A stretch of 64,000 nt of DNA from Geobacteraceae bacterium (GTDB lineage Bacteria > Desulfobacterota > Desulfuromonadia > Geobacterales > Pseudopelobacteraceae), in assembly GCA_025355965.1 (NCBI GenBank), contig JANXYR010000067.1, positions 1-64,000 on the forward strand. Direction: 5' to 3'. Positions 1 through 64,000 of the stretch are shown piece after piece (within the stretch, counting starts at the first letter, position 1; every line of letters begins with the position of its first letter). The notes under the pieces were generated by a model. The model was not told the DNA's origin, ran no database searches, and was given only the letters and a program-made list of their open reading frames with translations. The position numbers and the translations under genes are program-made.

Positions 1-163
1 TGCCGAACGGCCGCCTGAGCAGCGGGTCGATAGCGCCATTGACGCGTACCATCATAAACTGGCCGGGGCTGGCGGAAGCGCACTCAGGTGGGGCGGTCAT
101 ACGCATCCGCCAATAGCCGGGCGAGACCTCCACGTTTGAAAGAATAAGTGAGGTAAACTGCAT
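1..163 (-). CDS. pyrK: Dihydroorotate dehydrogenase electron-transfer subunit (5' part only)
   Basis: Only the first 54 codons lie in the window; the gene continues past the left edge. The N-terminus contains SPGQFMMVRV followed by DPLLRRPFG, the FAD-binding R-P-F segment of the ferredoxin-reductase-like fold of PyrK, which passes electrons from PyrD to NAD in pyrimidine synthesis. The ATG at 163-161 shares one base with the rimI stop (TAATG), so translation is probably coupled to rimI. An upstream AAGGAGAG-like Shine-Dalgarno sequence lies inside the end of rimI. A related ferredoxin-NADP reductase-like subunit cannot be excluded from this fragment. Confidence 0.8.
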   Translation of the reverse strand, partial: MQFTSLILSNVEVSPGYWRMRMTAPPECASASPGQFMMVRVNGAIDPLLRRPFG

Positions 164-624
164 TAAAGACTCTCCTTAAGTGGTTTTTCCATTAGAATTG
201 CATCTTCTACTGACTCGTAATATCCGCTACGAATACCGACGTTGGTGAAACCGAGCTTTTCGTAGAGCGAAATGGCCGCAATATTGGACGCACGCACTTC
301 TAACGACATGGTTTCCGCACCCTTTTCAAGCGCCAGGGCGAACGCATACTTCAATAAGATCCGCGCAATGCCTCTTCCCTGTCGGCTCGGCGACACAGCA
401 ACGTTCAATATCTGCGCCTCTTCAAACAGTGACATCAGACAGACGTAGCCAACCACATTCCCCTCTTCAACTGCCACTAACGGCCACGAATATCGGGCTG
501 CAATCTCATCGCTGAAATGTTCATATTTCCAGGGGACTGGATATGAGGCGACCTCTATTGCCATGACAGCTTCAATGTCATCCCCGGTCATCTGTCGAAC
601 ATGTACCAACGGCAGTAAATTCAT
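163..624 (-). CDS. rimI: Ribosomal protein bS18-alanine N-acetyltransferase
   Basis: A 153-residue GNAT acetyltransferase expected to acetylate the N-terminal alanine of ribosomal protein S18. It has the acetyl-CoA loop RQGRGIARIL (about residues 81-90, a match to Q/RxxGxG/A), then SLEVRASNIAAISLYEKLGF, the RimI-type motif with N-x-x-A and the catalytic tyrosine region. Length is normal for RimI. The ATG at 624 is the first in frame, and the gene lies directly upstream of pyrK with a one-base overlap. Substrate specificity beyond the RimI signature is inferred. Confidence 0.88.
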   Translation of the reverse strand: MNLLPLVHVRQMTGDDIEAVMAIEVASYPVPWKYEHFSDEIAARYSWPLVAVEEGNVVGYVCLMSLFEEAQILNVAVSPSRQGRGIARILLKYAFALALEKGAETMSLEVRASNIAAISLYEKLGFTNVGIRSGYYESVEDAILMEKPLKESL

Positions 625-684
625 AAGCGGCTTATAATAAGCAAACCTGCTCTCCTTGTAAACGCTTTAAACACACTTTCGATA

Positions 685-712
685 TTGACAGTACACTTAT
701 TATCTGCATAGT
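685..712 (+). promoter_or_regulatory. Possible sigma-70 promoter of the efflux operon
   Basis: TTGACA at 685-690, then a 16-base spacer and CATAGT at 707-712. It lies about 55 bases before the tolC-like start, in the divergent gap with rimI. The -35 is consensus but the -10 is weak, so this is a tentative assignment. Confidence 0.35.
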
Positions 713-765
713 AAGTACCCCTCTAAAAATGGGAAATATTTATTTACGCGGAGAACGGAGAGTCT

Positions 766-2040
766 ATGAATTACCTTCGTGCTAGTTTAGCAGCTGTAGT
801 TTTACTCGGTATGGCGGCTCACTCCTGGGGCGCACCGCTTTCTTTGCAGGATTGTCTGCAAAGAGCAAGTTCCAACAGTCCGATCCTGAAAAGTGCTGTC
901 CGGGACAGCAGTATTGCGCAGGAAAATAGCCGCCTGGCATCAGTTTCAACATATCCACGAGTTGATATTCATGCCGGATATACAATACAACAAGAACCCC
1001 AGGCTATAAAGTCAGCTGCAGGTACCTCAGAAACCCAGGAACCGCATTTTGCCTTTGCCGGAGTTACAGCCAATTATACTCTCTACGATTTCGGGCGTCG
1101 CGATGCACGGATTAGGCAGGCAAGTGCAAATACTGAGGCTGTTTCGCAAGGTTTTCTGTTTAACAAAAGTGAAGTCACACTTCAGGTAATCGAAGCATAC
1201 TTCAGAATCCTGGAAGCCGACAGGTTAATCCAGGCGGCAACTGAGGAGGTCGCTCAAATAGAGGAACATCGGCGTGTGGCGCAGGTTCTGTTTGAAGAGG
1301 GAACCGCTACCCGCAATGATGTCCTTCAGGCGGAAGTACGCCTGGCCTCCGCCGTGCAAAAACGGCTGACGACTACCAACTTACGCGAAAACGGCTGGCT
1401 GCTGCTTAATTTTTTCACCGGGAGTGATCCCGGATTCCGTGTTGAACTGGATGGATCAACAACCGTGACAAGTGCCATTCCGACTGCGACAGACAGTACC
1501 GGCAACCCGGACAACCGCCACGATATCAAGGCGCAGAAGCAGATCCTCGAAGCGCGCGAATTCGAGGTCCGGGAAAACAGAGAAAACTATCTTCCGGAGA
1601 TTTATACCCGTCTGGGAATGGATTATGTTCAGAATGACAAGGTGCGCGAACAGACAATATTATCGGCGACAGTCGGCATCCGCATCAATCTTTTCGATGG
1701 CTATGCTTCGCAGGCGTCACACGAGAGAGCGGTCAAACAGCGTTCAAAACAGCTGGATACAATCAGACTGACGGAGCAGCGCGCTACGTTTGAGATTGCG
1801 ACAGCCCGCAATGATGCAAACGTGGCAAAGGAGCGAATCTTTGTCACTGAAGCGGCAATAAGACAGAGCGAGGAGAACCTGCGAATAAACAGGGAGCGTT
1901 ATCAGGAGAGGGTCGGAATCGCCTCTGAAGTGTTGGATGCCCAGACGCTGGTCACACAGACCAAAACTGATTACTACCGGGCGCTCTATGATTATCAGAC
2001 CGCCACAGCCCGCCTGCAGCACGCAATTGGCGAGTTGTAA
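766..2040 (+). CDS. TolC-family outer membrane efflux channel
   Basis: A 424-residue TolC/OEP protein. It has a cleavable signal peptide (residues 1 to about 23, ending SWGA). Two long repeated helical halves follow, with typical segments such as ANYTLYDFGRRDARIRQA, ILEADRLIQAA and a second-half RINLFDGYASQASHERA. It ends in the LYDYQTATARLQHAIGEL helix common to the family. The start is supported by a GGAGA Shine-Dalgarno shortly before the ATG. It is the first gene of a three-gene operon with an EmrA-like adaptor 27 bases downstream and an EmrB-like pump. Together these should form a tripartite export system spanning both membranes. The substrate cannot be told from the sequence. Confidence 0.92.
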   Translation: MNYLRASLAAVVLLGMAAHSWGAPLSLQDCLQRASSNSPILKSAVRDSSIAQENSRLASVSTYPRVDIHAGYTIQQEPQAIKSAAGTSETQEPHFAFAGVTANYTLYDFGRRDARIRQASANTEAVSQGFLFNKSEVTLQVIEAYFRILEADRLIQAATEEVAQIEEHRRVAQVLFEEGTATRNDVLQAEVRLASAVQKRLTTTNLRENGWLLLNFFTGSDPGFRVELDGSTTVTSAIPTATDSTGNPDNRHDIKAQKQILEAREFEVRENRENYLPEIYTRLGMDYVQNDKVREQTILSATVGIRINLFDGYASQASHERAVKQRSKQLDTIRLTEQRATFEIATARNDANVAKERIFVTEAAIRQSEENLRINRERYQERVGIASEVLDAQTLVTQTKTDYYRALYDYQTATARLQHAIGEL

Positions 2041-2067
2041 ATATCAAGAATTAATACGGGAGGATAT

Positions 2068-3180
2068 ATGGCAGAAGAAACAACACCACAAACGGAACTT
2101 AATACATCAACTGGGACTACCGAGCCTGAGTCAAAGCAGAGTGGCAACAAAAGAGTTAAAGCGCTGACCATTCTACTGACAGTTGTTATTGTCGGTGGAT
2201 GGTTCGGCATGAAATGGATCATCTCCGGCAGAAAAAATATCGAAACTGATAACGCCTTTATCGAAGCCCGAATTGTATCGGTTTCATCCAAGGTATCCGG
2301 CACAGTGGCATGTGTGCTGGTAGGTGACAACCAGTTTGTCAAACAGGGCGACCTGCTTCTTGAAATTGACGGGCGCGACTATCAGGTCCAGATTGCAAAG
2401 GCTGCGGCCGGAGTCGGCATGGCCGAAAACGAAACCGGCGGCGAACAGATGAAAGTCGAGGGGGCTCGTGCGGCTCTGCAATCAGCCAAAGCTCGCTTTG
2501 ATCAAGCTGTTCTCGATCAGAATCGCGCCGAAAAATTGTATAGCCGCGATGTGCTGCCAAAAGAGCAGCTGGATCGCACTACGACCGCGAGACGGGTCAG
2601 TGAAGCGCAGCTAAAAGAGTCGGAGGAGACGCTTAAACGTGCTCAGGTAGAAGCAGGTTTGGCAATCAAATCAGGCAGCAAAGCAAAAATACTTCAACGC
2701 AAAGCGCAACTTAACGAAGCGGAACTGCAACTGTCGTACACAAAAATATATGCTCCAAGAGATGGCTACATCACGCGCAAATCGATAGAAACCGGAGTCA
2801 ATATTCAGGCAGGGCAACCGCTGATGGCTCTGGTGCCGTTGCAGGATGCCTGGATCACCGCCAACTACAAGGAGCGCCAGATCACCTATCTGAAACCGGG
2901 ACAGAAAGTCGAATTTTCAGTAGATGCCTATCCGGGGCGAACATTCCACGGCACGGTTGACAGTATCATGGCCGGTACAGGAGCAGCGTTTTCGCTGCTG
3001 CCCCCTGAAAATGCTACCGGTAACTATGTCAAAGTTGTTCAGCGAGTACCTGTCAAAATCAACATCGACAAAAATTCTGACCCGGAAAGAGTGCTGCGAG
3101 TCGGCATGAGCGTTATTCCCGTCGTACTGACCGGCAGAACCAGCGGTGAAGTTATGAAGGAATTGAATCCCTTTAAATGA
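2068..3180 (+). CDS. emrA: EmrA/HlyD-family membrane-fusion (periplasmic adaptor) protein
   Basis: A 370-residue adaptor linking the inner-membrane pump to the outer-membrane channel. It has a short cytoplasmic tail, one membrane helix (about residues 33-52), a lipoyl-like half (KVSGTVACVLVGDNQFVKQGD), a coiled-coil hairpin (about 110-210), and the returning half with IYAPRDGYITRKSIETG. The C-terminal beta domain includes VEFSVDAYPGRTFHGTV and VPVKINID, typical of EmrA. GGGAGGATAT precedes the ATG. The last codons overlap the pump start by four bases (ATGA), indicating translational coupling. Confidence 0.92.
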   Translation: MAEETTPQTELNTSTGTTEPESKQSGNKRVKALTILLTVVIVGGWFGMKWIISGRKNIETDNAFIEARIVSVSSKVSGTVACVLVGDNQFVKQGDLLLEIDGRDYQVQIAKAAAGVGMAENETGGEQMKVEGARAALQSAKARFDQAVLDQNRAEKLYSRDVLPKEQLDRTTTARRVSEAQLKESEETLKRAQVEAGLAIKSGSKAKILQRKAQLNEAELQLSYTKIYAPRDGYITRKSIETGVNIQAGQPLMALVPLQDAWITANYKERQITYLKPGQKVEFSVDAYPGRTFHGTVDSIMAGTGAAFSLLPPENATGNYVKVVQRVPVKINIDKNSDPERVLRVGMSVIPVVLTGRTSGEVMKELNPFK

Positions 3181-4733
3181 GTGACGATAAAACAATAAAT
3201 AAATGGCTGATAACCATCACCGTCATGCTTCCGGCTATTATGGAAATTATCGATACCTCCGTCGCAAACGTAGCCCTTCCGCACATGCAGGGGGCCCTCA
3301 ATGCCGGCACGGATGAGGTTACCTGGGTACTGACATCTTATCTTGTTGCCAATGCAGTTGTACTGCCGATGACCGGCTGGCTATCGCGTGTTTTTGGGCG
3401 CAAGCGCTTTTTGATGACCTGCATCATACTGTTCACGATGGCATCACTGCTTTGCGGCGCAGCGCCAAACCTTGCGGCGCTGATATTTTTCAGGGTTCTC
3501 CAGGGGGCAGCTGGCGGCGCACTGATCCCGATCAGCCAGGCTATTCTGATGGAAACTTTTCCCCCCAACCAGCGCGGCATGGCAATGGCCATCTTCGGTG
3601 TGGGTGCCATGTTCGGTCCGATCGTCGGACCGGCGCTTGGAGGATGGATCACCGACAACATGAGCTGGCGTTGGATCTTCTACATCAATCTGCCGATCGG
3701 CATGATTGCCATAATTATGTGCGCCTTCTTCATTTTTGATCCTGACTATCTGCGTCAAAAGGTCAAAACAATGAAGATCGATTACTGGGGGCTGTTTTTA
3801 CTGGTTGCCAGCATGGGATCGCTTCAGGTTGTACTGGATAAAGGACAGCAGGAGGATTGGTTTAACTCGTCTTTTATCATCACTTTCAGTCTCATTACCG
3901 TAATTTCTCTGATAGCACTGATCTGGGTAGAACTTACACACGAACATCCGATCATCAACCTGCGCCTGTTTAAAAACATCTCCTTCTCAGCCGGTAACCT
4001 GATCATGTTTGTGGTCGGCTTTGCCCTCTACAGCTCCATCATGCTGATACCGCTGTTTCTGCAGACGCTGATGGGCTATTCAGCAACTGATGCCGGCATG
4101 GTTATGGCCCCCGGCGGAGTTGCAACACTTATAACAATGCCGCTGGTCGGCGCGGCACTGTCCAAAAGGGACGGCAGGAAAATCGTATTTTTTGGGCTGC
4201 TGCTAGGTGCCACCGCCATGTTCATTATGCAGGGGCTTAACCTGCAGGGCGCTTTCTGGGATTACACCTGGCCCCGCATTGTCCTCGGTTTCGGGCTTGC
4301 AATGATCTTTGTACCGCTTACCACAGTTACTCTTGCGTCAATATCCCGTGCAGAAATGGGCAATGCTACCGGAATGTTTAACCTGCTGCGCAATATCGGT
4401 GGCAGCGTTGGCATCGCCATGGCTGCAACGCTGCTGACTCGCTATCAACAATTTCACCAGACATCTCTTGTTGCTAACGTCAACCAGTATAACCCGGTCT
4501 GGCAAATGCGCTTTGATAGTTTGAAACAAGTCCTGATTTCCAAAGGGATTACGGCTTCCCAAGCCGGCACAACTGCGCTCGGCATGATGTACGGAGCCGT
4601 AAGGCGCCAGGCTGGCGCACTGGCCTTCAATCGCGTCTTTTTCGTTATCGGTCTTGCCTTCCTGATCATCATACCGCTGCTGTTCCTGCTAAAGCGACCT
4701 TCGCATACTGAAGATGGTAGTGTGGGCCATTGA
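3177..4733 (+). CDS. emrB: EmrB/QacA-family (DHA2) 14-TM drug efflux MFS transporter
   Basis: A 518-residue major-facilitator pump of the DHA2 family. The first helix carries the family signature MEIIDTSVANVALPHMQGAL. LSRVFGRKRF is the MFS loop 2-3 motif, and GPIVGPALGGWITDNMSWRW is the DHA2 motif C (antiporter) segment. Roughly 14 hydrophobic segments are visible, as expected for this family. The ATG overlaps the emrA stop. No regulator gene is adjacent, so control is unknown. A terminator-like hairpin follows immediately and is shared with the convergent rhodanese gene. Confidence 0.93.
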   Translation: MSDDKTINKWLITITVMLPAIMEIIDTSVANVALPHMQGALNAGTDEVTWVLTSYLVANAVVLPMTGWLSRVFGRKRFLMTCIILFTMASLLCGAAPNLAALIFFRVLQGAAGGALIPISQAILMETFPPNQRGMAMAIFGVGAMFGPIVGPALGGWITDNMSWRWIFYINLPIGMIAIIMCAFFIFDPDYLRQKVKTMKIDYWGLFLLVASMGSLQVVLDKGQQEDWFNSSFIITFSLITVISLIALIWVELTHEHPIINLRLFKNISFSAGNLIMFVVGFALYSSIMLIPLFLQTLMGYSATDAGMVMAPGGVATLITMPLVGAALSKRDGRKIVFFGLLLGATAMFIMQGLNLQGAFWDYTWPRIVLGFGLAMIFVPLTTVTLASISRAEMGNATGMFNLLRNIGGSVGIAMAATLLTRYQQFHQTSLVANVNQYNPVWQMRFDSLKQVLISKGITASQAGTTALGMMYGAVRRQAGALAFNRVFFVIGLAFLIIIPLLFLLKRPSHTEDGSVGH

Positions 4734-4792
4734 CCAAAAAAAATCCTCCCACTCCTTTAGTCCTGTTTATCAGGATTCGGAGTGGGAGGATT
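4734..4792 (-). terminator. Rho-independent terminator between convergent genes
   Basis: A perfect 14-base inverted repeat (4742-4755 with 4779-4792) with an inner 5-bp stem (4761-4765 with 4771-4775). On the minus strand the stem is followed by a run of T (the A-run at 4735-4743), so it best terminates the rhodanese gene. It may also act on the efflux operon from the other side. Confidence 0.85.
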
Positions 4793-4813
4793 AATACTCA
4801 TATCGTAAATCAG

Positions 4814-6211
4814 TTAATCTTTTTTTATTTTATAACTACCATCCTTAGCAAAATCTATCGTGGCATTAACAAACTTCACATTTGTGTAACCAAGCGCCTT
4901 CAGAGCATGGTAGCCCATCTCTGCACGAACGCCGGTTGAGCATTGGGTAATAATAAGCTTATCTTTAGGTATCTCGGCCAATCGCTCCTTGAACTCTTCA
5001 ACCGGGATAAGCTTTGCAGTTTTGAGCATACCTGCGTTACCTTCATCCTGGTTGCGTACGTCAATGATCATAACGTTGGCCGGCAGATTAGCAGCATACT
5101 TCTCAAACTCAGCAATACTGATCTCGCCTGGACGAGGCTTGGCGATATAGGTAACCTTTTTTGCGAGCTTGCCGATGACAAGATCATATTTTAGAGCTTG
5201 CCAGTTAGCAAAACCTGCGTCCAGAACAGCAACTCTATTAAATCCAGCCATAACAAGAGCAGATGCAACGAATTTGGAGTCCTGGCCACCATTCTGGTCA
5301 TACACCATAACCGGAGTGTTTTTCTTGATTTCCAACGCATTAACCAGCTTTGCAGAATCCTTAGCAGGAAAAGCTACGGCACCTTTAATGAAACCGTATG
5401 CTGTATCCTTTTCTGCACGGACATCAAGCAGTACATGCGGGATGTCTTTATCAATCCAGGCTTCTTTAAGGAACTGAGTAGAAATAATACCGTAGTTTTT
5501 CTCTGACCAGCCAGGCATACCATCTACATAAACCTTAACGTTGGTATATCCAAGTTTTTTAGCTTTATCAGCCGAACCGGGACTCATGTTACAAGCAGGA
5601 CCGGCACAGTAGAAAACTATCAGAGCTTTTTTATCTTTAGGTAACTTATCAATCATTTTGTCAAATGCCGGATAAGGCAGGTTGACAGCCGTAGGTATAA
5701 AACCTTCCTGGAAACGAGGTAGCGGACGAGAGTCAAACAGGAAATATTTACCTTTTTCTGGGCCCATGGCAACTAGTTTTTCAACATCAGCAGTCGTCAT
5801 CAGCATCTCTTTGGAAACTTTGACCGGCGGTTTTTCTATAACTTTTACAGCGACCTTAACTCCATTTTTTTCAACGAATTCGATCTTTATCTCGTGACCT
5901 TTTTTGATCTTACGGAGAAACTCACTATCGCCGACTTTTCCTTCACCATTGATTACCTTGACATCAATATCAACAACATCATCATCAAACTTGACCAGTT
6001 CAGTCGTTTCATCGATTTTTATCTGAATAGTTTTAGACTTGAATGCCACGTTATCAAAGTAACCGCGTAGAGCACCTGCTTCCGACTTGTGACAGTTGGT
6101 ACAGATTTTGGCAATGTTTGGCTTGGCAGCAGGAGCCGGATCAGCTGCAAAAACTGCAACCACAAAGACTGTGCTGACAAGCGTTGTGAACAAAACTACT
6201 TTCTTGATCAT
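4814..6211 (-). CDS. Exported mono-haem c protein with three rhodanese domains
   Basis: A 465-residue secreted protein. It has a signal peptide (residues 1 to about 22, VFAA), one haem c site CTNCH at 37-41, a small beta-rich domain (about 55-127), and then three rhodanese domains (about 138-240, 243-345, 362-460). Domain 1 has Cys202 in YCAGPACNMS. Domain 3 has Cys424 in TQCSTGVRAEM. Domain 2 has VYDQNGGQDSK with no cysteine, so it is probably inactive or structural. A sulfur-, selenium- or other chalcogen-transfer role coupled to electron transfer in the periplasm is plausible but inferred. The start has an AGGAGA Shine-Dalgarno. The same-strand neighbours upstream are a chemoreceptor, a small periplasmic protein and a porin. 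Confidence 0.8.
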   Translation of the reverse strand: MIKKVVLFTTLVSTVFVVAVFAADPAPAAKPNIAKICTNCHKSEAGALRGYFDNVAFKSKTIQIKIDETTELVKFDDDVVDIDVKVINGEGKVGDSEFLRKIKKGHEIKIEFVEKNGVKVAVKVIEKPPVKVSKEMLMTTADVEKLVAMGPEKGKYFLFDSRPLPRFQEGFIPTAVNLPYPAFDKMIDKLPKDKKALIVFYCAGPACNMSPGSADKAKKLGYTNVKVYVDGMPGWSEKNYGIISTQFLKEAWIDKDIPHVLLDVRAEKDTAYGFIKGAVAFPAKDSAKLVNALEIKKNTPVMVYDQNGGQDSKFVASALVMAGFNRVAVLDAGFANWQALKYDLVIGKLAKKVTYIAKPRPGEISIAEFEKYAANLPANVMIIDVRNQDEGNAGMLKTAKLIPVEEFKERLAEIPKDKLIITQCSTGVRAEMGYHALKALGYTNVKFVNATIDFAKDGSYKIKKD

Positions 6212-6354
6212 TATGTTTCTCCTGTTTAAGAATAGCTCTGCGATGTACCACTTTTTTCTTCTAATAAATAATTTTGCCCCCCCGCCATTACTAGGAGAAT
6301 TGGGGGTGGTGAGTACCAGGTGTATAAACTACACCGAATCTTTAAACCATCCGG

Positions 6355-8754
6355 TTACATTCTGAACCATGACGCTGAAGTTTTCAAGTTTCCGGCAAGC
6401 AACGACAGGTTAGCAGCCGATTGTTTGATTTCACTACAACAGGTGTTTACCTCGCGAGTCACCTCAGATATAGCGGTCATACTGTTATTGATTTCAACAC
6501 TTGTTGCCGACTGTTGTTCGGAAGCAACCGCTGTCTGCTGCACCATATCGGCTACTCTGTCAACACATGCCACAATTTCATCAATTGACGATAGAGTATT
6601 GTGAATATGGTCAAGCACTATATTCATTGATGCGCGTTCCTGTTCATTTGTCTTCATTGAAGTATTTACGCGTTCTTGAATATTATGGATCAACTGGGCA
6701 ATATCATGGGTGCCTTCAGTTGTCCGCTCTGCCAAACTGCGGACACTGTCAGCTACAACAGCAAACCCCCTCCCCATATCACCGGCTCGGGCAGCTTCAA
6801 TTGCAGCATTAAGTGCAAGAAGGTTGGTCTGGTCAGCAATATCCTTTATGAGTTCAACAACCTCTCCAATCTGTGCGGACTCCTGAGTCAAGGAATTTAT
6901 CTGTGCTGCTGACTCATTAACTTTTTCAGAAAATTTGTTAATTTCTTCGACGGTAGTTAGCATCGACTCTTTGCCGTTTTGTGCAATTTTCCTCATCTGG
7001 GCTGCGGCATCGAATGTTTCAGATGAATTTTTGGCCACCTGTTGGGTGGTCTGATTCATCTCATCCATTGCGGTAACAGTCTGTTCAATCTGGATATGTT
7101 GCCGTTGCGTGCCATCCTCCAAAGCCTTTGCGGTATAACTTAGCTGTTCCGAACTGTTAGATAGATCATCTGAAGCACCATGAATGTCAGTAGCAATACG
7201 GCTCAGGTTTACGACCATCTCACCGACAGAGGTAAGTACCTTGCCAACCTCATCCTGTGACGTCACCGAGATTGTCTCAGAAAGATCCCCTTTGGCTACA
7301 TGTTCTGCAGACTCCAGTAATTGACGCAACTGTTTTGCAATAGAGCGATAAATCCATACCCCGAAAGCAATACCGGCAAATATAGCGCCTAAACTGATAA
7401 TCACAATGAATGACATACTGAAACGAACTATTTTGTTAACTTCTGCGATGGACTTTTCCTGATCACCCTGCGCAGCGGAAATAGTCTGCTTTCCTTTTGC
7501 CATTTGAGACAGAACAATTTCGCGTAACTTGTTGGATACCTGATCTGCTTGAGCTTTCATCTCAATGGTACGATTAAGCTTGAACAGAATGCCGTCTTTT
7601 GCAAACAGAATTGACTCCGTGCTTTTCATAGAAGTCATTGCGCCGGAAAGTAGTGCTAGTTCCTTGGCAGCATTTATTTTTTTCAGCGACTCCTTCAAAC
7701 TTTTTTCCAGAGCATCAATCTGCCTGAACATGTTTTTGATTTCAACGCTGCGTGTGCCAAGTTCCGCTGTAGTAGTACTTACAAAGAGGCGGTCAATATG
7801 CTGCCCTACGGATATACCAATAGAAACCAGATCAGAGTTACTTGACATGGAAGCAATAGCTGTCTTTGCCTGGTTTTGGAAACCTGCTTGACGACTATTA
7901 GTTGAATTGTATACGTCGTCCAGTTTATCGGCTTCATCATCAACATTCTCAATAATTTTATTGAGAATGCTGTTAAGTTCTGCAAAGCGAGCAGTTGATT
8001 TTTCCTGTCCCTTTGTACCGGACATCTCTTCCGCTAATTTAATCAGAGCCTTCATGTCATTAGACAGCTTTGGATTTCCACGAACAAAAGAATTCTGCGA
8101 TGCCTTGTTGGCAACTCGAACGATATCGTTCTGACCATTTTTCTGGGAAGATTCAACAACGGCAAGTTTTATTTCTTTCAGACCGGTCTTGAGCATTTCA
8201 AGATAACGGGCTTTAGTTGTGACCTTGTCTTTTTCTTCTGCTGAGCCAGCATATGCGGCTGATCGGTTATCCTGAAGAGCCTTGATATTACGATCCAAAT
8301 CTTTTAAGCGCTTTGAGGTTTCTGCAAGTCGTTGTTCAACGAGTTTGTTTGCTGCAACAGCTTCATCGGCAGCACTTAGACGTTTGTCAGTAACAACTGT
8401 CAGTTCGTTAAAAATCTTTTCAAACTCTGAGTAAATAGTCAGACTTTCGCTTGTCATACTTTCCAAAGATTGTTGAGATGTTTTAAGCACCTGCAACGAT
8501 TTTTCAGATTCTGTTTTGAATGTTGTATATTCCTGCCGCGTAGCTGAAGCTGCAATCTTAATAAAATCAGATGTTGTGGCTTGAACCGCACGCTGAAGTT
8601 CTACTGTTCTCAGCTGAAATGGTGTGCTTTTTTCAGTCAGATACGACAATTTACTTTTAATGAAACTCATACCGAAAAAGCCGGTCATAGCGACTGCCGT
8701 TATGACTATGAAAACCAGCATTACATTAAGAGAGAGCTTTGTTCGTATAGTCAT
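6355..8754 (-). CDS. Methyl-accepting chemotaxis protein
   Basis: A 799-residue chemoreceptor. It has an N-terminal membrane helix (about 8-30), a long helical periplasmic domain (about 35-440) and a second membrane helix near 455-475. A HAMP segment follows ([21 protein letters not shown]...), then a cytoplasmic coiled-coil with the signalling hairpin [20 protein letters not shown]. The hairpin is followed by [18 protein letters not shown], where most receptors have VADEVRKLAE. There is no C-terminal CheR-binding pentapeptide. The periplasmic domain is unusually long and helical, so the ligand is unknown. AAGGAGCAGCAAG precedes the ATG. A C-rich/G-rich stem just downstream (about 6277-6306) may end transcription. 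Confidence 0.92.
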
Positions 8755-8853
8755 CTTGCTGCTCCTTAAAAAGTTTACTAGACTCGTCTCAGACGAATTA
8801 AAAATGGCATATCAATCAAATGCCAAGCACCTATTGGTAACTTAGACCAACTT

Positions 8854-8868
8854 GCGGATATTATGCCA
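8854..8868 (-). promoter_or_regulatory. Weak sigma-54-like promoter upstream of the chemoreceptor
   Basis: On the minus strand the sequence TGGCATAATATCCGC keeps the GG and GC dinucleotides at -24/-12 spacing, but has CCGC where TTGC is expected. It lies about 100 bases before the chemoreceptor start. In the rest of the 437-base gap (8755-9191) I see only the terminator at its right end. Confidence 0.25.
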
Positions 8869-9118
8869 ACTCTGCATTGACGTCAACTGATGAATTATCA
8901 GGACGATTGTTTAATATTCTCTATTGCCAATAATCAATTTGTAGATCAGGGATTTAAGGTGACCTTCTCAAAAAGTCCTTAGAGCTTTGGAAACAAAAAG
9001 TTTTTAGAGGCGGCTATCCACATGGGGAGTTAGATACTGAGTTTACATGAAGGTTATGCCAAGCTTTTAATTACTTCGAATGCATATTTCGGGCATCTGC
9101 TACAATAAGGCTATTCAA

Positions 9119-9157
9119 CTAAAAAACCTCCGAGATTTTAAAAAACCTCGGAGGTTT
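9119..9157 (-). terminator. Rho-independent terminator of the small periplasmic protein gene
   Basis: An 11-bp inverted repeat (9124-9134 with 9147-9157; CCTCCGAG/CTCGGAGG core) followed on the minus strand by a T-run. It lies 34 bases past the stop of the gene at 9192-9515. Confidence 0.85.
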
Positions 9158-9191
9158 GGACTTAATCGATATTGAATGATTATAAAAAGAG

Positions 9192-9515
9192 CTAGCAACC
9201 AGCAGTCTTCTTAAATAGTTTCGTAATATTTTTACCACCTACAGCCTCGTATTTAACACGGACTTCATCGCCATCAACAATTCGCTTATCACCAAACTTG
9301 TCTATAGTAAGTTCATCAGTTACCACAACAACAACCTCTGCGGAGGTTTTTGCATCTTTCAGGGTTACTGTTACTGATTTTTTATCAGCTGCCATCACTG
9401 ACTTAGTGATAGTAGCAACCATCTTTACTTCTTCAGCACTGGCGGGAGTTGAAAAGGCTACAAGGGAAACAGCTGTTAACACCAACATTGCAACTACTGA
9501 TACAAATTTCTTCAT
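9192..9515 (-). CDS. Small exported protein of unknown function
   Basis: A 107-residue protein. The signal peptide (residues 1 to about 27, ending ASAEE) is followed by about 75 residues of alternating hydrophobic strands, ending LFKKTAGC with a C-terminal cysteine. The start is taken at the ATG at 9515 because AAGGAG lies eight bases upstream; a longer reading would add 21 residues with no signal sequence. The strand pattern DELTIDKFGDKRIVDGDEV resembles the N-terminal beta domain (about residues 60-125) of the triple-rhodanese protein nearby, which may mean a shared small periplasmic fold. It has terminators on both sides and so is a single-gene unit. I do not recognise the family. Confidence 0.75.
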   Translation of the reverse strand: MKKFVSVVAMLVLTAVSLVAFSTPASAEEVKMVATITKSVMAADKKSVTVTLKDAKTSAEVVVVVTDELTIDKFGDKRIVDGDEVRVKYEAVGGKNITKLFKKTAGC

Positions 9516-9585
9516 GATACGACTCCTTGATAGATATGAATTTTCATATACAATAGCAGAGTACAAAAAAATCCGCAAAGCTTTT

Positions 9586-9629
9586 TTTACAAAAAAAAAG
9601 ACCTCCGGGGTTTGAAAACCCCGGAGGTC
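9586..9629 (-). terminator. Rho-independent terminator of the porin gene
   Basis: A strong inverted repeat (GACCTCCGGGG at 9600-9610 with its complement at 9619-9629) followed on the minus strand by about ten T residues. It lies just after the porin stop codon. Confidence 0.9.
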
Positions 9630-9642
9630 AGTAACGTTTAAT

Positions 9643-11571
9643 CTAGAACTTTACTTCGAACGTTGCATAAACATCATGTGCTGTTTTCACTGGCGCCATC
9701 ATGAACAGGTCAGTTGGCTGGATTTCAGAGATTTTAACAGGAGCGCCGACCCAGTTGTTGCTGCCGGTGTACTGAAAATCATAATACTGGTAGCCAATCT
9801 TGAAGAAGGTCTTGCTCAAGTATGATGAAATCGGCTTGAGGTCAAGTTCCTGGATGATATAAGGCTCGTAGACATTACCACGTGTACCGATCTTGGCGGT
9901 CCACATGTCATCAGCAGCTGGAGAGAATGGCTGCCAGTTTTTCGAACCATGGTTAAATTCGAAACCGAGCTTGGTATTAGATGGGAGGTCATAACGAACA
10001 CCTAGAAATGCAGCCCAACCGTTCTTGGATTTAGGATTAAAATCCTGGTTAAAGAATCCACCAGTCATAAGGCCCTGGAAACCGGCGTTGGCAGAAACTG
10101 CTGTGCTTGGATGAGTTACACTCAGACCAAAATCGGTGAAGAAGTTCAACTTGCCTGGGCCAATATCTTTGAGAGTACTCATGGCGCCAATACCATACCA
10201 GTCCATACTGCCAAGATTGACGGACACTGCAGTATTACCAAAGAGTGTGTTGTTCATGGGGGGGAAATCGAAGATGTTGAAGCCGCGATTCCACTGCATC
10301 CATACGCGCAGCGGGTCAGTATCAATCGGGATGATAGCGACGCCGAGCATATCGGTGTCTTTGATGCTGTTTCCAGTCTTCTTGAGGCCGCTATCGAAAC
10401 CACGGCCGTAGCAGAGTTTTGTGTAGAAGCCAGGTAGAAAATCAATGTCAGGAGCATAACCGAGAGTCATACCGTCAAAGGCATAATCAACCAGCAGTGC
10501 AGGCGTACCACCATTACCGGGACGCTCGTTGTTCATACGCAGGTTGCTGGGTGCACCATTGGTGGCGGGACGACGACCAACTGAAAACCATATCGGCTGC
10601 TCGGCAATGTTGCTCCAGGTTGCATAGGCACGGTCAACATTAAGCAAACTGTCTGTTGGTACGTGACTGATGGTGCCGTCAAATGCGCCGACGCGGTCAG
10701 CGAAGTAACCATCCATGGTTGTCTGATCGGTCTGTGAGCCGAAGGACTTGTACATGTCAAGTTTTACGTTAACAGTAACGTCCTGGGTAGCCTTGGCATG
10801 CAGGTCGAGACCGAACTTGTTGGTGTAGAGGGTTTCGTTTTTGGGCTTGTAGGCTGGTGTTGTGGCAAGATTGCCGCTGGCTGAGCCAAGGAAACCCTGC
10901 ATTGCCATTACCATTGCTGCTTGTTGATACTCTACTGGCATGCCTCCAAAGGCGGCCTGATTTGCTGGTGTCATCATGCTCATGACAGCATTCATCAGCC
11001 CTTTGTTAGTCAAGGTTGACAAAATGGCGCTTTGTTGAACTGTAAGAGCGTTGGCCTGCAGATACCCAGTAACCATAGCAGGAGTCATAGTTGCAAGTGC
11101 AGGCATAATCTGGGCTGTAAAGCCATTATACATGGCAGAGGGCATATACTGTGTGAGGATTGTGTTGAACTGAGCAGGGGTAAAGAGTGAGCCAGCTTTA
11201 CCCTGAAAGATAAAAGCTGCTGCCGAAGGATTTGATATAGTGGCATTTGCACCAACAGTCGTACCAGCAACGGCATTAGGACCTACAGCGAAACCACCTA
11301 CCAAATTATTCATCGTTCCGATTGCATCTGAATAAGCTACCGTCTTACCATGCAGACTATCAATACGGAAACGATAATCACCACCGATGGACAACCATTT
11401 GCCGAGGGATTTGTCTTCTACTTTCTTGACTGTACCTTTGAGGTCATTAACCTCTTTAGTCAACGAATCGATCTTCAGCTGCAGGTCAGCTTCAGCTGCC
11501 TGAGCGGCCAGGGGGAACATCATGCCAACAGCTGCGATACAAAGTAACTTCTTCGCCATCTTCTGTTTCAT
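9643..11571 (-). CDS. Outer-membrane beta-barrel porin (DUF3373-like) with Met/Ala-rich insert
   Basis: A 642-residue protein. It has a signal peptide (1 to about 25, AAQAAEA), a short coiled-coil (about 28-55, LQLKIDSLTKEVNDLKGTV), and the strand WLSIGGDYRFRID that opens many such barrels. Amphipathic strands continue to a C-terminal aromatic strand ending ATFEVKF. Between residues about 80 and 240 there is a Met-, Ala- and Gln-rich stretch without barrel character. The start is placed at 11571, where GGAGGTAGT precedes the ATG; the longer frame upstream is the 5' leader. Similarity to DUF3373-type Geobacter porins is from memory. In G. sulfurreducens a porin (ExtI) and a rhodanese lipoprotein (ExtH) work together, which makes the nearby rhodanese gene of interest, but orthology is not shown here. 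Confidence 0.8.
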   Translation of the reverse strand: MKQKMAKKLLCIAAVGMMFPLAAQAAEADLQLKIDSLTKEVNDLKGTVKKVEDKSLGKWLSIGGDYRFRIDSLHGKTVAYSDAIGTMNNLVGGFAVGPNAVAGTTVGANATISNPSAAAFIFQGKAGSLFTPAQFNTILTQYMPSAMYNGFTAQIMPALATMTPAMVTGYLQANALTVQQSAILSTLTNKGLMNAVMSMMTPANQAAFGGMPVEYQQAAMVMAMQGFLGSASGNLATTPAYKPKNETLYTNKFGLDLHAKATQDVTVNVKLDMYKSFGSQTDQTTMDGYFADRVGAFDGTISHVPTDSLLNVDRAYATWSNIAEQPIWFSVGRRPATNGAPSNLRMNNERPGNGGTPALLVDYAFDGMTLGYAPDIDFLPGFYTKLCYGRGFDSGLKKTGNSIKDTDMLGVAIIPIDTDPLRVWMQWNRGFNIFDFPPMNNTLFGNTAVSVNLGSMDWYGIGAMSTLKDIGPGKLNFFTDFGLSVTHPSTAVSANAGFQGLMTGGFFNQDFNPKSKNGWAAFLGVRYDLPSNTKLGFEFNHGSKNWQPFSPAADDMWTAKIGTRGNVYEPYIIQELDLKPISSYLSKTFFKIGYQYYDFQYTGSNNWVGAPVKISEIQPTDLFMMAPVKTAHDVYATFEVKF

Positions 11572-11714
11572 ACTACCTCCATGGTTATAGTTTGTTACTG
11601 CCTGTGAAAACATCCCAAACAAAACGATCCGAGCCTGAAAAAAACTCAGTAACCCACCTCCCTTGCAGAGTATTTGCACATAAAATTTGTGTCGAGCAAT
11701 TGCAAACAATGGCT

Positions 11715-11744
11715 TTTATACTGCAATCACATAATTGTTGTCTA
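11715..11744 (-). promoter_or_regulatory. Probable sigma-70 promoter of the porin gene
   Basis: On the minus strand TAGACA (11744-11739), an 18-base spacer and TATAAA (11720-11715). The predicted transcript would carry a leader of about 135 bases before the porin ATG. I found no riboswitch class I could name in the leader. The rest of the 315-base gap (11572-11886) is AT-rich with no gene I can support. Confidence 0.5.
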
Positions 11745-11886
11745 TAAAAAAGTATATTATTCCATATCCATATCTATGAATATGTCTATTCAATAATAAA
11801 TTTATGCTTGTAGAGAAGGGAGTGGATAATGAAACCATTAGATATCGGAACTTGGACCAAAGTGAATTTCAACAATCGCCAGAGCT

Positions 11887-12786
11887 TCATAGTCTTATCA
11901 AATCTTCATGCTCTTCGTCGTGCGGATTGATATGAATCATGACATCTCCCACTCCCGGATAGCTTTCGAAGATAAGCTTTTTGACACTTGTAGCAACATC
12001 ATGTGATTGTTTGACCGTCATGTCCGGATCCATTTCCAACTTCAAGTCAACGATCATGTACTGTCCGGAGCGGCGAGCACGCATTTCATGCACATGTTCA
12101 ACATGCTCCACACTTTCAGCAAGAGTCTGCAGAGCATCGATAAAATCTGCCGGTGCTGTCCCGTCCATCAGGTCATGAACCGCTTCACGAAACGTCTGAT
12201 AGCCGATATGCAAAATGAAGAATGAGGTCAGACCCGCTGCCAAAGGATCCATAATCCCCAATCCAAAAAACGCGCCAATGACACCAACCAGTGTTGAAAT
12301 TGATGTGACGGCATCTTTGCGGTGATCTTTGGCAATTGCCAGCAGCGCCGGGCTTTCGAGTTTTTTACCAGTGCGTGTAGAAAAGCGATAGAGCCACTCT
12401 TTAATAACAATCGTGGCGGCAGCCGCAACAACTGCAATCCAACCGGGAGAACTGAATTTGCCCGAAAGAACCGTGACAACAGATTCATATAGGATCCAAC
12501 CGCCGGTGACGCCTATTACCAGTGAGACAAGAAGCGCTGCTAGGCTTTCAGCCCTGCCATGACCATAAGGATGGTTGGCATCGAACGGCTGGCGACCCAG
12601 TTTTAGTGCCATCATGGTTGCAAATATTGCAACGAAATCGCACGCGCTCTCGATACCATCAGCAAAAACGGCACCGGAATGCCCCCAGTAACCGGCTGAC
12701 AACTTCATGATCATCAATATGGCATTAACCCAAAAACCGATCTTTATAATTCGGTCGGCACTATCGAATCGTTCATTCCGCTGCAT
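11887..12786 (-). CDS. Cation diffusion facilitator (CDF) family metal transporter
   Basis: A 299-residue inner-membrane metal/proton antiporter. It has six hydrophobic segments, the CDF signature with metal ligands in ADGIESACD (about residue 43) and the loop HPYGHGRAE. A second intramembrane site lies in DHRKDAVTS, and a C-terminal cytoplasmic domain contains VEHVHEMRARRSG. The metal (Zn, Fe, Mn or Co) cannot be assigned, although the asparagine-free DxxxD/HxxxD arrangement is compatible with several. The ATG at 12786 shares one base with the recJ stop; a TTG one codon earlier is less likely. It is the last gene of the recJ transcription unit. Confidence 0.9.
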   Translation of the reverse strand: MQRNERFDSADRIIKIGFWVNAILMIMKLSAGYWGHSGAVFADGIESACDFVAIFATMMALKLGRQPFDANHPYGHGRAESLAALLVSLVIGVTGGWILYESVVTVLSGKFSSPGWIAVVAAAATIVIKEWLYRFSTRTGKKLESPALLAIAKDHRKDAVTSISTLVGVIGAFFGLGIMDPLAAGLTSFFILHIGYQTFREAVHDLMDGTAPADFIDALQTLAESVEHVEHVHEMRARRSGQYMIVDLKLEMDPDMTVKQSHDVATSVKKLIFESYPGVGDVMIHINPHDEEHEDLIRL

Positions 12787-14495
12787 CAAGCTTCCGCCTT
12801 TCGAATCGCTTTGATCCGCAATTGCAGTGTGGTCGAGTTATTCCAAAGATTACACTCCGGGAAAAATGCAATATCCAGCAGCCCATCAGTCGAACACTCT
12901 GCCTGCCTGAATGCAATAGCGTTAAAAATTTGTCCAGCAACTGATACTCGCAGTTTGAGGTGTCCGTCTCCAACAATCCGGCGCTCTACAACTGTAACTC
13001 CGCGCATCATCAGGGTAGGCTCCGGGTTCCCGGCTCCAAACGGCTCAATACGCTGCAACTCTTTTGCCAAAGCAAGATCTACTTCGACCGGGCAAACATC
13101 CGCATCAATATCAAGGATCGGTACAAGCTCGGAATCCCCAAGAATTTGAAGGGCTGCAGCCTCAAAGTTTGCAGAAAAACGGTCGATATTTTCCATTTTC
13201 AAACCAACGCCTGCAGCATAACGGTGCCCACCGAAACGTTCAAGAAATTCAGAACAGGATGTCAGCGCCTCCAGCAAATGAAAACCTGGAATACTACGCC
13301 CGGACCCCTTTGCGTTTCCTTGTTCATCAATCGCGAACAGGATTGTTGGACGATAATAGCGTTCAACCAACCGGGACGCAACTATTCCAATTACCCCCTG
13401 GTGCCAGTCAGAAGAAGAGAGCACAATGCTTTTACAGGCGGGATAGCTCCCGCCGCCATCAACCATTGCAACAGCTTCTTCAAGTATGCTGCGTTCGATC
13501 GCCTGCCGTTCGGCATTTGCAGCGTCAAGTTCATCAGCAATAATTGAGCATTCATCTGCGTTACTACTCAGCAGCAAATCAACACCAGGCACAGCACTTT
13601 CCATACGACCGGCAGCATTGAGCCGTGGCGCCAAACGAAATCCGACTTGGCCGCAATTAACTGTATCCTTGATTCCAGCAACCTTTTTGAGCGCGCTGAT
13701 GCCCACTCTGTGGCTATTTTCAAGCTTTTGTAAACCACAAAATGCATATATCCGGTTTTGGCCAACCAGCGGAACTACGTCCGCTATTGTCCCAAGCGCA
13801 ACCAGGTCAAGCCAGTCCCGAAGATCCGGCTCATCACCACTAGTAAAAAAGCCTTCCTGCCGCAAACGACTACGCAGTGCAACCAGCAGATTAAAGGCAA
13901 CTCCGACACCAGCCAGCATTTTAAAAGGATAGGTACAGCCAGGTTGCAGAGGGTTTACCACTGCTGCTGCATATGGAATATTCTCTTTTGGCGCATGATG
14001 GTCGAGTATTATCAGATCAACGCCGGCATGCTGGCAGAATTCAGCTTCCTTTATCGCAGTGATACCACAATCAACAGACATAATAAGCGTAGCGCCAGAA
14101 TCGATGATACGCTGAAGAGCCTCTTCGTTAAGTCCGTAGCCATCATCAAAGCGATTGGGTATGAAATAGTTGCAGACCAGACCTACCTGACGCAAAAATG
14201 AAACCAGCAGAGCCGTACCGGTAATACCATCCACGTCGTAATCACCATAGATACAGACAGTTTCACTGCTTTTACGCGCCAGCAGCACCCGTTCTACGGC
14301 AGTTTGCATACCTTTTAAAAGAAACGGATCTGTCATGGTTGAAAGTGCAGGTGCAAGAAACTGTCTACCATTTTCAATACTGGCTATACCTCTGCAGAGC
14401 AAAATCCGTGAGGTTATAGTGCTCACCCCGAGGGCTTGGGAGAAAGTGCCGGTTTCAGCATCGCCAGCTGTTTTAACAACCCATTTTTTCTGCAT
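12786..14495 (-). CDS. recJ: Single-stranded-DNA-specific exonuclease RecJ
   Basis: A 569-residue DHH/DHHA1-family 5'-3' exonuclease used in recombination and mismatch repair. It shows GDYDVDGITGTALL (about residues 84-97) and the metal-binding DHH in ILDHHAPKENIP (about 155). The C-terminal DHHA1 part has GSGRSIPGFHLLEAL and FGGHRYAAGVGLK, and an OB-type end. Length is normal. It lies downstream of a terminator and is followed with a one-base overlap by the CDF transporter gene. Confidence 0.95.
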   Translation of the reverse strand: MQKKWVVKTAGDAETGTFSQALGVSTITSRILLCRGIASIENGRQFLAPALSTMTDPFLLKGMQTAVERVLLARKSSETVCIYGDYDVDGITGTALLVSFLRQVGLVCNYFIPNRFDDGYGLNEEALQRIIDSGATLIMSVDCGITAIKEAEFCQHAGVDLIILDHHAPKENIPYAAAVVNPLQPGCTYPFKMLAGVGVAFNLLVALRSRLRQEGFFTSGDEPDLRDWLDLVALGTIADVVPLVGQNRIYAFCGLQKLENSHRVGISALKKVAGIKDTVNCGQVGFRLAPRLNAAGRMESAVPGVDLLLSSNADECSIIADELDAANAERQAIERSILEEAVAMVDGGGSYPACKSIVLSSSDWHQGVIGIVASRLVERYYRPTILFAIDEQGNAKGSGRSIPGFHLLEALTSCSEFLERFGGHRYAAGVGLKMENIDRFSANFEAAALQILGDSELVPILDIDADVCPVEVDLALAKELQRIEPFGAGNPEPTLMMRGVTVVERRIVGDGHLKLRVSVAGQIFNAIAFRQAECSTDGLLDIAFFPECNLWNNSTTLQLRIKAIRKAEA

Positions 14496-14509
14496 CCACT
14501 GTTTCCCTT

Positions 14510-14545
14510 TGTCAAAAAAAGTCCCCCGACAAGCGGGGGACTTTT
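14510..14545 (-). terminator. Rho-independent terminator between the TPR gene and recJ
   Basis: A perfect 8-bp stem, GTCCCCCG at 14521-14528 with 14534-14541, flanked by an A-run and a T-run, so it can act on either strand. In context it ends the sec-TPR transcript on the minus strand. Confidence 0.88.
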
Positions 14546-14615
14546 TAGTAAATTAGAAGTTGTTTTTTCAAGAAATAACTTCGTGAACGCACTTATCCTG
14601 CTTGTCAGGGCACGT

Positions 14616-15191
14616 TTATTTCATTGGCGGCGACATCGCCCCGCCCTGTTGTCCCATCATCCCCTTGACCTGCTGGGCTATTGCACTGTTCGGATCTATT
14701 TCAAGAATCTTTTTCCAGTATGGCCTTGCCTTTACATGGTCCTTCAGATCGACAGAATAAACCAACCCACTGTTGAACAGACTTTGAAGGTGCTTGGGGT
14801 CTATCTTGTTGGCTCTTTCAAAATTGGCGAGCGCCTTATCAAACCAGCCAACCTTCCTGAACATGGCCCCCTGATCTGTCAAAACATTCGTGTTATTCGG
14901 ATCAATCTCCAATGCTTTAGCATATGCGTTAATTGCTTTCTGTGGTTGCTCCATGTCAAAATAATCATTACCAAGAGATATCCAGACGTTAAGGTTCTTT
15001 GGATCCTGAGCAACAATTTTCTCTGCCTGAGCAATACGCTGTGTATGATCAGTAAGTGAACCGCTACCGTTAGAGACAGCCACAGTCGACCGTTCAGCTT
15101 TACCGGCATTACTAATGCTGAAGATCAAATACCCCCCCAACAATCCAACAATCATAGCTACAGTTATTACCAGAATAGAATCTTTGTTCAC
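14616..15191 (-). CDS. Membrane-anchored TPR protein
   Basis: A 191-residue protein with one N-terminal membrane helix (about 6-28) and a periplasm-facing domain of at least three tetratricopeptide repeats, for example NVWISLGNDYFDMEQPQKAI and the following NALEIDPNN-type turns. It ends with a Met/Gly/Gln-rich tail (MMGQQGG). It resembles NrfG/CycH-like assembly scaffolds but has no other hallmark, so the partner is unknown. It lies 32 bases after secF in the same orientation and before a terminator, so it is probably the last gene of the yajC-secD-secF transcript. Confidence 0.8.
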   Translation of the reverse strand: MNKDSILVITVAMIVGLLGGYLIFSISNAGKAERSTVAVSNGSGSLTDHTQRIAQAEKIVAQDPKNLNVWISLGNDYFDMEQPQKAINAYAKALEIDPNNTNVLTDQGAMFRKVGWFDKALANFERANKIDPKHLQSLFNSGLVYSVDLKDHVKARPYWKKILEIDPNSAIAQQVKGMMGQQGGAMSPPMK

Positions 15192-15223
15192 AGGACATCT
15201 CCTCGTGTGAAGAATAAAATAAA

Positions 15224-16135
15224 CTACTCGGTTTCAGGCTGTTTTGCCAAGGCACGATTTTCAAGAATCACCACGATAGGACTGGCAACAAACACGGATG
15301 AATAGGTGCCGACCAAAACGCCAATCAAAAGAGCAAGTGAAAAGTCGTGAATTACTTCGCCTCCGAATATGAAGAGTGAAGCGGCTGCAAGAAAAACTGT
15401 CAGCGACGTAACTATTGTACGAGAAAGCACTTCATTGATACTATCGTTGAAAATGGTGTTCATCGCACTTTTTAAATTTTTATGCAGGTTTTCACGAATA
15501 CGGTCAAAAACAACAACCGTATCTGTCAGTGAATAACCGGCGATTGTAAGTACGGCAGTGATGAACAACAGATTGATCTCTTTATTCATCAGATAAAAAA
15601 CCGCAAACATGGCCAGACAATCATGCATGGTGGCCAGAGTGGCGCCCACACCAAACTTGAAGTCAAAACGCCAGGCAATATACATGATAATCCCAAGCAT
15701 TGAAAGCACAGCAGCTACCAGTGTATCCTTGCGCAGCTTGTCACCAATAGAAGGGCCGATCTCTGTCGAACTTTCCACTGTGAAAGCGTTGTCCGTAAAT
15801 TCTTTTTTGAAAGCCGCCTGTACCATTTCGGATGGCTTACCAACCGCAGCGCCGGCCATTTTGACCAGCAGTTTATTGCCGTCTTTTATTTCCTGTAGAT
15901 CAGCTTTGGCTATGCCATTTTTATGCAGTGCTGTTCTGGCGTCAGCAATAGAGATTGGTTTAGCAAACTTCAACTGCATTGCTGTACCACCTGAAAAGTC
16001 GATGCCCATATTGGCGGCACCACGGCCGACCTGAATAACCCCAATGATACCGACAATCGAAATAATCGCCGATATAATGAAGGATATTTTACGCATTCCA
16101 ATAAAATCTATTCTTGTTTTCCCAAGAAGTTCCAT
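15224..16135 (-). CDS. secF: Protein translocase subunit SecF
   Basis: A 303-residue partner of SecD that uses the proton gradient to help the Sec channel export proteins. Typical features are IDFIGMRKISF at the N-terminus, GIDFSGGTAMQLKF (the D-x-S-G-G motif, about 44-57), and six membrane helices in all. The C-terminal half contains GYSLTDTVVVFDRIRENL and the SINEVLSRTIVTSLTVFLA motif. It lies 15 bases after secD. Confidence 0.96.
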   Translation of the reverse strand: MELLGKTRIDFIGMRKISFIISAIISIVGIIGVIQVGRGAANMGIDFSGGTAMQLKFAKPISIADARTALHKNGIAKADLQEIKDGNKLLVKMAGAAVGKPSEMVQAAFKKEFTDNAFTVESSTEIGPSIGDKLRKDTLVAAVLSMLGIIMYIAWRFDFKFGVGATLATMHDCLAMFAVFYLMNKEINLLFITAVLTIAGYSLTDTVVVFDRIRENLHKNLKSAMNTIFNDSINEVLSRTIVTSLTVFLAAASLFIFGGEVIHDFSLALLIGVLVGTYSSVFVASPIVVILENRALAKQPETE

Positions 16136-16150
16136 GAACGGTGTTACCCC

Positions 16151-17743
16151 CTATATGCTCATTTTTTTAGCTTTGCCCTTGTGCAGAAACAGGTCAAAGG
16201 TCACCTTGGTCCCGATCAGTGAGGTAAACAGGTTTATGATAACCCCCAGACTTAAGGATACAGCAAAACCTTTTACCGGACCGGTGCCGAACTGAAACAG
16301 AACAGCTGCCGTAATTAATGTGGTGATATGGGAATCCATTATCGTCAGGAAAGCCTTGTCATAGCCGGCATCCAGCGCCGATTTTGGGGACTTGCCCAAC
16401 TTGAGCTCTTCACGGATGCGCTCAAAGATAATGACGTTCGAGTCTACCGACATACCAACCAGCAACACGATAGCTGCAATACCGGGCAGTGTAAGAGTTG
16501 CGCCCAATGCGGCCAATGCACCCATCAGATAAACGATGTTAAGTACCATACCCAGATTGGCAATCATTCCGGAGAGTTTGTAATAAATCGCCATGAATAC
16601 AACGACCAGCAATACTCCTATCAGGCCGGCATACAGCCCCTTGTTGATGGAGTCTTGTCCCAAAGAGGGGCCTACGGTCACATTCTGAATGATCTTGACC
16701 GGTGCCGGTAATGCTCCGGCTCTCAGTACAATTGCAAGGTCCGCTGCAGTTTTTTCAGTAAAGTTACCCGAAATTTGAGCACTGCCACCTGAAATCCGCT
16801 CGCGTATAACCGGAGCGGAGTGAATATTGTTATCAAGCACAATTGCAAAACGTTTGCCGACATTTGCCGCTGTAACCTGGTCAAACAACTTGGCACCAAG
16901 AGAATTGAATTCAATTCCGACATATGGCTGGTTGAATTGTGAATCGATTCTGACCTGAGCGTCCGTCAAAAGATCGCCGGTGATCATCGGCTTTTTTTGG
17001 ACGACTATGGGAATTTCAGTAACCGCGCCGGTTGCCGGATCTACTGTTTTTTCCTTGAGCAGTTCGGCATCATCCGGAATAGTTCCTGATGTTGGCGAGA
17101 TATCCTCGCGCACCATTTTAAAATCAAGTCTGGCAGTACGTCCGATAAGCTCAATCGCCCGCTGCGGATCTTTGATACCGGGCAACTGGACAACGATATG
17201 ATCAATCCCTTCGCGCTGGATAGTAGGCTCAGAAACACCGAACTGGTCAATCCTGTTACGGATCGTTTCAAGAGCCTGCTGAACGGCCTTGTCCTTGCGA
17301 TCTTTCGCATCCTTCTCGTTGACACGCAATGTCAGGCCAACAAAGCCACCTTCATCAAAAATGGGACTTTGTTCGTAAGTAGGATATTTATCCTTGATCA
17401 GTTTTTGTACTGTTTCGGCAGTCCCTTTCTCGTACAGCACCAAGGACACTTTATCAGAACCATTTCTTGAAATATGTTTAAAACGAAGATTTTTGTTGTT
17501 CAAAGTATCTTCAAGATCCGTAGCGACAAGATCCAAAGTACCTTCAACCGCCTTCTGGGTATCAACTTCCATAACCAGGTGTGTTCCACCCTGCAGGTCA
17601 AGTCCGAGATGAATCTTGTCCTTTGGCAACAGGTTTCCCCACCATGATGGCAACTTGCTAGCCAACGTTGGAGTCAGGTACAGAAACGAAAGTACAACAA
17701 AAATACTAATTAGGCTTATACGCCAGCCAGTTCCTTTCGGCAT
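16151..17743 (-). CDS. secD: Protein translocase subunit SecD
   Basis: A 530-residue inner-membrane translocase accessory. It has one N-terminal helix, the signature LGLDLQGGTHLVMEVD, and the P1 periplasmic domain with ETIRNRIDQFGVSEPTIQ. The C-terminal five-helix part has GMSVDSNVIIFERIREEL, with the conserved Asp in the proton path. The start is taken at 17743 because AAAGGAGA lies about ten bases upstream; a TTG seven codons earlier would overlap that Shine-Dalgarno. It is cotranscribed with yajC and secF. Confidence 0.96.
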   Translation of the reverse strand: MPKGTGWRISLISIFVVLSFLYLTPTLASKLPSWWGNLLPKDKIHLGLDLQGGTHLVMEVDTQKAVEGTLDLVATDLEDTLNNKNLRFKHISRNGSDKVSLVLYEKGTAETVQKLIKDKYPTYEQSPIFDEGGFVGLTLRVNEKDAKDRKDKAVQQALETIRNRIDQFGVSEPTIQREGIDHIVVQLPGIKDPQRAIELIGRTARLDFKMVREDISPTSGTIPDDAELLKEKTVDPATGAVTEIPIVVQKKPMITGDLLTDAQVRIDSQFNQPYVGIEFNSLGAKLFDQVTAANVGKRFAIVLDNNIHSAPVIRERISGGSAQISGNFTEKTAADLAIVLRAGALPAPVKIIQNVTVGPSLGQDSINKGLYAGLIGVLLVVVFMAIYYKLSGMIANLGMVLNIVYLMGALAALGATLTLPGIAAIVLLVGMSVDSNVIIFERIREELKLGKSPKSALDAGYDKAFLTIMDSHITTLITAAVLFQFGTGPVKGFAVSLSLGVIINLFTSLIGTKVTFDLFLHKGKAKKMSI

Positions 17744-17772
17744 AAGGCTTGTTCTCCTTTCCAAATTTATTT

Positions 17773-18099
17773 CTAGTCCTTCTTGATTGCTGCGATATAG
17801 CTCTTGGTAATCTTTATATTTACGTTGTTTGCAATTTCGAGTGTCACAAGTTCATTTTCAACTGCGCTGACTTTGCCATGGACTCCACCGGCTGTAATAA
17901 CATTGTCACCCTTTTTCATCGATTCCAGCAACGCTTTATGCTCTTTGGCCTTTTTCTGCTGCGGACGAATAAGTAAAAAATAAAAAATTGCAAACATGAA
18001 AACCAATGGAATTATCTGCTGAAACGCAGCCATTCCGCCACCGGCTCCACCTGCTGCTCCACCCGGAGCACTTCCCATCGCAAAAGCCAATCCAAACAT
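17773..18099 (-). CDS. yajC: Preprotein translocase subunit YajC
   Basis: A 108-residue single-pass membrane protein that associates with SecDF. It has a Gly/Ala-rich N-terminus, the helix IIPLVFMFAIFYFLLIRPQQ and the RPQQKKAKEH motif. A basic domain follows with KKGDNVITAGGVHGKVSAVE, all characteristic of YajC. It is slightly longer than average because of the Gly-rich head. It sits between tgt and secD, the usual order in many proteobacteria. Confidence 0.95.
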   Translation of the reverse strand: MFGLAFAMGSAPGGAAGGAGGGMAAFQQIIPLVFMFAIFYFLLIRPQQKKAKEHKALLESMKKGDNVITAGGVHGKVSAVENELVTLEIANNVNIKITKSYIAAIKKD

Positions 18100-18125
18100 T
18101 TTGTTATCCCTCCCCTTTTAATTTA

Positions 18126-20278
<2,153 letters not shown>

Positions 20279-20316
20279 TCAATTCCTGCATCAAATCCAT
20301 GCTTTTATTCCTGTAT

Positions 20317-21498
20317 TCAACGAATATCAGAGAGCTTTTTCAGCTGCGTGCCAGGGTAGTAATAGGAAAGGATTTCTCCACAGCCAAAGCCGTCTAGCGC
20401 GCGCTGTTTGGCTCCCCATTGGCATAAACCGACACCATGACCGTTGCCGCTTCCGGAGAAGCTGATTTCATTATTTGAATTATTTACAACGAACCGGGTA
20501 CTTTTTATTGAAGAATACCCAATAGCCTTGCGAAACTGTTCGCCACTGATTGTGCTGCTACCATGTGACGTCATCAGGATAACCTGTTTCAGACGACCTC
20601 TCGAATTAACTGCTCCCGGCTTTATCTCAGAAAGACCTGATACTTTATGCCCGGCCAACAGCAACCGTTCTTCAATCTCTTTCAGAAAGAGCTTGCACGC
20701 CCAAGCTGTGCCAGCAGGTGAAGTCTGACAATACTGGCATTCAACACCTTTTAGATATGGTATTGAAATCCCCCATATATTTTCTGAAGATTCGGTCCTT
20801 CCACCGCAACTGGAATGATAAAAGGCCTGAATGATAACGCCGCCATATGTCAGCACTTCTCCTTCAGTCTCAGAAACCGCACGACGGGCGCGACTGTCCT
20901 CAATAAGAGAACCTTCATACACCTGATCAACAACTGATGATTCCAGATGATAAGTGGAGAGCATGCGACTTTTTTTTCTGTTCAAAGCATAAGTTCTGGC
21001 GATAATGGCCTGGGCTTTTACGGCTTCAATAGGCCAGGCAGAAGATATTTCGCAATTAATCAGTCCGACCAGATACTCTTCAAGCGGCAACTGGTTTACC
21101 ACCAGAATACCTTTGTCTGTCACAGACAGTTCAGCAAGTCCCCGGTACGGTTTATTATTCACATAAACTGCAGAGGAAGCAGAAAATGACAACCGCTGAA
21201 ACCGTCTCCCCTCAACCAGTAAACCATTCTTCAAGAACTTTACCTTGGCAGGAAACGACATAACAAGCGGCGAGCCTGCCTCATTAGTGACAAGAAGTCC
21301 ATCACCTGACACCGTAACTTCGGCAGCTGATTTAACAATAGCAACACGGATTGTTTCATCGAGTGTTGCCGCTTTTATCCTGTCCAACGCTGACCACTGG
21401 AAAACAGTCGTCGCAAGCACCAGAAGGATAAGTATACGTGTAAGGTCTAATGGCTGCAAAACCTGACGATAGAAACATATAAAGCCGTATTGTGTCAA
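20317..21498 (-). CDS. SpoIID/LytB-domain protein
   Basis: A 393-residue protein with an N-terminal hydrophobic segment (about 16-34) and a SpoIID/LytB amidase-enhancer-type domain (about 130-390). Motifs include PLEEYLVGLINCEISSAWPIEA, VKAQAIIARTYAL and AFYHSSCGGRTESSENIWG. GHGVGLCQWGAKQRALDGF lies near the end. In Firmicutes SpoIID is a peptidoglycan lytic transglycosylase. In non-sporing deltaproteobacteria such proteins are likely envelope peptidoglycan enzymes, which is an inference here. The start is uncertain: the longest frame uses a TTG at 21498 with no clear Shine-Dalgarno. It lies 38 bases before queA in the same orientation. Confidence 0.85.
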   Translation of the reverse strand: MTQYGFICFYRQVLQPLDLTRILILLVLATTVFQWSALDRIKAATLDETIRVAIVKSAAEVTVSGDGLLVTNEAGSPLVMSFPAKVKFLKNGLLVEGRRFQRLSFSASSAVYVNNKPYRGLAELSVTDKGILVVNQLPLEEYLVGLINCEISSAWPIEAVKAQAIIARTYALNRKKSRMLSTYHLESSVVDQVYEGSLIEDSRARRAVSETEGEVLTYGGVIIQAFYHSSCGGRTESSENIWGISIPYLKGVECQYCQTSPAGTAWACKLFLKEIEERLLLAGHKVSGLSEIKPGAVNSRGRLKQVILMTSHGSSTISGEQFRKAIGYSSIKSTRFVVNNSNNEISFSGSGNGHGVGLCQWGAKQRALDGFGCGEILSYYYPGTQLKKLSDIR

Positions 21499-21674
21499 TT
21501 TTTTTGATTGACTGTATACTTCGAATGGTTTTTATGAAGATCATTATTGCACAATTTGTTACCCATGCTGTATGTTTAGCCATCTGCTATCACATAATAA
21601 ATAATGATTAATATTTTGCAGTTATTCCTAATGACATTCATTCTGAAGTTAAATAGTTTTATTGTGAGACTCCC

Positions 21675-22637
21675 GTGACAGAGCTACTATCACTACATAA
21701 CCTGCAAGTATCTTTCCCGTCTGAACAAGGCACCTTTCATGCCGTTCGGGATATTTCTTTTTCCATGACAAAAGGATCCGTACTGGCACTTGTTGGAGAA
21801 TCCGGGTCAGGAAAAAGTATGACGGCTCTCTCGATTATGCGGCTCATTCCCCAACCCGGATTTATCAGCTCAGGGAAAATTGTTTTTGAAGGTCAGAATC
21901 TATTGGCACTGCCGGAAGAGGATCTGCGCAACATTCGCGGGCGACAAATTTCAATGGTTTTTCAGGAGCCGATGACCTCGCTGAATCCGGTTTTAAAAAT
22001 TTCCGATCAACTCTGTGAACCACTGATTTTGCATATGGGTCTGACTCGGAGCCTTGCCCAAGAGCAAGGAGTTGAATTATTAACAAACGTTGGCATTCCG
22101 TCTGCCGGCGAGCGGATGCGTGACTATCCGCATCAACTGAGCGGCGGTATGAGGCAACGGGTCATGATTGCCATGGCATTGGCATGCCAGCCATCATTGC
22201 TGATTGCTGATGAACCAACGACAGCATTGGATGTCACCATTCAGGCTCAAATATTGGAACTGCTTGATGCTAAAAGAAAATCAGGCGGCCTGTCGATTTT
22301 GCTCATTACGCATGACTTGGGAATAGTCGCCGAACGGGCTGACAATACTGCTGTCATGTATGCAGGTCAGGTTGTTGAGTATGCCCCGACGGGTTCGCTA
22401 TTGACTGCGCCACGTCACCCGTATACTCAGGCACTCCTGTCCTCTCTACCTCAATATGCTGAACCGGGCAAACCCCTGCCCACCCTGGCTGGCCAATTAA
22501 ACATTCTAACAGCGTTTGCCGGCGGCTGTAGTTTTGCAGAGCGCTGTCCACTCTCGGTTGCCAGGTGCCACGCTGAAACACAGGACCTTCTCGAAATAGC
22601 TCCGAATCATTTACTTCGTTGCTGGAAATGCTCATGA
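21675..22637 (+). CDS. Oligopeptide/dipeptide ABC transporter ATPase (OppD/DppD type)
   Basis: A 320-residue ABC ATPase. Walker A is GESGSGKS (about residues 39-46), the Q-loop is [11 protein letters not shown], the signature is [15 protein letters not shown], and Walker B is [12 protein letters not shown]. The C-terminal extension with [14 protein letters not shown] is the Cys-containing tail typical of OppD/DppD, often holding a cluster or metal. The start is a GTG at 21675. The gene overlaps the following OppF-type ATPase by four bases. No permease or binding-protein genes are adjacent, so the pair must work with subunits encoded elsewhere. Confidence 0.92.
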
Positions 22638-23608
22638 ACAAGACACCCCTTCTCAGCGCAGTCGATCTGCTAAAAACTTTCAGCGTTTCCGGGCAAAATC
22701 GTTCAACCAGCACTCTGACTGCACTTGATCTAGTATCACTTCATCTCTCTACCGGTGAAACACTCGGAATTGCCGGTGAGTCCGGTTGCGGCAAATCAAC
22801 TCTTGCAAAGGTCATGGCCGGTCTTCTGGTGCCAGACGGGGGGAGTGTCTTTTACAATGGCACTCAATTAAGTCAGCTTGGGCAGAACGATAAAATTATT
22901 TTCCGTCGTAAAACCCAGATGATTTTTCAAGACCCCTTTTCTTCCCTGAACCCTCGTATGCGTGTTGGTGATAGTATTTCAGAACCACTCAAAATCGCCG
23001 GTATACCTTATCCTCTGCAACGCGCAGAGGTCTCCCGCATCATGGCGGCGGTCGGATTGCCGGGCGATGTCGTTAATCGCTTTCCCGATGAATTTTCAGG
23101 AGGACAACGGCAACGCATCGGCATTGCTCGTGCCCTGGCAGCTTATCCGGATATTCTAATCGCCGATGAACCGGTTTCATCTCTCGACATTTCGATTCAA
23201 GCCCAGATAATCAATATCCTGCTGCAGATGAAGATTGACTTCAAGTTGTCCATGATGATTGTCTCACATAATTTGCTGGTTTTACGCCACATCTGCGACC
23301 GTATTATTATCATGTATCTTGGAGCAATTGTTGAGTGCGGGCCAGCTTCAGAACTTTTTAGCCACTGTCGTCATCCCTATACCGAGGCCCTACTCGCTTC
23401 AATTCCGGGATTGAACCCGTCAACATCGCCCAAGATTGAATTATTGCGAGATGACCTGCCATCTGCTCTATCAATCCCATCCGGGTGCCGATTTCATACA
23501 CGCTGCCGTCATGCGGTTGAACGCTGCCGCCACGAGGTCCCGACGTTAGTGGAATATGTAAACGGTCATACCGCAGCCTGCCATCTGAGCGGCAGTTTGT
23601 ACGACTGA
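22634..23608 (+). CDS. Oligopeptide/dipeptide ABC transporter ATPase (OppF/DppF type)
   Basis: A 324-residue ABC ATPase, partner of the preceding subunit. Walker A is GESGCGKST, the Q-loop is IFQDPFSSLNPRM, the signature is FSGGQRQRIGIARAL, and Walker B is ILIADEPVSSLD. The C-terminal Cys-rich tail is CRFHTRCRHAVERCRHE. The ATG at 22634 forms an ATGA overlap with the upstream stop and has GGAA six bases before it. A TTG five codons earlier is a poorer choice. Confidence 0.92.
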   Translation: MNKTPLLSAVDLLKTFSVSGQNRSTSTLTALDLVSLHLSTGETLGIAGESGCGKSTLAKVMAGLLVPDGGSVFYNGTQLSQLGQNDKIIFRRKTQMIFQDPFSSLNPRMRVGDSISEPLKIAGIPYPLQRAEVSRIMAAVGLPGDVVNRFPDEFSGGQRQRIGIARALAAYPDILIADEPVSSLDISIQAQIINILLQMKIDFKLSMMIVSHNLLVLRHICDRIIIMYLGAIVECGPASELFSHCRHPYTEALLASIPGLNPSTSPKIELLRDDLPSALSIPSGCRFHTRCRHAVERCRHEVPTLVEYVNGHTAACHLSGSLYD

Positions 23609-23652
23609 AAGGATGCCGCGCCAGCATTTACCTTTTAAATTCCAGTTTTAGA

Positions 23653-23696
23653 TTGACGAGCGTAAATTCCATATATATGATATTCAAAAATTTACG
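23653..23696 (+). promoter_or_regulatory. Promoter and probable self-operator of the ArsR-type gene
   Basis: TTGACG (23653-23658), a 17-base spacer and TATGAT (23676-23681) form a good sigma-70 promoter. A perfect 8-bp inverted repeat, CGTAAATT at 23661-23668 and AATTTACG at 23689-23696, brackets the -10 box. Its position suits binding by the regulator encoded just downstream. Confidence 0.6.
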
Positions 23697-23708
23697 GGAG
23701 TCGGAACG

Positions 23709-23981
23709 ATGGCCTTTGATAAAAACATGGATTTTTCAGCGGAAGCAGAAGTTTTAAAGGTACTTGGTCATCCGATTCGCCTTAAGATCGTTGCTGGGCT
23801 CTGTACACAAGAGTGCAATGTGAAGCATATATGGGAATGCCTGGGACTGCCGCAGGCAACGGTTTCACAACACCTGGCGCTGCTTAAGAACAAGGGAATA
23901 ATTGATGGCAAGCGAGATGGGGTTGAGGTACACTACAGCGTCATTAATGAATTTGCTAAAAGAATCATAAATTCATTGTAA
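23709..23981 (+). CDS. ArsR-family winged-helix regulator
   Basis: A 90-residue homodimer-type repressor. It opens with FSAEAEVLKVLGHPIRLKIV, has a recognition helix around LPQATVSQHLALLK (47-60) and a beta-wing GKRDGVEVHYSV (67-78). Three cysteines, Cys32, Cys36 and Cys44, lie in and around the helix that holds the thiol/metal site in ArsR-type sensors, so a metal or reactive-sulfur signal is plausible. An inverted repeat straddles its promoter, which suggests autoregulation. It stands alone between an ABC ATPase pair and a convergent biotin operon, so its other targets are unknown. Confidence 0.88.
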   Translation: MAFDKNMDFSAEAEVLKVLGHPIRLKIVAGLCTQECNVKHIWECLGLPQATVSQHLALLKNKGIIDGKRDGVEVHYSVINEFAKRIINSL

Positions 23982-24023
23982 CCAAGAAACAACATCATCA
24001 GGTTTCAATATTCAGTTTGGTTG

Positions 24024-24845
24024 CTATTTGGTCTGTGCAGACAGATAAAGGACTTTATATGTGGCAGGAATTTTTCCGTCCTGGCCATACTTTTCCTGAT
24101 ACAGCCGTGAAGTTTCCTGCAATATCCCCCGCCAGCCCAAGCCACTTCCAGTCCCACCAGATGCAGTTCCAGCGCCGATGTTTTTAATAGATCGTAATAG
24201 AGAATTCAGATCATCGTACCAGTCAACTTCCGTTTCAACCGTGACAACAAACCGTTCAAAGTCCATTTCATTTAAAATTGCCTTCACATCGTCAATTGTC
24301 CAAAAACCGTGCAGGCGGGACGTTCTTTGACTACCGTCCGAACAACTCCGACTGGCTGCATCCCTGAAACAGTTCTGCAGTTCAGCCAGCGTGCCATGGC
24401 AAAAAAAAGCCAGGCTTATATCCCCACCCGGCCGTACTACTCTACGCATTTCATGAATTGCAGCGGATAAGTTGCCAACCCACTGCAATGCAGACGCTGA
24501 CACTACCAGATCGAATACCCCGTTTTTAAATGGAAGATATTCCGCATTACCGTTAACTGCCTGGCAGTTAGAGCCAAGTTTTTGCTGTGTACGCAGACAC
24601 ATATTGAGAGCGAGATCAACTCCCGTCAAGCGAGCATCCGGATAAAGCGCATGTACTCTTTCAAGCAAGGCCCCTGTCCCTGTTCCTACATCAAGAATAC
24701 TCCCGGGTGCCAGACTTTGATTCAGTTCGACCGATCGGGCCAGATTTGCCACAACCCTCTTCTGAACAAGAACATGTTGATCATAATCGACAGCGCTTTG
24801 ATGAAAGGCGTTAGCTATTTTGCAGATATCAGGCCTTTTGTTCAC
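24024..24845 (-). CDS. bioC: Malonyl-ACP O-methyltransferase
   Basis: A 273-residue SAM-dependent methyltransferase that starts the pimeloyl chain of biotin. The SAM motif is ILDVGTGTGALLERV, followed by the acidic VDLALNMC and the LPFKNGVFDLVVSASALQWV block; the N-terminus has the BioC-like FHQSAVDYDQHVLVQ. A GTG at 24845 is chosen as start because AAGGAG lies six bases upstream; the longer frame begins inside bioH. It overlaps bioH by 17 bases. The middle is slightly Cys/Ser-rich. It is the third gene of bioF-bioH-bioC. Confidence 0.9.
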   Translation of the reverse strand: MNKRPDICKIANAFHQSAVDYDQHVLVQKRVVANLARSVELNQSLAPGSILDVGTGTGALLERVHALYPDARLTGVDLALNMCLRTQQKLGSNCQAVNGNAEYLPFKNGVFDLVVSASALQWVGNLSAAIHEMRRVVRPGGDISLAFFCHGTLAELQNCFRDAASRSCSDGSQRTSRLHGFWTIDDVKAILNEMDFERFVVTVETEVDWYDDLNSLLRSIKNIGAGTASGGTGSGLGWRGILQETSRLYQEKYGQDGKIPATYKVLYLSAQTK

Positions 24846-25656
24846 GTATGCTCCTTGCAAATCTGGTAATTTCTGCATTGAATTGACCACTCTGCGTCAA
24901 AAAAGGTACATGCCCGGAATCAGGAAAAACGGTCTGCTCTGCATAGGGAATGTGTTCTTTCAGATAGCTGGATGCCTGAGGCAGACAGATCCGGTCCTGT
25001 CCGCCATTTAGAATCAAAGTAGGAACGGATATCATAGCAAGTAGATGGCGCATATCTGTCCTGGCAAGCGCATCAAGCGCATCAAGCACAGCAGCGGTAT
25101 CCGGTGACGGTATCGAAGATAGAAGTTGTTTGATTTCTGCTGCGTAGCGATGGCTTTCAAGCTCACCTTCCACAAACAGACGGGTATAAAATCCGTCCAA
25201 CGCACGCTGCGTGTTACGTTGTACTTTAAGTCGCATCCCGCTCGCTTCATTGCTGGCAAGACCGTACGGAAAATCAATTGAGGCGGTAAAGCTGGGAGTT
25301 GCAGATACCAGCACCATACCTGCTAACCTGTCTGACAGTGCAGCACACGATTGAATCGCAATTTGAGCGCCCATTGACCAGCCAACGAGAAGTACCTTTG
25401 TAAGATCCAGAGCATCAAAAAGGTCAGCCAGATCTTCGGCAAAATTATTGAAATTCAGACCACCAGAAATCCCTCCGGAAAGACCGTGTCCACGAAGATC
25501 AGGCGCCAAAAGCCGCATTGAAGGGGCAAGCCCGTCGAACTGATACTTCCATACCGCCGAGGACATGCACCAGCCATGCACAAGCACAACCGGATATCCG
25601 GCCCCCTCGTCTTCATACCAAAACTCTTCCCCTCTGCGGTTCCGGTAATACGGCAT
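24829..25656 (-). CDS. bioH: Alpha/beta hydrolase, probable pimeloyl-ACP methyl ester esterase
   Basis: A 275-residue alpha/beta hydrolase. The oxyanion segment is VLVHGWCMSSAVW, the nucleophile elbow is GWSMGAQIA (Ser near residue 92), the acid is probably in LNGGQDRICLP, and the His is in PDSGHVPFL. Its place between bioF and bioC supports the BioH role of freeing pimeloyl-ACP from its methyl ester. The sequence alone would only give the hydrolase family. The ATG at 25656 overlaps the bioF stop by one base (TGATG), with GGAG seven bases upstream; a GTG one codon earlier is also possible. Confidence 0.85.
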   Translation of the reverse strand: MPYYRNRRGEEFWYEDEGAGYPVVLVHGWCMSSAVWKYQFDGLAPSMRLLAPDLRGHGLSGGISGGLNFNNFAEDLADLFDALDLTKVLLVGWSMGAQIAIQSCAALSDRLAGMVLVSATPSFTASIDFPYGLASNEASGMRLKVQRNTQRALDGFYTRLFVEGELESHRYAAEIKQLLSSIPSPDTAAVLDALDALARTDMRHLLAMISVPTLILNGGQDRICLPQASSYLKEHIPYAEQTVFPDSGHVPFLTQSGQFNAEITRFARSIREQKA

Positions 25657-26828
25657 CACGCCACTCCAAGAGTGCGGCCAACATGGCTGATACGCTCAAC
25701 TGCTCCGGCCAGGTCTGTATGCGTATGAGTGGCCATCACTGTAAACCTGAGACGACTGGTGCCGGCCGGCACCGTTGGGGGACGTATCCCCTGGGCAAAG
25801 AGCCCTTCCGCCAGCAACGCCTCTGAAAACTGCATCGTGGTAACGGCAGAACCGATGACAATCGGGACAATCTGGGTCGAGCCCGGTGGGATATTGAAAC
25901 CGGCTTCCGCGAGGCTGTTCCTGAAGAAGCTGGTGTTGGCGGACAACTGCTCCCTCAACAGATCTCCTTCAGGCGTCTGCACAAGTTCAACAGCCGCCAG
26001 CGAAGCGGCGAGCACGGAAGGGGGCAACGAGGTTGAAAAAATGAAGCTGCGGGCTCGATTGATCAACAGTTCACGCAATTCAGCCGAAACAGCGGCGTAA
26101 GCCCCGAAACTTCCCAGCGCCTTGCCAAACGTACCCATCTGGATATCAATATCACTCCCAACCCCCAGCAGTTCGGCGCTTCCCCTCCCCTGCTTCCCGA
26201 GGACCCCGCAGCCATGCGCATCATCGACCATCAACAGCGCCCCATGAGTGTGTTTGAGCCTGACCAGTTCAGCTAGCGGGGCGATGTCTCCATCCATGCT
26301 GAAGACACCGTCGCTGACAATGAGACTGCGCCCTTTGGCATGTTTTTCCATGAGAACGGCCAGCTGCCGGTAATCGTTATGCGGATAACGCACCAGGCGC
26401 GCCCCGGAAAGCAGAATGCCGTCAACGATGCTGGCATGATTGAGCCGGTCGGAAAAGACAACATCACCACGACCGACCAGAGCCTGAATAATGCCGGTAT
26501 TAGCGGCATAGCCACTGTTGAAAAGGAGAGCCGCCTCACTTTTTTTAAAGGAGGCGACGGCATGCTCAAGCTGTTCATGCAGAGCCATGGTCCCGGATAC
26601 CAGCCGGGAAGCGCCGCTCGACGTCCCATAGTGCTGAGCAGCCGCAATAGAAGCAGCGACAAGCGCCGGATGATCGGCCAAGCCGAGATAATTATTGGAA
26701 CAGAGCAGCAGCACGTCGTGATCGTTACACAAGACATGCGCCGACTGACGACCGCTGATAAGCCTGGTGCTGCGGAGCAGCCCTCGGCTTCTGATGTCTT
26801 CAAGTTCATTTTGAATTGTTCTGGTCAT
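25656..26828 (-). CDS. bioF: 8-amino-7-oxononanoate synthase
   Basis: A 390-residue PLP-dependent alpha-oxoamine synthase joining pimeloyl-ACP with L-alanine. Motifs are [14 protein letters not shown], the SGASRLVSG region, [15 protein letters not shown] (PLP Asp and His) and the lysine in [15 protein letters not shown]. Length is normal. The ATG at 26828 is preferred over the GTG at 26834 because AGGGG lies five bases before it. It is the first gene of the biotin operon; its promoter carries a BirA-like operator. Confidence 0.94.
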
Positions 26829-26840
26829 GTCCACCCCTGA

Positions 26841-26873
26841 TAGTAAACCGGCATATTATATCAAGGTTGACAA
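26841..26873 (-). promoter_or_regulatory. BirA-like biotin operator over the bioF promoter
   Basis: On the minus strand TTGTCAACC, a 15-base spacer and GGTTTACTA match the BirA operator pattern (TTGTAAACC, 14-16 bases, GGTTTACAA) with two differences. The spacer contains a perfect TATAAT (26860-26855), so bound biotin repressor would block the -10 box. It lies 13 bases upstream of the bioF ATG. The regulator gene is not in the window. Confidence 0.75.
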
Positions 26874-27621
26874 TGTGTCCAAAAAAAAGGAAGCCATGAG
26901 TATTTTGTGATGCATTTATCCGGAATCAGATAGTTTTTGGCTATCAGAGTATCACCCTTGCGAATGCGTCGCCCCTCCCATGTGGTCAACCCCATGTTCG
27001 GTCGGCTGCTGTCGGCTCGTGATTGAATCAGCTCTGCGGCGGTCAAGCCATGGATTGCGTAGTGTACCTTGTTCTGCACCGTGGCAAAAAAATCCTGGGT
27101 AAGCGGGTGGTTGGGATCATAGTCAACGCTGGTGGCATAAATGTCGGTTATTTTCTGGTAAAAACGGCGCTCGCTGGTGCGGATGTCTTGCAGACGTTTT
27201 GTCAGCTCGTCAAAATAATCGTGACGTTTACCGGGATTTTTCAGACGTTCATCATCCAGCACAAAGCCCTTGATGATATACTCTTTCAGCTTGTCGCTTG
27301 CCCATTGGCGAAAACGTACGCCAGCCTGGCTTCTGACCCGGTAGCCAAGCGCCAGCACCATATCCAGATTGTAATGGGCTACGTCGTACTGTTTGCCATC
27401 AGCGGCAGTTGTTCGGTAAAACCGAACAACTGAATTTTCATCCAGTTCGCCATCGTCAAAAATAGGCTTGATATGTTCGCTGATTGTTCCCTTGGCCTTG
27501 CCGAACAGTTCGCCAAGCTGTTTCTGTGACAGCCAGAGAGTTTCCGCCTCCAGTATAACATCTATTTGGTGCGGCCATCCTTGCTATGGTAAATCAGGAA
27601 TTGGTTGGTTTCGTTTTTCAT
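26861..27621 (-). pseudogene. RhuM-family gene, frameshifted and 3'-truncated
   Basis: The reading MKNETNQFLIYHSKDGRTK (27621-27565) fits a RhuM N-terminus but meets a TAG at 27564-27562. The next frame continues at once with IDVILEAETLWLSQKQLG, then AKGTISEHI, YRTTAADGKQYDVAHYNLD and FRQWASDKLKEYIIKGFVLDDERLKNP in separate blocks. One missing A in the AAA run at 27567-27565 explains the break. The C-terminus departs from the family after KGDTLIAKNYL and stops within 20 residues, so about a quarter of the usual length is lost. The 5' end overlaps the TIR-ATPase gene by 38 bases. RhuM proteins are common in defence and mobile regions; the function is poorly known. Confidence 0.8.
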
Positions 27622-30600
27622 AGGACGGGACTCCAGTTTCTGGATTTACGACCTTATCTAATGCGCTTTTCAACTGCCCATCCCCAGGATAATCAGCGAT
27701 CCCCTTCTTTAGTAGAGAAACCGCCTCCTCCCGCCGACCCTCAACAACAAGCAAATCAGCACTCCTCATAATCAACGATGCCAGGTTTCCCATCTTAGGA
27801 CCGGTCAGAGCGCTATTGATAAGCTTGATGGCATCCTGGTTCAGTCCAACACTGGACATCAGGTCAGCGCAGGTCTGATAAAGCATGGCCCTGCCAGGCG
27901 TTCCCGGCAGTCGGATGGCTTTTTTCAACAAATCAATGCCTTCATCAGGACGTCCAGCCTCACCCAGCAGTTTGGCGCACTTTTGATAGATCAAGCCCTT
28001 GTTAGTCAGCCCCGGCGAATTGATACCCTTTTTCATCAGGGTAATAGCATCTTCACGACGTCTTGCCTTTACCATCAGCTCTGAACATGCTTTGTAGAGA
28101 AAATCCAGATGATGCGGGTCATTCCCGGCAATTCTTTCCTCAAGAATTTCTATGGCTTCATCCAACCGGCCTTGTCGCGCTGTCAGATCAGCGCACATTT
28201 GAGCCAATAAGTTTTGCTCCTTCATGTGCGGCACCTGGAGGCCAAGTTTCAACACATCTACAGCATCCTCAAGGTATTTGGCATGAAAAAGCAACTTTGC
28301 GCATTTTAGATAGATGGACGACTCGCTTTTCAAGCGAGGATTCGACAGAGCTTTTTTGAGAAATTTGACGCCAACTTCCGTGTTGTCGATTTTCTCCATA
28401 ATGTCAGCGAAGTAATGATAGAGCGGGAGTGGATCTTTTACAGTATTGGAAGCAAGACCTCGCTCTAACAAGGCAGCCGCTTCGTCGATACGATTGTGTT
28501 TCACCAGCAATTCGGCACAGTAGCGATACATCATTTTCGGATCGAGAACGCGGGAATCAGATACTGCTTCTCTGAGAAAACAGATGGCTTCTTCGTCTTC
28601 CCCTTTCTTCACCATTAATTCGGCAATCAGCAGGTAGATGGAAAAGAGCTTTGTCATTCCGGGGAGATCAAGCCCTTTTCGGAGAAATGCGATAGCTTCA
28701 TCCACGCGGTTAAGTCTCGTCATAAGACCGGCGCAGTGCATATAAACCGTACCCAGTTCCTGAATATTCGGTATGTCGATACCCTTCCTTAGAATCGTGA
28801 TTGCATCATCATATCTCCCCGCTTGTTCCATGGATCTTGCGCACAAGCTGATGAGCGATGAAACGCAGGCCATGCCCGGCGTATCAATAGCCTGCTTCAG
28901 CAGCTTTTCAGCATCGTCGAACCTGTCATCTTTCATGAGAATATGGGCGCAACGATGATAGATCGTAAAAGCGTTGCTGCCGCTCCCCAGAAACTTGATC
29001 GCCTCTTTTTGCGCCCTCAACATCGCGTTGACCCCATTGAGGTTGTATTCAAGTTCGATCAAGAGCAGCCAGACAGCATAGTAGGAATGCGGTCCTGTGG
29101 CCCTACGCACATGAAAAAGCGCCTTACGGTAATCATCCCCGGTATTTCGATGTTTCAAGCACAATGCCAGGTGATACTCCAAGCCTTTGGGTCTTTTCAT
29201 TTCCGGTAATGCGGAAATCAGGGCGATGTGTTCCTCTAATGTTTCTAGATTGTCGGGGATTTTCGATTGGGCGGGCCTTGGCAAGAGTGAAAGAGCAAAT
29301 TTCGTAAGTTTATCACTGGCCAGATACAATTCGTCCATGCGAGCGGATTCGAAAAGATGATGCCGCAATTCAGCGTAGGAAGAGGTCAGTTTCTGTGATT
29401 CCCGCAGTTGGACGTTTTTGAAATATTTGAAATAACTGTCTGCCGCAAGGCTGTGCGCTTGCCGCCATTCATCTTTGTCTTCACGAAGGCGAGTCACACT
29501 GATTTCCCTTGCCAGCGGATGCAGAGTTTCGCCGTTGTTGGTCGTTTCCAGCAAGAATCTGTTTATGAGTTGTTTGCGCAATGATTGCGGAGAGGTAGAA
29601 ACGGTGGTGATTTCCAGCGAAGCATCTTTATTGAATGGACGACGGTATACCGCCAGCCAGCGCATGAATTTCAGTAATTCGCCTTCCATACAGGAAAGGG
29701 TACGTTCGATCAGTTCGCGTTCAAAATCTTCAACCAGCTCAGGATTGAGGTTGACATCCCCAGGGTTGAAGAGATCGGGAGCTAAGGAAATCAGCTCTTC
29801 TAGAGAAAAATATTTAAGACTCTCCACCATCGTTTTCAGTGCCCGTGGGTTGCCACCCAAACGATGTCCAATCTCTTTCAGCCTTTCTTTGGGGATCTTT
29901 TCTGACAAATTTTTCGACGCAAGATGCGTTTGCAGAAAATCTGCGGCTTCAAAATCCGTAAGCCCTTTGAGTTCGCTGGATAACGCTTTTTCGCACCATC
30001 GCGCATTTTTTATGGAACGATTGCTGATGAGTAAAAGCCTACCTGCGGGACGATGTGAATTATTGAGCCGTTCAACAAGATACTGCCAATCTTTCTGCGG
30101 CAACGCATCTTTATCACCTAAGAGACGCTGAAATTCATCTACGACAACCAAAACCTGTTCTCTTCGGAGAAATCTGAGCAAGGCATCGAAGAGATTGCCG
30201 CCAGCACCTTTATCAATCTCTTGCATCAAATCATGGATACCCTCGTAATCAAGCGCCAATGCGAGGTCAGTGAGCAAGTCAAGGGATGGATCTTGTGATT
30301 CAAGCTGCGGCTCGACAGGATCAATGCAACGAGTTGTCTGTGCAGCAATTTCAGAAGCCAACTGAGTTTTTCCACATCCCGGAAATCCTTGTAAAAGGGC
30401 GACAGCAGGTCCCTTGACTAGCCATTCGGAAACAAAATATTTTAGGAGTTCAGCCCGCTGATGACCATAAAAATTGCTGCTTGCACTATTATTATTGTTG
30501 TTAGTTGTGGCCTCAACTTCGTGATTGTCGATAACGGCATTGCCCGAAACATCATTTTTAACAACCGATTCTGATTTAAAGTCGGGCAAGGGCGGCTCTG

Positions 30601-31042
30601 ACATGGGTTTTCTACGTGAGACGTTGACCCCGTCGAGCAGCTTCTCTACCAAATATTGTCTTCGTTCATGCCTATCTAGTGGCTGGGATTCCAAGAAATC
30701 GATATAGACCAAGGGCTTGAAAAAACCTTTTAGTTCACAGTGCTCGACCCGAACCGGAATCAGTAGCCGTTTTTCTCCAGTAGGGTCTTTGGCAAATGCC
30801 TGTGCCCATTCAGGTTGTGTATATAGGGATGCAAGAAAATGAGGAGATAAAACAAATATCGTGCGCTCACATATTTCCGCAGCTTTTTGCATCTCAAGTA
30901 TGAAGTTACTTCCAGGTCCCCAGTCCCATAGCTGGATCATTATCTGGTAACCGGCCTCTTCAAGATGCCATGCGATCCACTCAGCCCATTGCTTATCGTG
31001 GTCGTTGTAACTGACAAAGAAGTCTTTTTTCTCGTTGGTCAT
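27584..31042 (-). CDS. TIR domain-STAND ATPase-TPR protein, probable anti-phage NLR-like effector
   Basis: A 1152-residue three-part protein. Residues 1 to about 138 form a TIR domain (KDFFVSYNDHDKQWAEWI; Glu78 in TQPEWAQAF is the likely NADase glutamate). An Asn-rich linker (about 178-190) follows. The STAND/NB-ARC-like ATPase spans about 190-520, with P-loop GFPGCGKT at 219-226, Walker B VLVVVDEF at 297-304, GGNPRALK near 396 and a winged-helix HPLAREI near 508. About eleven TPR-like repeats of 36-37 residues (CAxLMxxxGRxDEAIxxLKKGI pattern) fill about 690-1130 and would sense a ligand. Known relatives act in abortive infection by depleting NAD; that role is inferred. The ATG at 31042 has AAGGCG six bases upstream and lies ten bases after a KilA-N-like remnant. 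Confidence 0.88.
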   Translation of the reverse strand: MTNEKKDFFVSYNDHDKQWAEWIAWHLEEAGYQIMIQLWDWGPGSNFILEMQKAAEICERTIFVLSPHFLASLYTQPEWAQAFAKDPTGEKRLLIPVRVEHCELKGFFKPLVYIDFLESQPLDRHERRQYLVEKLLDGVNVSRRKPMSEPPLPDFKSESVVKNDVSGNAVIDNHEVEATTNNNNNSASSNFYGHQRAELLKYFVSEWLVKGPAVALLQGFPGCGKTQLASEIAAQTTRCIDPVEPQLESQDPSLDLLTDLALALDYEGIHDLMQEIDKGAGGNLFDALLRFLRREQVLVVVDEFQRLLGDKDALPQKDWQYLVERLNNSHRPAGRLLLISNRSIKNARWCEKALSSELKGLTDFEAADFLQTHLASKNLSEKIPKERLKEIGHRLGGNPRALKTMVESLKYFSLEELISLAPDLFNPGDVNLNPELVEDFERELIERTLSCMEGELLKFMRWLAVYRRPFNKDASLEITTVSTSPQSLRKQLINRFLLETTNNGETLHPLAREISVTRLREDKDEWRQAHSLAADSYFKYFKNVQLRESQKLTSSYAELRHHLFESARMDELYLASDKLTKFALSLLPRPAQSKIPDNLETLEEHIALISALPEMKRPKGLEYHLALCLKHRNTGDDYRKALFHVRRATGPHSYYAVWLLLIELEYNLNGVNAMLRAQKEAIKFLGSGSNAFTIYHRCAHILMKDDRFDDAEKLLKQAIDTPGMACVSSLISLCARSMEQAGRYDDAITILRKGIDIPNIQELGTVYMHCAGLMTRLNRVDEAIAFLRKGLDLPGMTKLFSIYLLIAELMVKKGEDEEAICFLREAVSDSRVLDPKMMYRYCAELLVKHNRIDEAAALLERGLASNTVKDPLPLYHYFADIMEKIDNTEVGVKFLKKALSNPRLKSESSIYLKCAKLLFHAKYLEDAVDVLKLGLQVPHMKEQNLLAQMCADLTARQGRLDEAIEILEERIAGNDPHHLDFLYKACSELMVKARRREDAITLMKKGINSPGLTNKGLIYQKCAKLLGEAGRPDEGIDLLKKAIRLPGTPGRAMLYQTCADLMSSVGLNQDAIKLINSALTGPKMGNLASLIMRSADLLVVEGRREEAVSLLKKGIADYPGDGQLKSALDKVVNPETGVPSYEKRNQPIPDLP

Positions 31043-31052
31043 AATTAACGCC

Positions 31053-31439
31053 TTATATGATTGGCCTCTTGCGCAGAATCTGTTCGGAGTTCCGGGTATC
31101 ATCCGTCAGCAGCTTCATCTGCTGAATGGCTATCCTGTTCAATTTCAGCAACCGCTCCGGTTGTAACATACCTTCTGATATAAACAGGGCGTTCAGGTTC
31201 TCCAGATTTGAAAGACAGACCAGCTGGGAGACGTTGGCATAGTCCCGGATTTTGCCTTTTTTGTCAGGGTTGGCGTCACGCCATGTCTTGGCGCACTGGC
31301 CGAACAGCGCCATGTTCAACACATCGCCGGGAGTTCCGGGGACAGTATATTTAACTCCCCAGTTTTCGAACCGATTCTCCCGCGCCAGCTGCTGACCCAG
31401 CTCGTACAACAAAGACACACAATTTTGTCCACGAAACAC
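31053..31439 (-). pseudogene. KilA-N/phage-antirepressor-type protein, C-terminal remnant
   Basis: An open frame of up to 128 codons whose main part (TPGDVLNMALFGQCAKTWR, then RDYANVSQLVCLSNLENLNAL and ERLLKLNRIAIQQMK) matches the C-terminal region of KilA-N-domain proteins. The N-terminal DNA-binding domain is missing. The first codons are read from the inverted-repeat arm of the adjacent GxxExxY cassette. The homologous part starts at about 31410, so the gene appears cut by the cassette. Its stop lies ten bases before the TIR-ATPase start, so the two genes were probably one operon. It could also be expressed as a short protein from a GTG at 31439. Confidence 0.6.
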
Positions 31440-31455
31440 ACGAAAAGCACGAAAG
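31425..31455. repeat. Left inverted-repeat arm of the GxxExxY cassette
   Basis: Starts TTGTCCACGAAA and contains three CACGAAA-type units. It is the near-inverse of 31841-31869 and ends four bases before the stop codon of the GxxExxY gene. Confidence 0.8.
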
Positions 31456-31459
31456 TAAA

Positions 31460-31840
31460 TCAGAGGATAATCCTTTCAACAATCGCCTTTGGGTGACTTC
31501 CGAAATTTGCCAGCAAACCAACCTTCATTCCGGTAGACTTCAGATAATTTAGCACCTGAGAACGATGCTCCCCGGTTAGTTCACGCAGTGCTTTCAGTTC
31601 AACAATAATCTTGTCAAAACAGATCAGATCCGCTTTGTAGAACTGCTTTAATTCTTCCCCTTTGTAATACAGTTTGAGTTCCTGCTGGGGAGTAAAAGGG
31701 ATCCCCCGTAATCGAAGTTCTTTTTCAAGGCATTCTTGATAGACCGCTTCAAGAAATCCACAGCCAATTTCACGATACACCTCAAATACGGCTCCCTGAA
31801 TAGCGTAACATTCATCCCTGAATATGATTTTGTCTTCCAT
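31460..31840 (-). CDS. GxxExxY protein (PD-(D/E)XK-like)
   Basis: A 126-residue protein of the GxxExxY family, named for GCGFLEAVYQECLEKEL (about residues 26-42). The later KADLICFDKIIVELKAL supplies the D...ExK pattern of the PD-(D/E)XK nuclease superfamily (Asp near 70, ELK near 81). The biological role is not established. The gene is enclosed by inverted repeats. The arm next to the ATG supplies AAAGGC as the apparent Shine-Dalgarno, so the gene and the repeats seem to travel as one unit. Length is normal and the frame is intact. Confidence 0.85.
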   Translation of the reverse strand: MEDKIIFRDECYAIQGAVFEVYREIGCGFLEAVYQECLEKELRLRGIPFTPQQELKLYYKGEELKQFYKADLICFDKIIVELKALRELTGEHRSQVLNYLKSTGMKVGLLANFGSHPKAIVERIIL

Positions 31841-31869
31841 TTCGTGCCTTTCGTGCTTTTCGTGGACAA
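31841..31869. repeat. Right inverted-repeat arm of the GxxExxY cassette
   Basis: TTCGTG units ending TTTTCGTGGACAA, abutting the start codon of the GxxExxY gene at 31840. Beyond it, up to 32060, I see no gene; a stretch near 31925-31950 resembles degenerate ACCGCAGAG/GCAAAG dispersed repeats. Confidence 0.8.
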
Positions 31870-32059
31870 CAGTTTTTCCACTGCTTTCAAGATCCTGATC
31901 TTACCCTCACGTTTTTGCCTTCCTTTGCGATACTCTGCGGTGATAAAAGATTTACGAATCGATTCAGCGGGTGATATCTGATTATTTGCTAATTGGCGTA
32001 CACCAAGTTTCGCGTTGCACAGTACACGCTTTCGGCCAATAGCGCCAGACAGGAATTAC

Positions 32060-32100
32060 AAAAAAGCCACTCTCATCAAATATTGACTGAGAATGGCTTT
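32060..32100 (-). terminator. Rho-independent terminator of the sugar-nucleotide operon
   Basis: A 12-bp stem with one mismatch (32064-32075 with 32088-32099; AAGCCA core), followed on the minus strand by a T-run. It lies about 65 bases past the guanylyltransferase stop. Confidence 0.88.
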
Positions 32101-32166
32101 TGTATGGAGATATATGATCCCGCTATGGATCGGAATGCGGTACAAACTTCAGGGTACTGTTATTAA

Positions 32167-33255
32167 TTACAGATACTCCGTCATCCCGGCAACACCCAAC
32201 TCTTCAACCACCTTTTTCACATCCTGGCAGCACTCGCGGTCACAGACCAGAATCGCATCCGGCGTGGAGACAACGACGATATTATGGACACCGACCGTGG
32301 CAACCATCCTCCCGTCGGCGTAAATGATGCAGCCGGATGATTCGACAGCGATATGCCCGGCGGCATTGACACAAACTGTCCCATTAACGTCAGGCTCAAT
32401 CACCTCCGGCAGTGCGCTCCAACTCCCTACATCACTCCACCCCATCTCAACCGGCACCATCTGAACCCGGGAAGATTTTTCCATAACTCCATAATCAATA
32501 GAAATGCTTTCAATATCCTGGTAAAGAGCCGCAATCTGCCCCTTCAGAACTGTTTGCCCCTCTGCTTCTATGGTTGTTTTCAACTGTAGGAGCTTATTGT
32601 GCAGAGCTGGCATAAATATCTGCATTTCCGCCAGAATCGTATCGGCACTCCAGATAAACATGCCGCTGTTCCAGAAGTAGTTACCCTCCTCCAGATAGCG
32701 CAGTGCATCAGCCAACGGTGGTTTTTCAACAAAACGCTTTACCGGGAACGGCCCCTGTGAAGCTCCATCATTGAGTGCATCCATTCCGGCCTCAATGTAA
32801 CCGTATCCGGTCTCCGGACGTGACGGCAAAATACCAAGTGTTACAAGAAAACCGTTGCTCGCTGCTTCTCCCGCAAAGGTCAGCGTATTGCGAAGCATAC
32901 TTTCGTTTTTAATGAAATGATCTGCGGGGAGAACGACCATAATTCCGGACGGGTCGTGGGCAGCAATAAGTGCAGCAGCCAAGCCGATGGCCGGAGCGGT
33001 ATTACGGGCAGCAGGCTCGGCTATGACGTCAATCGGCACTGAGCCGTAGGGTTGCATCTGGCGTTCGGTTTCGACCGCCTGCAGGTGGTTTGTTATAATA
33101 AGGATCCGCTTCGGATGAAGCGGCAGTACACGCTCAACCGTTCTCTGCAGCATACTTTGATCCCCGGTAATAGAGATCAACTGCTTTGGCCTGGCAGTCC
33201 GTGAAAGCGGCCAAAATCTGGTTCCTGATCCACCGGCAAGAATAACGATATACAT
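32167..33255 (-). CDS. manC: Mannose-1-phosphate guanylyltransferase
   Basis: A 362-residue nucleotidyltransferase making GDP-mannose from GTP and mannose 1-phosphate. The N-terminus has LAGGSGTRFWPLSRTARPKQ, the nucleotide-binding and catalytic motif. Further blocks are VVLPADHFI, FVEKPPLADALRYL and VPVEMGWSDVGSWSAL. It lacks the C-terminal isomerase domain of bifunctional enzymes. A separate cupin protein for that step is encoded two genes upstream. It is the last gene of the rfbB-to-manC cluster. Confidence 0.93.
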   Translation of the reverse strand: MYIVILAGGSGTRFWPLSRTARPKQLISITGDQSMLQRTVERVLPLHPKRILIITNHLQAVETERQMQPYGSVPIDVIAEPAARNTAPAIGLAAALIAAHDPSGIMVVLPADHFIKNESMLRNTLTFAGEAASNGFLVTLGILPSRPETGYGYIEAGMDALNDGASQGPFPVKRFVEKPPLADALRYLEEGNYFWNSGMFIWSADTILAEMQIFMPALHNKLLQLKTTIEAEGQTVLKGQIAALYQDIESISIDYGVMEKSSRVQMVPVEMGWSDVGSWSALPEVIEPDVNGTVCVNAAGHIAVESSGCIIYADGRMVATVGVHNIVVVSTPDAILVCDRECCQDVKKVVEELGVAGMTEYL

Positions 33256-33268
33256 AGTTGTTTCCCAG

Positions 33269-33802
33269 TTATTTATACTGAATCCGACTTACAAAATCCG
33301 CAACCTCACGCCCAAGACCGCTAAATGAATCGGTCGTATCGAGGACATCCCAAAGTGTCTGTCGGAAGTATGCAACCTCTTGATTACTAACACCATCTCG
33401 TAAACTGACGGCAACCGATATTTTAAAACGTCCAAGACGGATAAATTTCCCTGTAAGCAGCAGTGTCGAAGCATCAGCTTTCCCGTCACGGGAAATATTT
33501 TTATAGATGCGGCGAGACTTGATATAGCGTTCGATATGGTCGGAAAGCTCTCCGGGGAGCTTTGCATAGCGGAGGTCGCGCTGACTCATCCGGTCATCAG
33601 TCGCATCGGAATACAATTCACGTTTTAGCTCAAAATCCTGAATCAAGAGTGAAGTATAGCTGTACATAGGCCTTGAATTGGTGACAACTTCCTCCTCAAT
33701 AATCGTAGTAGAAGAAGCAGCGCAACCAGCTGTAATAAAAAAGAGCACGACATAAAAAAGAGCCAGTAAGGCACGACTTGGTGACACGGCACTATTCAAC
33801 AC
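33269..33802 (-). CDS. Lipoprotein of unknown function in the sugar-nucleotide cluster
   Basis: About 177 residues. It has a hydrophobic leader followed by a lipobox (FITAGC), then a soluble domain with EDF-like segments such as LLIQDFELKRELY, HIERYIKSRRIY and TLLLTGKFIRLGRFKISV. A strand pattern like DUF4410/LPS-assembly-type periplasmic lipoproteins is possible, but I do not recognise the family. The start is uncertain. A GTG at 33802 has AGGA five bases upstream and overlaps the end of the cupin gene. Another GTG at 33787 also keeps the leader. An envelope-polysaccharide role is inferred from position only. Confidence 0.72.
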   Translation of the reverse strand: MLNSAVSPSRALLALFYVVLFFITAGCAASSTTIIEEEVVTNSRPMYSYTSLLIQDFELKRELYSDATDDRMSQRDLRYAKLPGELSDHIERYIKSRRIYKNISRDGKADASTLLLTGKFIRLGRFKISVAVSLRDGVSNQEVAYFRQTLWDVLDTTDSFSGLGREVADFVSRIQYK

Positions 33803-34172
33803 AATTATCCTGTTCAGCGAGGTTTTGGGTTTCACAACGGTTGTAATCATCATTAAAACGGACAATATCGTCTTCACCCAGATATTCACCACTCTGAACC
33901 TCAATAATCACAAGCGGTATCTTGCCCGGATTTTCAAGGCGATGGTTTTGCCCGATCGGAATAAATGTTGACTCATTAACGTTAATGGTCTGCTGGCGTT
34001 CACCACAAGTAACAAGAGCAGTGCCGGAGACCACGATCCAATGCTCACTGCGATGGTGGTGCTTCTGTAGCGACAAGCGCTGTCCCGGCAGGACTTCAAT
34101 ACGCTTGATTTTGTAACTCGTGTTCTCATCGAGAACGGTATACGTACCCCACGGGCGTTCACCACGTTCCAT
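33792..34172 (-). CDS. Cupin-type mannose-6-phosphate isomerase
   Basis: A 126-residue single-domain cupin. It starts ERGERPWGTYTVLDE, the common opening of type II mannose-6-phosphate isomerases, and has the metal-binding KHHHRSEHWIVVSGTA, TFIPIGQNHRLENPG and VIIEVQSGEYLGEDDIVR. It should convert fructose 6-phosphate to mannose 6-phosphate, supplying the guanylyltransferase encoded downstream. The ATG at 34172 has AAAGGATC upstream; five extra codons in the longer frame lie over this site. It starts 12 bases after rfbD. Confidence 0.9.
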   Translation of the reverse strand: MERGERPWGTYTVLDENTSYKIKRIEVLPGQRLSLQKHHHRSEHWIVVSGTALVTCGERQQTINVNESTFIPIGQNHRLENPGKIPLVIIEVQSGEYLGEDDIVRFNDDYNRCETQNLAEQDNCVE

Positions 34173-34183
34173 TGTTGATCCTT

Positions 34184-35023
34184 TCAACTTAAATTAGAGG
34201 TACGAAGCTTCAGATATTCTCGCAGGGCATCCCGCCATGGCGGAGGGTGGAAGCCGGTATCGGCGGTCAATTTACTGCACTCCAACGTTGAATAGAGTGG
34301 CCGTCTGGCTGGGCGATTCAGCTCCGTGGTAGTCATTGGCTTGACCGCAACGCTTAAACCGGACTCCTCAAAGATCGCTTTGGCAAACCCGTTCCACGAG
34401 CAGTACTCCGAATTGGCAGCATGATATATACCCCGGCAACCAGAGTCAATCAGGGCAATAATTGCCCGAGCCAGATCAACCGTCCAGGTCGGCGAACCAA
34501 TCTGATCATCGACCACGGTCAACTCATCCTTTTCAGCTCCCATACGCAGCATGGTCTCAACAAAATTCTTGCCATACAGGCCGTACAGCCACTGAGTCCG
34601 CACAATCAGGTAATCCGGAGAGAATGCGGCATTCATTTCACCTGCAAGCTTTGATTCTCCGTAAACACTGAGCGGACAAGGGGCGTCATCCTCAATGTAT
34701 GGAGTTCCCTTACCACCGTCAAAAATATAATCAGTGCTGACCTGCACCAGCAGTGCACCGAGATCGCGGCATGCCATAGCAAGATATGCGACCCCTTCTC
34801 CATTAACCGCCATTGCTTTCTCGAAATCGCTTTCACAGCCGTCTACATCGGTAAAAGCGGCGCAATTGATCACGGCCTCCGGCTTTAGATCGCTGATGAC
34901 CTTAAACACCGACTCGGGCGACGTAATATCGATATCAGCAATATCAATACCATGTCCCCTGTCGCCAAGGAGCGCAATCAGGTCGCGCCCCAGCATGCCG
35001 TTAGCTCCCACAACAAGGATCAA
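34184..35023 (-). CDS. rfbD: dTDP-4-dehydrorhamnose reductase
   Basis: A 279-residue short-chain dehydrogenase giving dTDP-rhamnose. It has the nucleotide-binding VVGANGMLGRDL, VINCAAFTDVDGCE, the VSTDYIFDGGKGTPY block and the catalytic YGESKLAGE (Tyr-x3-Lys). A TTG at 35023 is chosen: GGAGG lies six bases before it and it overlaps the rfbB stop as TTGA. The longer frame starts inside rfbB. Confidence 0.93.
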   Translation of the reverse strand: MILVVGANGMLGRDLIALLGDRGHGIDIADIDITSPESVFKVISDLKPEAVINCAAFTDVDGCESDFEKAMAVNGEGVAYLAMACRDLGALLVQVSTDYIFDGGKGTPYIEDDAPCPLSVYGESKLAGEMNAAFSPDYLIVRTQWLYGLYGKNFVETMLRMGAEKDELTVVDDQIGSPTWTVDLARAIIALIDSGCRGIYHAANSEYCSWNGFAKAIFEESGLSVAVKPMTTTELNRPARRPLYSTLECSKLTADTGFHPPPWRDALREYLKLRTSNLS

Positions 35024-36093
35024 GCAACACCTCCGCCATACTGACTGTTGCAATATTCACGGTATGCACCGGAAGTAACCTCAGAAACCCACTCCTGATT
35101 AGCAAGATACCAGTCTATTGTTTCAGAAATTCCCTGTTCAAAGGTATATGAAGGACTCCAACCGAGATCAGATTGAAGTTTGGCGGCATCAATGGCATAG
35201 CGCCGATCATGGCCGAGACGATCTTTGACAAAGGTTATTAGAGCGCGGTTCTCTCCACTGGCACGACCGAGGCGTCCATCCAACAGGTCACAAACCAGAT
35301 TGACAATATCAATATTTTTCCATTCGTTGTTACCGCCAATATTATAGACTGAACCGGGGGTCGCCTTCTTAAGAACGGTCTCAATCGCCACGGCATGATC
35401 ACGTACATGCAGCCAGTCGCGGACATTCAACCCGTCGCCGTAGACCGGCAGCGGTTTTTTGTTGATGATATTGTGAATCAGGAGCGGAATCAGCTTCTCA
35501 GGGAAATGATAGGGGCCATAGTTATTGGAACAGCGGGTATTCAGAGTCGGCATGCCAAACGTTTCATGATAAGCACGCACCAGCAGATCGGCTCCTGCCT
35601 TGCTGGCCGAGTAAGGTGAGTTGGCGGCCAGAGGCGTTTCTTCTGTAAAATAGCCGGTCTCACCCAAACTGCCATAAACTTCATCAGTTGATATTTGAAG
35701 AAAACGGAAATCTGCAACAGCACCGGATTGCCAATGTTTACGGCTCTCTTCGAGTAAAACCTGCGTACCCAGCACGTTCGTGCGCACAAAAATTTCCGGG
35801 CCGGTTATAGAACGATCGACGTGGGACTCGGCGGCAAAATGTACAACCGCATCAATTCGCTGGTCAGTAAGCAGTCGCGCTACCAGAGCGGCATCACCGA
35901 TATCCCCTTTGACAAAACGGTAATTTGGGTTTCCTTCAAGCGCGGTCAGGTTTTTTAAATTGCCGGCATAGGTCAAACAATCCAGATTGGTTAGCGTACA
36001 CCCCGGATTGTTGGCAATGAACGAGTGAATGAAGTTGGAGCCGATAAAGCCGGCACCCCCGGTAACAAGAAGAGATGAAGGAGCAAACGTCAC
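35020..36093 (-). CDS. rfbB: dTDP-glucose 4,6-dehydratase
   Basis: A 357-residue SDR enzyme. The NAD-binding motif is TGGAGFIGSNF, then HFAAESHVDRSI, QISTDEVYGSLGETG and the catalytic YSASKAGADLLVRAYH, with NNYGPYHFPEKLIPL after it. It makes dTDP-4-keto-6-deoxyglucose for rhamnose or related sugars. It heads the operon with rfbD; rfbA and rfbC are not in the window. A Shine-Dalgarno (AAAGGAGAAT) lies just upstream. Confidence 0.96.
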   Translation of the reverse strand: MTFAPSSLLVTGGAGFIGSNFIHSFIANNPGCTLTNLDCLTYAGNLKNLTALEGNPNYRFVKGDIGDAALVARLLTDQRIDAVVHFAAESHVDRSITGPEIFVRTNVLGTQVLLEESRKHWQSGAVADFRFLQISTDEVYGSLGETGYFTEETPLAANSPYSASKAGADLLVRAYHETFGMPTLNTRCSNNYGPYHFPEKLIPLLIHNIINKKPLPVYGDGLNVRDWLHVRDHAVAIETVLKKATPGSVYNIGGNNEWKNIDIVNLVCDLLDGRLGRASGENRALITFVKDRLGHDRRYAIDAAKLQSDLGWSPSYTFEQGISETIDWYLANQEWVSEVTSGAYREYCNSQYGGGVA

Positions 36094-36170
36094 AGAAATA
36101 TTCTCCTTTCAGAGTAGAGTATTCAGGCTATTTATTTATGCCGTTCTGTGCCACGCAGAAGCCACCTGCA

Positions 36171-37016
36171 TTATCCCTCCAGCGAAGCATCCCTTGATTC
36201 CTCCAGCATCGCCTCAAGCTCGACAATCTGGGTATCGGTTATATCAAGTATCTCCGCTTCCTTCGTGCCAATTAAAACAAGATCCGGCTCATGCTTCAGG
36301 CCAATCCCGATCCGGTGACAGGCCATGTTGACAAACCGTACAATTGCCAGCATCTTGTTGACAGTGTCCCACTCTTCGGAGTGGTGGTCACGGATGACGT
36401 CACAGTACATCGCTGGGAAGTTCCAATGTTGCATCATGCGATATCCCTGTTCGACATGCATCGCTTCAAAGATTTCCAGAATCAACTCGTCATCAAAGAG
36501 TGAATTAATCACCCCTGCTGCCACAAGCTTTTCAATTGATTTCAACAGGTAGAGCTTACCGACATCATGCAGAAGCGCTGCCAGATAGGTCTCATCAGCA
36601 ACTCCACGCATACCGCAGGAATGGGCTAACCAACGAGCCCCGAGAGCGCTGCTGTGGCTGTGCAGCCAGAGTTCTTTCATGTAGTGGTCAAGCGCCGGGT
36701 TGCTTGATGTGTGGGCTGAGGCCTGAGAAGCTGCAATCACCAGATTGATTACCTGCTGAGCTCCGAGCCGGATAACCGCCTCCTTGATCGTAGCCACCTT
36801 GGTCCGCCCCATATACATCGGAGAGTTGGCGATTTTAAGCATCTGGCTGGCCAGCGACATATCCTCATTAGCAACCTGAGACACCTCATCAACCGTAAAA
36901 TCGTAATTTGAGAGCATTCTTTGGAGTTTTAAAGCAACTGGATGAAAGATCGGCAGTTCAATCGGCTGTGAAGCAAGTAACCTTCTTACGGTTTCCGGAA
37001 TAGTTGCTGTTGACAT
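36171..37016 (-). CDS. HDOD-domain signalling protein
   Basis: A 281-residue protein made almost entirely of an HDOD domain (about 15-215). It opens ELPIFHPVALKLQRML, then NEDMSLASQMLKIANSPMY, GAQQVINLVIA and the HD-like YLAALLHDVGKLYLL, with EVEQGYRMM-type and VIRDHHSEEWD segments. HDOD proteins are non-catalytic relatives of HD hydrolases used in signalling; the partner is unknown. An AAGGAGATC Shine-Dalgarno precedes the ATG at 37016. It lies downstream of two small hypothetical genes on the same strand. Confidence 0.9.
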   Translation of the reverse strand: MSTATIPETVRRLLASQPIELPIFHPVALKLQRMLSNYDFTVDEVSQVANEDMSLASQMLKIANSPMYMGRTKVATIKEAVIRLGAQQVINLVIAASQASAHTSSNPALDHYMKELWLHSHSSALGARWLAHSCGMRGVADETYLAALLHDVGKLYLLKSIEKLVAAGVINSLFDDELILEIFEAMHVEQGYRMMQHWNFPAMYCDVIRDHHSEEWDTVNKMLAIVRFVNMACHRIGIGLKHEPDLVLIGTKEAEILDITDTQIVELEAMLEESRDASLEG

Positions 37017-37084
37017 GACTGATCTCCTTAATACATTCAGGTGGGTAACAATATTGCTCTACATCGATCTCAACAGCCTGTACC

Positions 37085-37486
37085 CTAGCACCCACATCCG
37101 CAGTTATGACACACTTTCCTAAACTCACTGGAAGGGGCAACCGTTTCAGGTGCAAACGCCACACGCCGGACTGCTGTGCTAATATCTTCCATAATATCAA
37201 GGTGCTGGCTTTTTCCGATAATATGACCTACACACTGGTTACTATGCCCGTCCTGCAAGGAAGATATTTTCACCACATTCAACAGATCTGCATAACTATT
37301 GATAGTAATAACCGCATCACGATTGTGCACAACAGTCAAAAGGACTCCCAATCGTTCCATCTCTGAAATTATTCCAGCAAGAAATTCCTGAAAGGGTTGA
37401 CCGTCAAAGTCAAAGCGCCAATCATTTCGAAGGTGTTTCTGATCAAGAATTGTGATGACCATCTGTTTTGTTTGTTCGCATGTCAT
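37085..37486 (-). CDS. Hypothetical protein with Cys-rich C-terminus
   Basis: A 133-residue protein. The first 110 residues look like a mixed alpha/beta domain (WRFDFDGQPFQEFLAGI, RLGVLLTVVHNRDAVITIN). The end, VCHNCGCGC, packs four cysteines and a histidine into nine residues, suitable for metal or cluster binding. I do not recognise the family, but similar tails occur in small Geobacter proteins as far as I recall. The Shine-Dalgarno is weak. It is followed by the HDOD gene and preceded by another hypothetical gene in the same orientation. Confidence 0.68.
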   Translation of the reverse strand: MTCEQTKQMVITILDQKHLRNDWRFDFDGQPFQEFLAGIISEMERLGVLLTVVHNRDAVITINSYADLLNVVKISSLQDGHSNQCVGHIIGKSQHLDIMEDISTAVRRVAFAPETVAPSSEFRKVCHNCGCGC

Positions 37487-37510
37487 TTACTTTATACCCC
37501 GTAACAGACG

Positions 37511-38008
37511 TCACAAGCGTGCCTGGCACCCGGCGTCCCACGCAACAAACCCATCTCCGGTAAGATTCAGAAAAGAGTCAATCCGCTGTCGGTAAAATTC
37601 GAGTTGTTCAGCCTCTTCCAGAAGAAAAGAGAGCTCTTCAGCAGAAATAAGATGTTGACGATGCATGTATTTGTACAACTCGGATATAGCCGTCAAGTGA
37701 CGCTCGAGCATGACTATATCGGGATCCAGCGTGTGAGTAATAAACCATGAACCGGCAAAAGTGGTCACAATTCCTTGCTGGGGACGGACAATATTCTGGC
37801 GGCCAAAGTCAATCAGGTAATCCCGCAGATAAAGATCAGCACTGAAGGCAAGCTCGGAAGCCTGTTCAGCAGCCATACCCTGCTGTTGAAGGAACAGATA
37901 GAATTGTTTCAGAATCTGCTGGCAGCGTTCGTCAACCAGCAACTCCTCGTCAATGGTATCAAACTCAAAATCATCATGTTCAAATTCAATTTCAGGACAA
38001 TGTGTCAT
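37511..38008 (-). CDS. Hypothetical protein
   Basis: A 165-residue, mostly helical acidic protein. The N-terminus is very acidic (EFEHDDFEFDTIDEELLVDE). The middle has FYLFLQQQGMAAEQASELAF, RDYLIDFGRQNIV and the aromatic TTFAGSWFITHTLDP. A C-terminal helix follows. No signal peptide or membrane helix. I do not recognise a family. The gene has a reasonable codon pattern and lies between two same-strand genes with short gaps, which supports it being real. Confidence 0.7.
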   Translation of the reverse strand: MTHCPEIEFEHDDFEFDTIDEELLVDERCQQILKQFYLFLQQQGMAAEQASELAFSADLYLRDYLIDFGRQNIVRPQQGIVTTFAGSWFITHTLDPDIVMLERHLTAISELYKYMHRQHLISAEELSFLLEEAEQLEFYRQRIDSFLNLTGDGFVAWDAGCQARL

Positions 38009-38025
38009 AATGCTAGCGTTCTCTC

Positions 38026-39126
38026 TTAGGCAGGATTAAGTTCCAGCAACTCTTTATGGACAAAACGGCCGTTTTTCTGGACCAGAACATCATCGAACCA
38101 AATTTCTCCATCGGCTAAAATCCGCACCAGATCCCAGTGTACGGAGGAACGGTTGCCATTATCACACTCGTCGTACGCCTGACCGGGGGTAAAGTGAATT
38201 GAGCCAAAAATCTTTTCATCAAACAAAATATTTCGCATCGGCTGACGAATGCCAGGATTGACACCAATCGCAAATTCCCCGATATAGCGAGCACCTTCAT
38301 CAGCATCCAGAATTTTGTTGAGGGCCTTGTTCATACCCCCTTCAGCAGTCGCCTTGACTATTTTGCCATCTGCAAATTCAAAGCGGACACCGTTATATTC
38401 CTTGCCCTGATAGATGCTCGGACAGTTATAGCTGATATGACCTTGGACAGAGTTTTTAACCGGGGCGGTAAACACTTCGCCATCCGGCATATTGAGTCGA
38501 CCATCACATTTTATGCCGGGCAGGCCGTCAATACTGAAACGGAGATCCGTATCAGGAGCTGAAATTCGTACTTTTTTGGTTCTATCCATCAGCTTTTTGA
38601 GCTTTTCCTGTTTCTTTGATTCAGCTTTCCAGTCGATACAGCAGGCCGAGAAGAGGTAATCCTCGTATTCATCCAGGCTCATACGGGCTTCCTGGGCAGA
38701 TGCATGGGTCGGGTAGCGGGTCACACACCATCGGGTATGTTTAACTCGCTGATCAACCAGAGGCCTGGTAAGCTTTGCATACGCGACTAGCGCATCCTGG
38801 TTGGCATTGGCCATTACCATTGAATTATTGCCGGCAGAAATACCTATATAGACCGTAACAGTTTTGTAGAAATCAAGTTTATGCTGCGGAAAGTGATCAA
38901 GCTGCTGTTTATTGGCGCTGTTGTAAAAGCTGCGATCAATTTCCGGAACCGAAAAATTGTATTCAACATATTTAGCACCGCGCTTGAGACAGAGTGAATA
39001 TAACTCCTTCACCAGTGGCAGCGCCTCCAGACCGGCAGAGTTAATAAGTACAACATCGCCCTTTTTCACCCTGGTCGAGTAATCAACCAGTATCTCTGCA
39101 AACTGCCGAATTCTCGGATCGTTCAT
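38026..39126 (-). CDS. Aminopeptidase, M29 (thermophilic metalloprotease) family
   Basis: A 366-residue M29-type metallopeptidase. The N-terminal part has KKGDVVLINSAGLEALPLVK. The C-terminal part has the metal-ligand glutamates and histidines typical of the family: LPDGEVFTAP-like (NMPDGEVFTAPVKNSVQG), IGEFAIGVNPG, ILFDEKIFGSIHFTPGQAY, and SSVHWDLVRI with the closing His/Asp. It is expected to be cytoplasmic. The ATG at 39126 has GAGGGTGC upstream; a GTG two codons earlier falls inside that site. Confidence 0.92.
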   Translation of the reverse strand: MNDPRIRQFAEILVDYSTRVKKGDVVLINSAGLEALPLVKELYSLCLKRGAKYVEYNFSVPEIDRSFYNSANKQQLDHFPQHKLDFYKTVTVYIGISAGNNSMVMANANQDALVAYAKLTRPLVDQRVKHTRWCVTRYPTHASAQEARMSLDEYEDYLFSACCIDWKAESKKQEKLKKLMDRTKKVRISAPDTDLRFSIDGLPGIKCDGRLNMPDGEVFTAPVKNSVQGHISYNCPSIYQGKEYNGVRFEFADGKIVKATAEGGMNKALNKILDADEGARYIGEFAIGVNPGIRQPMRNILFDEKIFGSIHFTPGQAYDECDNGNRSSVHWDLVRILADGEIWFDDVLVQKNGRFVHKELLELNPA

Positions 39127-39152
39127 ATGCACCCTCTAGACTGTTGAAGATT

Positions 39153-39833
39153 TCAATGCATCATTAATCTGGTGACACCAAGAACAAGGCCGCTCTGCGG
39201 ACCAGCCAGAATCTGAACGCCAATTTTAAGAATCGGAGAAATAATGTACGAAAACATATTGGTAAAAAACACCAGCACGATGATAATAGCCATTCCGTAC
39301 GGCTCTATACGAGACCAGGCAACTGCCTGCCTGTAAGGAAGCAATCCTACTAAAACTCGTCCTCCATCCAAAGGTGGCACCGGTATCATATTAAAAATAG
39401 CCAGAAGGAGATTTATATAGACTGAAAAGGCCAGCATCATAACCACAGGTTCAGTCAACATGGCAAGTGGCGAACCGGAAACAGCCGGATTGCCAAACGC
39501 CACCAGACCTCGGAGCAAGAGCGCCGAAACCGTTGCTAGTATGATGTTGGTAGTCGGCCCGGCAGCGGCCACCCAGATCATGTCGCGTTTGGGATTACGC
39601 AAGTTTTCCGACACTACCGGCACCGGCTTGGCCCACCCTATGCCAACAAAAAATATCATAAGTGTGCCAAAAATATCGATATGTTTCAGAGGGTTGAGAG
39701 TAAGGCGCCCCATCATCTTGGCTGTCGGATCGCCAAAACGCCAAGCGACGTAACCATGGGAAACTTCGTGACAAACAATTGCCAGCATTCCAGGCACAAG
39801 CATTACTGAGAGTTTTAGAAAGAAACTTTCCAT
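39153..39833 (-). CDS. Site-2-protease-like M50 membrane metallopeptidase
   Basis: A 226-residue membrane protein. The zinc site is HEVSHGYVAWRFGDPTA (HExxH, about residue 22). A second ligand segment is NMIPVPPLDGGRVL (N-P-x-P-x-x-D-G-G type, about 150). GAKPVPV-like sequence (GWAKPVPVVSENL) precedes the next helices. It belongs to the short, rhomboid-sized group of S2P homologues without PDZ domain. Substrate unknown. It precedes the aminopeptidase gene in the same direction. Confidence 0.92.
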   Translation of the reverse strand: MESFFLKLSVMLVPGMLAIVCHEVSHGYVAWRFGDPTAKMMGRLTLNPLKHIDIFGTLMIFFVGIGWAKPVPVVSENLRNPKRDMIWVAAAGPTTNIILATVSALLLRGLVAFGNPAVSGSPLAMLTEPVVMMLAFSVYINLLLAIFNMIPVPPLDGGRVLVGLLPYRQAVAWSRIEPYGMAIIIVLVFFTNMFSYIISPILKIGVQILAGPQSGLVLGVTRLMMH

Positions 39834-40027
39834 TATTAGTCCTTTAAACCGTATAAATCTTATATCTTCTAGCAGAGTGGGCCGGCAAAGTCAATTGCAA
39901 GGCGCCCTCAAAACGCTGACAGGCTTAGCCGGTTTTAGATGTTTGTTTTTGCTTTATGTTTCCAGCGATCAATGGCCTGGTGGATTCCCTCAACCGACAA
40001 AAATCCGCTGTCCTCCACCATGATGTT

Positions 40028-40042
40028 TGGCACTTATTTTGC
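40028..40042 (+). promoter_or_regulatory. Sigma-54 promoter of the type III glutamine synthetase gene
   Basis: TGGCACTTATTTTGC is a full -24/-12 match (TGGCAC...TTGC with correct spacing), 115 bases upstream of the glutamine synthetase ATG. This implies RpoN plus an activator such as NtrC. The rest of the gap 39834-40156 has no supported gene. Confidence 0.8.
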
Positions 40043-40156
40043 TTTGTATTCAGTAAATTCAACGCAATGTTTCTGTAACCGATTAAAATAACGACTATAT
40101 TGAATAAGCTTTTTGCTTATTTTTTAAACAACGCTGCTCAAAAAGGAGGCTGTACA

Positions 40157-42244
40157 ATGGAAATTTTTGGTAAAAATGTATTTAACCAGACTGTAATGAG
40201 AGAAAGGCTACCGAAAGGTGTTTTCAAAAACTTGAAAAAAACCATAGACGAAGGTCTGCCACTAGATCCTACAATCGCAGATGTTGTCGCTACAGCAATG
40301 AAAGAGTGGGCTGTTGAAAGAGGTGCAACACATTTTACCCACTGGTTCCAGCCGATGACCGGTATTACTGCAGAAAAACATGACTCATTCCTTTCACCAA
40401 CAGAAAATGGTGCTCTGATGGAGTTCTCCGGAAAAGAGCTGGTCAAGGGCGAGCCGGATGCATCCTCTTTCCCCAGCGGTGGCCTGAGAGCAACTTTTGA
40501 AGCTAGGGGTTATACCGCTTGGGATTGCACCTCTCCTGCATTTCTGAGAGAAGAAGCTGATGTCATAACTCTCTGCATCCCCACCGCCTTCTGCTCGTAC
40601 ACCGGTGAGGCCCTTGACAAAAAGACCCCCCTGCTCCGCTCCATGGAAGCGCTTTCTAAACAGGCAGTGCGTGTTCTTAGATTGTTCGGAAATACGACCG
40701 CCAGCAGGGTTACATCAACTGTCGGCGCTGAGCAGGAATACTTCCTTGTGGACAAGTCTTTTTTCCTAAAAAGACCCGACCTGATGATGGCTGGTAGAAC
40801 ACTCTTCGGAGCTATGCCCTCAAAAGGTCAGGAACTGGAAGACCACTATTTCGGCACGATCAAGGAAAGAGTGCTCTGTTACATGAAAGAAGTAAATGAA
40901 GAGCTCTGGAAACTGGGCGTTACTGCAAAAACCCAGCACAATGAAGTTGCCCCCGGACAGTTTGAACTCGCCCCTATTTTTGAGAACACCAACATTGCCA
41001 CTGACCACAATCAGATGGTTATGGATGTTCTGAAGCGGATTGCTCTCAGACATGATTTGGTCTGCCTGCTGCACGAAAAACCATTTGCCGGCGTAAACGG
41101 TTCCGGCAAGCACAACAACTGGTCCATGAGCTCAAATGACGGACAGAACCTGCTTGAGCCTGGTCATACTCCACATGAGAACGCCCAGTTCCTGACCTTC
41201 CTAATGGCAACCATCAAGGCTGTCGATACATATGCAGGACTTCTACGCTGCTCATGCGCCAACGCCGGCAATGACCATCGCCTGGGTGCCAACGAGGCTC
41301 CCCCGGCAATCATTTCCATATTCCTTGGCGATCAACTTGCCGACATTCTTGACCAGATCGTAGCCGGTAAAGCAAAATCATCCTCAGCCAACGCTGATAT
41401 GAAGATTGGTGTCACTACACTTCCCGCACTGCCCAAGGACGCCACCGACAGAAACAGAACATCACCGTTCGCTTTTACCGGTAACAAGTTTGAATTCAGG
41501 ATGCTCGGTTCATCCTTCTCCATCTCTGGTCCCAACATTATCATCAATACAATCATTGCCGATGCACTGAGGGAATTTGCCGACAAACTCGAAAAATCGA
41601 AAAACTTTTCAGCTGACCTTGAGAAGCTGCTTAAGGAAACCGCCAAGAAACATAATCGCGTCGTGTTTAACGGCAACAACTACTCCGACGAGTGGGTCAA
41701 GGAAGCCAAGAAGCGCGGCCTGCTGAATATTCCTAACACTCCCAAGGCACTGAAAGAGCTGGTATCAAAAGAGTCTGTTGAACTGTTTATTAAACACAAC
41801 GTCTTTAACGAGAAAGAAATTCATTCACGTTACGAAATCATGGTCGAGCAATATGTGAAGACCCTGAATATTGAAGCCCTGACCATGATCGACATGGCCA
41901 ACCATAGCATCATCCCTACAGCCATAGAATATGCAACAACAGTAGCATCATCTATCTCTGCAGTTGCCGCGGTGTCCAGCAAGCTGAACGTGTCAACCCA
42001 GAAAGAGCTGCTCGAAGAGCTCTCCACCAAGCTTGCCTCTGCAAGCAGCAATGTGAAAGCACTGGAGAAAGCCCTTGAAAGCGCACTAAACATAGCCGAC
42101 ATTGAGAAACAGGCAGCTGCGTTCAGGGAGAAAGTATTTACGAAAATGCTTGACCTGCGTGCCGATAGTGATGCGCTGGAAAAAATCATTGCAGCCAAAT
42201 ACTGGCCGCTGCCGACCTATGGGGAAATGCTTTTCATTCTGTAA
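40157..42244 (+). CDS. glnN: Glutamine synthetase type III
   Basis: A 695-residue GSIII enzyme joining glutamate and ammonia. Characteristic parts are [20 protein letters not shown], the GSIII catalytic [47 protein letters not shown] and [20 protein letters not shown]. The C-terminal helical domain matches GSIII length. The ATG at 40157 has AAGGAGG eight bases upstream; the longer frame covers the leader. It is monocistronic, with a sigma-54 promoter before it and a terminator after it, and lies head-to-tail against the glnB-glnA operon. Confidence 0.95.
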
Positions 42245-42270
42245 TCCCTGAATCTTTATCTGTTTGCTTA

Positions 42271-42303
42271 AAAAAGGGGCTTCCTGACGGAGGCCCTTTT
42301 TTT
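42271..42303 (+). terminator. Rho-independent terminator of the type III glutamine synthetase gene
   Basis: A 12-bp stem with two G-T pairs (42273-42284 with 42289-42300), followed by a run of T to 42303. Confidence 0.9.
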
Positions 42304-42422
42304 GCGTTTGCTACAGTTAACAAAATATTATTTACTCTTTTACAATTAAAAAGCATCTTTAGTCAGGGAAATATGGCCAGCCATTCTACCTGAAGAGAAA
42401 CGGTTGGTTTCGGACCAAGCGC

Positions 42423-42599
42423 CTATACAACCTCTTTAATCATATTGCGGGCAATGATCAGCTGCTGGATCTGGCTGGTCCCTTCATATAAACGGAACAG
42501 GCCGACATCACGGTAAAAACGCTCTACCGCATAATCCCTGATATAGCCGGATCCACCAAGAATTTGCACCGCACGGTCGGCAATTTTACATACCGTTAC
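42423..42599 (-). pseudogene. Acyl-CoA dehydrogenase, 3'-terminal remnant
   Basis: A 58-codon stretch on the minus strand reads CKIADRAVQILGGSGYIRDY, then AVERFYRDVGLFRLYEGTSQ and IQQLIIARNMIKEVV before a stop at 42423. This is the conserved C-terminal end of acyl-CoA dehydrogenases, including the GGxGYxxDYxxERFYRD and YEGTSxIQ blocks. A stop codon immediately precedes it and there is no gene upstream, so it is a relic. It lies between the two glutamine synthetase genes. Confidence 0.85.
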
Positions 42600-42770
42600 C
42601 TAAAAGAATTTATTCCTGTGTTTTAGCACCCCAGACGCAGAGGAAATGCCTTTCAGACCGATACGAGCAAACACCCAATTCTGCATTTCATGCGTTGTTG
42701 ATGCATGGAAAATACTATTAGCCTCCCCGGCTTTTTGGCTGGTTTCACTATTCAAAAGAATTATACGACA

Positions 42771-42794
42771 AAAGGCGGGATTTCTCCCGCCTTT
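42771..42794 (-). terminator. Hairpin terminator of glnA
   Basis: A perfect 10-bp stem (42771-42780 with 42785-42794; AAAGGCGGGA and its complement) with a four-base loop, 30 bases past the glnA stop. The T-run is short. Confidence 0.8.
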
Positions 42795-42823
42795 CATGGC
42801 TACAAGCAAGTGTCTGCCGCAGA

Positions 42824-44236
42824 TTAAATATCGTAGTACAGTTCAAACTCAAGAGGCACCGGACGCATACGAACCGGGTTGACTTCAGCTTCTGTTTTGT
42901 ACTCAATCCACTTTTCGATGACGTCAGGGGTAAATACGTCTCCCTTCAGAAGGAATTCATGATCATCCTTGAGGCATTGCAGAGCCTGCTCAAGAGTACC
43001 GGGAGCAGACGGAATATCTTTAAGCTCTTCCGGAGAAAGACCGTAGATATCTTTGTCCAGAGGCTGGCCCGGATCAATTTTATTTTCGATGCCATCCAGA
43101 CCTGCCATCAGCATAGCGGCAAAGGCCAAGTAGCCGTTGCATGATGGATCGGGGGTACGATATTCTACGCGTTTGGACTTCGGATTGGTGGACATCATTG
43201 GGATACGGAGTGAAGCAGAGCGGTTACGGCTTGAGTAAGCCATATTTACCGGTGCCTCAAAACCGGGCACAAGTCGCTTATACGAGTTGGTAGTAGGGTT
43301 TGTAATGGCACAGAGCGCCTTGGCGTGCTTGATAATCCCGCCGATGTACCAAAGAGCCATCTGGGAAAGACCGCCGTATTTATCGCCGGCAAACAGGTTC
43401 TGGCCATCTTTCCAGATCGACTGGTGGCAGTGCATACCTGAACCGTTGTCGCCATAGAGAGGCTTAGGCATGAAGGTTACTGTTTTGCCGTTACGGTAAG
43501 CGACGTTCTTGATGATATATTTGAACCACTGCAGCTGGTCAGCCATATCAACGAGTGACGAGAAGCGCATATCAATTTCAGCCTGGCCACCGGTTGCAAC
43601 TTCGTGATGCTGGCATTCAACACGAATGCCGACACTCTGAAGTACTTCGACCATTTCGTTACGAAGGTCATTTTGGGAATCAACAGGTGAGCATGGGAAG
43701 TACCCTTCTTTGTGGCGCGGTTTGTAGCCAAGATTCGGGAACTCTTCACGACCGGTATTCCAGGCGCCTTCCGAGGAGTCAACAGCAAAGAAGGACTGAT
43801 TGGCTGTCGAAGAGTAACGTACATCATCAAAGATGAAGAACTCGGCTTCCGGACCAAAGAAAGCGGTGTCTCCAATACCGGTTGACTTCAGGTACATTTC
43901 GGCTTTTTTGGCGATATTACGCGGATCGCGCGTGTAATCTTCTTTCGTAATCGGATCGAATATGTCGCAAATAATCGACATGGTTGGAACCTTGACAAAA
44001 GGATCCATTTTGGCGGTGGTCGGGTCAGGAAGCAGAATCATGTCGGAAGCGTGAATAGGCTGCCAGCCGCGAATTGAAGAACCGTCAAAACCCTGCCCCT
44101 CTTCAAATGTATCTTCGCTAAACTCGGACATTGGCACCGAAACGTGCTGCCAGGTACCAATAAAATCCATAAACTTGTAATCAACCATTCTCGCGCCGTT
44201 TTCTTTGGCGAATTCAACTACTTGCTTCGGGGTCAT
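42824..44236 (-). CDS. glnA: Glutamine synthetase type I
   Basis: A 470-residue GSI enzyme. It has FDGSSIRGW, the catalytic [46 protein letters not shown] and a C-terminal [14 protein letters not shown]. The Tyr of the last motif corresponds to the adenylylation site, so GlnE-type control is expected. The ATG at 44236 has AAAGGAGC upstream; the longer frame would start inside glnB. It follows glnB in one operon under a sigma-54 promoter. Confidence 0.96.
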
Positions 44237-44264
44237 CTGTTGCTCCTTTCGGGATTTGGTTTTG

Positions 44265-44618
<354 letters not shown>

Positions 44619-44688
44619 TTACTTAAGATTTTATTAAAGCAAGGAAACAGATTTACTAAGCTGACAACATTTGTCTCTAAATTGAAAA

Positions 44689-44703
44689 GCAAGCTCCTTG
44701 CCA
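44689..44703 (-). promoter_or_regulatory. Sigma-54 promoter of glnB-glnA
   Basis: On the minus strand TGGCAAGGAGCTTGC has the GG/GC elements at exact -24/-12 spacing, about 86 bases before the glnB ATG. The gap 44604-44852 holds nothing else I can name. Confidence 0.8.
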
Positions 44704-44852
44704 ATTTGTTACCTAATTATTATAGCAGCATATTTGAATAGTTAAGAAACATATCACAAAAGTAGCTATCCTCACGATACATCCATATGCTCAATATGTA
44801 GTCACCAAACGCCCACCCTGCACATAACATAGGCACTGCTAAGTAGGTGGCC

Positions 44853-45518
44853 TCACGCATTTATATCCTTAAGTTCTTTGATTATTTCAACCTGACGCTG
44901 GTTTATATAGTATACAATCTGCTGTTGAGAATGTTTTTCTGCGTGAAATTCTATTAAGCAGGTAAAAGGAGCGTTTGTCCCGATAACTTTGAGAATTATC
45001 GCACTAATTGCTACTTCACGCACAGGACCACCATTAAGATCCGGTAGTTTCAAAAATACGTTTATATCAAGACCTGGCTCAAGAAGATCGGCAGACATAG
45101 TGCTGATCGCAGCGCCTCCGAGCGAGAGATCTTTGACATTACCTTTTAAAATATCTCCTTCAAAAACAATCTCCGCCTCAACGGGATTATCAAGAAGGAC
45201 CCGGACAAATTTCCTCCTGTCAGAGCGAATATTTGCATATCCAAAGTTACACATAATGACACGCTGCTTGACAGAACTCACATAAAAAGCCTCACCAATC
45301 ATATCTTCCGGAAATGAACTTAATGGATGAGAATAAATGAGTGCTTGCTTCTCCATATTGATGACTTTTGCCTGATATTCGTGAACGGCAAACTCAGCCA
45401 TTTCGTTTTCTACACTCAGTAAAGTAGCATTATATGAAACAGGAATTTCTTTGTAGTAGTTTAAAAACGAAAACTCTTGACCTATCATCCCCTGTAAGAA
45501 TTGGATAATTACCAGCAT
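44853..45518 (-). CDS. PilZ-domain protein
   Basis: About 221 residues. The C-terminal half is a PilZ c-di-GMP receptor domain with RSDRRKFVRV (R-x3-R) and VKDLSLGGAAIS (D/NxSxxG), both binding motifs intact. The N-terminal half (about 1-115) resembles a YcgR-like flagellar-brake or sensory domain with LNYYKEIPVSYNATLLSVE. The start is uncertain: ATG at 45518 is used, but the frame is open to a GTG at 45575, adding 19 residues. The output is unknown; it is divergent from an M23 peptidase gene. Confidence 0.85.
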   Translation of the reverse strand: MLVIIQFLQGMIGQEFSFLNYYKEIPVSYNATLLSVENEMAEFAVHEYQAKVINMEKQALIYSHPLSSFPEDMIGEAFYVSSVKQRVIMCNFGYANIRSDRRKFVRVLLDNPVEAEIVFEGDILKGNVKDLSLGGAAISTMSADLLEPGLDINVFLKLPDLNGGPVREVAISAIILKVIGTNAPFTCLIEFHAEKHSQQQIVYYINQRQVEIIKELKDINA

Positions 45519-45626
45519 ATCTTCTCGTTCAGTTCCCCGTACAGCTTTGTCATAATATGGAAACACCCAAGGCACCCCTAGATATGATGAATTGAATTCT
45601 TTTTAAAAACGGGATATAAATGAACA

Positions 45627-46496
45627 ATGAAATTAACTATCAGAAAAAGTGTTGAACAACAAGTACAATTGACAGACCATGCTAGAGCACCTCACATGTT
45701 TTGGAATGGTTTTAATTATTTGCATACGCTATCTCTGACCATTATTTTATGTTTTTCCAGCTCTTTTGCAGAAGCAGATATATACCGTTTTGTAACAATC
45801 GACGGCGTTGAAACATTTACCGACGCTCCGAACAACAAAAGTGCCACTGTTGTCATTAAAGACCGAGCGCTAACTACCAAGCAGCGCAAACAATTATTGA
45901 AGCAGAAAACTCATGACATTTCGCTGGATGAAATTGTCCAAAAAGCGGTTACTGCAGCTCTTAACCCGCAAGAAGCAGAACAAAGCAACTTTGAACCACA
46001 CCTGCCTACGGTCGGCGGAACGATAACTTCAAAAGTTGGCATGAGAATCGACCCTATCGACGGCACATGGCGACAGCACAACGGCATTGATATAGCAATA
46101 CCCACAGGAACTCCTGTTAAACCGGTGGCACCAGGCGTAGTCGTCTATAATGGTAGTCGTTCCGGATATGGCAACACTGTCATTGTTGAGCATGACAACG
46201 GAATCATTACCCTGTACGCGCACAACAGCCGGATTCTCGTAGTACAGGGGCAACCGGTTACCTCAGAAACAACCCTGGCGCTTTCCGGTTCAACCGGGAG
46301 ATCCACCGGACCTCACCTCCACTTTGAAGCCTGGCAGGCTGGAACAAATGTCACGATGGCCTTTCTTTCCGACAGCGGCGTAACTATACCAAAAACCACT
46401 CTTATTGCCAGCAGTCAGCGTACGCCCCGTATTCGGAGTGAGACGCTTTCCGATGGCTCAATTCTGTTTACAAATATTCCTTCGTCCACTCCCTGA
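45627..46496 (+). CDS. M23 family peptidoglycan endopeptidase
   Basis: A 289-residue exported protein. A signal-like hydrophobic segment (about 30-50, LSLTIILCFSSSFAEA) is followed by a DUF4124-like strand pair DIYRFVTIDGVETFTDAP. A LytM/M23 domain (about 125-250) comes next, with HNGIDIAIPTGTPV (first His and Asp), VIVEHDNGIITLYAHNS and GPHLHFEAW (H-x-H). It should cut peptide crosslinks or act as an amidase activator. The start is uncertain, since a later ATG would also keep the signal segment. It shares one base with the next gene. Confidence 0.9.
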   Translation: MKLTIRKSVEQQVQLTDHARAPHMFWNGFNYLHTLSLTIILCFSSSFAEADIYRFVTIDGVETFTDAPNNKSATVVIKDRALTTKQRKQLLKQKTHDISLDEIVQKAVTAALNPQEAEQSNFEPHLPTVGGTITSKVGMRIDPIDGTWRQHNGIDIAIPTGTPVKPVAPGVVVYNGSRSGYGNTVIVEHDNGIITLYAHNSRILVVQGQPVTSETTLALSGSTGRSTGPHLHFEAWQAGTNVTMAFLSDSGVTIPKTTLIASSQRTPRIRSETLSDGSILFTNIPSSTP

Positions 46497-47671
46497 TGCA
46501 TGAACAAATTGCCAAATACACCGAAAAACTGATTTCAGATGGCTCGGCACAAGCAGGACAGATTGCCTTTGCTGCTCAGGATGACATAATTATTTCGGCG
46601 GGCAAATCAACTCTTGCAGCATTATCAGAATCGGTTCTTGCCCGTCTCAATTGTCTCGCGCTTGTTGCAGCCACCCCTTCGCTTCCTTTTGCAGATTTTC
46701 TTATTCAGCGGTCCGCCATCCATGAACATGAGATTGTCCCTCGAGACACAGAAACCCGCACATTTTTGCATGACATTCCGATTCTAAGAAAAAGTGAGAT
46801 AACTTATGATTCTGCAGAGGAAATATCCATTCTGTTGGGAACCCGAAAAGGAATCGTAGTCGAAGGTATCGGGATCATCGCATCCGGGTCATTGACAGTT
46901 GAACAGGCTTATATCAACTGGTCTTCAGTTTTTCATTCAACCTATATCAAATACCTTGAAGACTTACTCGAATACGGCTTCATGCTTCCTGGTGAAGAAG
47001 ACAATTTTGACAGTTTTCGCAACGACATGCTCGTTCCTCTTTCAACTGAAGGGCTCGAATTCCGGCATGGGCCACTTATAGAAAAACAGGATATTCTAGA
47101 GGAGATCGCCCGCATCGGTCGGTATACTGTACATCGACGTCTGGTTGACTCTTTTTTCGGCAACATTTCATATTCAAACAAAAACCTGATCTATATTTCG
47201 CAAACCGCATCCAGCCTGGACGAACTCCCCGGTTGCATTGATCCGGTCCCTTTTAAAAACAGCTCCACTGTCGGTATAACCGCCTCCAGTGAACTGGTTG
47301 CGCACCGCTCCATTTTTGAGACCACCGGCTGTAGTGCCATTTTGCACGGTCATCCGCGCTTTGCGGTGGTCATGAGTATGATCTGCAGTGAGAAAGAGTC
47401 CTGTCACGTTACGGACTGCTGGAAGGATTGTTCAAAAGTAAGGTTTCTGGGAGATACCCCGGTGGTAGCTGGAGAAATCGGTGCTGGCGGCATCGCAAAA
47501 AATGTCCCGCCTGTTATTGGCAGGACCGGCTCTGCAATTGTCTATGGTCATGGAGTCTTTAGTATCGGTATGACCGATTTCCGCGAAGCGTTTCAGGGGT
47601 TAGTTAATGTCGAGAACTGGTGCAGGGATGAATATTTCAGGCTTTTAGATAAAAATAGATCCGCATCATAA
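46496..47671 (+). CDS. Class II aldolase/adducin-like protein with duplicated domain
   Basis: A 391-residue protein. The C-terminal half (about 200-385) is a class II aldolase fold with VDSFFGNISYS, ITASSELVAHRSIFETTG and the metal-binding ILHGHPRFAVV, plus YGHGVFSIG. The N-terminal half is a shorter, diverged copy (AAQDDIIISAGKSTLAALSE, VVEGIGIIASGSLTVEQAYI) without the HGHP pair. So one half is probably catalytic. Sugar-phosphate aldolase or epimerase activity is the family norm; the substrate is not clear. It starts on the last base of the M23 stop (TGATG). Confidence 0.85.
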   Translation: MHEQIAKYTEKLISDGSAQAGQIAFAAQDDIIISAGKSTLAALSESVLARLNCLALVAATPSLPFADFLIQRSAIHEHEIVPRDTETRTFLHDIPILRKSEITYDSAEEISILLGTRKGIVVEGIGIIASGSLTVEQAYINWSSVFHSTYIKYLEDLLEYGFMLPGEEDNFDSFRNDMLVPLSTEGLEFRHGPLIEKQDILEEIARIGRYTVHRRLVDSFFGNISYSNKNLIYISQTASSLDELPGCIDPVPFKNSSTVGITASSELVAHRSIFETTGCSAILHGHPRFAVVMSMICSEKESCHVTDCWKDCSKVRFLGDTPVVAGEIGAGGIAKNVPPVIGRTGSAIVYGHGVFSIGMTDFREAFQGLVNVENWCRDEYFRLLDKNRSAS

Positions 47672-48169
47672 TACCTCGAAGCTTATAGCAATATACGCTG
47701 CCCCCACCCAGAGGATCAGGCTGAACGGATTTCGTATTGCCACCTTGATATCCTGCCACGAAGGAGTACAAGCCGCTGAACAGGCGTACAAAACCACTAC
47801 GATCAAATATTCCGGCACCCATGCAGGTCGTAAATTCCACAACACCATCACGTAATACGCGATCACCAACCACACCAGCGGAGCAAGTGCTGTCGGAGCT
47901 GCAGACAGGATAGTCGGGACAGAATTAACGCTCCCGAGTATCCATCCCCCCCCTGCTCTTCTTGGCCAGATGCTGAACGACGAAGGCCGCCCCCCGGTAA
48001 GAAGGGCGACCATAAAATGAGCCATCTCGTGCATGAACGTGAACGGTAGACAGTAAAGTATCGCAATAAAAGATCCGGATGAAGACAGGCGTCGGTGCAG
48101 TACCCCCATGACCATGGATGCAGCTAAAAATCCGACAATGATGTGAGGACTATGCAACGAGCTATTCAA
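47666..48169 (-). CDS. Membrane metallopeptidase-like protein with HExxH motif
   Basis: A 167-residue protein with about five membrane helices. The second has FMHEMAHFMVALLTGGRPSS, an HExxH in a membrane context as in M50 site-2 proteases. No clear second N-P-D-G motif is visible, so this may be a degenerate or different protease family. The start is a TTG at 48169 overlapping the stop of the 28-residue peptide gene, with GGAG about ten bases upstream. Its end overlaps the convergent aldolase gene by six bases. Confidence 0.75.
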   Translation of the reverse strand: MNSSLHSPHIIVGFLAASMVMGVLHRRLSSSGSFIAILYCLPFTFMHEMAHFMVALLTGGRPSSFSIWPRRAGGGWILGSVNSVPTILSAAPTALAPLVWLVIAYYVMVLWNLRPAWVPEYLIVVVLYACSAACTPSWQDIKVAIRNPFSLILWVGAAYIAISFEVL

Positions 48170-48252
48170 GTAATTACTTCTCCTTCAGAAGTACGATATG
48201 CCACGGCGATACCACCAAAGAACATCAGGACAAGCGGTTGGATCTGGTCCAT
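48166..48252 (-). CDS. 28-residue membrane peptide
   Basis: A short frame starting MDQIQPLVLMFFGGIAVAYR and ending EGEVIT, one predicted membrane helix followed by a charged tail. AAAGGAGG lies eight bases before the ATG, one of the best Shine-Dalgarno sites in the region. The stop overlaps the downstream protease-like gene (TTGA), so translation may be coupled. It lies 29 bases after the slipin gene. No known family is recognised. Confidence 0.6.
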   Translation of the reverse strand: MDQIQPLVLMFFGGIAVAYRTSEGEVIT

Positions 48253-48281
48253 CCGGATCCCTCCTTTATCCGAAAATTGAT

Positions 48282-49055
48282 TTACTGTTTTTCCCCGAGT
48301 TTTTCAAACACCTTCATCAGCTCAATCGGGAGCGGAAAAACGATGGTGCTGTTCTTCTCTACGGCAATCTCGGTGAGCGTCTGCAGGTAGCGCATCTGCA
48401 TGGCAGCGGGGTTCTGACTGAGGGTATTGGCGGCCTCCAGCAGCTGCCGACTGGCCAGGAGTTCACCTTCGGCAGCAATAACCTTGGCACGCTTTTCCCG
48501 TTCTGCTTCAGCCTGTTTCCCCATAGCGCGCTGAATCTGTTCGGGAAGGTCCACGCTCTTGAGTTCGACGGCGGAGACCTGTATACCCCATGGTTCGGTG
48601 GAGGAGTCGATTATCTCCCGAAGCCTCAGACTTAGTTTTTCGCGATCCGCCAGCAGTTCGTCCAATGTCACCTCACCAAGAATGGATCGCAGAGTGGTCT
48701 GCGCGATCTGACTGGTGGCATAATTGTAATCCTCCACGCCGAGGATAGCCTGTTTGGCGTCCACCACCTTAAAATAAACAACAGCGCTGACCTTCAGACT
48801 CACGTTATCGCGAGTAATGATGTCCTGGCTCGGCACATCCAGCACCACAGTGCGGAGGCTGATACGCACGGCCGTCTGAAAAGGGCGGAAGACAAAGACG
48901 AGGCCGGGGCCTTTAGGATCCTTGTTCACCTTGCCAAGTGTGAACACGACCAGTCGCTCATACTCGTTTACTACCTTGAGGCAGCTCGCGAGCCAGACAA
49001 ATACGATAAAAACGAATGGGGCGAAGCTGAATACCACGTTGTACAGTGATTGCAT
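48282..49055 (-). CDS. Slipin/stomatin-like SPFH membrane protein
   Basis: A 257-residue SPFH protein. It has an N-terminal hydrophobic anchor (about 8-28), the opening VVNEYERLVVFTLGKVNKD, the band-7 core GLVFVFRPFQTAVRISLRTV and DYNYATSQIAQTTLRSILGE, and a long C-terminal helix KQAEAEREKRAKVIAAEGEL. Slipins form membrane microdomain scaffolds and are usually paired with an NfeD-type protease partner. Here an HExxH membrane protein is encoded downstream instead, with a tiny membrane peptide between them. Confidence 0.93.
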   Translation of the reverse strand: MQSLYNVVFSFAPFVFIVFVWLASCLKVVNEYERLVVFTLGKVNKDPKGPGLVFVFRPFQTAVRISLRTVVLDVPSQDIITRDNVSLKVSAVVYFKVVDAKQAILGVEDYNYATSQIAQTTLRSILGEVTLDELLADREKLSLRLREIIDSSTEPWGIQVSAVELKSVDLPEQIQRAMGKQAEAEREKRAKVIAAEGELLASRQLLEAANTLSQNPAAMQMRYLQTLTEIAVEKNSTIVFPLPIELMKVFEKLGEKQ

Positions 49056-49205
49056 GCTGTCCTCCGGAGCTATGGATAGAGATTAAAGTTATTTGTTCGA
49101 GATCACTATAGCTCAAAACAAATCACCGTCAATTCAATTTCAGGGTATTGCGAGGAATTTGAGTTTATCAGAGATCGACTATGTTGATAACATGCCGGGT
49201 TATTT

Positions 49206-49622
49206 TCATGGGACCATGAACGTATCCACAGCCTGATTGGATGTGTTTCCGTTGAGGTCTGTCAGGTAAACGCTGAAGGTGTACGCATATGCATCTGATG
49301 GGTAATAGTAATAATCAATACGGAAGGGAATTGTACCCCTTACTACCCCAGTGAGGTAGATGAACGTTTTAGATCTGGATATTTCGTGGCCTCTTGGATC
49401 AAATACAACAACTGTCATTGAATCGATATCGGAATCAGGCGCATAAAAATCTACACTCCCGTCTATAAGCTCCGTTGCCGTCTTCTTGGTGAACTGGTAT
49501 GACGTAATTGAAGGTGGAGATATCACAGGTCCAATGGGAATAAATACCGAAACAGTTGCATCTCCACAGCCGGATACCACCAGCATCACGATGGTCAACA
49601 TAGCTATAAGCAGTCTCTTCAT
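49206..49622 (-). CDS. Small lipoprotein of unknown function
   Basis: A 138-residue lipoprotein with signal MKRLLIAMLTIVMLVVSGCG (lipobox VSGC, Cys near 19). A beta-rich domain follows, carrying FYAPDSDIDSMTVVVFDPRG and a Tyr-rich RIDYYYYPSDAYAYTFSVYL, with a fibronectin-like strand order. The ATG at 49622 has GGAGGACGG upstream; four codons of the longer frame are excluded. It lies 31 bases after the ChaN-like gene on the same strand. I do not recognise the family. Confidence 0.8.
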   Translation of the reverse strand: MKRLLIAMLTIVMLVVSGCGDATVSVFIPIGPVISPPSITSYQFTKKTATELIDGSVDFYAPDSDIDSMTVVVFDPRGHEISRSKTFIYLTGVVRGTIPFRIDYYYYPSDAYAYTFSVYLTDLNGNTSNQAVDTFMVP

Positions 49623-49653
49623 ACCGTCCTCCATTGGTTTATAAGAAGATTTT

Positions 49654-50499
49654 CTACCATTCGATCATGTAATCAGTTATAGCCGACGTGGTATCTTTCA
49701 AACCCAGCTCGGGGATTGCAGCAAGGATTACCTTGAAGCCCAAGCTGCTGATGCTTGCCAAACTCTCGGGGACACCGTGCTTAACCGCATGCCAGGTACC
49801 GGCCAGTGCCACAAGTTTTCTGCCGGGATGCCTCTTCTGGTAATTGGCGATGGTCATGGCCATACCACTGTTACGCACAGCCTGTGCTGCGCAGAAATTG
49901 GCAAATATTTTCCCGTTTGCCTCGTGCTTGAAGACCGCCTGAAATGTATTCTTGAGGGATTCGGTTTGTGATTTGTTGAGGTCACAGGTGACCGCGGAAG
50001 GGAGATTCTTTTGTTCTTCAGGCGTAAGTGAGGCAAACCCCTGCCTGGCTACCTTGCTGACAATCGCTTTCGGGACATTAATTGCAAGCATCGGAATATG
50101 ATTGTCTCGGGCAAAGACAAAAATATCCCTGTACAAGGACCAATCGTATGACCAGTTTTTGGTATAGGCCGTTTTGAAATCCTGTTCAGTAACTTTACCT
50201 TCTATCCAATCATCAAGCTGCTTCTGGCTGTCCGTCTGAAACATTTCCAGTCCTATTGCCAGAGGAGTTTTTTTTGCCCAGAGCGAGCGGATAATATCAA
50301 GTTGCATTTCGTGACTTTTTTTGTTGTCATGGGTTTCAGCGACGAAAATGATATCCGAGCCTGCCGTTTCCGTTATCATCTGTGCAAAACTGATGGCCTG
50401 TCTGTCGCTCATACGTGTTACCACTTCGCCAGCAAATGAATTGACCGGTAAAGCAACGTAGTATACAAGAATGAAGATTAAACGTATGGCATTGAGCAT
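49654..50499 (-). CDS. ChaN-like (Tiki/DUF399 superfamily) exported protein
   Basis: A 281-residue protein with a signal peptide (about 1-23) and a ChaN/DUF399 domain: DIIFVAETHDNKKSHEMQLD (E-T-H-D motif), LAIGLEMFQTDSQKQLDDWI and LVALAGTWHAVKHGVPESL (the GxxH). The ETHD and final His correspond to metal or haem ligands in the family. Haem-binding as in ChaN is possible but unproven. Transcribed upstream of the small lipoprotein gene. Confidence 0.85.
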   Translation of the reverse strand: MLNAIRLIFILVYYVALPVNSFAGEVVTRMSDRQAISFAQMITETAGSDIIFVAETHDNKKSHEMQLDIIRSLWAKKTPLAIGLEMFQTDSQKQLDDWIEGKVTEQDFKTAYTKNWSYDWSLYRDIFVFARDNHIPMLAINVPKAIVSKVARQGFASLTPEEQKNLPSAVTCDLNKSQTESLKNTFQAVFKHEANGKIFANFCAAQAVRNSGMAMTIANYQKRHPGRKLVALAGTWHAVKHGVPESLASISSLGFKVILAAIPELGLKDTTSAITDYMIEW

Positions 50500-50638
50500 G
50501 GAATGTACCTTCCTGAAGTAAGTTTAGTCAGTAAATAGAGTTATAAATCAATACTTGATGAACTATAGCAGAATGGAAAAGTGTAGTATAATTTTTTCGC
50601 AGACAACATGAATAAATTGCGGCATTTGGAGGGGTATA

Positions 50639-52705
50639 ATGGTCCGTTTACTTGTACTGATGTTGTGCACACTCTCTGCTTTTTGCAGTGTTTCCAGCGC
50701 CTTTGCTGGCTCGTTGGAGCCGACCGTTGAGCGACAGGATATAGTGGTCACCCTGATACCGTCGGATCATCTCCTTATTGGCAAGAGCACGATCACCTTT
50801 GCCGCCGGCACACGAAATGCGTCTTTCAAGCTCTCCCCTACGGCAAAAATAGAGTCAGTTACGATTTCCACCGAAAAGATCCCATTTTCTTTTGCCGAGG
50901 GCGCCCTTTCTCTGGATATCCCTACAACAGCAGGACAAGGGGCGGTCTTGGTAACTGTTGCCTATCGCGCGGTGTTTAACGACTCGCTGCCGCTCCACCC
51001 CAGCAGCACAGAGGACCCGACTTACGGGGTGAACGGTACCATAACAACCAAGGGAACCTTTCTCGGTTACGGTGCCGGATGGTACCCTGCCCCATCATCA
51101 ACTCCGCGAAGCCGTTCTGTCCGGATATCCGCACCCGCGGGAACCGAGGCGGTGACGGCCGGGAAAAGGGTGTCGAGGGAGACGGCGGGAGACGTCTCAC
51201 ACTCATACTGGGAAGAGCTGCGACCGATCGGTGGGCTATCCCTGTGTGCTGGCCCCTACCGGATCGAGGAAAGGCGGGTAGCCGGGGTGGATCTCTACAC
51301 TTATTTCTACCAGGGTAATGCATCTCTGGCATCCCGCTACCTGGATGCTGCCGCCAGATACCTCAGCCTCTACAGTGATCTTTTCGGCCCCTATCCCTTC
51401 GAAAAATTTGCCGTAGTAGAAAATTTTTTCCCAACCGGATACGGTTTCCCCTCCTTCACACTTCTCGGCAGCTCGATCATCCGGCTCCCGTTCATCATCG
51501 ACACCAGTTTTCCGCACGAGATTGCCCACTCCTGGTGGGGTAATGCAATCCAGGTCGACCAGAGCGAGGGAAACTGGTCGGAAGGTCTTGTCACCTATCT
51601 GGCCGACTATCTGTTGAAAGAGAAGCGTTCGCCAGCAGAGGGGCGGGATTACAGGATACAGTTCCTCACCGAATACACTACGCTGGCGACAGACAACGAC
51701 CTCACGCTTTCCGCTTTCAGCAGCCGTGTTGATCCGGCCTCCCGGGTCATCGGTTACGGCAAGGGAGCCATGGTATTTCACATGATCCGCACCGAGATCG
51801 GCGACCACGCATTCTTTGGCGCTCTGCGGGAAATCTGCCGTGAACGGCTCTACCGGTCAGCGACCTGGAGCGATTTAGAACGCGCCTTTTCCCGTAGCTC
51901 CGGCAAGGATCTGTCATCTTTCATGAAGCAGTGGCTTACCAGACCGGGCGGCCCACGCCTGGCTCTCTCGAAAGTGACTCAACTCCGTAAGGAAAAAGGT
52001 TGGGTTGTTTCCGGCACTATTGAGCAATCCTCTCCATTCTATGAGCTGCAACTGCCGCTCCGACTGGAAACAGACGGGGCACCGGTCAAGGAGCTTCTTC
52101 AAGTTTCCCAAGGATTGACCCAGTTCAGTATTTTCAGTGCCTCAGAGCCTCGGCATCTGCTGCTCGATCCGGATGCAGAAAAGTTCCGTCTCCTTTCTCC
52201 AGGCGAGATGCCAGTGACCGTCAACAGCATCAAAGGTTCTAAACAGTTCATCGCCGTCATGACGGAGGATTGCCGAGCTGGGAAAGAGACGTTCCAGCGC
52301 CTGTTGGAGTCCCTTGGTAAGGGAAAAACTGCGGCGATCAAAGAGGATGAGCCTGATACGGAGAGCATCATACAGGGAAAAGACCTGATGTTCTGCGGCA
52401 TCCCGAAAAAACGCTCCCTGTTGCCCGCGCTTCCCGCCTGGATCACCATTCGCGACACTGATTTTTTCCTGAACAAGGATGTAGTGTCTGCCCCAGACGG
52501 CATGCTCTTTGTGGTACTGCCGCTCCCCACTTCATCAGGACGGGTCGCAGCCCTTTTTAAACCACTATCGGAAGAGGCGGCAAAACAGTACGCACCTAAA
52601 ATCACACATTACGGCAAATACGGTTCACTCGTGTTTAACAACGGGGCGATTCGGCATAAGGGCACCACTCAGCCGTCTGCCAAAGAGAGTAACGTCAGTT
52701 TTTAA
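50639..52705 (+). CDS. M1-like gluzincin aminopeptidase, exported
   Basis: A 688-residue protein with signal peptide (1 to about 23, AFAGS). An M1-type N-terminal beta domain and a catalytic domain follow, with FPHEIAHSWWGNAI and the downstream glutamate in SEGLVTYLADYLL, the full HExxH-18-E zinc motif. Further on there is YGKGAMVFHMI. A C-terminal extra domain (about 480-680) is unlike standard M1 and looks like two Rossmann-type strands with no recognised function. The usual GAMEN exopeptidase motif is not visible (GFPSFTLLG is in its place), so an endopeptidase or altered specificity is possible. GGAGGGGT precedes the ATG. Confidence 0.85.
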   Translation: MVRLLVLMLCTLSAFCSVSSAFAGSLEPTVERQDIVVTLIPSDHLLIGKSTITFAAGTRNASFKLSPTAKIESVTISTEKIPFSFAEGALSLDIPTTAGQGAVLVTVAYRAVFNDSLPLHPSSTEDPTYGVNGTITTKGTFLGYGAGWYPAPSSTPRSRSVRISAPAGTEAVTAGKRVSRETAGDVSHSYWEELRPIGGLSLCAGPYRIEERRVAGVDLYTYFYQGNASLASRYLDAAARYLSLYSDLFGPYPFEKFAVVENFFPTGYGFPSFTLLGSSIIRLPFIIDTSFPHEIAHSWWGNAIQVDQSEGNWSEGLVTYLADYLLKEKRSPAEGRDYRIQFLTEYTTLATDNDLTLSAFSSRVDPASRVIGYGKGAMVFHMIRTEIGDHAFFGALREICRERLYRSATWSDLERAFSRSSGKDLSSFMKQWLTRPGGPRLALSKVTQLRKEKGWVVSGTIEQSSPFYELQLPLRLETDGAPVKELLQVSQGLTQFSIFSASEPRHLLLDPDAEKFRLLSPGEMPVTVNSIKGSKQFIAVMTEDCRAGKETFQRLLESLGKGKTAAIKEDEPDTESIIQGKDLMFCGIPKKRSLLPALPAWITIRDTDFFLNKDVVSAPDGMLFVVLPLPTSSGRVAALFKPLSEEAAKQYAPKITHYGKYGSLVFNNGAIRHKGTTQPSAKESNVSF

Positions 52706-52742
52706 ATGCCCAGACACCGGTTATTTTACAATTGCAATCAGA

Positions 52743-53438
52743 CTATCTCCGGTTGCCGGTGAACCTCAGCAGCATGAGAAACAGGTTGATGAAGTCCAGA
52801 TACAGCGTCAGTGCACCGAGGATGGCCGGTTTTCTTCCCTCTGTTCCTTGTGCTGACATCTCTTTGATCTTCCATGTGTCGTATGCGGTGAGTCCGGTGA
52901 AGACGATCACGCCGATGCCGGATATAACCCAGGATACGGCACTGCTGCCAACGAATATATTGACGACTGAGGCGATCACCACACCAATCAGTCCCATAAA
53001 CAGGAAACTAGCCCATGACGTCAGATCCCGCTTGGTCATGTAGCCATAGACGCTCATAGCCCCGAACATACCAGCGGTGATAACGAAGGTGGAGGTGATC
53101 GAGTTGGCGGTGTAGACCAGAGCAACTACGGAAAGAGTGATCCCATTGAGGGCCGAGTAGGCGATGAATATGGCTGTCGCCGTCGCCGCGCTGAGCTTGT
53201 TGATGGCGCCTGAAAGGGTAAACACCAAGGCCAGTTCTCCAATCATCAGACCGTAGAAAACGAGCTTGTTTCCCAATACAGCGTTGAGGATAGCCGGGGA
53301 GGATAGCGTGATGAGCGCCATAAAAGCAGTGATGGCCAGTCCTGCACTCATCCAGGCGTATACTTGACGGATGAGTGTATTCTGCCTCACTACAACTTGG
53401 GTTTCGGTACGAGGATAAGTGGTATTAAAATCATTCAT
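52743..53438 (-). CDS. Bax inhibitor-1/YccA-family membrane protein
   Basis: A 231-residue protein with seven membrane helices and a hydrophilic N-terminus (TETQVVVRQNTLIRQVYAWM, the common opening). Blocks are IFIAYSALNGITLS, VYGYMTKRDLTSWA and GLTAYDTWKIKEMS (conserved Y-D near the end). BI-1 proteins may leak Ca2+ or protons and interact with FtsH in other bacteria. It is adjacent to a PhnA-like gene transcribed the same way. Confidence 0.94.
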   Translation of the reverse strand: MNDFNTTYPRTETQVVVRQNTLIRQVYAWMSAGLAITAFMALITLSSPAILNAVLGNKLVFYGLMIGELALVFTLSGAINKLSAATATAIFIAYSALNGITLSVVALVYTANSITSTFVITAGMFGAMSVYGYMTKRDLTSWASFLFMGLIGVVIASVVNIFVGSSAVSWVISGIGVIVFTGLTAYDTWKIKEMSAQGTEGRKPAILGALTLYLDFINLFLMLLRFTGNRR

Positions 53439-53459
53439 GATGGAGCTCCTTTTACAGTT

Positions 53460-53837
53460 TTATCTCAGTATTTCAGCCTTGATGTCTTCGTCAATAAAGC
53501 TTTCTTCAATCGCTTCTCGCGCCCATGGTTCTTTGCATTGGACCAAAACACTGGCCGCACCTTCCGCTACCGCTGGGACATTACTCCACAAGGCGTTGCG
53601 GATCGACCGCAGTTCATTTGGGGAGACCTTTCTACCATCAGCCCAGCTCCTGCATTGTTGGCACAGGAGCGCCAACGTTTCCATATCGGGTGGTGTACCA
53701 GGTTTATAATCCCATACTCGCAGATCATCCTTGCCTTCGCACCATTCACATTTGAAACCTGCTCGTTTACCGATGATTTTTCCAAAGGAACTGATATCTT
53801 CCATACGCTCTTTGTTGCCCTGATACCCTTTTGCCAT
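53460..53837 (-). CDS. PhnA-like zinc-ribbon protein
   Basis: A 125-residue protein with an N-terminal zinc ribbon: GFKCEWCEGKDDLRVWDY then LALLCQQCRSW (two CxxC pairs at about 29-32 and 58-61). A helical tail follows, ending REAIEESFIDEDIKAEIL. It resembles the PhnA family, known as a zinc-ribbon protein despite the phosphonoacetate hydrolase name; enzymatic activity should not be assumed. It is followed by the BI-1 gene after 21 bases. Confidence 0.8.
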   Translation of the reverse strand: MAKGYQGNKERMEDISSFGKIIGKRAGFKCEWCEGKDDLRVWDYKPGTPPDMETLALLCQQCRSWADGRKVSPNELRSIRNALWSNVPAVAEGAASVLVQCKEPWAREAIEESFIDEDIKAEILR

Positions 53838-53957
53838 GGTTGTTTTTCCTTAAGCTGCAAACAGTGAATAAAATTCATGAGAATCTTGGCTTCTCTCTCA
53901 AGTAACGGAACAGTGGCCTAAGCATATTCTGCCAAAGCACTCTCATGAACTGCACGT

Positions 53958-53981
53958 ATTGTCTCTCGTGAGACAATACAA
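53958..53981. repeat. Perfect 10-bp inverted repeat in the phnA-aconitase gap
   Basis: GTATTGTCTC at 53958-53967 and its inverse at 53972-53981 with a four-base loop. It lacks a T-run on either exit side, so it is unlikely to be a terminator. It sits between two divergent genes (371-base gap) and may be an operator. Nothing else in the gap is recognisable. Confidence 0.5.
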
Positions 53982-54208
53982 CAAAAAAAAGGGCCTGGTC
54001 AATAGCAACTAAGTCTTTGTTTTTATTAGTGCATAAGTGCAGACAAAAATATAAAGATTATGGAGAAGTTACCTGGTGCCGTTTCTCCATTTTCACACTT
54101 ACCTACTTCCCATGACAGCTCAAGATTTCCGGCTGAAATAGACCGACTCAGTAGTACATTCGAAATATTCGGTATATAATGGACAGAGAAAGAAAGGTGG
54201 TGTCAGTC

Positions 54209-56143
54209 ATGAAAAAAAATCTAACTACCAAGATTTTGGAGTCCCATCTCATAAAAAGCTCACTTGTTCCGGATTCAGAAATATCAATTCGCATCGACCA
54301 TACTCTGCTGCAGGATGCTACCGGAACCATGGCAATGCTGGAATTCATTGCTATGGGACTGCCGCGGGTAAAAGTTGATCTGGCAGCCCAATACATTGAT
54401 CACAACCTACTGCAGACCGATTTCAAGAATGCTGACGATCATGCATTTCTGACAACCGCAGCAATGAAGTTCGGTGTATACCTTTCCCGGCCGGGCAACG
54501 GCGTTTCCCATCAGGTTCATCTGGAACGTTTCGGGATACCCGGAATTACTCTTCTCGGTGCCGATTCCCATTCAACCACTGCAGCGGGGCTTTCTGTGCT
54601 GGCCATAGGAGCCGGCGGTCTCGATGTTGCTTTGGCAATGGCCGGTCACCCGTTTAATCTTCCCTGCCCGAAAGTCATGGGTGTGAAGCTGACCGGCCGT
54701 TTGCCTGATTGGGTGTCAGGCAAAGATGTCATTCTGGAGATGTTACGCCGCCATACCGTTAAGGGTGGCGTGGGCAAAGTCATCGAATATTATGGCCAGG
54801 GCGTGACAACACTATCCGTTACCGATCGTGCCACCATCGGCAACATGGGAGCAGAACTGGGGGCAACCTCCTCCCTGTTTCCGTCTGACGACCGGACCCG
54901 TGAATTTCTGGAGTCTCAGGGGAGAGGTGAAAACTGGCAGCCACTGGCCGCTGATGAGGGAGCCGCCTATGATGAATACGACGAAATAGACCTCTCCACG
55001 CTTGAGCCTCTGATTGCCTGCCCATCATCCCCGGACAATGTTGTTCCGGTCCGTGAAGTGGAGGGCACCAAAGTCGATCAGGTTATCGTTGGCAGTTCGG
55101 TTAATTCGTCATACCGCGATTTGATGACGGTCTGCCGGATTGTCGAGGGGAGCCACGTTGCTCCGGGGGTGCACTTTCACGTCAACCCCGGCAGTCGCCA
55201 GGTTTTGGAGAATGTCGCTCAGGATGGCGGCGTTTTGATGCTTCTCATGGCTGGTATCAGCATTCACCAATCCGGCTGTTTGGGGTGCATCGGTATGGGG
55301 CAGGCACCAGGCAGTGATCAGGTAAGTCTGCGCACCTTCCCACGCAACTTTCCCGGACGAAGCGGCACCAAAGGGGACAAAGTATATCTCTGTTCACCCG
55401 AAACTGCGGCAGCATCCGGAATATACGGCGTTATTACCGACCCGCGCAAACTGGGCGAGAACAAACCTTACCCGGCTGTCCAGAACCCGGCAAAATACCT
55501 GCTGGACGACTCCAGCATAATTTTCCCGATGGCTGATAGCTCTTTAGTTGAGATCAAAACCGGTCCGAATATTGTACCGCTACCGGATTTCGAAGCGCTG
55601 CCGGAGACACTTGATGCCACAGTCATCATTGCGCTTGGCGACAACATTACCACCGACCACATCATGCCAGCTGGCAACAAGGTTCTGCCGTTGCGTAGCA
55701 ACATCCCGGCCATCAGTGAACATGTATTTGAACAGGTTGATGCAGATTTCCCGGCCCGGGCCATGGCAACAGGTAACGGAGTTGTTGTCGCCGGTGAAAA
55801 CTACGGCCAGGGCTCTTCTCGAGAACATGCTGCGATTGCGCCACGCTATTTAGGCATCCGCGCCAAGATTGTAAAAAGCTTTGCCCGTATCCACAAAGCA
55901 AATCTGATAAACTTCGGAATCCTGCCGCTGGTTTTCAAAAATCCGGCGGACATTGCGCTGTTCAAACAGGGGGAACAGATTTCAATCCTACATGTGCGAC
56001 GCCTTGTTGAAAGTGGAGCAGATGAAATACCCGTGATGATAAACGGCAGAACCGTTTTGACATTGCTGGATATATCCCGGCGCCAGCGCCAGGAACTCCT
56101 TGCGGGTGGGACGCTGAATTATGTGAAGCAGCATCAGCAGTGA
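54209..56143 (+). CDS. Aconitate hydratase, Aquifex type
   Basis: A 644-residue aconitase-family hydratase of the shorter Aquifex-type. It has the DHTLLQDATGTMAM opening, LLGADSHSTTAAGLSVLAIG, the cluster segment SIHQSGCLGCIGMG (two ligand Cys), and the C-terminal swivel with NYGQGSSREHAAIAPRYLG. The first ligand motif reads VIVGSSVNSSYRDLM, with Ser where the usual GSCTNSS has Cys. A cysteine nine residues on (MTVCR) might compensate; this cannot be settled here. The ATG at 54209 has AAGGTGG upstream, and the ten codons before it are leader. Confidence 0.9.
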   Translation: MKKNLTTKILESHLIKSSLVPDSEISIRIDHTLLQDATGTMAMLEFIAMGLPRVKVDLAAQYIDHNLLQTDFKNADDHAFLTTAAMKFGVYLSRPGNGVSHQVHLERFGIPGITLLGADSHSTTAAGLSVLAIGAGGLDVALAMAGHPFNLPCPKVMGVKLTGRLPDWVSGKDVILEMLRRHTVKGGVGKVIEYYGQGVTTLSVTDRATIGNMGAELGATSSLFPSDDRTREFLESQGRGENWQPLAADEGAAYDEYDEIDLSTLEPLIACPSSPDNVVPVREVEGTKVDQVIVGSSVNSSYRDLMTVCRIVEGSHVAPGVHFHVNPGSRQVLENVAQDGGVLMLLMAGISIHQSGCLGCIGMGQAPGSDQVSLRTFPRNFPGRSGTKGDKVYLCSPETAAASGIYGVITDPRKLGENKPYPAVQNPAKYLLDDSSIIFPMADSSLVEIKTGPNIVPLPDFEALPETLDATVIIALGDNITTDHIMPAGNKVLPLRSNIPAISEHVFEQVDADFPARAMATGNGVVVAGENYGQGSSREHAAIAPRYLGIRAKIVKSFARIHKANLINFGILPLVFKNPADIALFKQGEQISILHVRRLVESGADEIPVMINGRTVLTLLDISRRQRQELLAGGTLNYVKQHQQ

Positions 56144-56280
56144 TGGAGAGGAAGTAACCGTAAGGTTTGCAATACTTATTTGGCACAATATCCGGATTTG
56201 TCACGACACCAAACCCGAATGCCGTTTGCCACTGGTTAAACTGGCAACTTTTTCTCATCTGGAAAGGAGTGTGACGAGAC

Positions 56281-56718
56281 TTGTCATCATATATTGTTAC
56301 CTGCATTTTTTGTGGTACGGCCAACAGAATTCCGGCTGACAAGGAAGGCCTAACGGGACATTGTGGCACATGCCACAAGGATTTGGCACCGTTGTACTAC
56401 CGGCCTAAAACTCTGACCGATTCGACCTTCGATGCTTTCATAAAAGATTACAACGGACCTGTGGTGGCTGAATTCTGGGCTCCATGGTGTCCGCACTGTA
56501 CGGCATTCGAGTCAACAGTGAAGAAGGTTGCAGAAAAACTTGCCGGGAAAGTAGCGGTTGTACAAATCAACACTCAAAACAATCCGCTGCTTGCGGGACG
56601 TTTTAATGTCCGTGGCATTCCGGCTCTTTTTTTGCTGAGGCAGGGAAGGATTATCGATCAGTTATCAGGCGCACAAAGCAGTGGCGCAATAATCTCCTGG
56701 TTCCAGCGGCACACATGA
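56281..56718 (+). CDS. Thioredoxin-2-like protein with CPHC active site
   Basis: A 145-residue TrxC-type protein. The N-terminal zinc finger is CIFCGTANRIPADK with a second CGTCH pair. The thioredoxin domain has VVAEFWAPWCPHCTAFE (active site CPHC rather than CGPC) and the cis-Pro loop NVRGIPALFLL. CPHC is typical of DsbA rather than cytosolic thioredoxins, so its redox potential is probably higher. The start is a TTG at 56281 with AAGGAG some distance upstream. It lies 137 bases after the aconitase gene. Confidence 0.85.
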   Translation: MSSYIVTCIFCGTANRIPADKEGLTGHCGTCHKDLAPLYYRPKTLTDSTFDAFIKDYNGPVVAEFWAPWCPHCTAFESTVKKVAEKLAGKVAVVQINTQNNPLLAGRFNVRGIPALFLLRQGRIIDQLSGAQSSGAIISWFQRHT

Positions 56719-56793
56719 TGCGATTCGTGTCGTTGTTTCCGGGAAATTATTTCCGCATGGTAAGCGGGCTGACCTCACTGTAGTAACTGCGGC

Positions 56794-57720
56794 CTATTCT
56801 TGGGAAGCCGGTTTACGTGCAACAATAAACAGATCAACACTGACAAAATCATTTACCAGATGCATACCGAGCCGCTCGAACAACTTACCTGATCCATAGC
56901 ATACATTCCAGAGTGTACGGTCAAAATAGATTGACGCCTGCGCCTTGATACTTCCATCCTCCTGCGCAGCGATAATGGCCGGGAAGCAGATTGAACGGGC
57001 TGTATCCTTGATGGTCAATACACCGGCAATTTCCATATTTGGCGTTCCCGGTGTGCATGCGGCAATAACAACTGCACCGCTTAATTCAAAAGTTACCATC
57101 GGATAGCGTTCCACATCGAAGAAATCTTCGGACTTCAGATGCCGGAGCAACATACTCCGCCAACTTTCATCATAAAGATCCAGATTTGTTAAAGTATTCA
57201 TGTCCAACACGAATCGTCCCGATCCGGGGAGACCATTCTTCAAAATAACGTCTCCGTCAGTTATGGAAATCCGCCCATGATGACGGTTATTGATATTGCG
57301 CCCGTTCCATTCGACCACACTCTTTTTCACGTCAATGCGAAATACTCCGTCAACTAATGCGGGTGCGACCACAGCCGCGACGAAAAGCTCAATCGCACAT
57401 CCGGCCGCTTGCCATGCTTGCATCCCCCCTTCCAGAATTGCAACATTCTGGTATCCTGCTCGTTCCAACTTCTCTTTGGCCGCTCTGGCGGTCATGGTCG
57501 TGCCACTGTCATCATAGACTACTATGACATTATCCCGATTCGGTACGCATTCAGCTATCCGGTCCAGAAAAACCATTTCATAGACACAGGCGTTTCTGGC
57601 ACCGGAAATATGCCGGCCGGCAAAGTCCTCGGGAAGAAGTACGTCTATCACGCTGACAGAACCACTCTCTATCAACTGCTGCAGTTCATTGACATTTACG
57701 GTTGCATTCATTTCCCTCAT
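56794..57720 (-). CDS. Rhodanese-YceI fusion protein
   Basis: About 308 residues. Residues about 3-110 are a rhodanese fold (SVIDVLLPEDFAGRHISGAR, VAILEGGMQAWQAAGC), but the catalytic loop reads VYDDSGTTMTA with Asp where Cys is expected. Residues about 120-300 form a YceI-like lipocalin domain (DVKKSVVEWNGRN, GSGRFVLDMNTLTNLDL, FFDVERYPMVTFEL, AGVLTIKDTARSI). YceI domains bind polyisoprenoids. There is no signal peptide, so the protein seems cytoplasmic. The ATG at 57720 follows AAGGAAAGGGG; two other Met starts within 13 residues are possible. Confidence 0.85.
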   Translation of the reverse strand: MREMNATVNVNELQQLIESGSVSVIDVLLPEDFAGRHISGARNACVYEMVFLDRIAECVPNRDNVIVVYDDSGTTMTARAAKEKLERAGYQNVAILEGGMQAWQAAGCAIELFVAAVVAPALVDGVFRIDVKKSVVEWNGRNINNRHHGRISITDGDVILKNGLPGSGRFVLDMNTLTNLDLYDESWRSMLLRHLKSEDFFDVERYPMVTFELSGAVVIAACTPGTPNMEIAGVLTIKDTARSICFPAIIAAQEDGSIKAQASIYFDRTLWNVCYGSGKLFERLGMHLVNDFVSVDLFIVARKPASQE

Positions 57721-57983
57721 CCCCTTTCCTTTCCATAGCTTAACCAAGACTCTCTATGCATTTGCAGTTGTATTGTACTCCTTGGAAAATCGCAGGTGTA
57801 GCTATTTATTTAACCTCCAGGATGTGCCGGATATGAGCAGAAACAGCTGCCAAAAATCAATCCACGCACAATTTGTATCCGACTCTTATGCTCAAGATTA
57901 TATGTACCATGTTACTAAAAAGGAGTATTATGGAGGCAGGTAAAGGCGGATGTTGCGTGGTCCGTCTTTGGAAGGAGATCGTG

Positions 57984-58472
57984 ATGAACATACTTGAATG
58001 CACCATAAACATGAAGAAAGAGACGCAGGCACATTATAAGCGTCTCGCGGAAGCAGTTACAAGCGGAGAATTGAAGCGTCTCTTTACGCTGCTTGCAGCT
58101 GCAGAAGGTGAGCACATCGGCAAGCTTGTCGCTTTGAAAGGCAACATGGATAATCTTGAAGTGCAGGATGTAGAGGGCATTGAAGAGAGCGCATGCATGT
58201 ACAGCCCGCACATTGACCCGCTGCATCTGGCAGAATCCTTGAAAAATGATCCTGATGCCTACCGGCATGTCGTACAGGAAGAGGAGGATACGATCAAATT
58301 TTTTGGTCGTTTGAGTGGCCAGACCGAGAGCGAGCAGTTAAAAAGAGTCTGTAATTTGCTGGCTGAAAAAGAGCGTGAGCATTTGGAAATGCTCGAAAAC
58401 ATCTATTTTTTTGTTGAAGAGCCCAGAACATATCTGGAGTGGGGCGAATTCAGCAACCTCAAGATCCTTTAG
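57984..58472 (+). CDS. Ferritin-like diiron protein
   Basis: A 162-residue four-helix protein with repeated E-x-x-H and glutamate motifs: NMKKETQAHYKRLAEAV, AAAEGEHIGKLVAL, QEEEDTIKFFGRLSG and AEKEREHLEMLENIYFF. This is the rubrerythrin/ferritin-like metal-site pattern without a rubredoxin domain. Two good starts exist. ATG 57984 (GGAAGGAG upstream) is used, but an in-frame ATG at 57930 with AAAGGAG adds 18 residues including two cysteines. Role in oxidative stress or metal storage is inferred. Confidence 0.85.
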   Translation: MNILECTINMKKETQAHYKRLAEAVTSGELKRLFTLLAAAEGEHIGKLVALKGNMDNLEVQDVEGIEESACMYSPHIDPLHLAESLKNDPDAYRHVVQEEEDTIKFFGRLSGQTESEQLKRVCNLLAEKEREHLEMLENIYFFVEEPRTYLEWGEFSNLKIL

Positions 58473-58494
58473 CATGAAGAAGGGGGTGAGTATT

Positions 58495-58701
58495 GTGACC
58501 ACAACTAATTATGATAATGTATGTTATCGGACGGAGCAGAGGGAAGAGAGTGTTCCTTTGCTTAATATGAAAAATGGCCAACTGGGGTATTCCTTTGGAT
58601 GTACTCAGGCAGGGGAAACCGTTCAGGTTAGGCTCACAAATGGTGAATTGGATTCATGGGGACGAAATGATTGTATGGAAAGCTTCTCTGAACCGCTTTA
58701 G
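58495..58701 (+). CDS. Small conserved-looking protein, unknown function
   Basis: A 68-residue protein (GTG start with AGGGGGTGAG upstream) containing LLNMKNGQLGYSFGCTQAGE and TNGELDSWGRNDCME, a beta-hairpin-like unit with two cysteines. I recall similar short proteins in other deltaproteobacteria but cannot name the family. It lies 22 bases after the ferritin-like gene and 57 before the NRDE gene, so it probably belongs to the same transcript. Confidence 0.65.
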   Translation: MTTTNYDNVCYRTEQREESVPLLNMKNGQLGYSFGCTQAGETVQVRLTNGELDSWGRNDCMESFSEPL

Positions 58702-58758
58702 CAGCACACTAGAGGATTGGGTCGTCAAACTGAAAATTTTGATTGAACAGATATCTCT

Positions 58759-59535
58759 ATGTGCCTGATTGCCTTTGCCATTAGCAGTCATCCGAAGTAC
58801 CGTATTGTGCTGGTTGCCAACAGGGACGAATACCGGGGCCGGGAGACCGACCCGGCAAATTACTGGAGTAACGCCCCTTATCTGCTGGCAGGTAGAGACC
58901 GGCAAGCAGGAGGCACATGGCTCGGGGTTACGACCGGGGGCAAACTGGCTGCGATAACCAACTATAGAGACGCGAGACAGCAGGCGATAAATCCCACCTC
59001 CCGTGGCTCGCTTGTGGCCGACTACCTTTGTGATAACGGAATGACTCCAGCCGAACTGCCGTCATACCTGGTAAAAAATGGTAACAGGTATGACGGCTTC
59101 AATCTTCTTTACGGCACCTGCAGCGAACTGCACTATTTTACCAACAGGGGAGGCTCTTCCGGTCCGGTGAAGCCCGGAATCCATGCTCTGTCAAACCACC
59201 TTCTTGACACCCACTGGCCCAAGGTTGTTGTTGCAAAGGGGCGGTTGCATAACCTCTTGCAGAATCCTGAACCGTCAATTGAAGAACTTCTCTCGATGCT
59301 TTCAGACCAGGAGCCATTTGCCCACGGGCTGCTTCCTGACACCGGTATAGGTCCTGAACGGGAAAGATTACTTTCCCCCCTCTTCATCAACGGTGACACC
59401 TATTGTACCCGCTCAACTACCGTTATCATGGTGGGAAATGACGATCATGTTACCTTTATTGAGCAGGGGTATGATACTCCGCTGCCGCACCTTCAAAGGT
59501 TCACTTTCCAGCTTTCCCCTGAAGGGCGCACATGA
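58759..59535 (+). CDS. NRDE (TANGO2-like) family protein
   Basis: A 258-residue protein starting MCLIAFAISSHPKYRIVLVANRDEYRGR across two blocks, with the Cys2 and N-R-D-E motif of this family. It also has AGGTWLGVT and AAITNYRD. Members are Ntn-hydrolase-like by fold (Cys2 as possible nucleophile); human TANGO2 has been linked to haem and lipid metabolism. The reaction is unknown. It overlaps AcpH by four bases. Confidence 0.92.
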   Translation: MCLIAFAISSHPKYRIVLVANRDEYRGRETDPANYWSNAPYLLAGRDRQAGGTWLGVTTGGKLAAITNYRDARQQAINPTSRGSLVADYLCDNGMTPAELPSYLVKNGNRYDGFNLLYGTCSELHYFTNRGGSSGPVKPGIHALSNHLLDTHWPKVVVAKGRLHNLLQNPEPSIEELLSMLSDQEPFAHGLLPDTGIGPERERLLSPLFINGDTYCTRSTTVIMVGNDDHVTFIEQGYDTPLPHLQRFTFQLSPEGRT

Positions 59536-60140
59536 ACTTCCTGTTCCACATGCTGCTTTCCGGCGGTGATGATCAGCTCATGGTTGGTAATTTTATGGGT
59601 GATTTTGTCAAGGGGACACTTCAGGAGCGTTTCTCGCCAACTATTCGTCAGGGGGTGGCGCTGCACCGACGGATAGACTCATATGCCGAGCGTCACTCGC
59701 TTTTCCGCCAAAGCCGGCAACGCATATCACAAGACTATGGTCTCTATCGCGGCGTGATGGTGGACATCTTCTACGACTATTATCTGGTCAACGACTGGGA
59801 TGAATGGTGCGACGAGACCCTGGAAGATTTTCTCACCAGAACGCGCGCAGTAGTTGAAAACAACATGAGTTCTCTGCCAACGGAGATGCACCGTCTTGTA
59901 CCGATTATTTTTGAAGAGCTGTTACCGTCATACGGCACTGTAGAAGGCATCGCCACAGCGCTCAGCCGCCTTTCCCGCCGCATCAAACGCCCCAATCCTT
60001 TAAGTGGCGGTGAAAAGGAGCTGCTCCTTCATCATGATGCTCTGCTAAATGATTTCCGCGTCTTTACGCCGGAGGTATTTCGTTTTGCCAGCGAAGTTAT
60101 CAGTTCAACTCACACACCTGTTAACCGGTCAACAATCTGA
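59532..60140 (+). CDS. acpH: Acyl carrier protein phosphodiesterase-like protein
   Basis: A 202-residue HD-like hydrolase. The opening NFLFHMLLSGGDDQLMVGNF and MGDFVKG, then VALHRRIDSYAERHSLF and GVMVDIFYDYYLVNDW, match AcpH, which removes 4'-phosphopantetheine from ACP. The usual A-H (HxxLA) start reads FHMLLS here. The ATG overlaps the NRDE gene end, and a terminator follows. Confidence 0.9.
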   Translation: MNFLFHMLLSGGDDQLMVGNFMGDFVKGTLQERFSPTIRQGVALHRRIDSYAERHSLFRQSRQRISQDYGLYRGVMVDIFYDYYLVNDWDEWCDETLEDFLTRTRAVVENNMSSLPTEMHRLVPIIFEELLPSYGTVEGIATALSRLSRRIKRPNPLSGGEKELLLHHDALLNDFRVFTPEVFRFASEVISSTHTPVNRSTI

Positions 60141-60160
60141 ACCAAAATGATACCAGATAT

Positions 60161-60195
60161 AAAAAGCCCACCAAAATATTCAGTGGGCTTCGTTT
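60161..60195. terminator. Bidirectional hairpin terminator
   Basis: AAGCCCAC at 60164-60171 pairs with 60183-60190. T-rich sequence follows on the plus strand and a longer T-run on the minus strand, so it can end AcpH and the opposing small genes. Confidence 0.85.
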
Positions 60196-60227
60196 TCCTC
60201 TTAATATGCGATTACCTTTTTAGGTTT

Positions 60228-60302
60228 TTATCCGATCAGATACTTATCGGAGCGATATAACATCCTATGTCTGATCCCACATGGTGGAGTCTCGTCTGTC
60301 AA
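60228..60302 (-). CDS. Possible 24-residue peptide
   Basis: A TTG-initiated frame reading MTDETPPCGIRHRMLYRSDK and ending YLIG, with AAAGGAGG ten bases before the start. It lies downstream of another short gene with an equally strong Shine-Dalgarno, and ahead of the minus-strand terminator. The strong ribosome site is the main evidence; no family is recognised. Confidence 0.35.
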   Translation of the reverse strand: MTDETPPCGIRHRMLYRSDKYLIG

Positions 60303-60345
60303 TAATAAGCCCTCCTTTAAATGGTTTATACTTCTTTCCAACTGG

Positions 60346-60483
60346 TTAAACTATAGCACCATAAAAGTAAAAAAACAGTCTATGAAAAATATTTTTAGGA
60401 GAGTATTCTAACCGGATTGAGTCCCGCCCACCGCCAGAAGATCTGACCTGAATATCCGTGAACGGCAGAATTCGTCTGGCCAT
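60346..60483 (-). CDS. Possible 45-residue basic protein
   Basis: Reads MARRILPFTDIQVRSSGGGR, then DSIRLEYSPKNIFHRLFFYF, ending YGAIV. The ATG at 60483 has AAGGAGGGGG upstream. It is basic with an aromatic tail. It is one of two tiny minus-strand frames in the 500-base gap 60141-60640; that gap otherwise has only the terminator. Expression evidence would be required to call it a gene with certainty. Confidence 0.4.
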   Translation of the reverse strand: MARRILPFTDIQVRSSGGGRDSIRLEYSPKNIFHRLFFYFYGAIV

Positions 60484-60640
60484 GAGTTCCCCCTCCTTTT
60501 TATGGTACTTGCTCTTGCAACTTCGTGGCATGCCCCTATGAACGCCGCCATAACAGACGGGTTCAGTTATTTAAAATCAGATCATTTATGATATCTTAAT
60601 TGTTTATTGGTGATAATATATCAAATTACAAGGAGATTCT

Positions 60641-61243
60641 ATGAAGCGCTTAGGTAACAATATTATGCTGGTTGCATGTCTCATTCTTATCCCTACAATG
60701 GTCATGGCTGTTGATACATCTGCACCTGTGCCCGCCAAAGAAAAAAACGTGTCCGATCAAGCCGCCCCTTTCTCTGTAGCACCCCCATTAAAGATCGGTT
60801 CGATTAATATATCTTACATCGGTATGGAATCTGAGCAGGGCAAGTCATTAAAAACACGGCTAATTGAAAAGAAAGACAAAGTCGAGGCGAAGATTCTTGC
60901 TGAAAAGAAAAAACTCGACACGCTAAAAGAATCCATCAAGTCCAAAATGCCTACATATACTCCGAAACAGCGAGAAGCAAAATCAAATGAATTTCAGAAA
61001 AAAGTAGAAACGTTTCAGAAGTTTATACGTGAATCGGAAGAATCATTCATGAAGGAGCAGGAGAGTGAAACCAACAATATTGTTTCCCTGATAGAAAAAA
61101 CCGTTTTAGACTACGGAAAGGCTAACGACTTTGCAATCATCGTCGCCAAGAAAGACATCCTCTATGTAGACAGTCGAATTGAAACTCAGGATTTGACCAG
61201 TATTATCCTAAAAGCCGTCAACGATACCTGGAAAAACAAATAG
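60641..61243 (+). CDS. OmpH/Skp-like periplasmic protein
   Basis: A 200-residue exported protein with signal peptide (1 to about 23, VMAVD). A Skp-type coiled-coil region follows: KIGSINISYIGMESEQGK, a Lys-rich helix with EKKDKVEAKILAEKKKLDTL, and an amphipathic return helix with VLDYGKANDFAIIVAKKDIL, as in OmpH proteins. It probably chaperones outer-membrane proteins. It is not beside bamA or lpx genes, so it is likely a paralogue. AAGGAGATTCT precedes the ATG. Confidence 0.88.
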   Translation: MKRLGNNIMLVACLILIPTMVMAVDTSAPVPAKEKNVSDQAAPFSVAPPLKIGSINISYIGMESEQGKSLKTRLIEKKDKVEAKILAEKKKLDTLKESIKSKMPTYTPKQREAKSNEFQKKVETFQKFIRESEESFMKEQESETNNIVSLIEKTVLDYGKANDFAIIVAKKDILYVDSRIETQDLTSIILKAVNDTWKNK

Positions 61244-61375
61244 TCGGCGACCTCTCTTGGAAAAACATTTTTTACCTTTTTGTGTGATAGCCACTGTTTC
61301 TAAAAATGTGACCAATGCACCAGAGCAACCTGAATTAGCTTTAAAACTAAGTATTTAAAATAAATTGGAGGCAAC

Positions 61376-61828
61376 ATGACTATGGCTAATACTACAAAAG
61401 CATTCATTGGCGCTATTGCAATCGGCATCGCAATCCAGCTTGTTCCCTACGGACGCAACCATGTCAATCCGCCAATCGTCCACGAACCGGCTTGGAACAA
61501 TCCTGAGACGAGAGACCTGACCAAACGTGTCTGCTTCAACTGTCATAGTAACGAGACGATCTGGCCACTCTATTCCAAAATAGCGCCGGCATCCTGGTTA
61601 ATATATAGTGACGTTGCCGAGGCACGACAGAAGCTGAATTTTTCAGACTGGAAGGGTGGCCAACGCGGCGGAGAAAACAGCTTTGAAATCAGAAAAGAAA
61701 TCGAATCCGGCAAAATGCCGCCGATTCAATATCGTCTGGCACACCCGGAGGCAAAACTTGACGACGCCTCAAAAAAAGCACTTGTTGACGGCCTTGAAGC
61801 AACCGTGAAAGCTTCGATCAAACACTGA
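61376..61828 (+). CDS. Haem-binding domain protein (mono-haem CXXCH)
   Basis: A 150-residue protein with an N-terminal hydrophobic segment (about 7-24) as membrane anchor or signal. The cytochrome-like site is RVCFNCHSNETIWPLYSKIA (CFNCH near 52-56), followed by APASWLIYSDVAEARQKLNF and SGKMPPIQYRLAHPEAKL. It matches the haem-binding domain family seen in Bacteroidetes and deltaproteobacteria. The M-P-P-x-x-Y motif may supply the second ligand. GGAGGCAAC precedes the ATG. Confidence 0.88.
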   Translation: MTMANTTKAFIGAIAIGIAIQLVPYGRNHVNPPIVHEPAWNNPETRDLTKRVCFNCHSNETIWPLYSKIAPASWLIYSDVAEARQKLNFSDWKGGQRGGENSFEIRKEIESGKMPPIQYRLAHPEAKLDDASKKALVDGLEATVKASIKH

Positions 61829-61955
61829 CGTCAATCGAATACCGGGGACTGCCACTGAAAACAATAGTTATAATGACAATTATCCTCGCAGCTTCAATAT
61901 GAGATTGATGCCGTGGATGACAGCAGCTTGAAGCTAGTGGCAAGGAGAAACCACC

Positions 61956-63053
61956 ATGGCTCACCTATTTGAACCACTCACCCTACGCAGCATAACGCTT
62001 CCGAATCGGATTGCCGTATCACCCATGTGCCAGTATTCAAGTATGGATGGTTTTGCCAACGACTGGCATCTTGTCCACTACGGCAGCCGTGCTACCGGTG
62101 GTGCGGGGTTGGTGTTGACCGAAGCTGCTGCGGTCACTCCGCAAGGTCGAATCAGCCCGCAGGACCTTGGAATCTGGAACGACGATCACATAGAATTTCT
62201 GGCACGTATCGTCCACTTCATCGCACAACGAGGAAGCGTAGCTGGAATCCAGCTGGCCCACGCCGGTCGCAAGGCCAGCACTCCTCCCCCATGGGAGAAT
62301 CGATCAGTCACCTTGACCGAAACAGAAGGTGGTTGGCCAATTGTAGCCCCCAGTGCCCTACCCTTTGATGATGGATGTATTGTACCGACAGAAATGACTG
62401 ATGATAGTATTCAGGAGGTAGTCGCTGCCTTTGTCCACGCTGCCCGGCGCTCGCTCGCGGCAGGATTCCGAATTGTCGAAATTCATGCCGCCCATGGCTA
62501 TCTCCTGCACCAGTTTCTCTCTCCGCTCAGTAACCGGCGTACAGATCAGTATGGCGGTATTTTCGAGAACCGTACCCGGTTGCTTCGAGACATCGTGACC
62601 GCTGTCAGAACCACTTGGCCGGAAAATCTACCACTCTTGGTGAGGATATCTGCTACCGACTGGGTCGAAGGGGGATGGGACATAGAGCAGTCTCTTGAAC
62701 TTGTCCGCCAACTCCTGCCGCTTGGTGTTGATCTTATCGATTGCTCTTCCGGTGGCAGTGCCCCGCACGCACGAATACCTCTAGGTACGGGCTATCAGAC
62801 CCGGTTTGCCGAGCAGATCCGCCGTGAGACCGGTGGCAAAACCGGTGCAGTCGGGCTGATTACGGCACCGGCACAGGCAGATCATATCATACGTTCAGGC
62901 CAGGCAGATCTGGTACTGCTCGCCCGTGAATTGCTCCGGGATCCCTATTGGCCTCTCAGGGCTGCCAGGGAACTTGGGCACTTGACAGCGTGGCCTGCCC
63001 AGTATGTCAGGTCAGCACCGGAGCATACTCCAGCCTATTTGCCTAAAAAATGA
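61956..63053 (+). CDS. Old yellow enzyme (YqjM-like NADH:flavin oxidoreductase)
   Basis: A 365-residue FMN-dependent ene-reductase. It has NRIAVSPMCQYSSMDGFAND (the Cys and Tyr of the YqjM/thermophilic class), GIQLAHAGRKAS, EIHAAHGYLLHQFLSPLSNR (His pair for substrate) and RTDQYGGIFENRTRLL. It ends with LVLLARELLRDPYWP. Substrate unknown. A terminator hairpin lies about 210 bases downstream; the 613-base gap after it is otherwise without a supported gene. Confidence 0.94.
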   Translation: MAHLFEPLTLRSITLPNRIAVSPMCQYSSMDGFANDWHLVHYGSRATGGAGLVLTEAAAVTPQGRISPQDLGIWNDDHIEFLARIVHFIAQRGSVAGIQLAHAGRKASTPPPWENRSVTLTETEGGWPIVAPSALPFDDGCIVPTEMTDDSIQEVVAAFVHAARRSLAAGFRIVEIHAAHGYLLHQFLSPLSNRRTDQYGGIFENRTRLLRDIVTAVRTTWPENLPLLVRISATDWVEGGWDIEQSLELVRQLLPLGVDLIDCSSGGSAPHARIPLGTGYQTRFAEQIRRETGGKTGAVGLITAPAQADHIIRSGQADLVLLARELLRDPYWPLRAARELGHLTAWPAQYVRSAPEHTPAYLPKK

Positions 63054-63266
63054 CCGGGGATGGGTTACACTGCGCCACTTGTAGCCAATCTCAAGAATTT
63101 TCCGAAAATGCAGTCAAGCGGACGCCGACAGTGTGATTCACCGGAATTGCCAATGGTGGACTATTTTTGAAAAAAACGATTACCGGAGGTTGGGAGAAAT
63201 GGTAACATTGCATAGATATTTTGGTGCTGTTGACTAAAAACCATAAATGTACTGATCTGGAGCGAC

Positions 63267-63300
63267 AAATAGCTACTTCTCACGAGGTGGCTATTTTCTT
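63267..63300 (+). terminator. Hairpin terminator downstream of the old yellow enzyme gene
   Basis: A 13-bp stem with G-T pairs (AAATAGCTACTTC at 63267-63279 with 63284-63296), four-base loop, then TTTTCTT. Confidence 0.75.
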
Positions 63301-63666
63301 GTGCTCAAATCTTTCAAGACCGAAATCACTAAGCTTGCAAGGGTTCTGTTTTTAGGGGGGAAGGTCAAATATCTTACACATATATTTTCTTTACCTGAAT
63401 ATCCCGATACACCTAACTTTCAAAACTGTAATGTTCCGGCAATCCTCTTGCAAGAATCAATCATGCATTATGAAACCAAGCTATTCACAGCCGCTTTGTA
63501 GTGTGCTGTCTCTGTTAAAGAGGTTATTGCGAAAGTCTTTGAAACTATCGGTTTTAAATGCTGATTTGACATCGTGAGACAGAAAAATCACTGCAAGAGC
63601 CAGACTACCAAACTGAGGAACTGACTCAGTTGCAGATAAATTAAATATAAAGGCAGGGCATAAAAC

Positions 63667-63897
63667 ATGAGAAGAATTTGTGCATGGTGCAATATCGAAA
63701 TGGACTCAACTCATCTAGAGGGCCATTTTGGAGATGCTATTACACATGGTATCTGTAAAGAATGCAAAGATAAGCTTCTTGAGGCCCAAAGAGTTGAATT
63801 AATGCCATTTCTTGGCAGTCTAAATATGCCTCTTGTTATATTTGCCGCAATGAGGCATGCAGAAACCGCTAACACTCGGGAGATTCAGGCCTCCTGA
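63667..63897 (+). CDS. Small zinc-ribbon-like protein
   Basis: A 76-residue protein with [11 protein letters not shown] and, after a loop, [15 protein letters not shown]: two CxxC pairs (about 5-8 and 30-33) spaced like a treble-clef zinc ribbon. A hydrophobic segment [20 protein letters not shown] follows. Similar RRICAWC...HGIC modules occur in deltaproteobacterial response-regulator neighbours, from memory only. Its last codons overlap the end of a truncated polymerase fragment on the other strand. Confidence 0.7.
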
Positions 63898-64000
63898 TTC
63901 AAGGAATCCCCGCCAAGAGCCGACTTGCCGCGTAACTCTGGATTAGCAGCTTGCTCGACGGAAGCAAAAAATGCGTTCATGTCAATATGGAGCACGGTAC
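63885..64000 (-). pseudogene. Y-family DNA polymerase (DinB-like), 5' fragment
   Basis: Minus-strand translation from the right edge reads [20 protein letters not shown] then ELRGK, the catalytic N-terminus of DNA polymerase IV-type enzymes (Asp in HIDM, FFASVEQ steric region). After RGK it departs from the family and stops twelve residues later at 63885. Only the first 37 codons or so survive in the window. The fragment is probably left from an insertion or deletion event. The start codon is outside the window. Confidence 0.7.

Follow-up and report, generated by a model that had tools for sequence, protein, structure and literature searches.

A small gene of the GxxExxY family, closely framed by two inverted arms, lies in the window (the whole 64,000 nt stretch of Geobacteraceae DNA that was analysed). 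Comparison with related sequences gives good support to the view that this block, one gene and two arms in about 445 bp, is inherited and moves as a unit over evolutionary time. Its relatives sit between operon genes of many bacteria, a pattern that suggests a mobile element of very small size and of a kind that has received little study. The explanation we favour, with a probability of a little over one half (roughly 55%), is that a PD-(D/E)XK nuclease-like gene set in arrays of a short unit enters the gaps of operons, and that its protein acts on the arrays. What is known is the protein family (GxxExxY/PDDEXK_3); within the open-access literature searched, the arm framing and the movement of the block appear to be new.

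The gene and its inverted arms

The block consists of three features:

31460–31840, minus strand: GxxExxY / PDDEXK_3 gene, 126 aa
31425–31454: stop-side inverted arm, TTGTC followed by three CACGAAA units at 9 bp spacing, read on the plus strand
31840–31869: start-side inverted arm, including AAAGG and overlapping the first base of the start codon

The arms have the 30 nt layout CACGAAA NN CACGAAA NN CACGAAA and are complementary at 27 of 30 positions (90%). They resemble each other because they share a 7 bp unit in three repeats, and the three mismatches all fall within the 2 bp linkers. The block has an inverted-repeat score of 22.5, whereas 2000 dinucleotide shuffles reach at most 14.5, which confirms the framing described in the first-pass annotation of this DNA. 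The fit around the gene is as tight as was claimed there: the stop-side arm ends 4–5 bases from the stop codon, and the start-side arm includes the A of the ATG. The same annotation had the arm supply the ribosome site, which holds for the window copy (AAAGG, 6 nt upstream of the ATG) but not for several other CACGAAA copies, which start upstream of the arm. With up to two mismatches, the arm motif occurs at only these two places in the 86 contigs of the same genome. A reading of the arm as a protein motif was discarded; three frames are read in different copies (MNHEKHERHEK, LTTKDTKSTK, REPRNTRNTRK).

The window protein passes the curated cut-offs of both TIGR04256 (139.8 bits, cut-off 35) and PDDEXK_3 (PF13366; 141.3 bits, cut-off 22), and so belongs to the GxxExxY family of the PD-(D/E)XK fold superfamily; it is a clear member, but these models name the protein only. 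D..ExK is the catalytic pattern of PD-(D/E)XK nucleases, and the alignment indicates that it is kept in the window protein as D71, E81 and K83, which are invariant among 10 aligned relatives, as are G28, E31 and Y34. The dN/dS of window-type genes from four genomes, one gene having an in-frame stop, is 0.064–0.086 (about 0.07), indicating that the protein is under purifying selection. A structure model from 10 sequences had a pLDDT of 63, and its predicted helix–strand order fits the nuclease fold with middling confidence. The top Foldseek matches included lambda-type exonuclease, Cas4, tRNA splicing endonuclease and Holliday-junction resolvase; no E-value fell below 1e-3 (best PDB structural match, 3e-3). 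No family among the PADLOC models matched the window protein, and one relative (L168) gave a single weak, partial match to PDC-M36A (E-value 3.6e-4, 46 residues). Searches of PHROG families and of PDB sequence relatives returned nothing useful for the window protein.

A truncated gene (31053–31439) adjoins the element and has homologues in 23 of 76 genomes of the family, its own included; many of these are about 290 aa long, and they mostly match only from about residue 25 onward. It is presumed to be a KilA-N gene; a Pfam search gave no match. Next door (27584–31102) is a large TIR-AAA-TPR protein, which PADLOC's TIR defence models match weakly. The 25–48 bp directly outside the stop-side arm (31377–31424) are common to the window copy and the copies of two other genomes (G022 and G017), and this shared stretch may either belong to the element or be a target that these copies have in common. 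Rfam covariance models, searched against 30900–32400 up to an E-value of 1, gave no match (no 23S rRNA, group I or II intron, or other known RNA).

Copies in other genomes and arms without a gene

In the genus, TIGR04256 matches were found in 32 of 39 genomes (0–7 per genome, some split or with stops) and the CACGAAA arm motif, allowing one mismatch, in 20 of 39; a reversed control pattern gave four matches in two genomes. Relatives of the window gene in G035 and G022 have arms at the window's offsets. The G027 relative has the start-side arm, the other arm being replaced by a run of gene-free pairs. The G014 relative has extra arms, the G017 relative is in two pieces cut by contig ends, and a copy in G020 has arms with changed units (CGCGAAA). 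The proteins of G022, G035 and G027 are 87–91% identical to that of the window copy, with arms conserved and flanks classed as unlike.

A scan of genome contigs for two arms gave 33 stretches, 12 with a GxxExxY reading frame between the arms and 21 without. One of the 12 is cut short, and two are the G022 and G035 copies again, the latter with an in-frame stop. Their hosts are Methylomonas, Nitrosomonas, Desulfobulbus and Desulfogranum, plus MAGs of Nitrospira, Bacteroidia, Sumerlaeota, Verrucomicrobia, Riflebacteria and Enterobacterales; the assignment of individual contigs is uncertain, since several copies are MAG-derived. Flanks lying 20–420 bp outside the arms were compared in 369 pairs (protein identity at least 0.6) from 80 arm-bearing genes. 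In 289 of these pairs both flanks were unlike and in 29 both were alike; 22 had one side alike, and 29 were not testable. Close relatives are thus mostly found in unrelated loci with their arms in place, in sister genomes as well as in several phyla, which bears out the earlier proposal that gene and repeats move together and that the unit should recur at unrelated loci.

Carriage by plasmids or phages was considered and set aside, with almost nothing found in phage, plasmid or viral contig sets. With the L168 protein as tblastn query there was no match in 50,697 phage records (E-value limit 1e-5) and one distant match in 72,556 plasmid records (limit 1e-20), and a scan of viral contigs gave one relative among 43 pattern-matching stretches. 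The block of one locus (L159), sought in E. coli genomes, gave no match there.

In all, 131 GxxExxY genes were examined for any inverted repeat across the gene, with a partner arm score of at least 16 counted as positive. Arms were found in 80 of the 131: in 27 of 31 CACGAAA-type genes and 53 of 100 others. Of these 100, 12 lie at one genus locus, where 10 are positive; among the remaining 88 there are 43 positives. These counts indicate that the layout is common in the GxxExxY family, beyond the window copy. Three of the four CACGAAA-type misses scored 15 and one gave nothing. After swapping of partners, 1.8% stayed positive among the other genes and 65% among the CACGAAA-type genes, which share one unit. 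Scores of at least 18 were reached by 12 of 481 non-GxxExxY ORFs of these loci; by our reading, eight of the 12 are probably leftover GxxExxY copies; of the rest, one appears to neighbour a four-helix-bundle gene and another to fall within an arm array.

Positive arms measure about 31 nt. A clear unit period was present in 20 of the 27 CACGAAA-type positives, always of 9 nt, and in 22 of the 53 others, where it was 8 nt in 11 cases, 9 nt in 5 and 10 nt in 6; the unit sequences of these other types include CACGGAG, ACGCGGAT, CACAGATT, CGCGAATTAA and more. At 60% identity the proteins form 29 clusters, 17 holding at least one arm-positive gene and 12 having no arms at threshold. The window's own genome has three GxxExxY genes, each with a separate arm type, the third being weak (score 16.5, 144 bp from the stop). 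Among the 80 positives, more similar proteins have more similar arms: a score of at least 14 is reached in 89% of the 46 pairs above 0.8 identity and in about 1% of pairs below 0.5. The comparisons show arm sequence to differ by protein clade and both arms of one gene to match, with arms and protein diversifying together. At one locus (L315, genome G221) two GxxExxY genes, 89% alike, stand side by side with inverted arms on each.

Arms also occur alone. The first-pass annotation had counted arms scattered without the gene against joint movement, and gene-free arm pairs are indeed present in many genomes. It had counted genes without arms likewise: most of the GxxExxY genes examined lack CACGAAA arms, yet the 53 others noted above have arms of their own, and at one junction (G022) there are arms with no gene. 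Among 101 Methylomonadaceae genomes the arm motif was found in 34, in up to 56 copies (reversed control, 0). CACGAAA-type genes were found in 11 of the 101, all among the 34 motif-bearing genomes, and their proteins are 62–74% identical to that of the Methylomonas koyamae copy (L158, itself aside). Several arm-rich genomes have no CACGAAA-type gene, for example G233 (56 arms) and G200 (50 arms). Extra arm copies are commoner where the gene is present, both in Methylomonadaceae (p 0.004) and for the CACGAAA type in the genus (p 0.013), kinship being uncorrected. At the genus locus, 16 filled genomes have 2–32 other arm matches and 20 unfilled ones 0–6 (p 3e-7, kinship uncorrected, among the matches listed); here G014 is entered as filled though its match spans two contigs, and three genomes are left out, namely G022, which has arms but no gene, G003, whose flanks are split between two contigs, and G026, which gave no match. 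In independent tree pairs the same trend was seen in 3–5 of 5 and never the opposite (p 0.06 at best). Short gene-free arm pairs form tandem runs at three loci (L178, L187 and L049).

A gene-free MITE of about 165 bp (L253–L270; G022 and relatives, mostly G022) has CCTA..TAGG ends and CACGAAA arms inside, and 6 of 12 scored copies have exact 5 bp duplications, a figure that 0 of 5000 shuffles reach. It is a real MITE, rejected as the same element since its ends lie outside the arms. Because this duplicating MITE carries them inside, another enzyme can move CACGAAA arms, and the window block might likewise be a passenger, with an unrelated transposase acting in trans on the arms as ends and the GxxExxY gene as cargo. 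We consider this unlikely but a serious contender. The abundance of gene-free arm pairs agrees with it, as do the TIGR02436 four-helix-bundle genes described below, which have the same layout with mostly 7 nt units. Three observations argue against it. Arm sequence tracks the protein clade, and a general transposase would have no need of such a correspondence. Arm pairs with CC..GG ends, gene-bearing and gene-free, have no target duplication of at least 4 bp in any of 81 cases, and one has 3 bp. No other recurrent gene was seen between the CACGAAA arms of the 21 stretches without GxxExxY, examined by eye at one spacing.

Movement in trans had been proposed earlier on the grounds that no transposase is present, but need not follow: the best candidate is the nuclease-like protein that the element itself encodes. 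Our best guess is that this protein would drive the movement. In the favoured explanation, the block would enter the gap between a stop codon and the ribosome site of the next gene, in sense orientation, with expression by way of the host's transcript. The protein would bind the unit arrays, perhaps helped by a host factor, and cut or join DNA at them, both in its own copy and in gene-free arm pairs at other places. Several observations weigh against this explanation: the missing duplications at CC..GG ends, the lack of arms at threshold in 47 of the 100 other genes and in 12 of the 29 clusters, the stretch shared outside the stop-side arm, the arm-rich genomes with no CACGAAA-type gene, the non-significant trend in independent tree pairs, the MITE with arms inside it, and the middling structure model.

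Insertion sites and the nature of the arms

In the copies compared outside the genus, the block is found directly after a stop codon, about 10–30 bp ahead of the next start. Elements with arms and with both neighbours within 150 bp, counted without the repeated genus-locus copies, run in the same direction as both neighbours in 36 of 37 cases and never against both; for window ORFs of at least 100 aa with close neighbours, the figure is 15 of 26 co-directional with both. The position of the window copy is less tidy, in a decayed gap with the upstream gene about 300 bp away.

Sense orientation within operons would also fit an element acting at the RNA level, similar to the intervening sequences (IVS) of 23S rRNA. 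In such an element, base pairing between the transcribed arms would let RNase III remove the block from the operon mRNA. Size and layout resemble the 428 nt IVS of Coxiella 23S rRNA (PMC4990558), and four-helix-bundle genes annotated as IVS proteins share the layout. This alternative appears improbable in the light of the linkers. Their match across the arms is 0.46 in gene-bearing CACGAAA pairs (n = 19) against 0.39 when shuffled, with 676 of 5000 shuffles as high, and 0.42 against 0.42 in gene-free pairs (n = 16). Sense-strand mismatches compatible with G-U pairing number 98 against 79, no significant excess (p 0.18). A selected RNA or cruciform stem is therefore unsupported for the CACGAAA arms, the one arm type that these tests cover. 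Because the unit is kept and linker pairing is not, these arms look like candidate arrays of binding sites, and we favour putative arrays over a selected stem.

Sites without the element, which the first-pass annotation had proposed to look for, were found at two junctions. In Methylomonas koyamae (L158) the block sits between hsdR and hsdM. These two genes adjoin with short gaps and no block in three loci of the same family (L223, L224 and L225), in E. coli (L251) and on a Kovacikia plasmid (L252), while a further locus of the family (L222) has about 760 bp of other DNA at the junction. The hsdR and hsdM names come from annotation of the E. coli and Kovacikia relatives, and the intergenic letters are too diverged for the exact element ends to be placed. 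Names of flanking genes such as hsdS, type III methylase and kds are our assignments from translations.

Several copies lie in what we take to be restriction operons. This would suit a non-mobile gene, in which an accessory operon gene, tied for example to restriction-modification, has arms that serve as its operator and is spread by operon transfer and loss. Purifying selection on the protein and a genus locus that may be largely vertical are also consistent with this, but we give it very little credence. Near-identical blocks have unlike flanks, arms without the gene are scattered in genomes, and another copy (L189) has the same downstream hsdM as L158 with a different upstream gene. The neighbours at further loci, such as L166 and L180, are also presumably unlike defence genes.

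The second junction lies in an operon of the genus, between genes that we take to encode a mutase and an epimerase. Among the matches listed (at most 10 scored candidates per genome), 38 genomes have a match, 29 have the locus with both flanks and could be aligned, and of these 15 are filled and 14 unfilled; among the unfilled, G005 may retain a decayed remnant, and in several there are about 45 bp of other DNA. The arms here score a median of 26 with their own partner against 15 with partners swapped within the locus, the own partner being best in only 7 of 15. On a tree of the flanks the pattern takes seven changes, five forced by supported branches, and shuffled labels reach as few in 21–32 of 500. 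On the protein tree of these elements there are four changes and only one is forced, so that one old arrival followed by losses is possible, and can explain much of the pattern at this junction. G022, one of the 14 unfilled genomes, has arms with a gene-free interior here (L381), and similar interior letters are found in the gene-bearing L387.

Relation to known elements

No description of the arm framing or movement of GxxExxY genes was found in the open-access literature, and six typical unit strings were absent from the literature searched. The passage of one paper that touches on GxxExxY/PF13366 does not concern arms (PMC8934634).

REP and REPIN elements are associated with RAYT genes, which encode Y1 tyrosine enzymes. 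They are alike in having one gene between short inverted repeats and many gene-free pairs. The window element differs in its PD-(D/E)XK protein, its arrays of 7–10 nt units, its operon sites and its spread across phyla; no Y1 transposase lies between the repeats, the only gene between the arms being PDDEXK_3. MITEs and transposons with terminal inverted repeats are alike in their inverted ends, which window-type elements also possess, their gene-free versions and their scattered copies. The window-type block differs from them: no transposase of a known kind lies between its arms, and its CC..GG ends lack duplications.

The four-helix-bundle family is known from 23S rRNA intervening sequences (PMC4990558, PMC10053308), which resemble the GxxExxY element in size and in having a small ORF (S23/four-helix-bundle) between inverted ends. 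The GxxExxY element differs in its protein family, in having relatives in protein operons and in its unpaired CACGAAA linkers. Among TIGR02436 four-helix-bundle genes of the genus (L332–L355), 11 of 23 score at least 16, with 7 nt units in 9 of the 11. Where the neighbours are within 300 bp, 14 of 17 are co-directional with both and three with the upstream gene only.

A wider reading may be put forward tentatively, at rather less than even odds. GxxExxY genes would be the core of widespread, self-moving minimal elements, each a PD-(D/E)XK nuclease of about 125 aa with an inverted unit array. Protein and unit would diversify into specificity groups, each group moving gene-free arm pairs too. 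Four-helix-bundle (S23/IVS-type) genes would form a parallel class with 7 nt units, and the rRNA IVS would then be one branch of a general operon-gap element. If the favoured explanation is right, a large uncharacterised protein family would gain a role, some short dispersed repeats of bacterial genomes would be explained, and known mobile elements would be joined by one of about 445 bp that can lodge in an operon while leaving it intact. The many arm–protein pairs would then lend themselves to work on how small nucleases select DNA sites.

Multicopy intergenic sequences of Geobacter have been reported as palindrome-based families and direct repeats of 6–42 nt (PMC2996986, PMC2700814), in passages that make no link to GxxExxY genes, and gene-free arms may be among them. 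Heptamer direct repeats (TAACTGA) of Beggiatoaceae and cyanobacteria, likened here by their description only, are tandem and intergenic, lie near start codons and are patchy across phyla (PMC4679880); they are direct rather than inverted around a gene.
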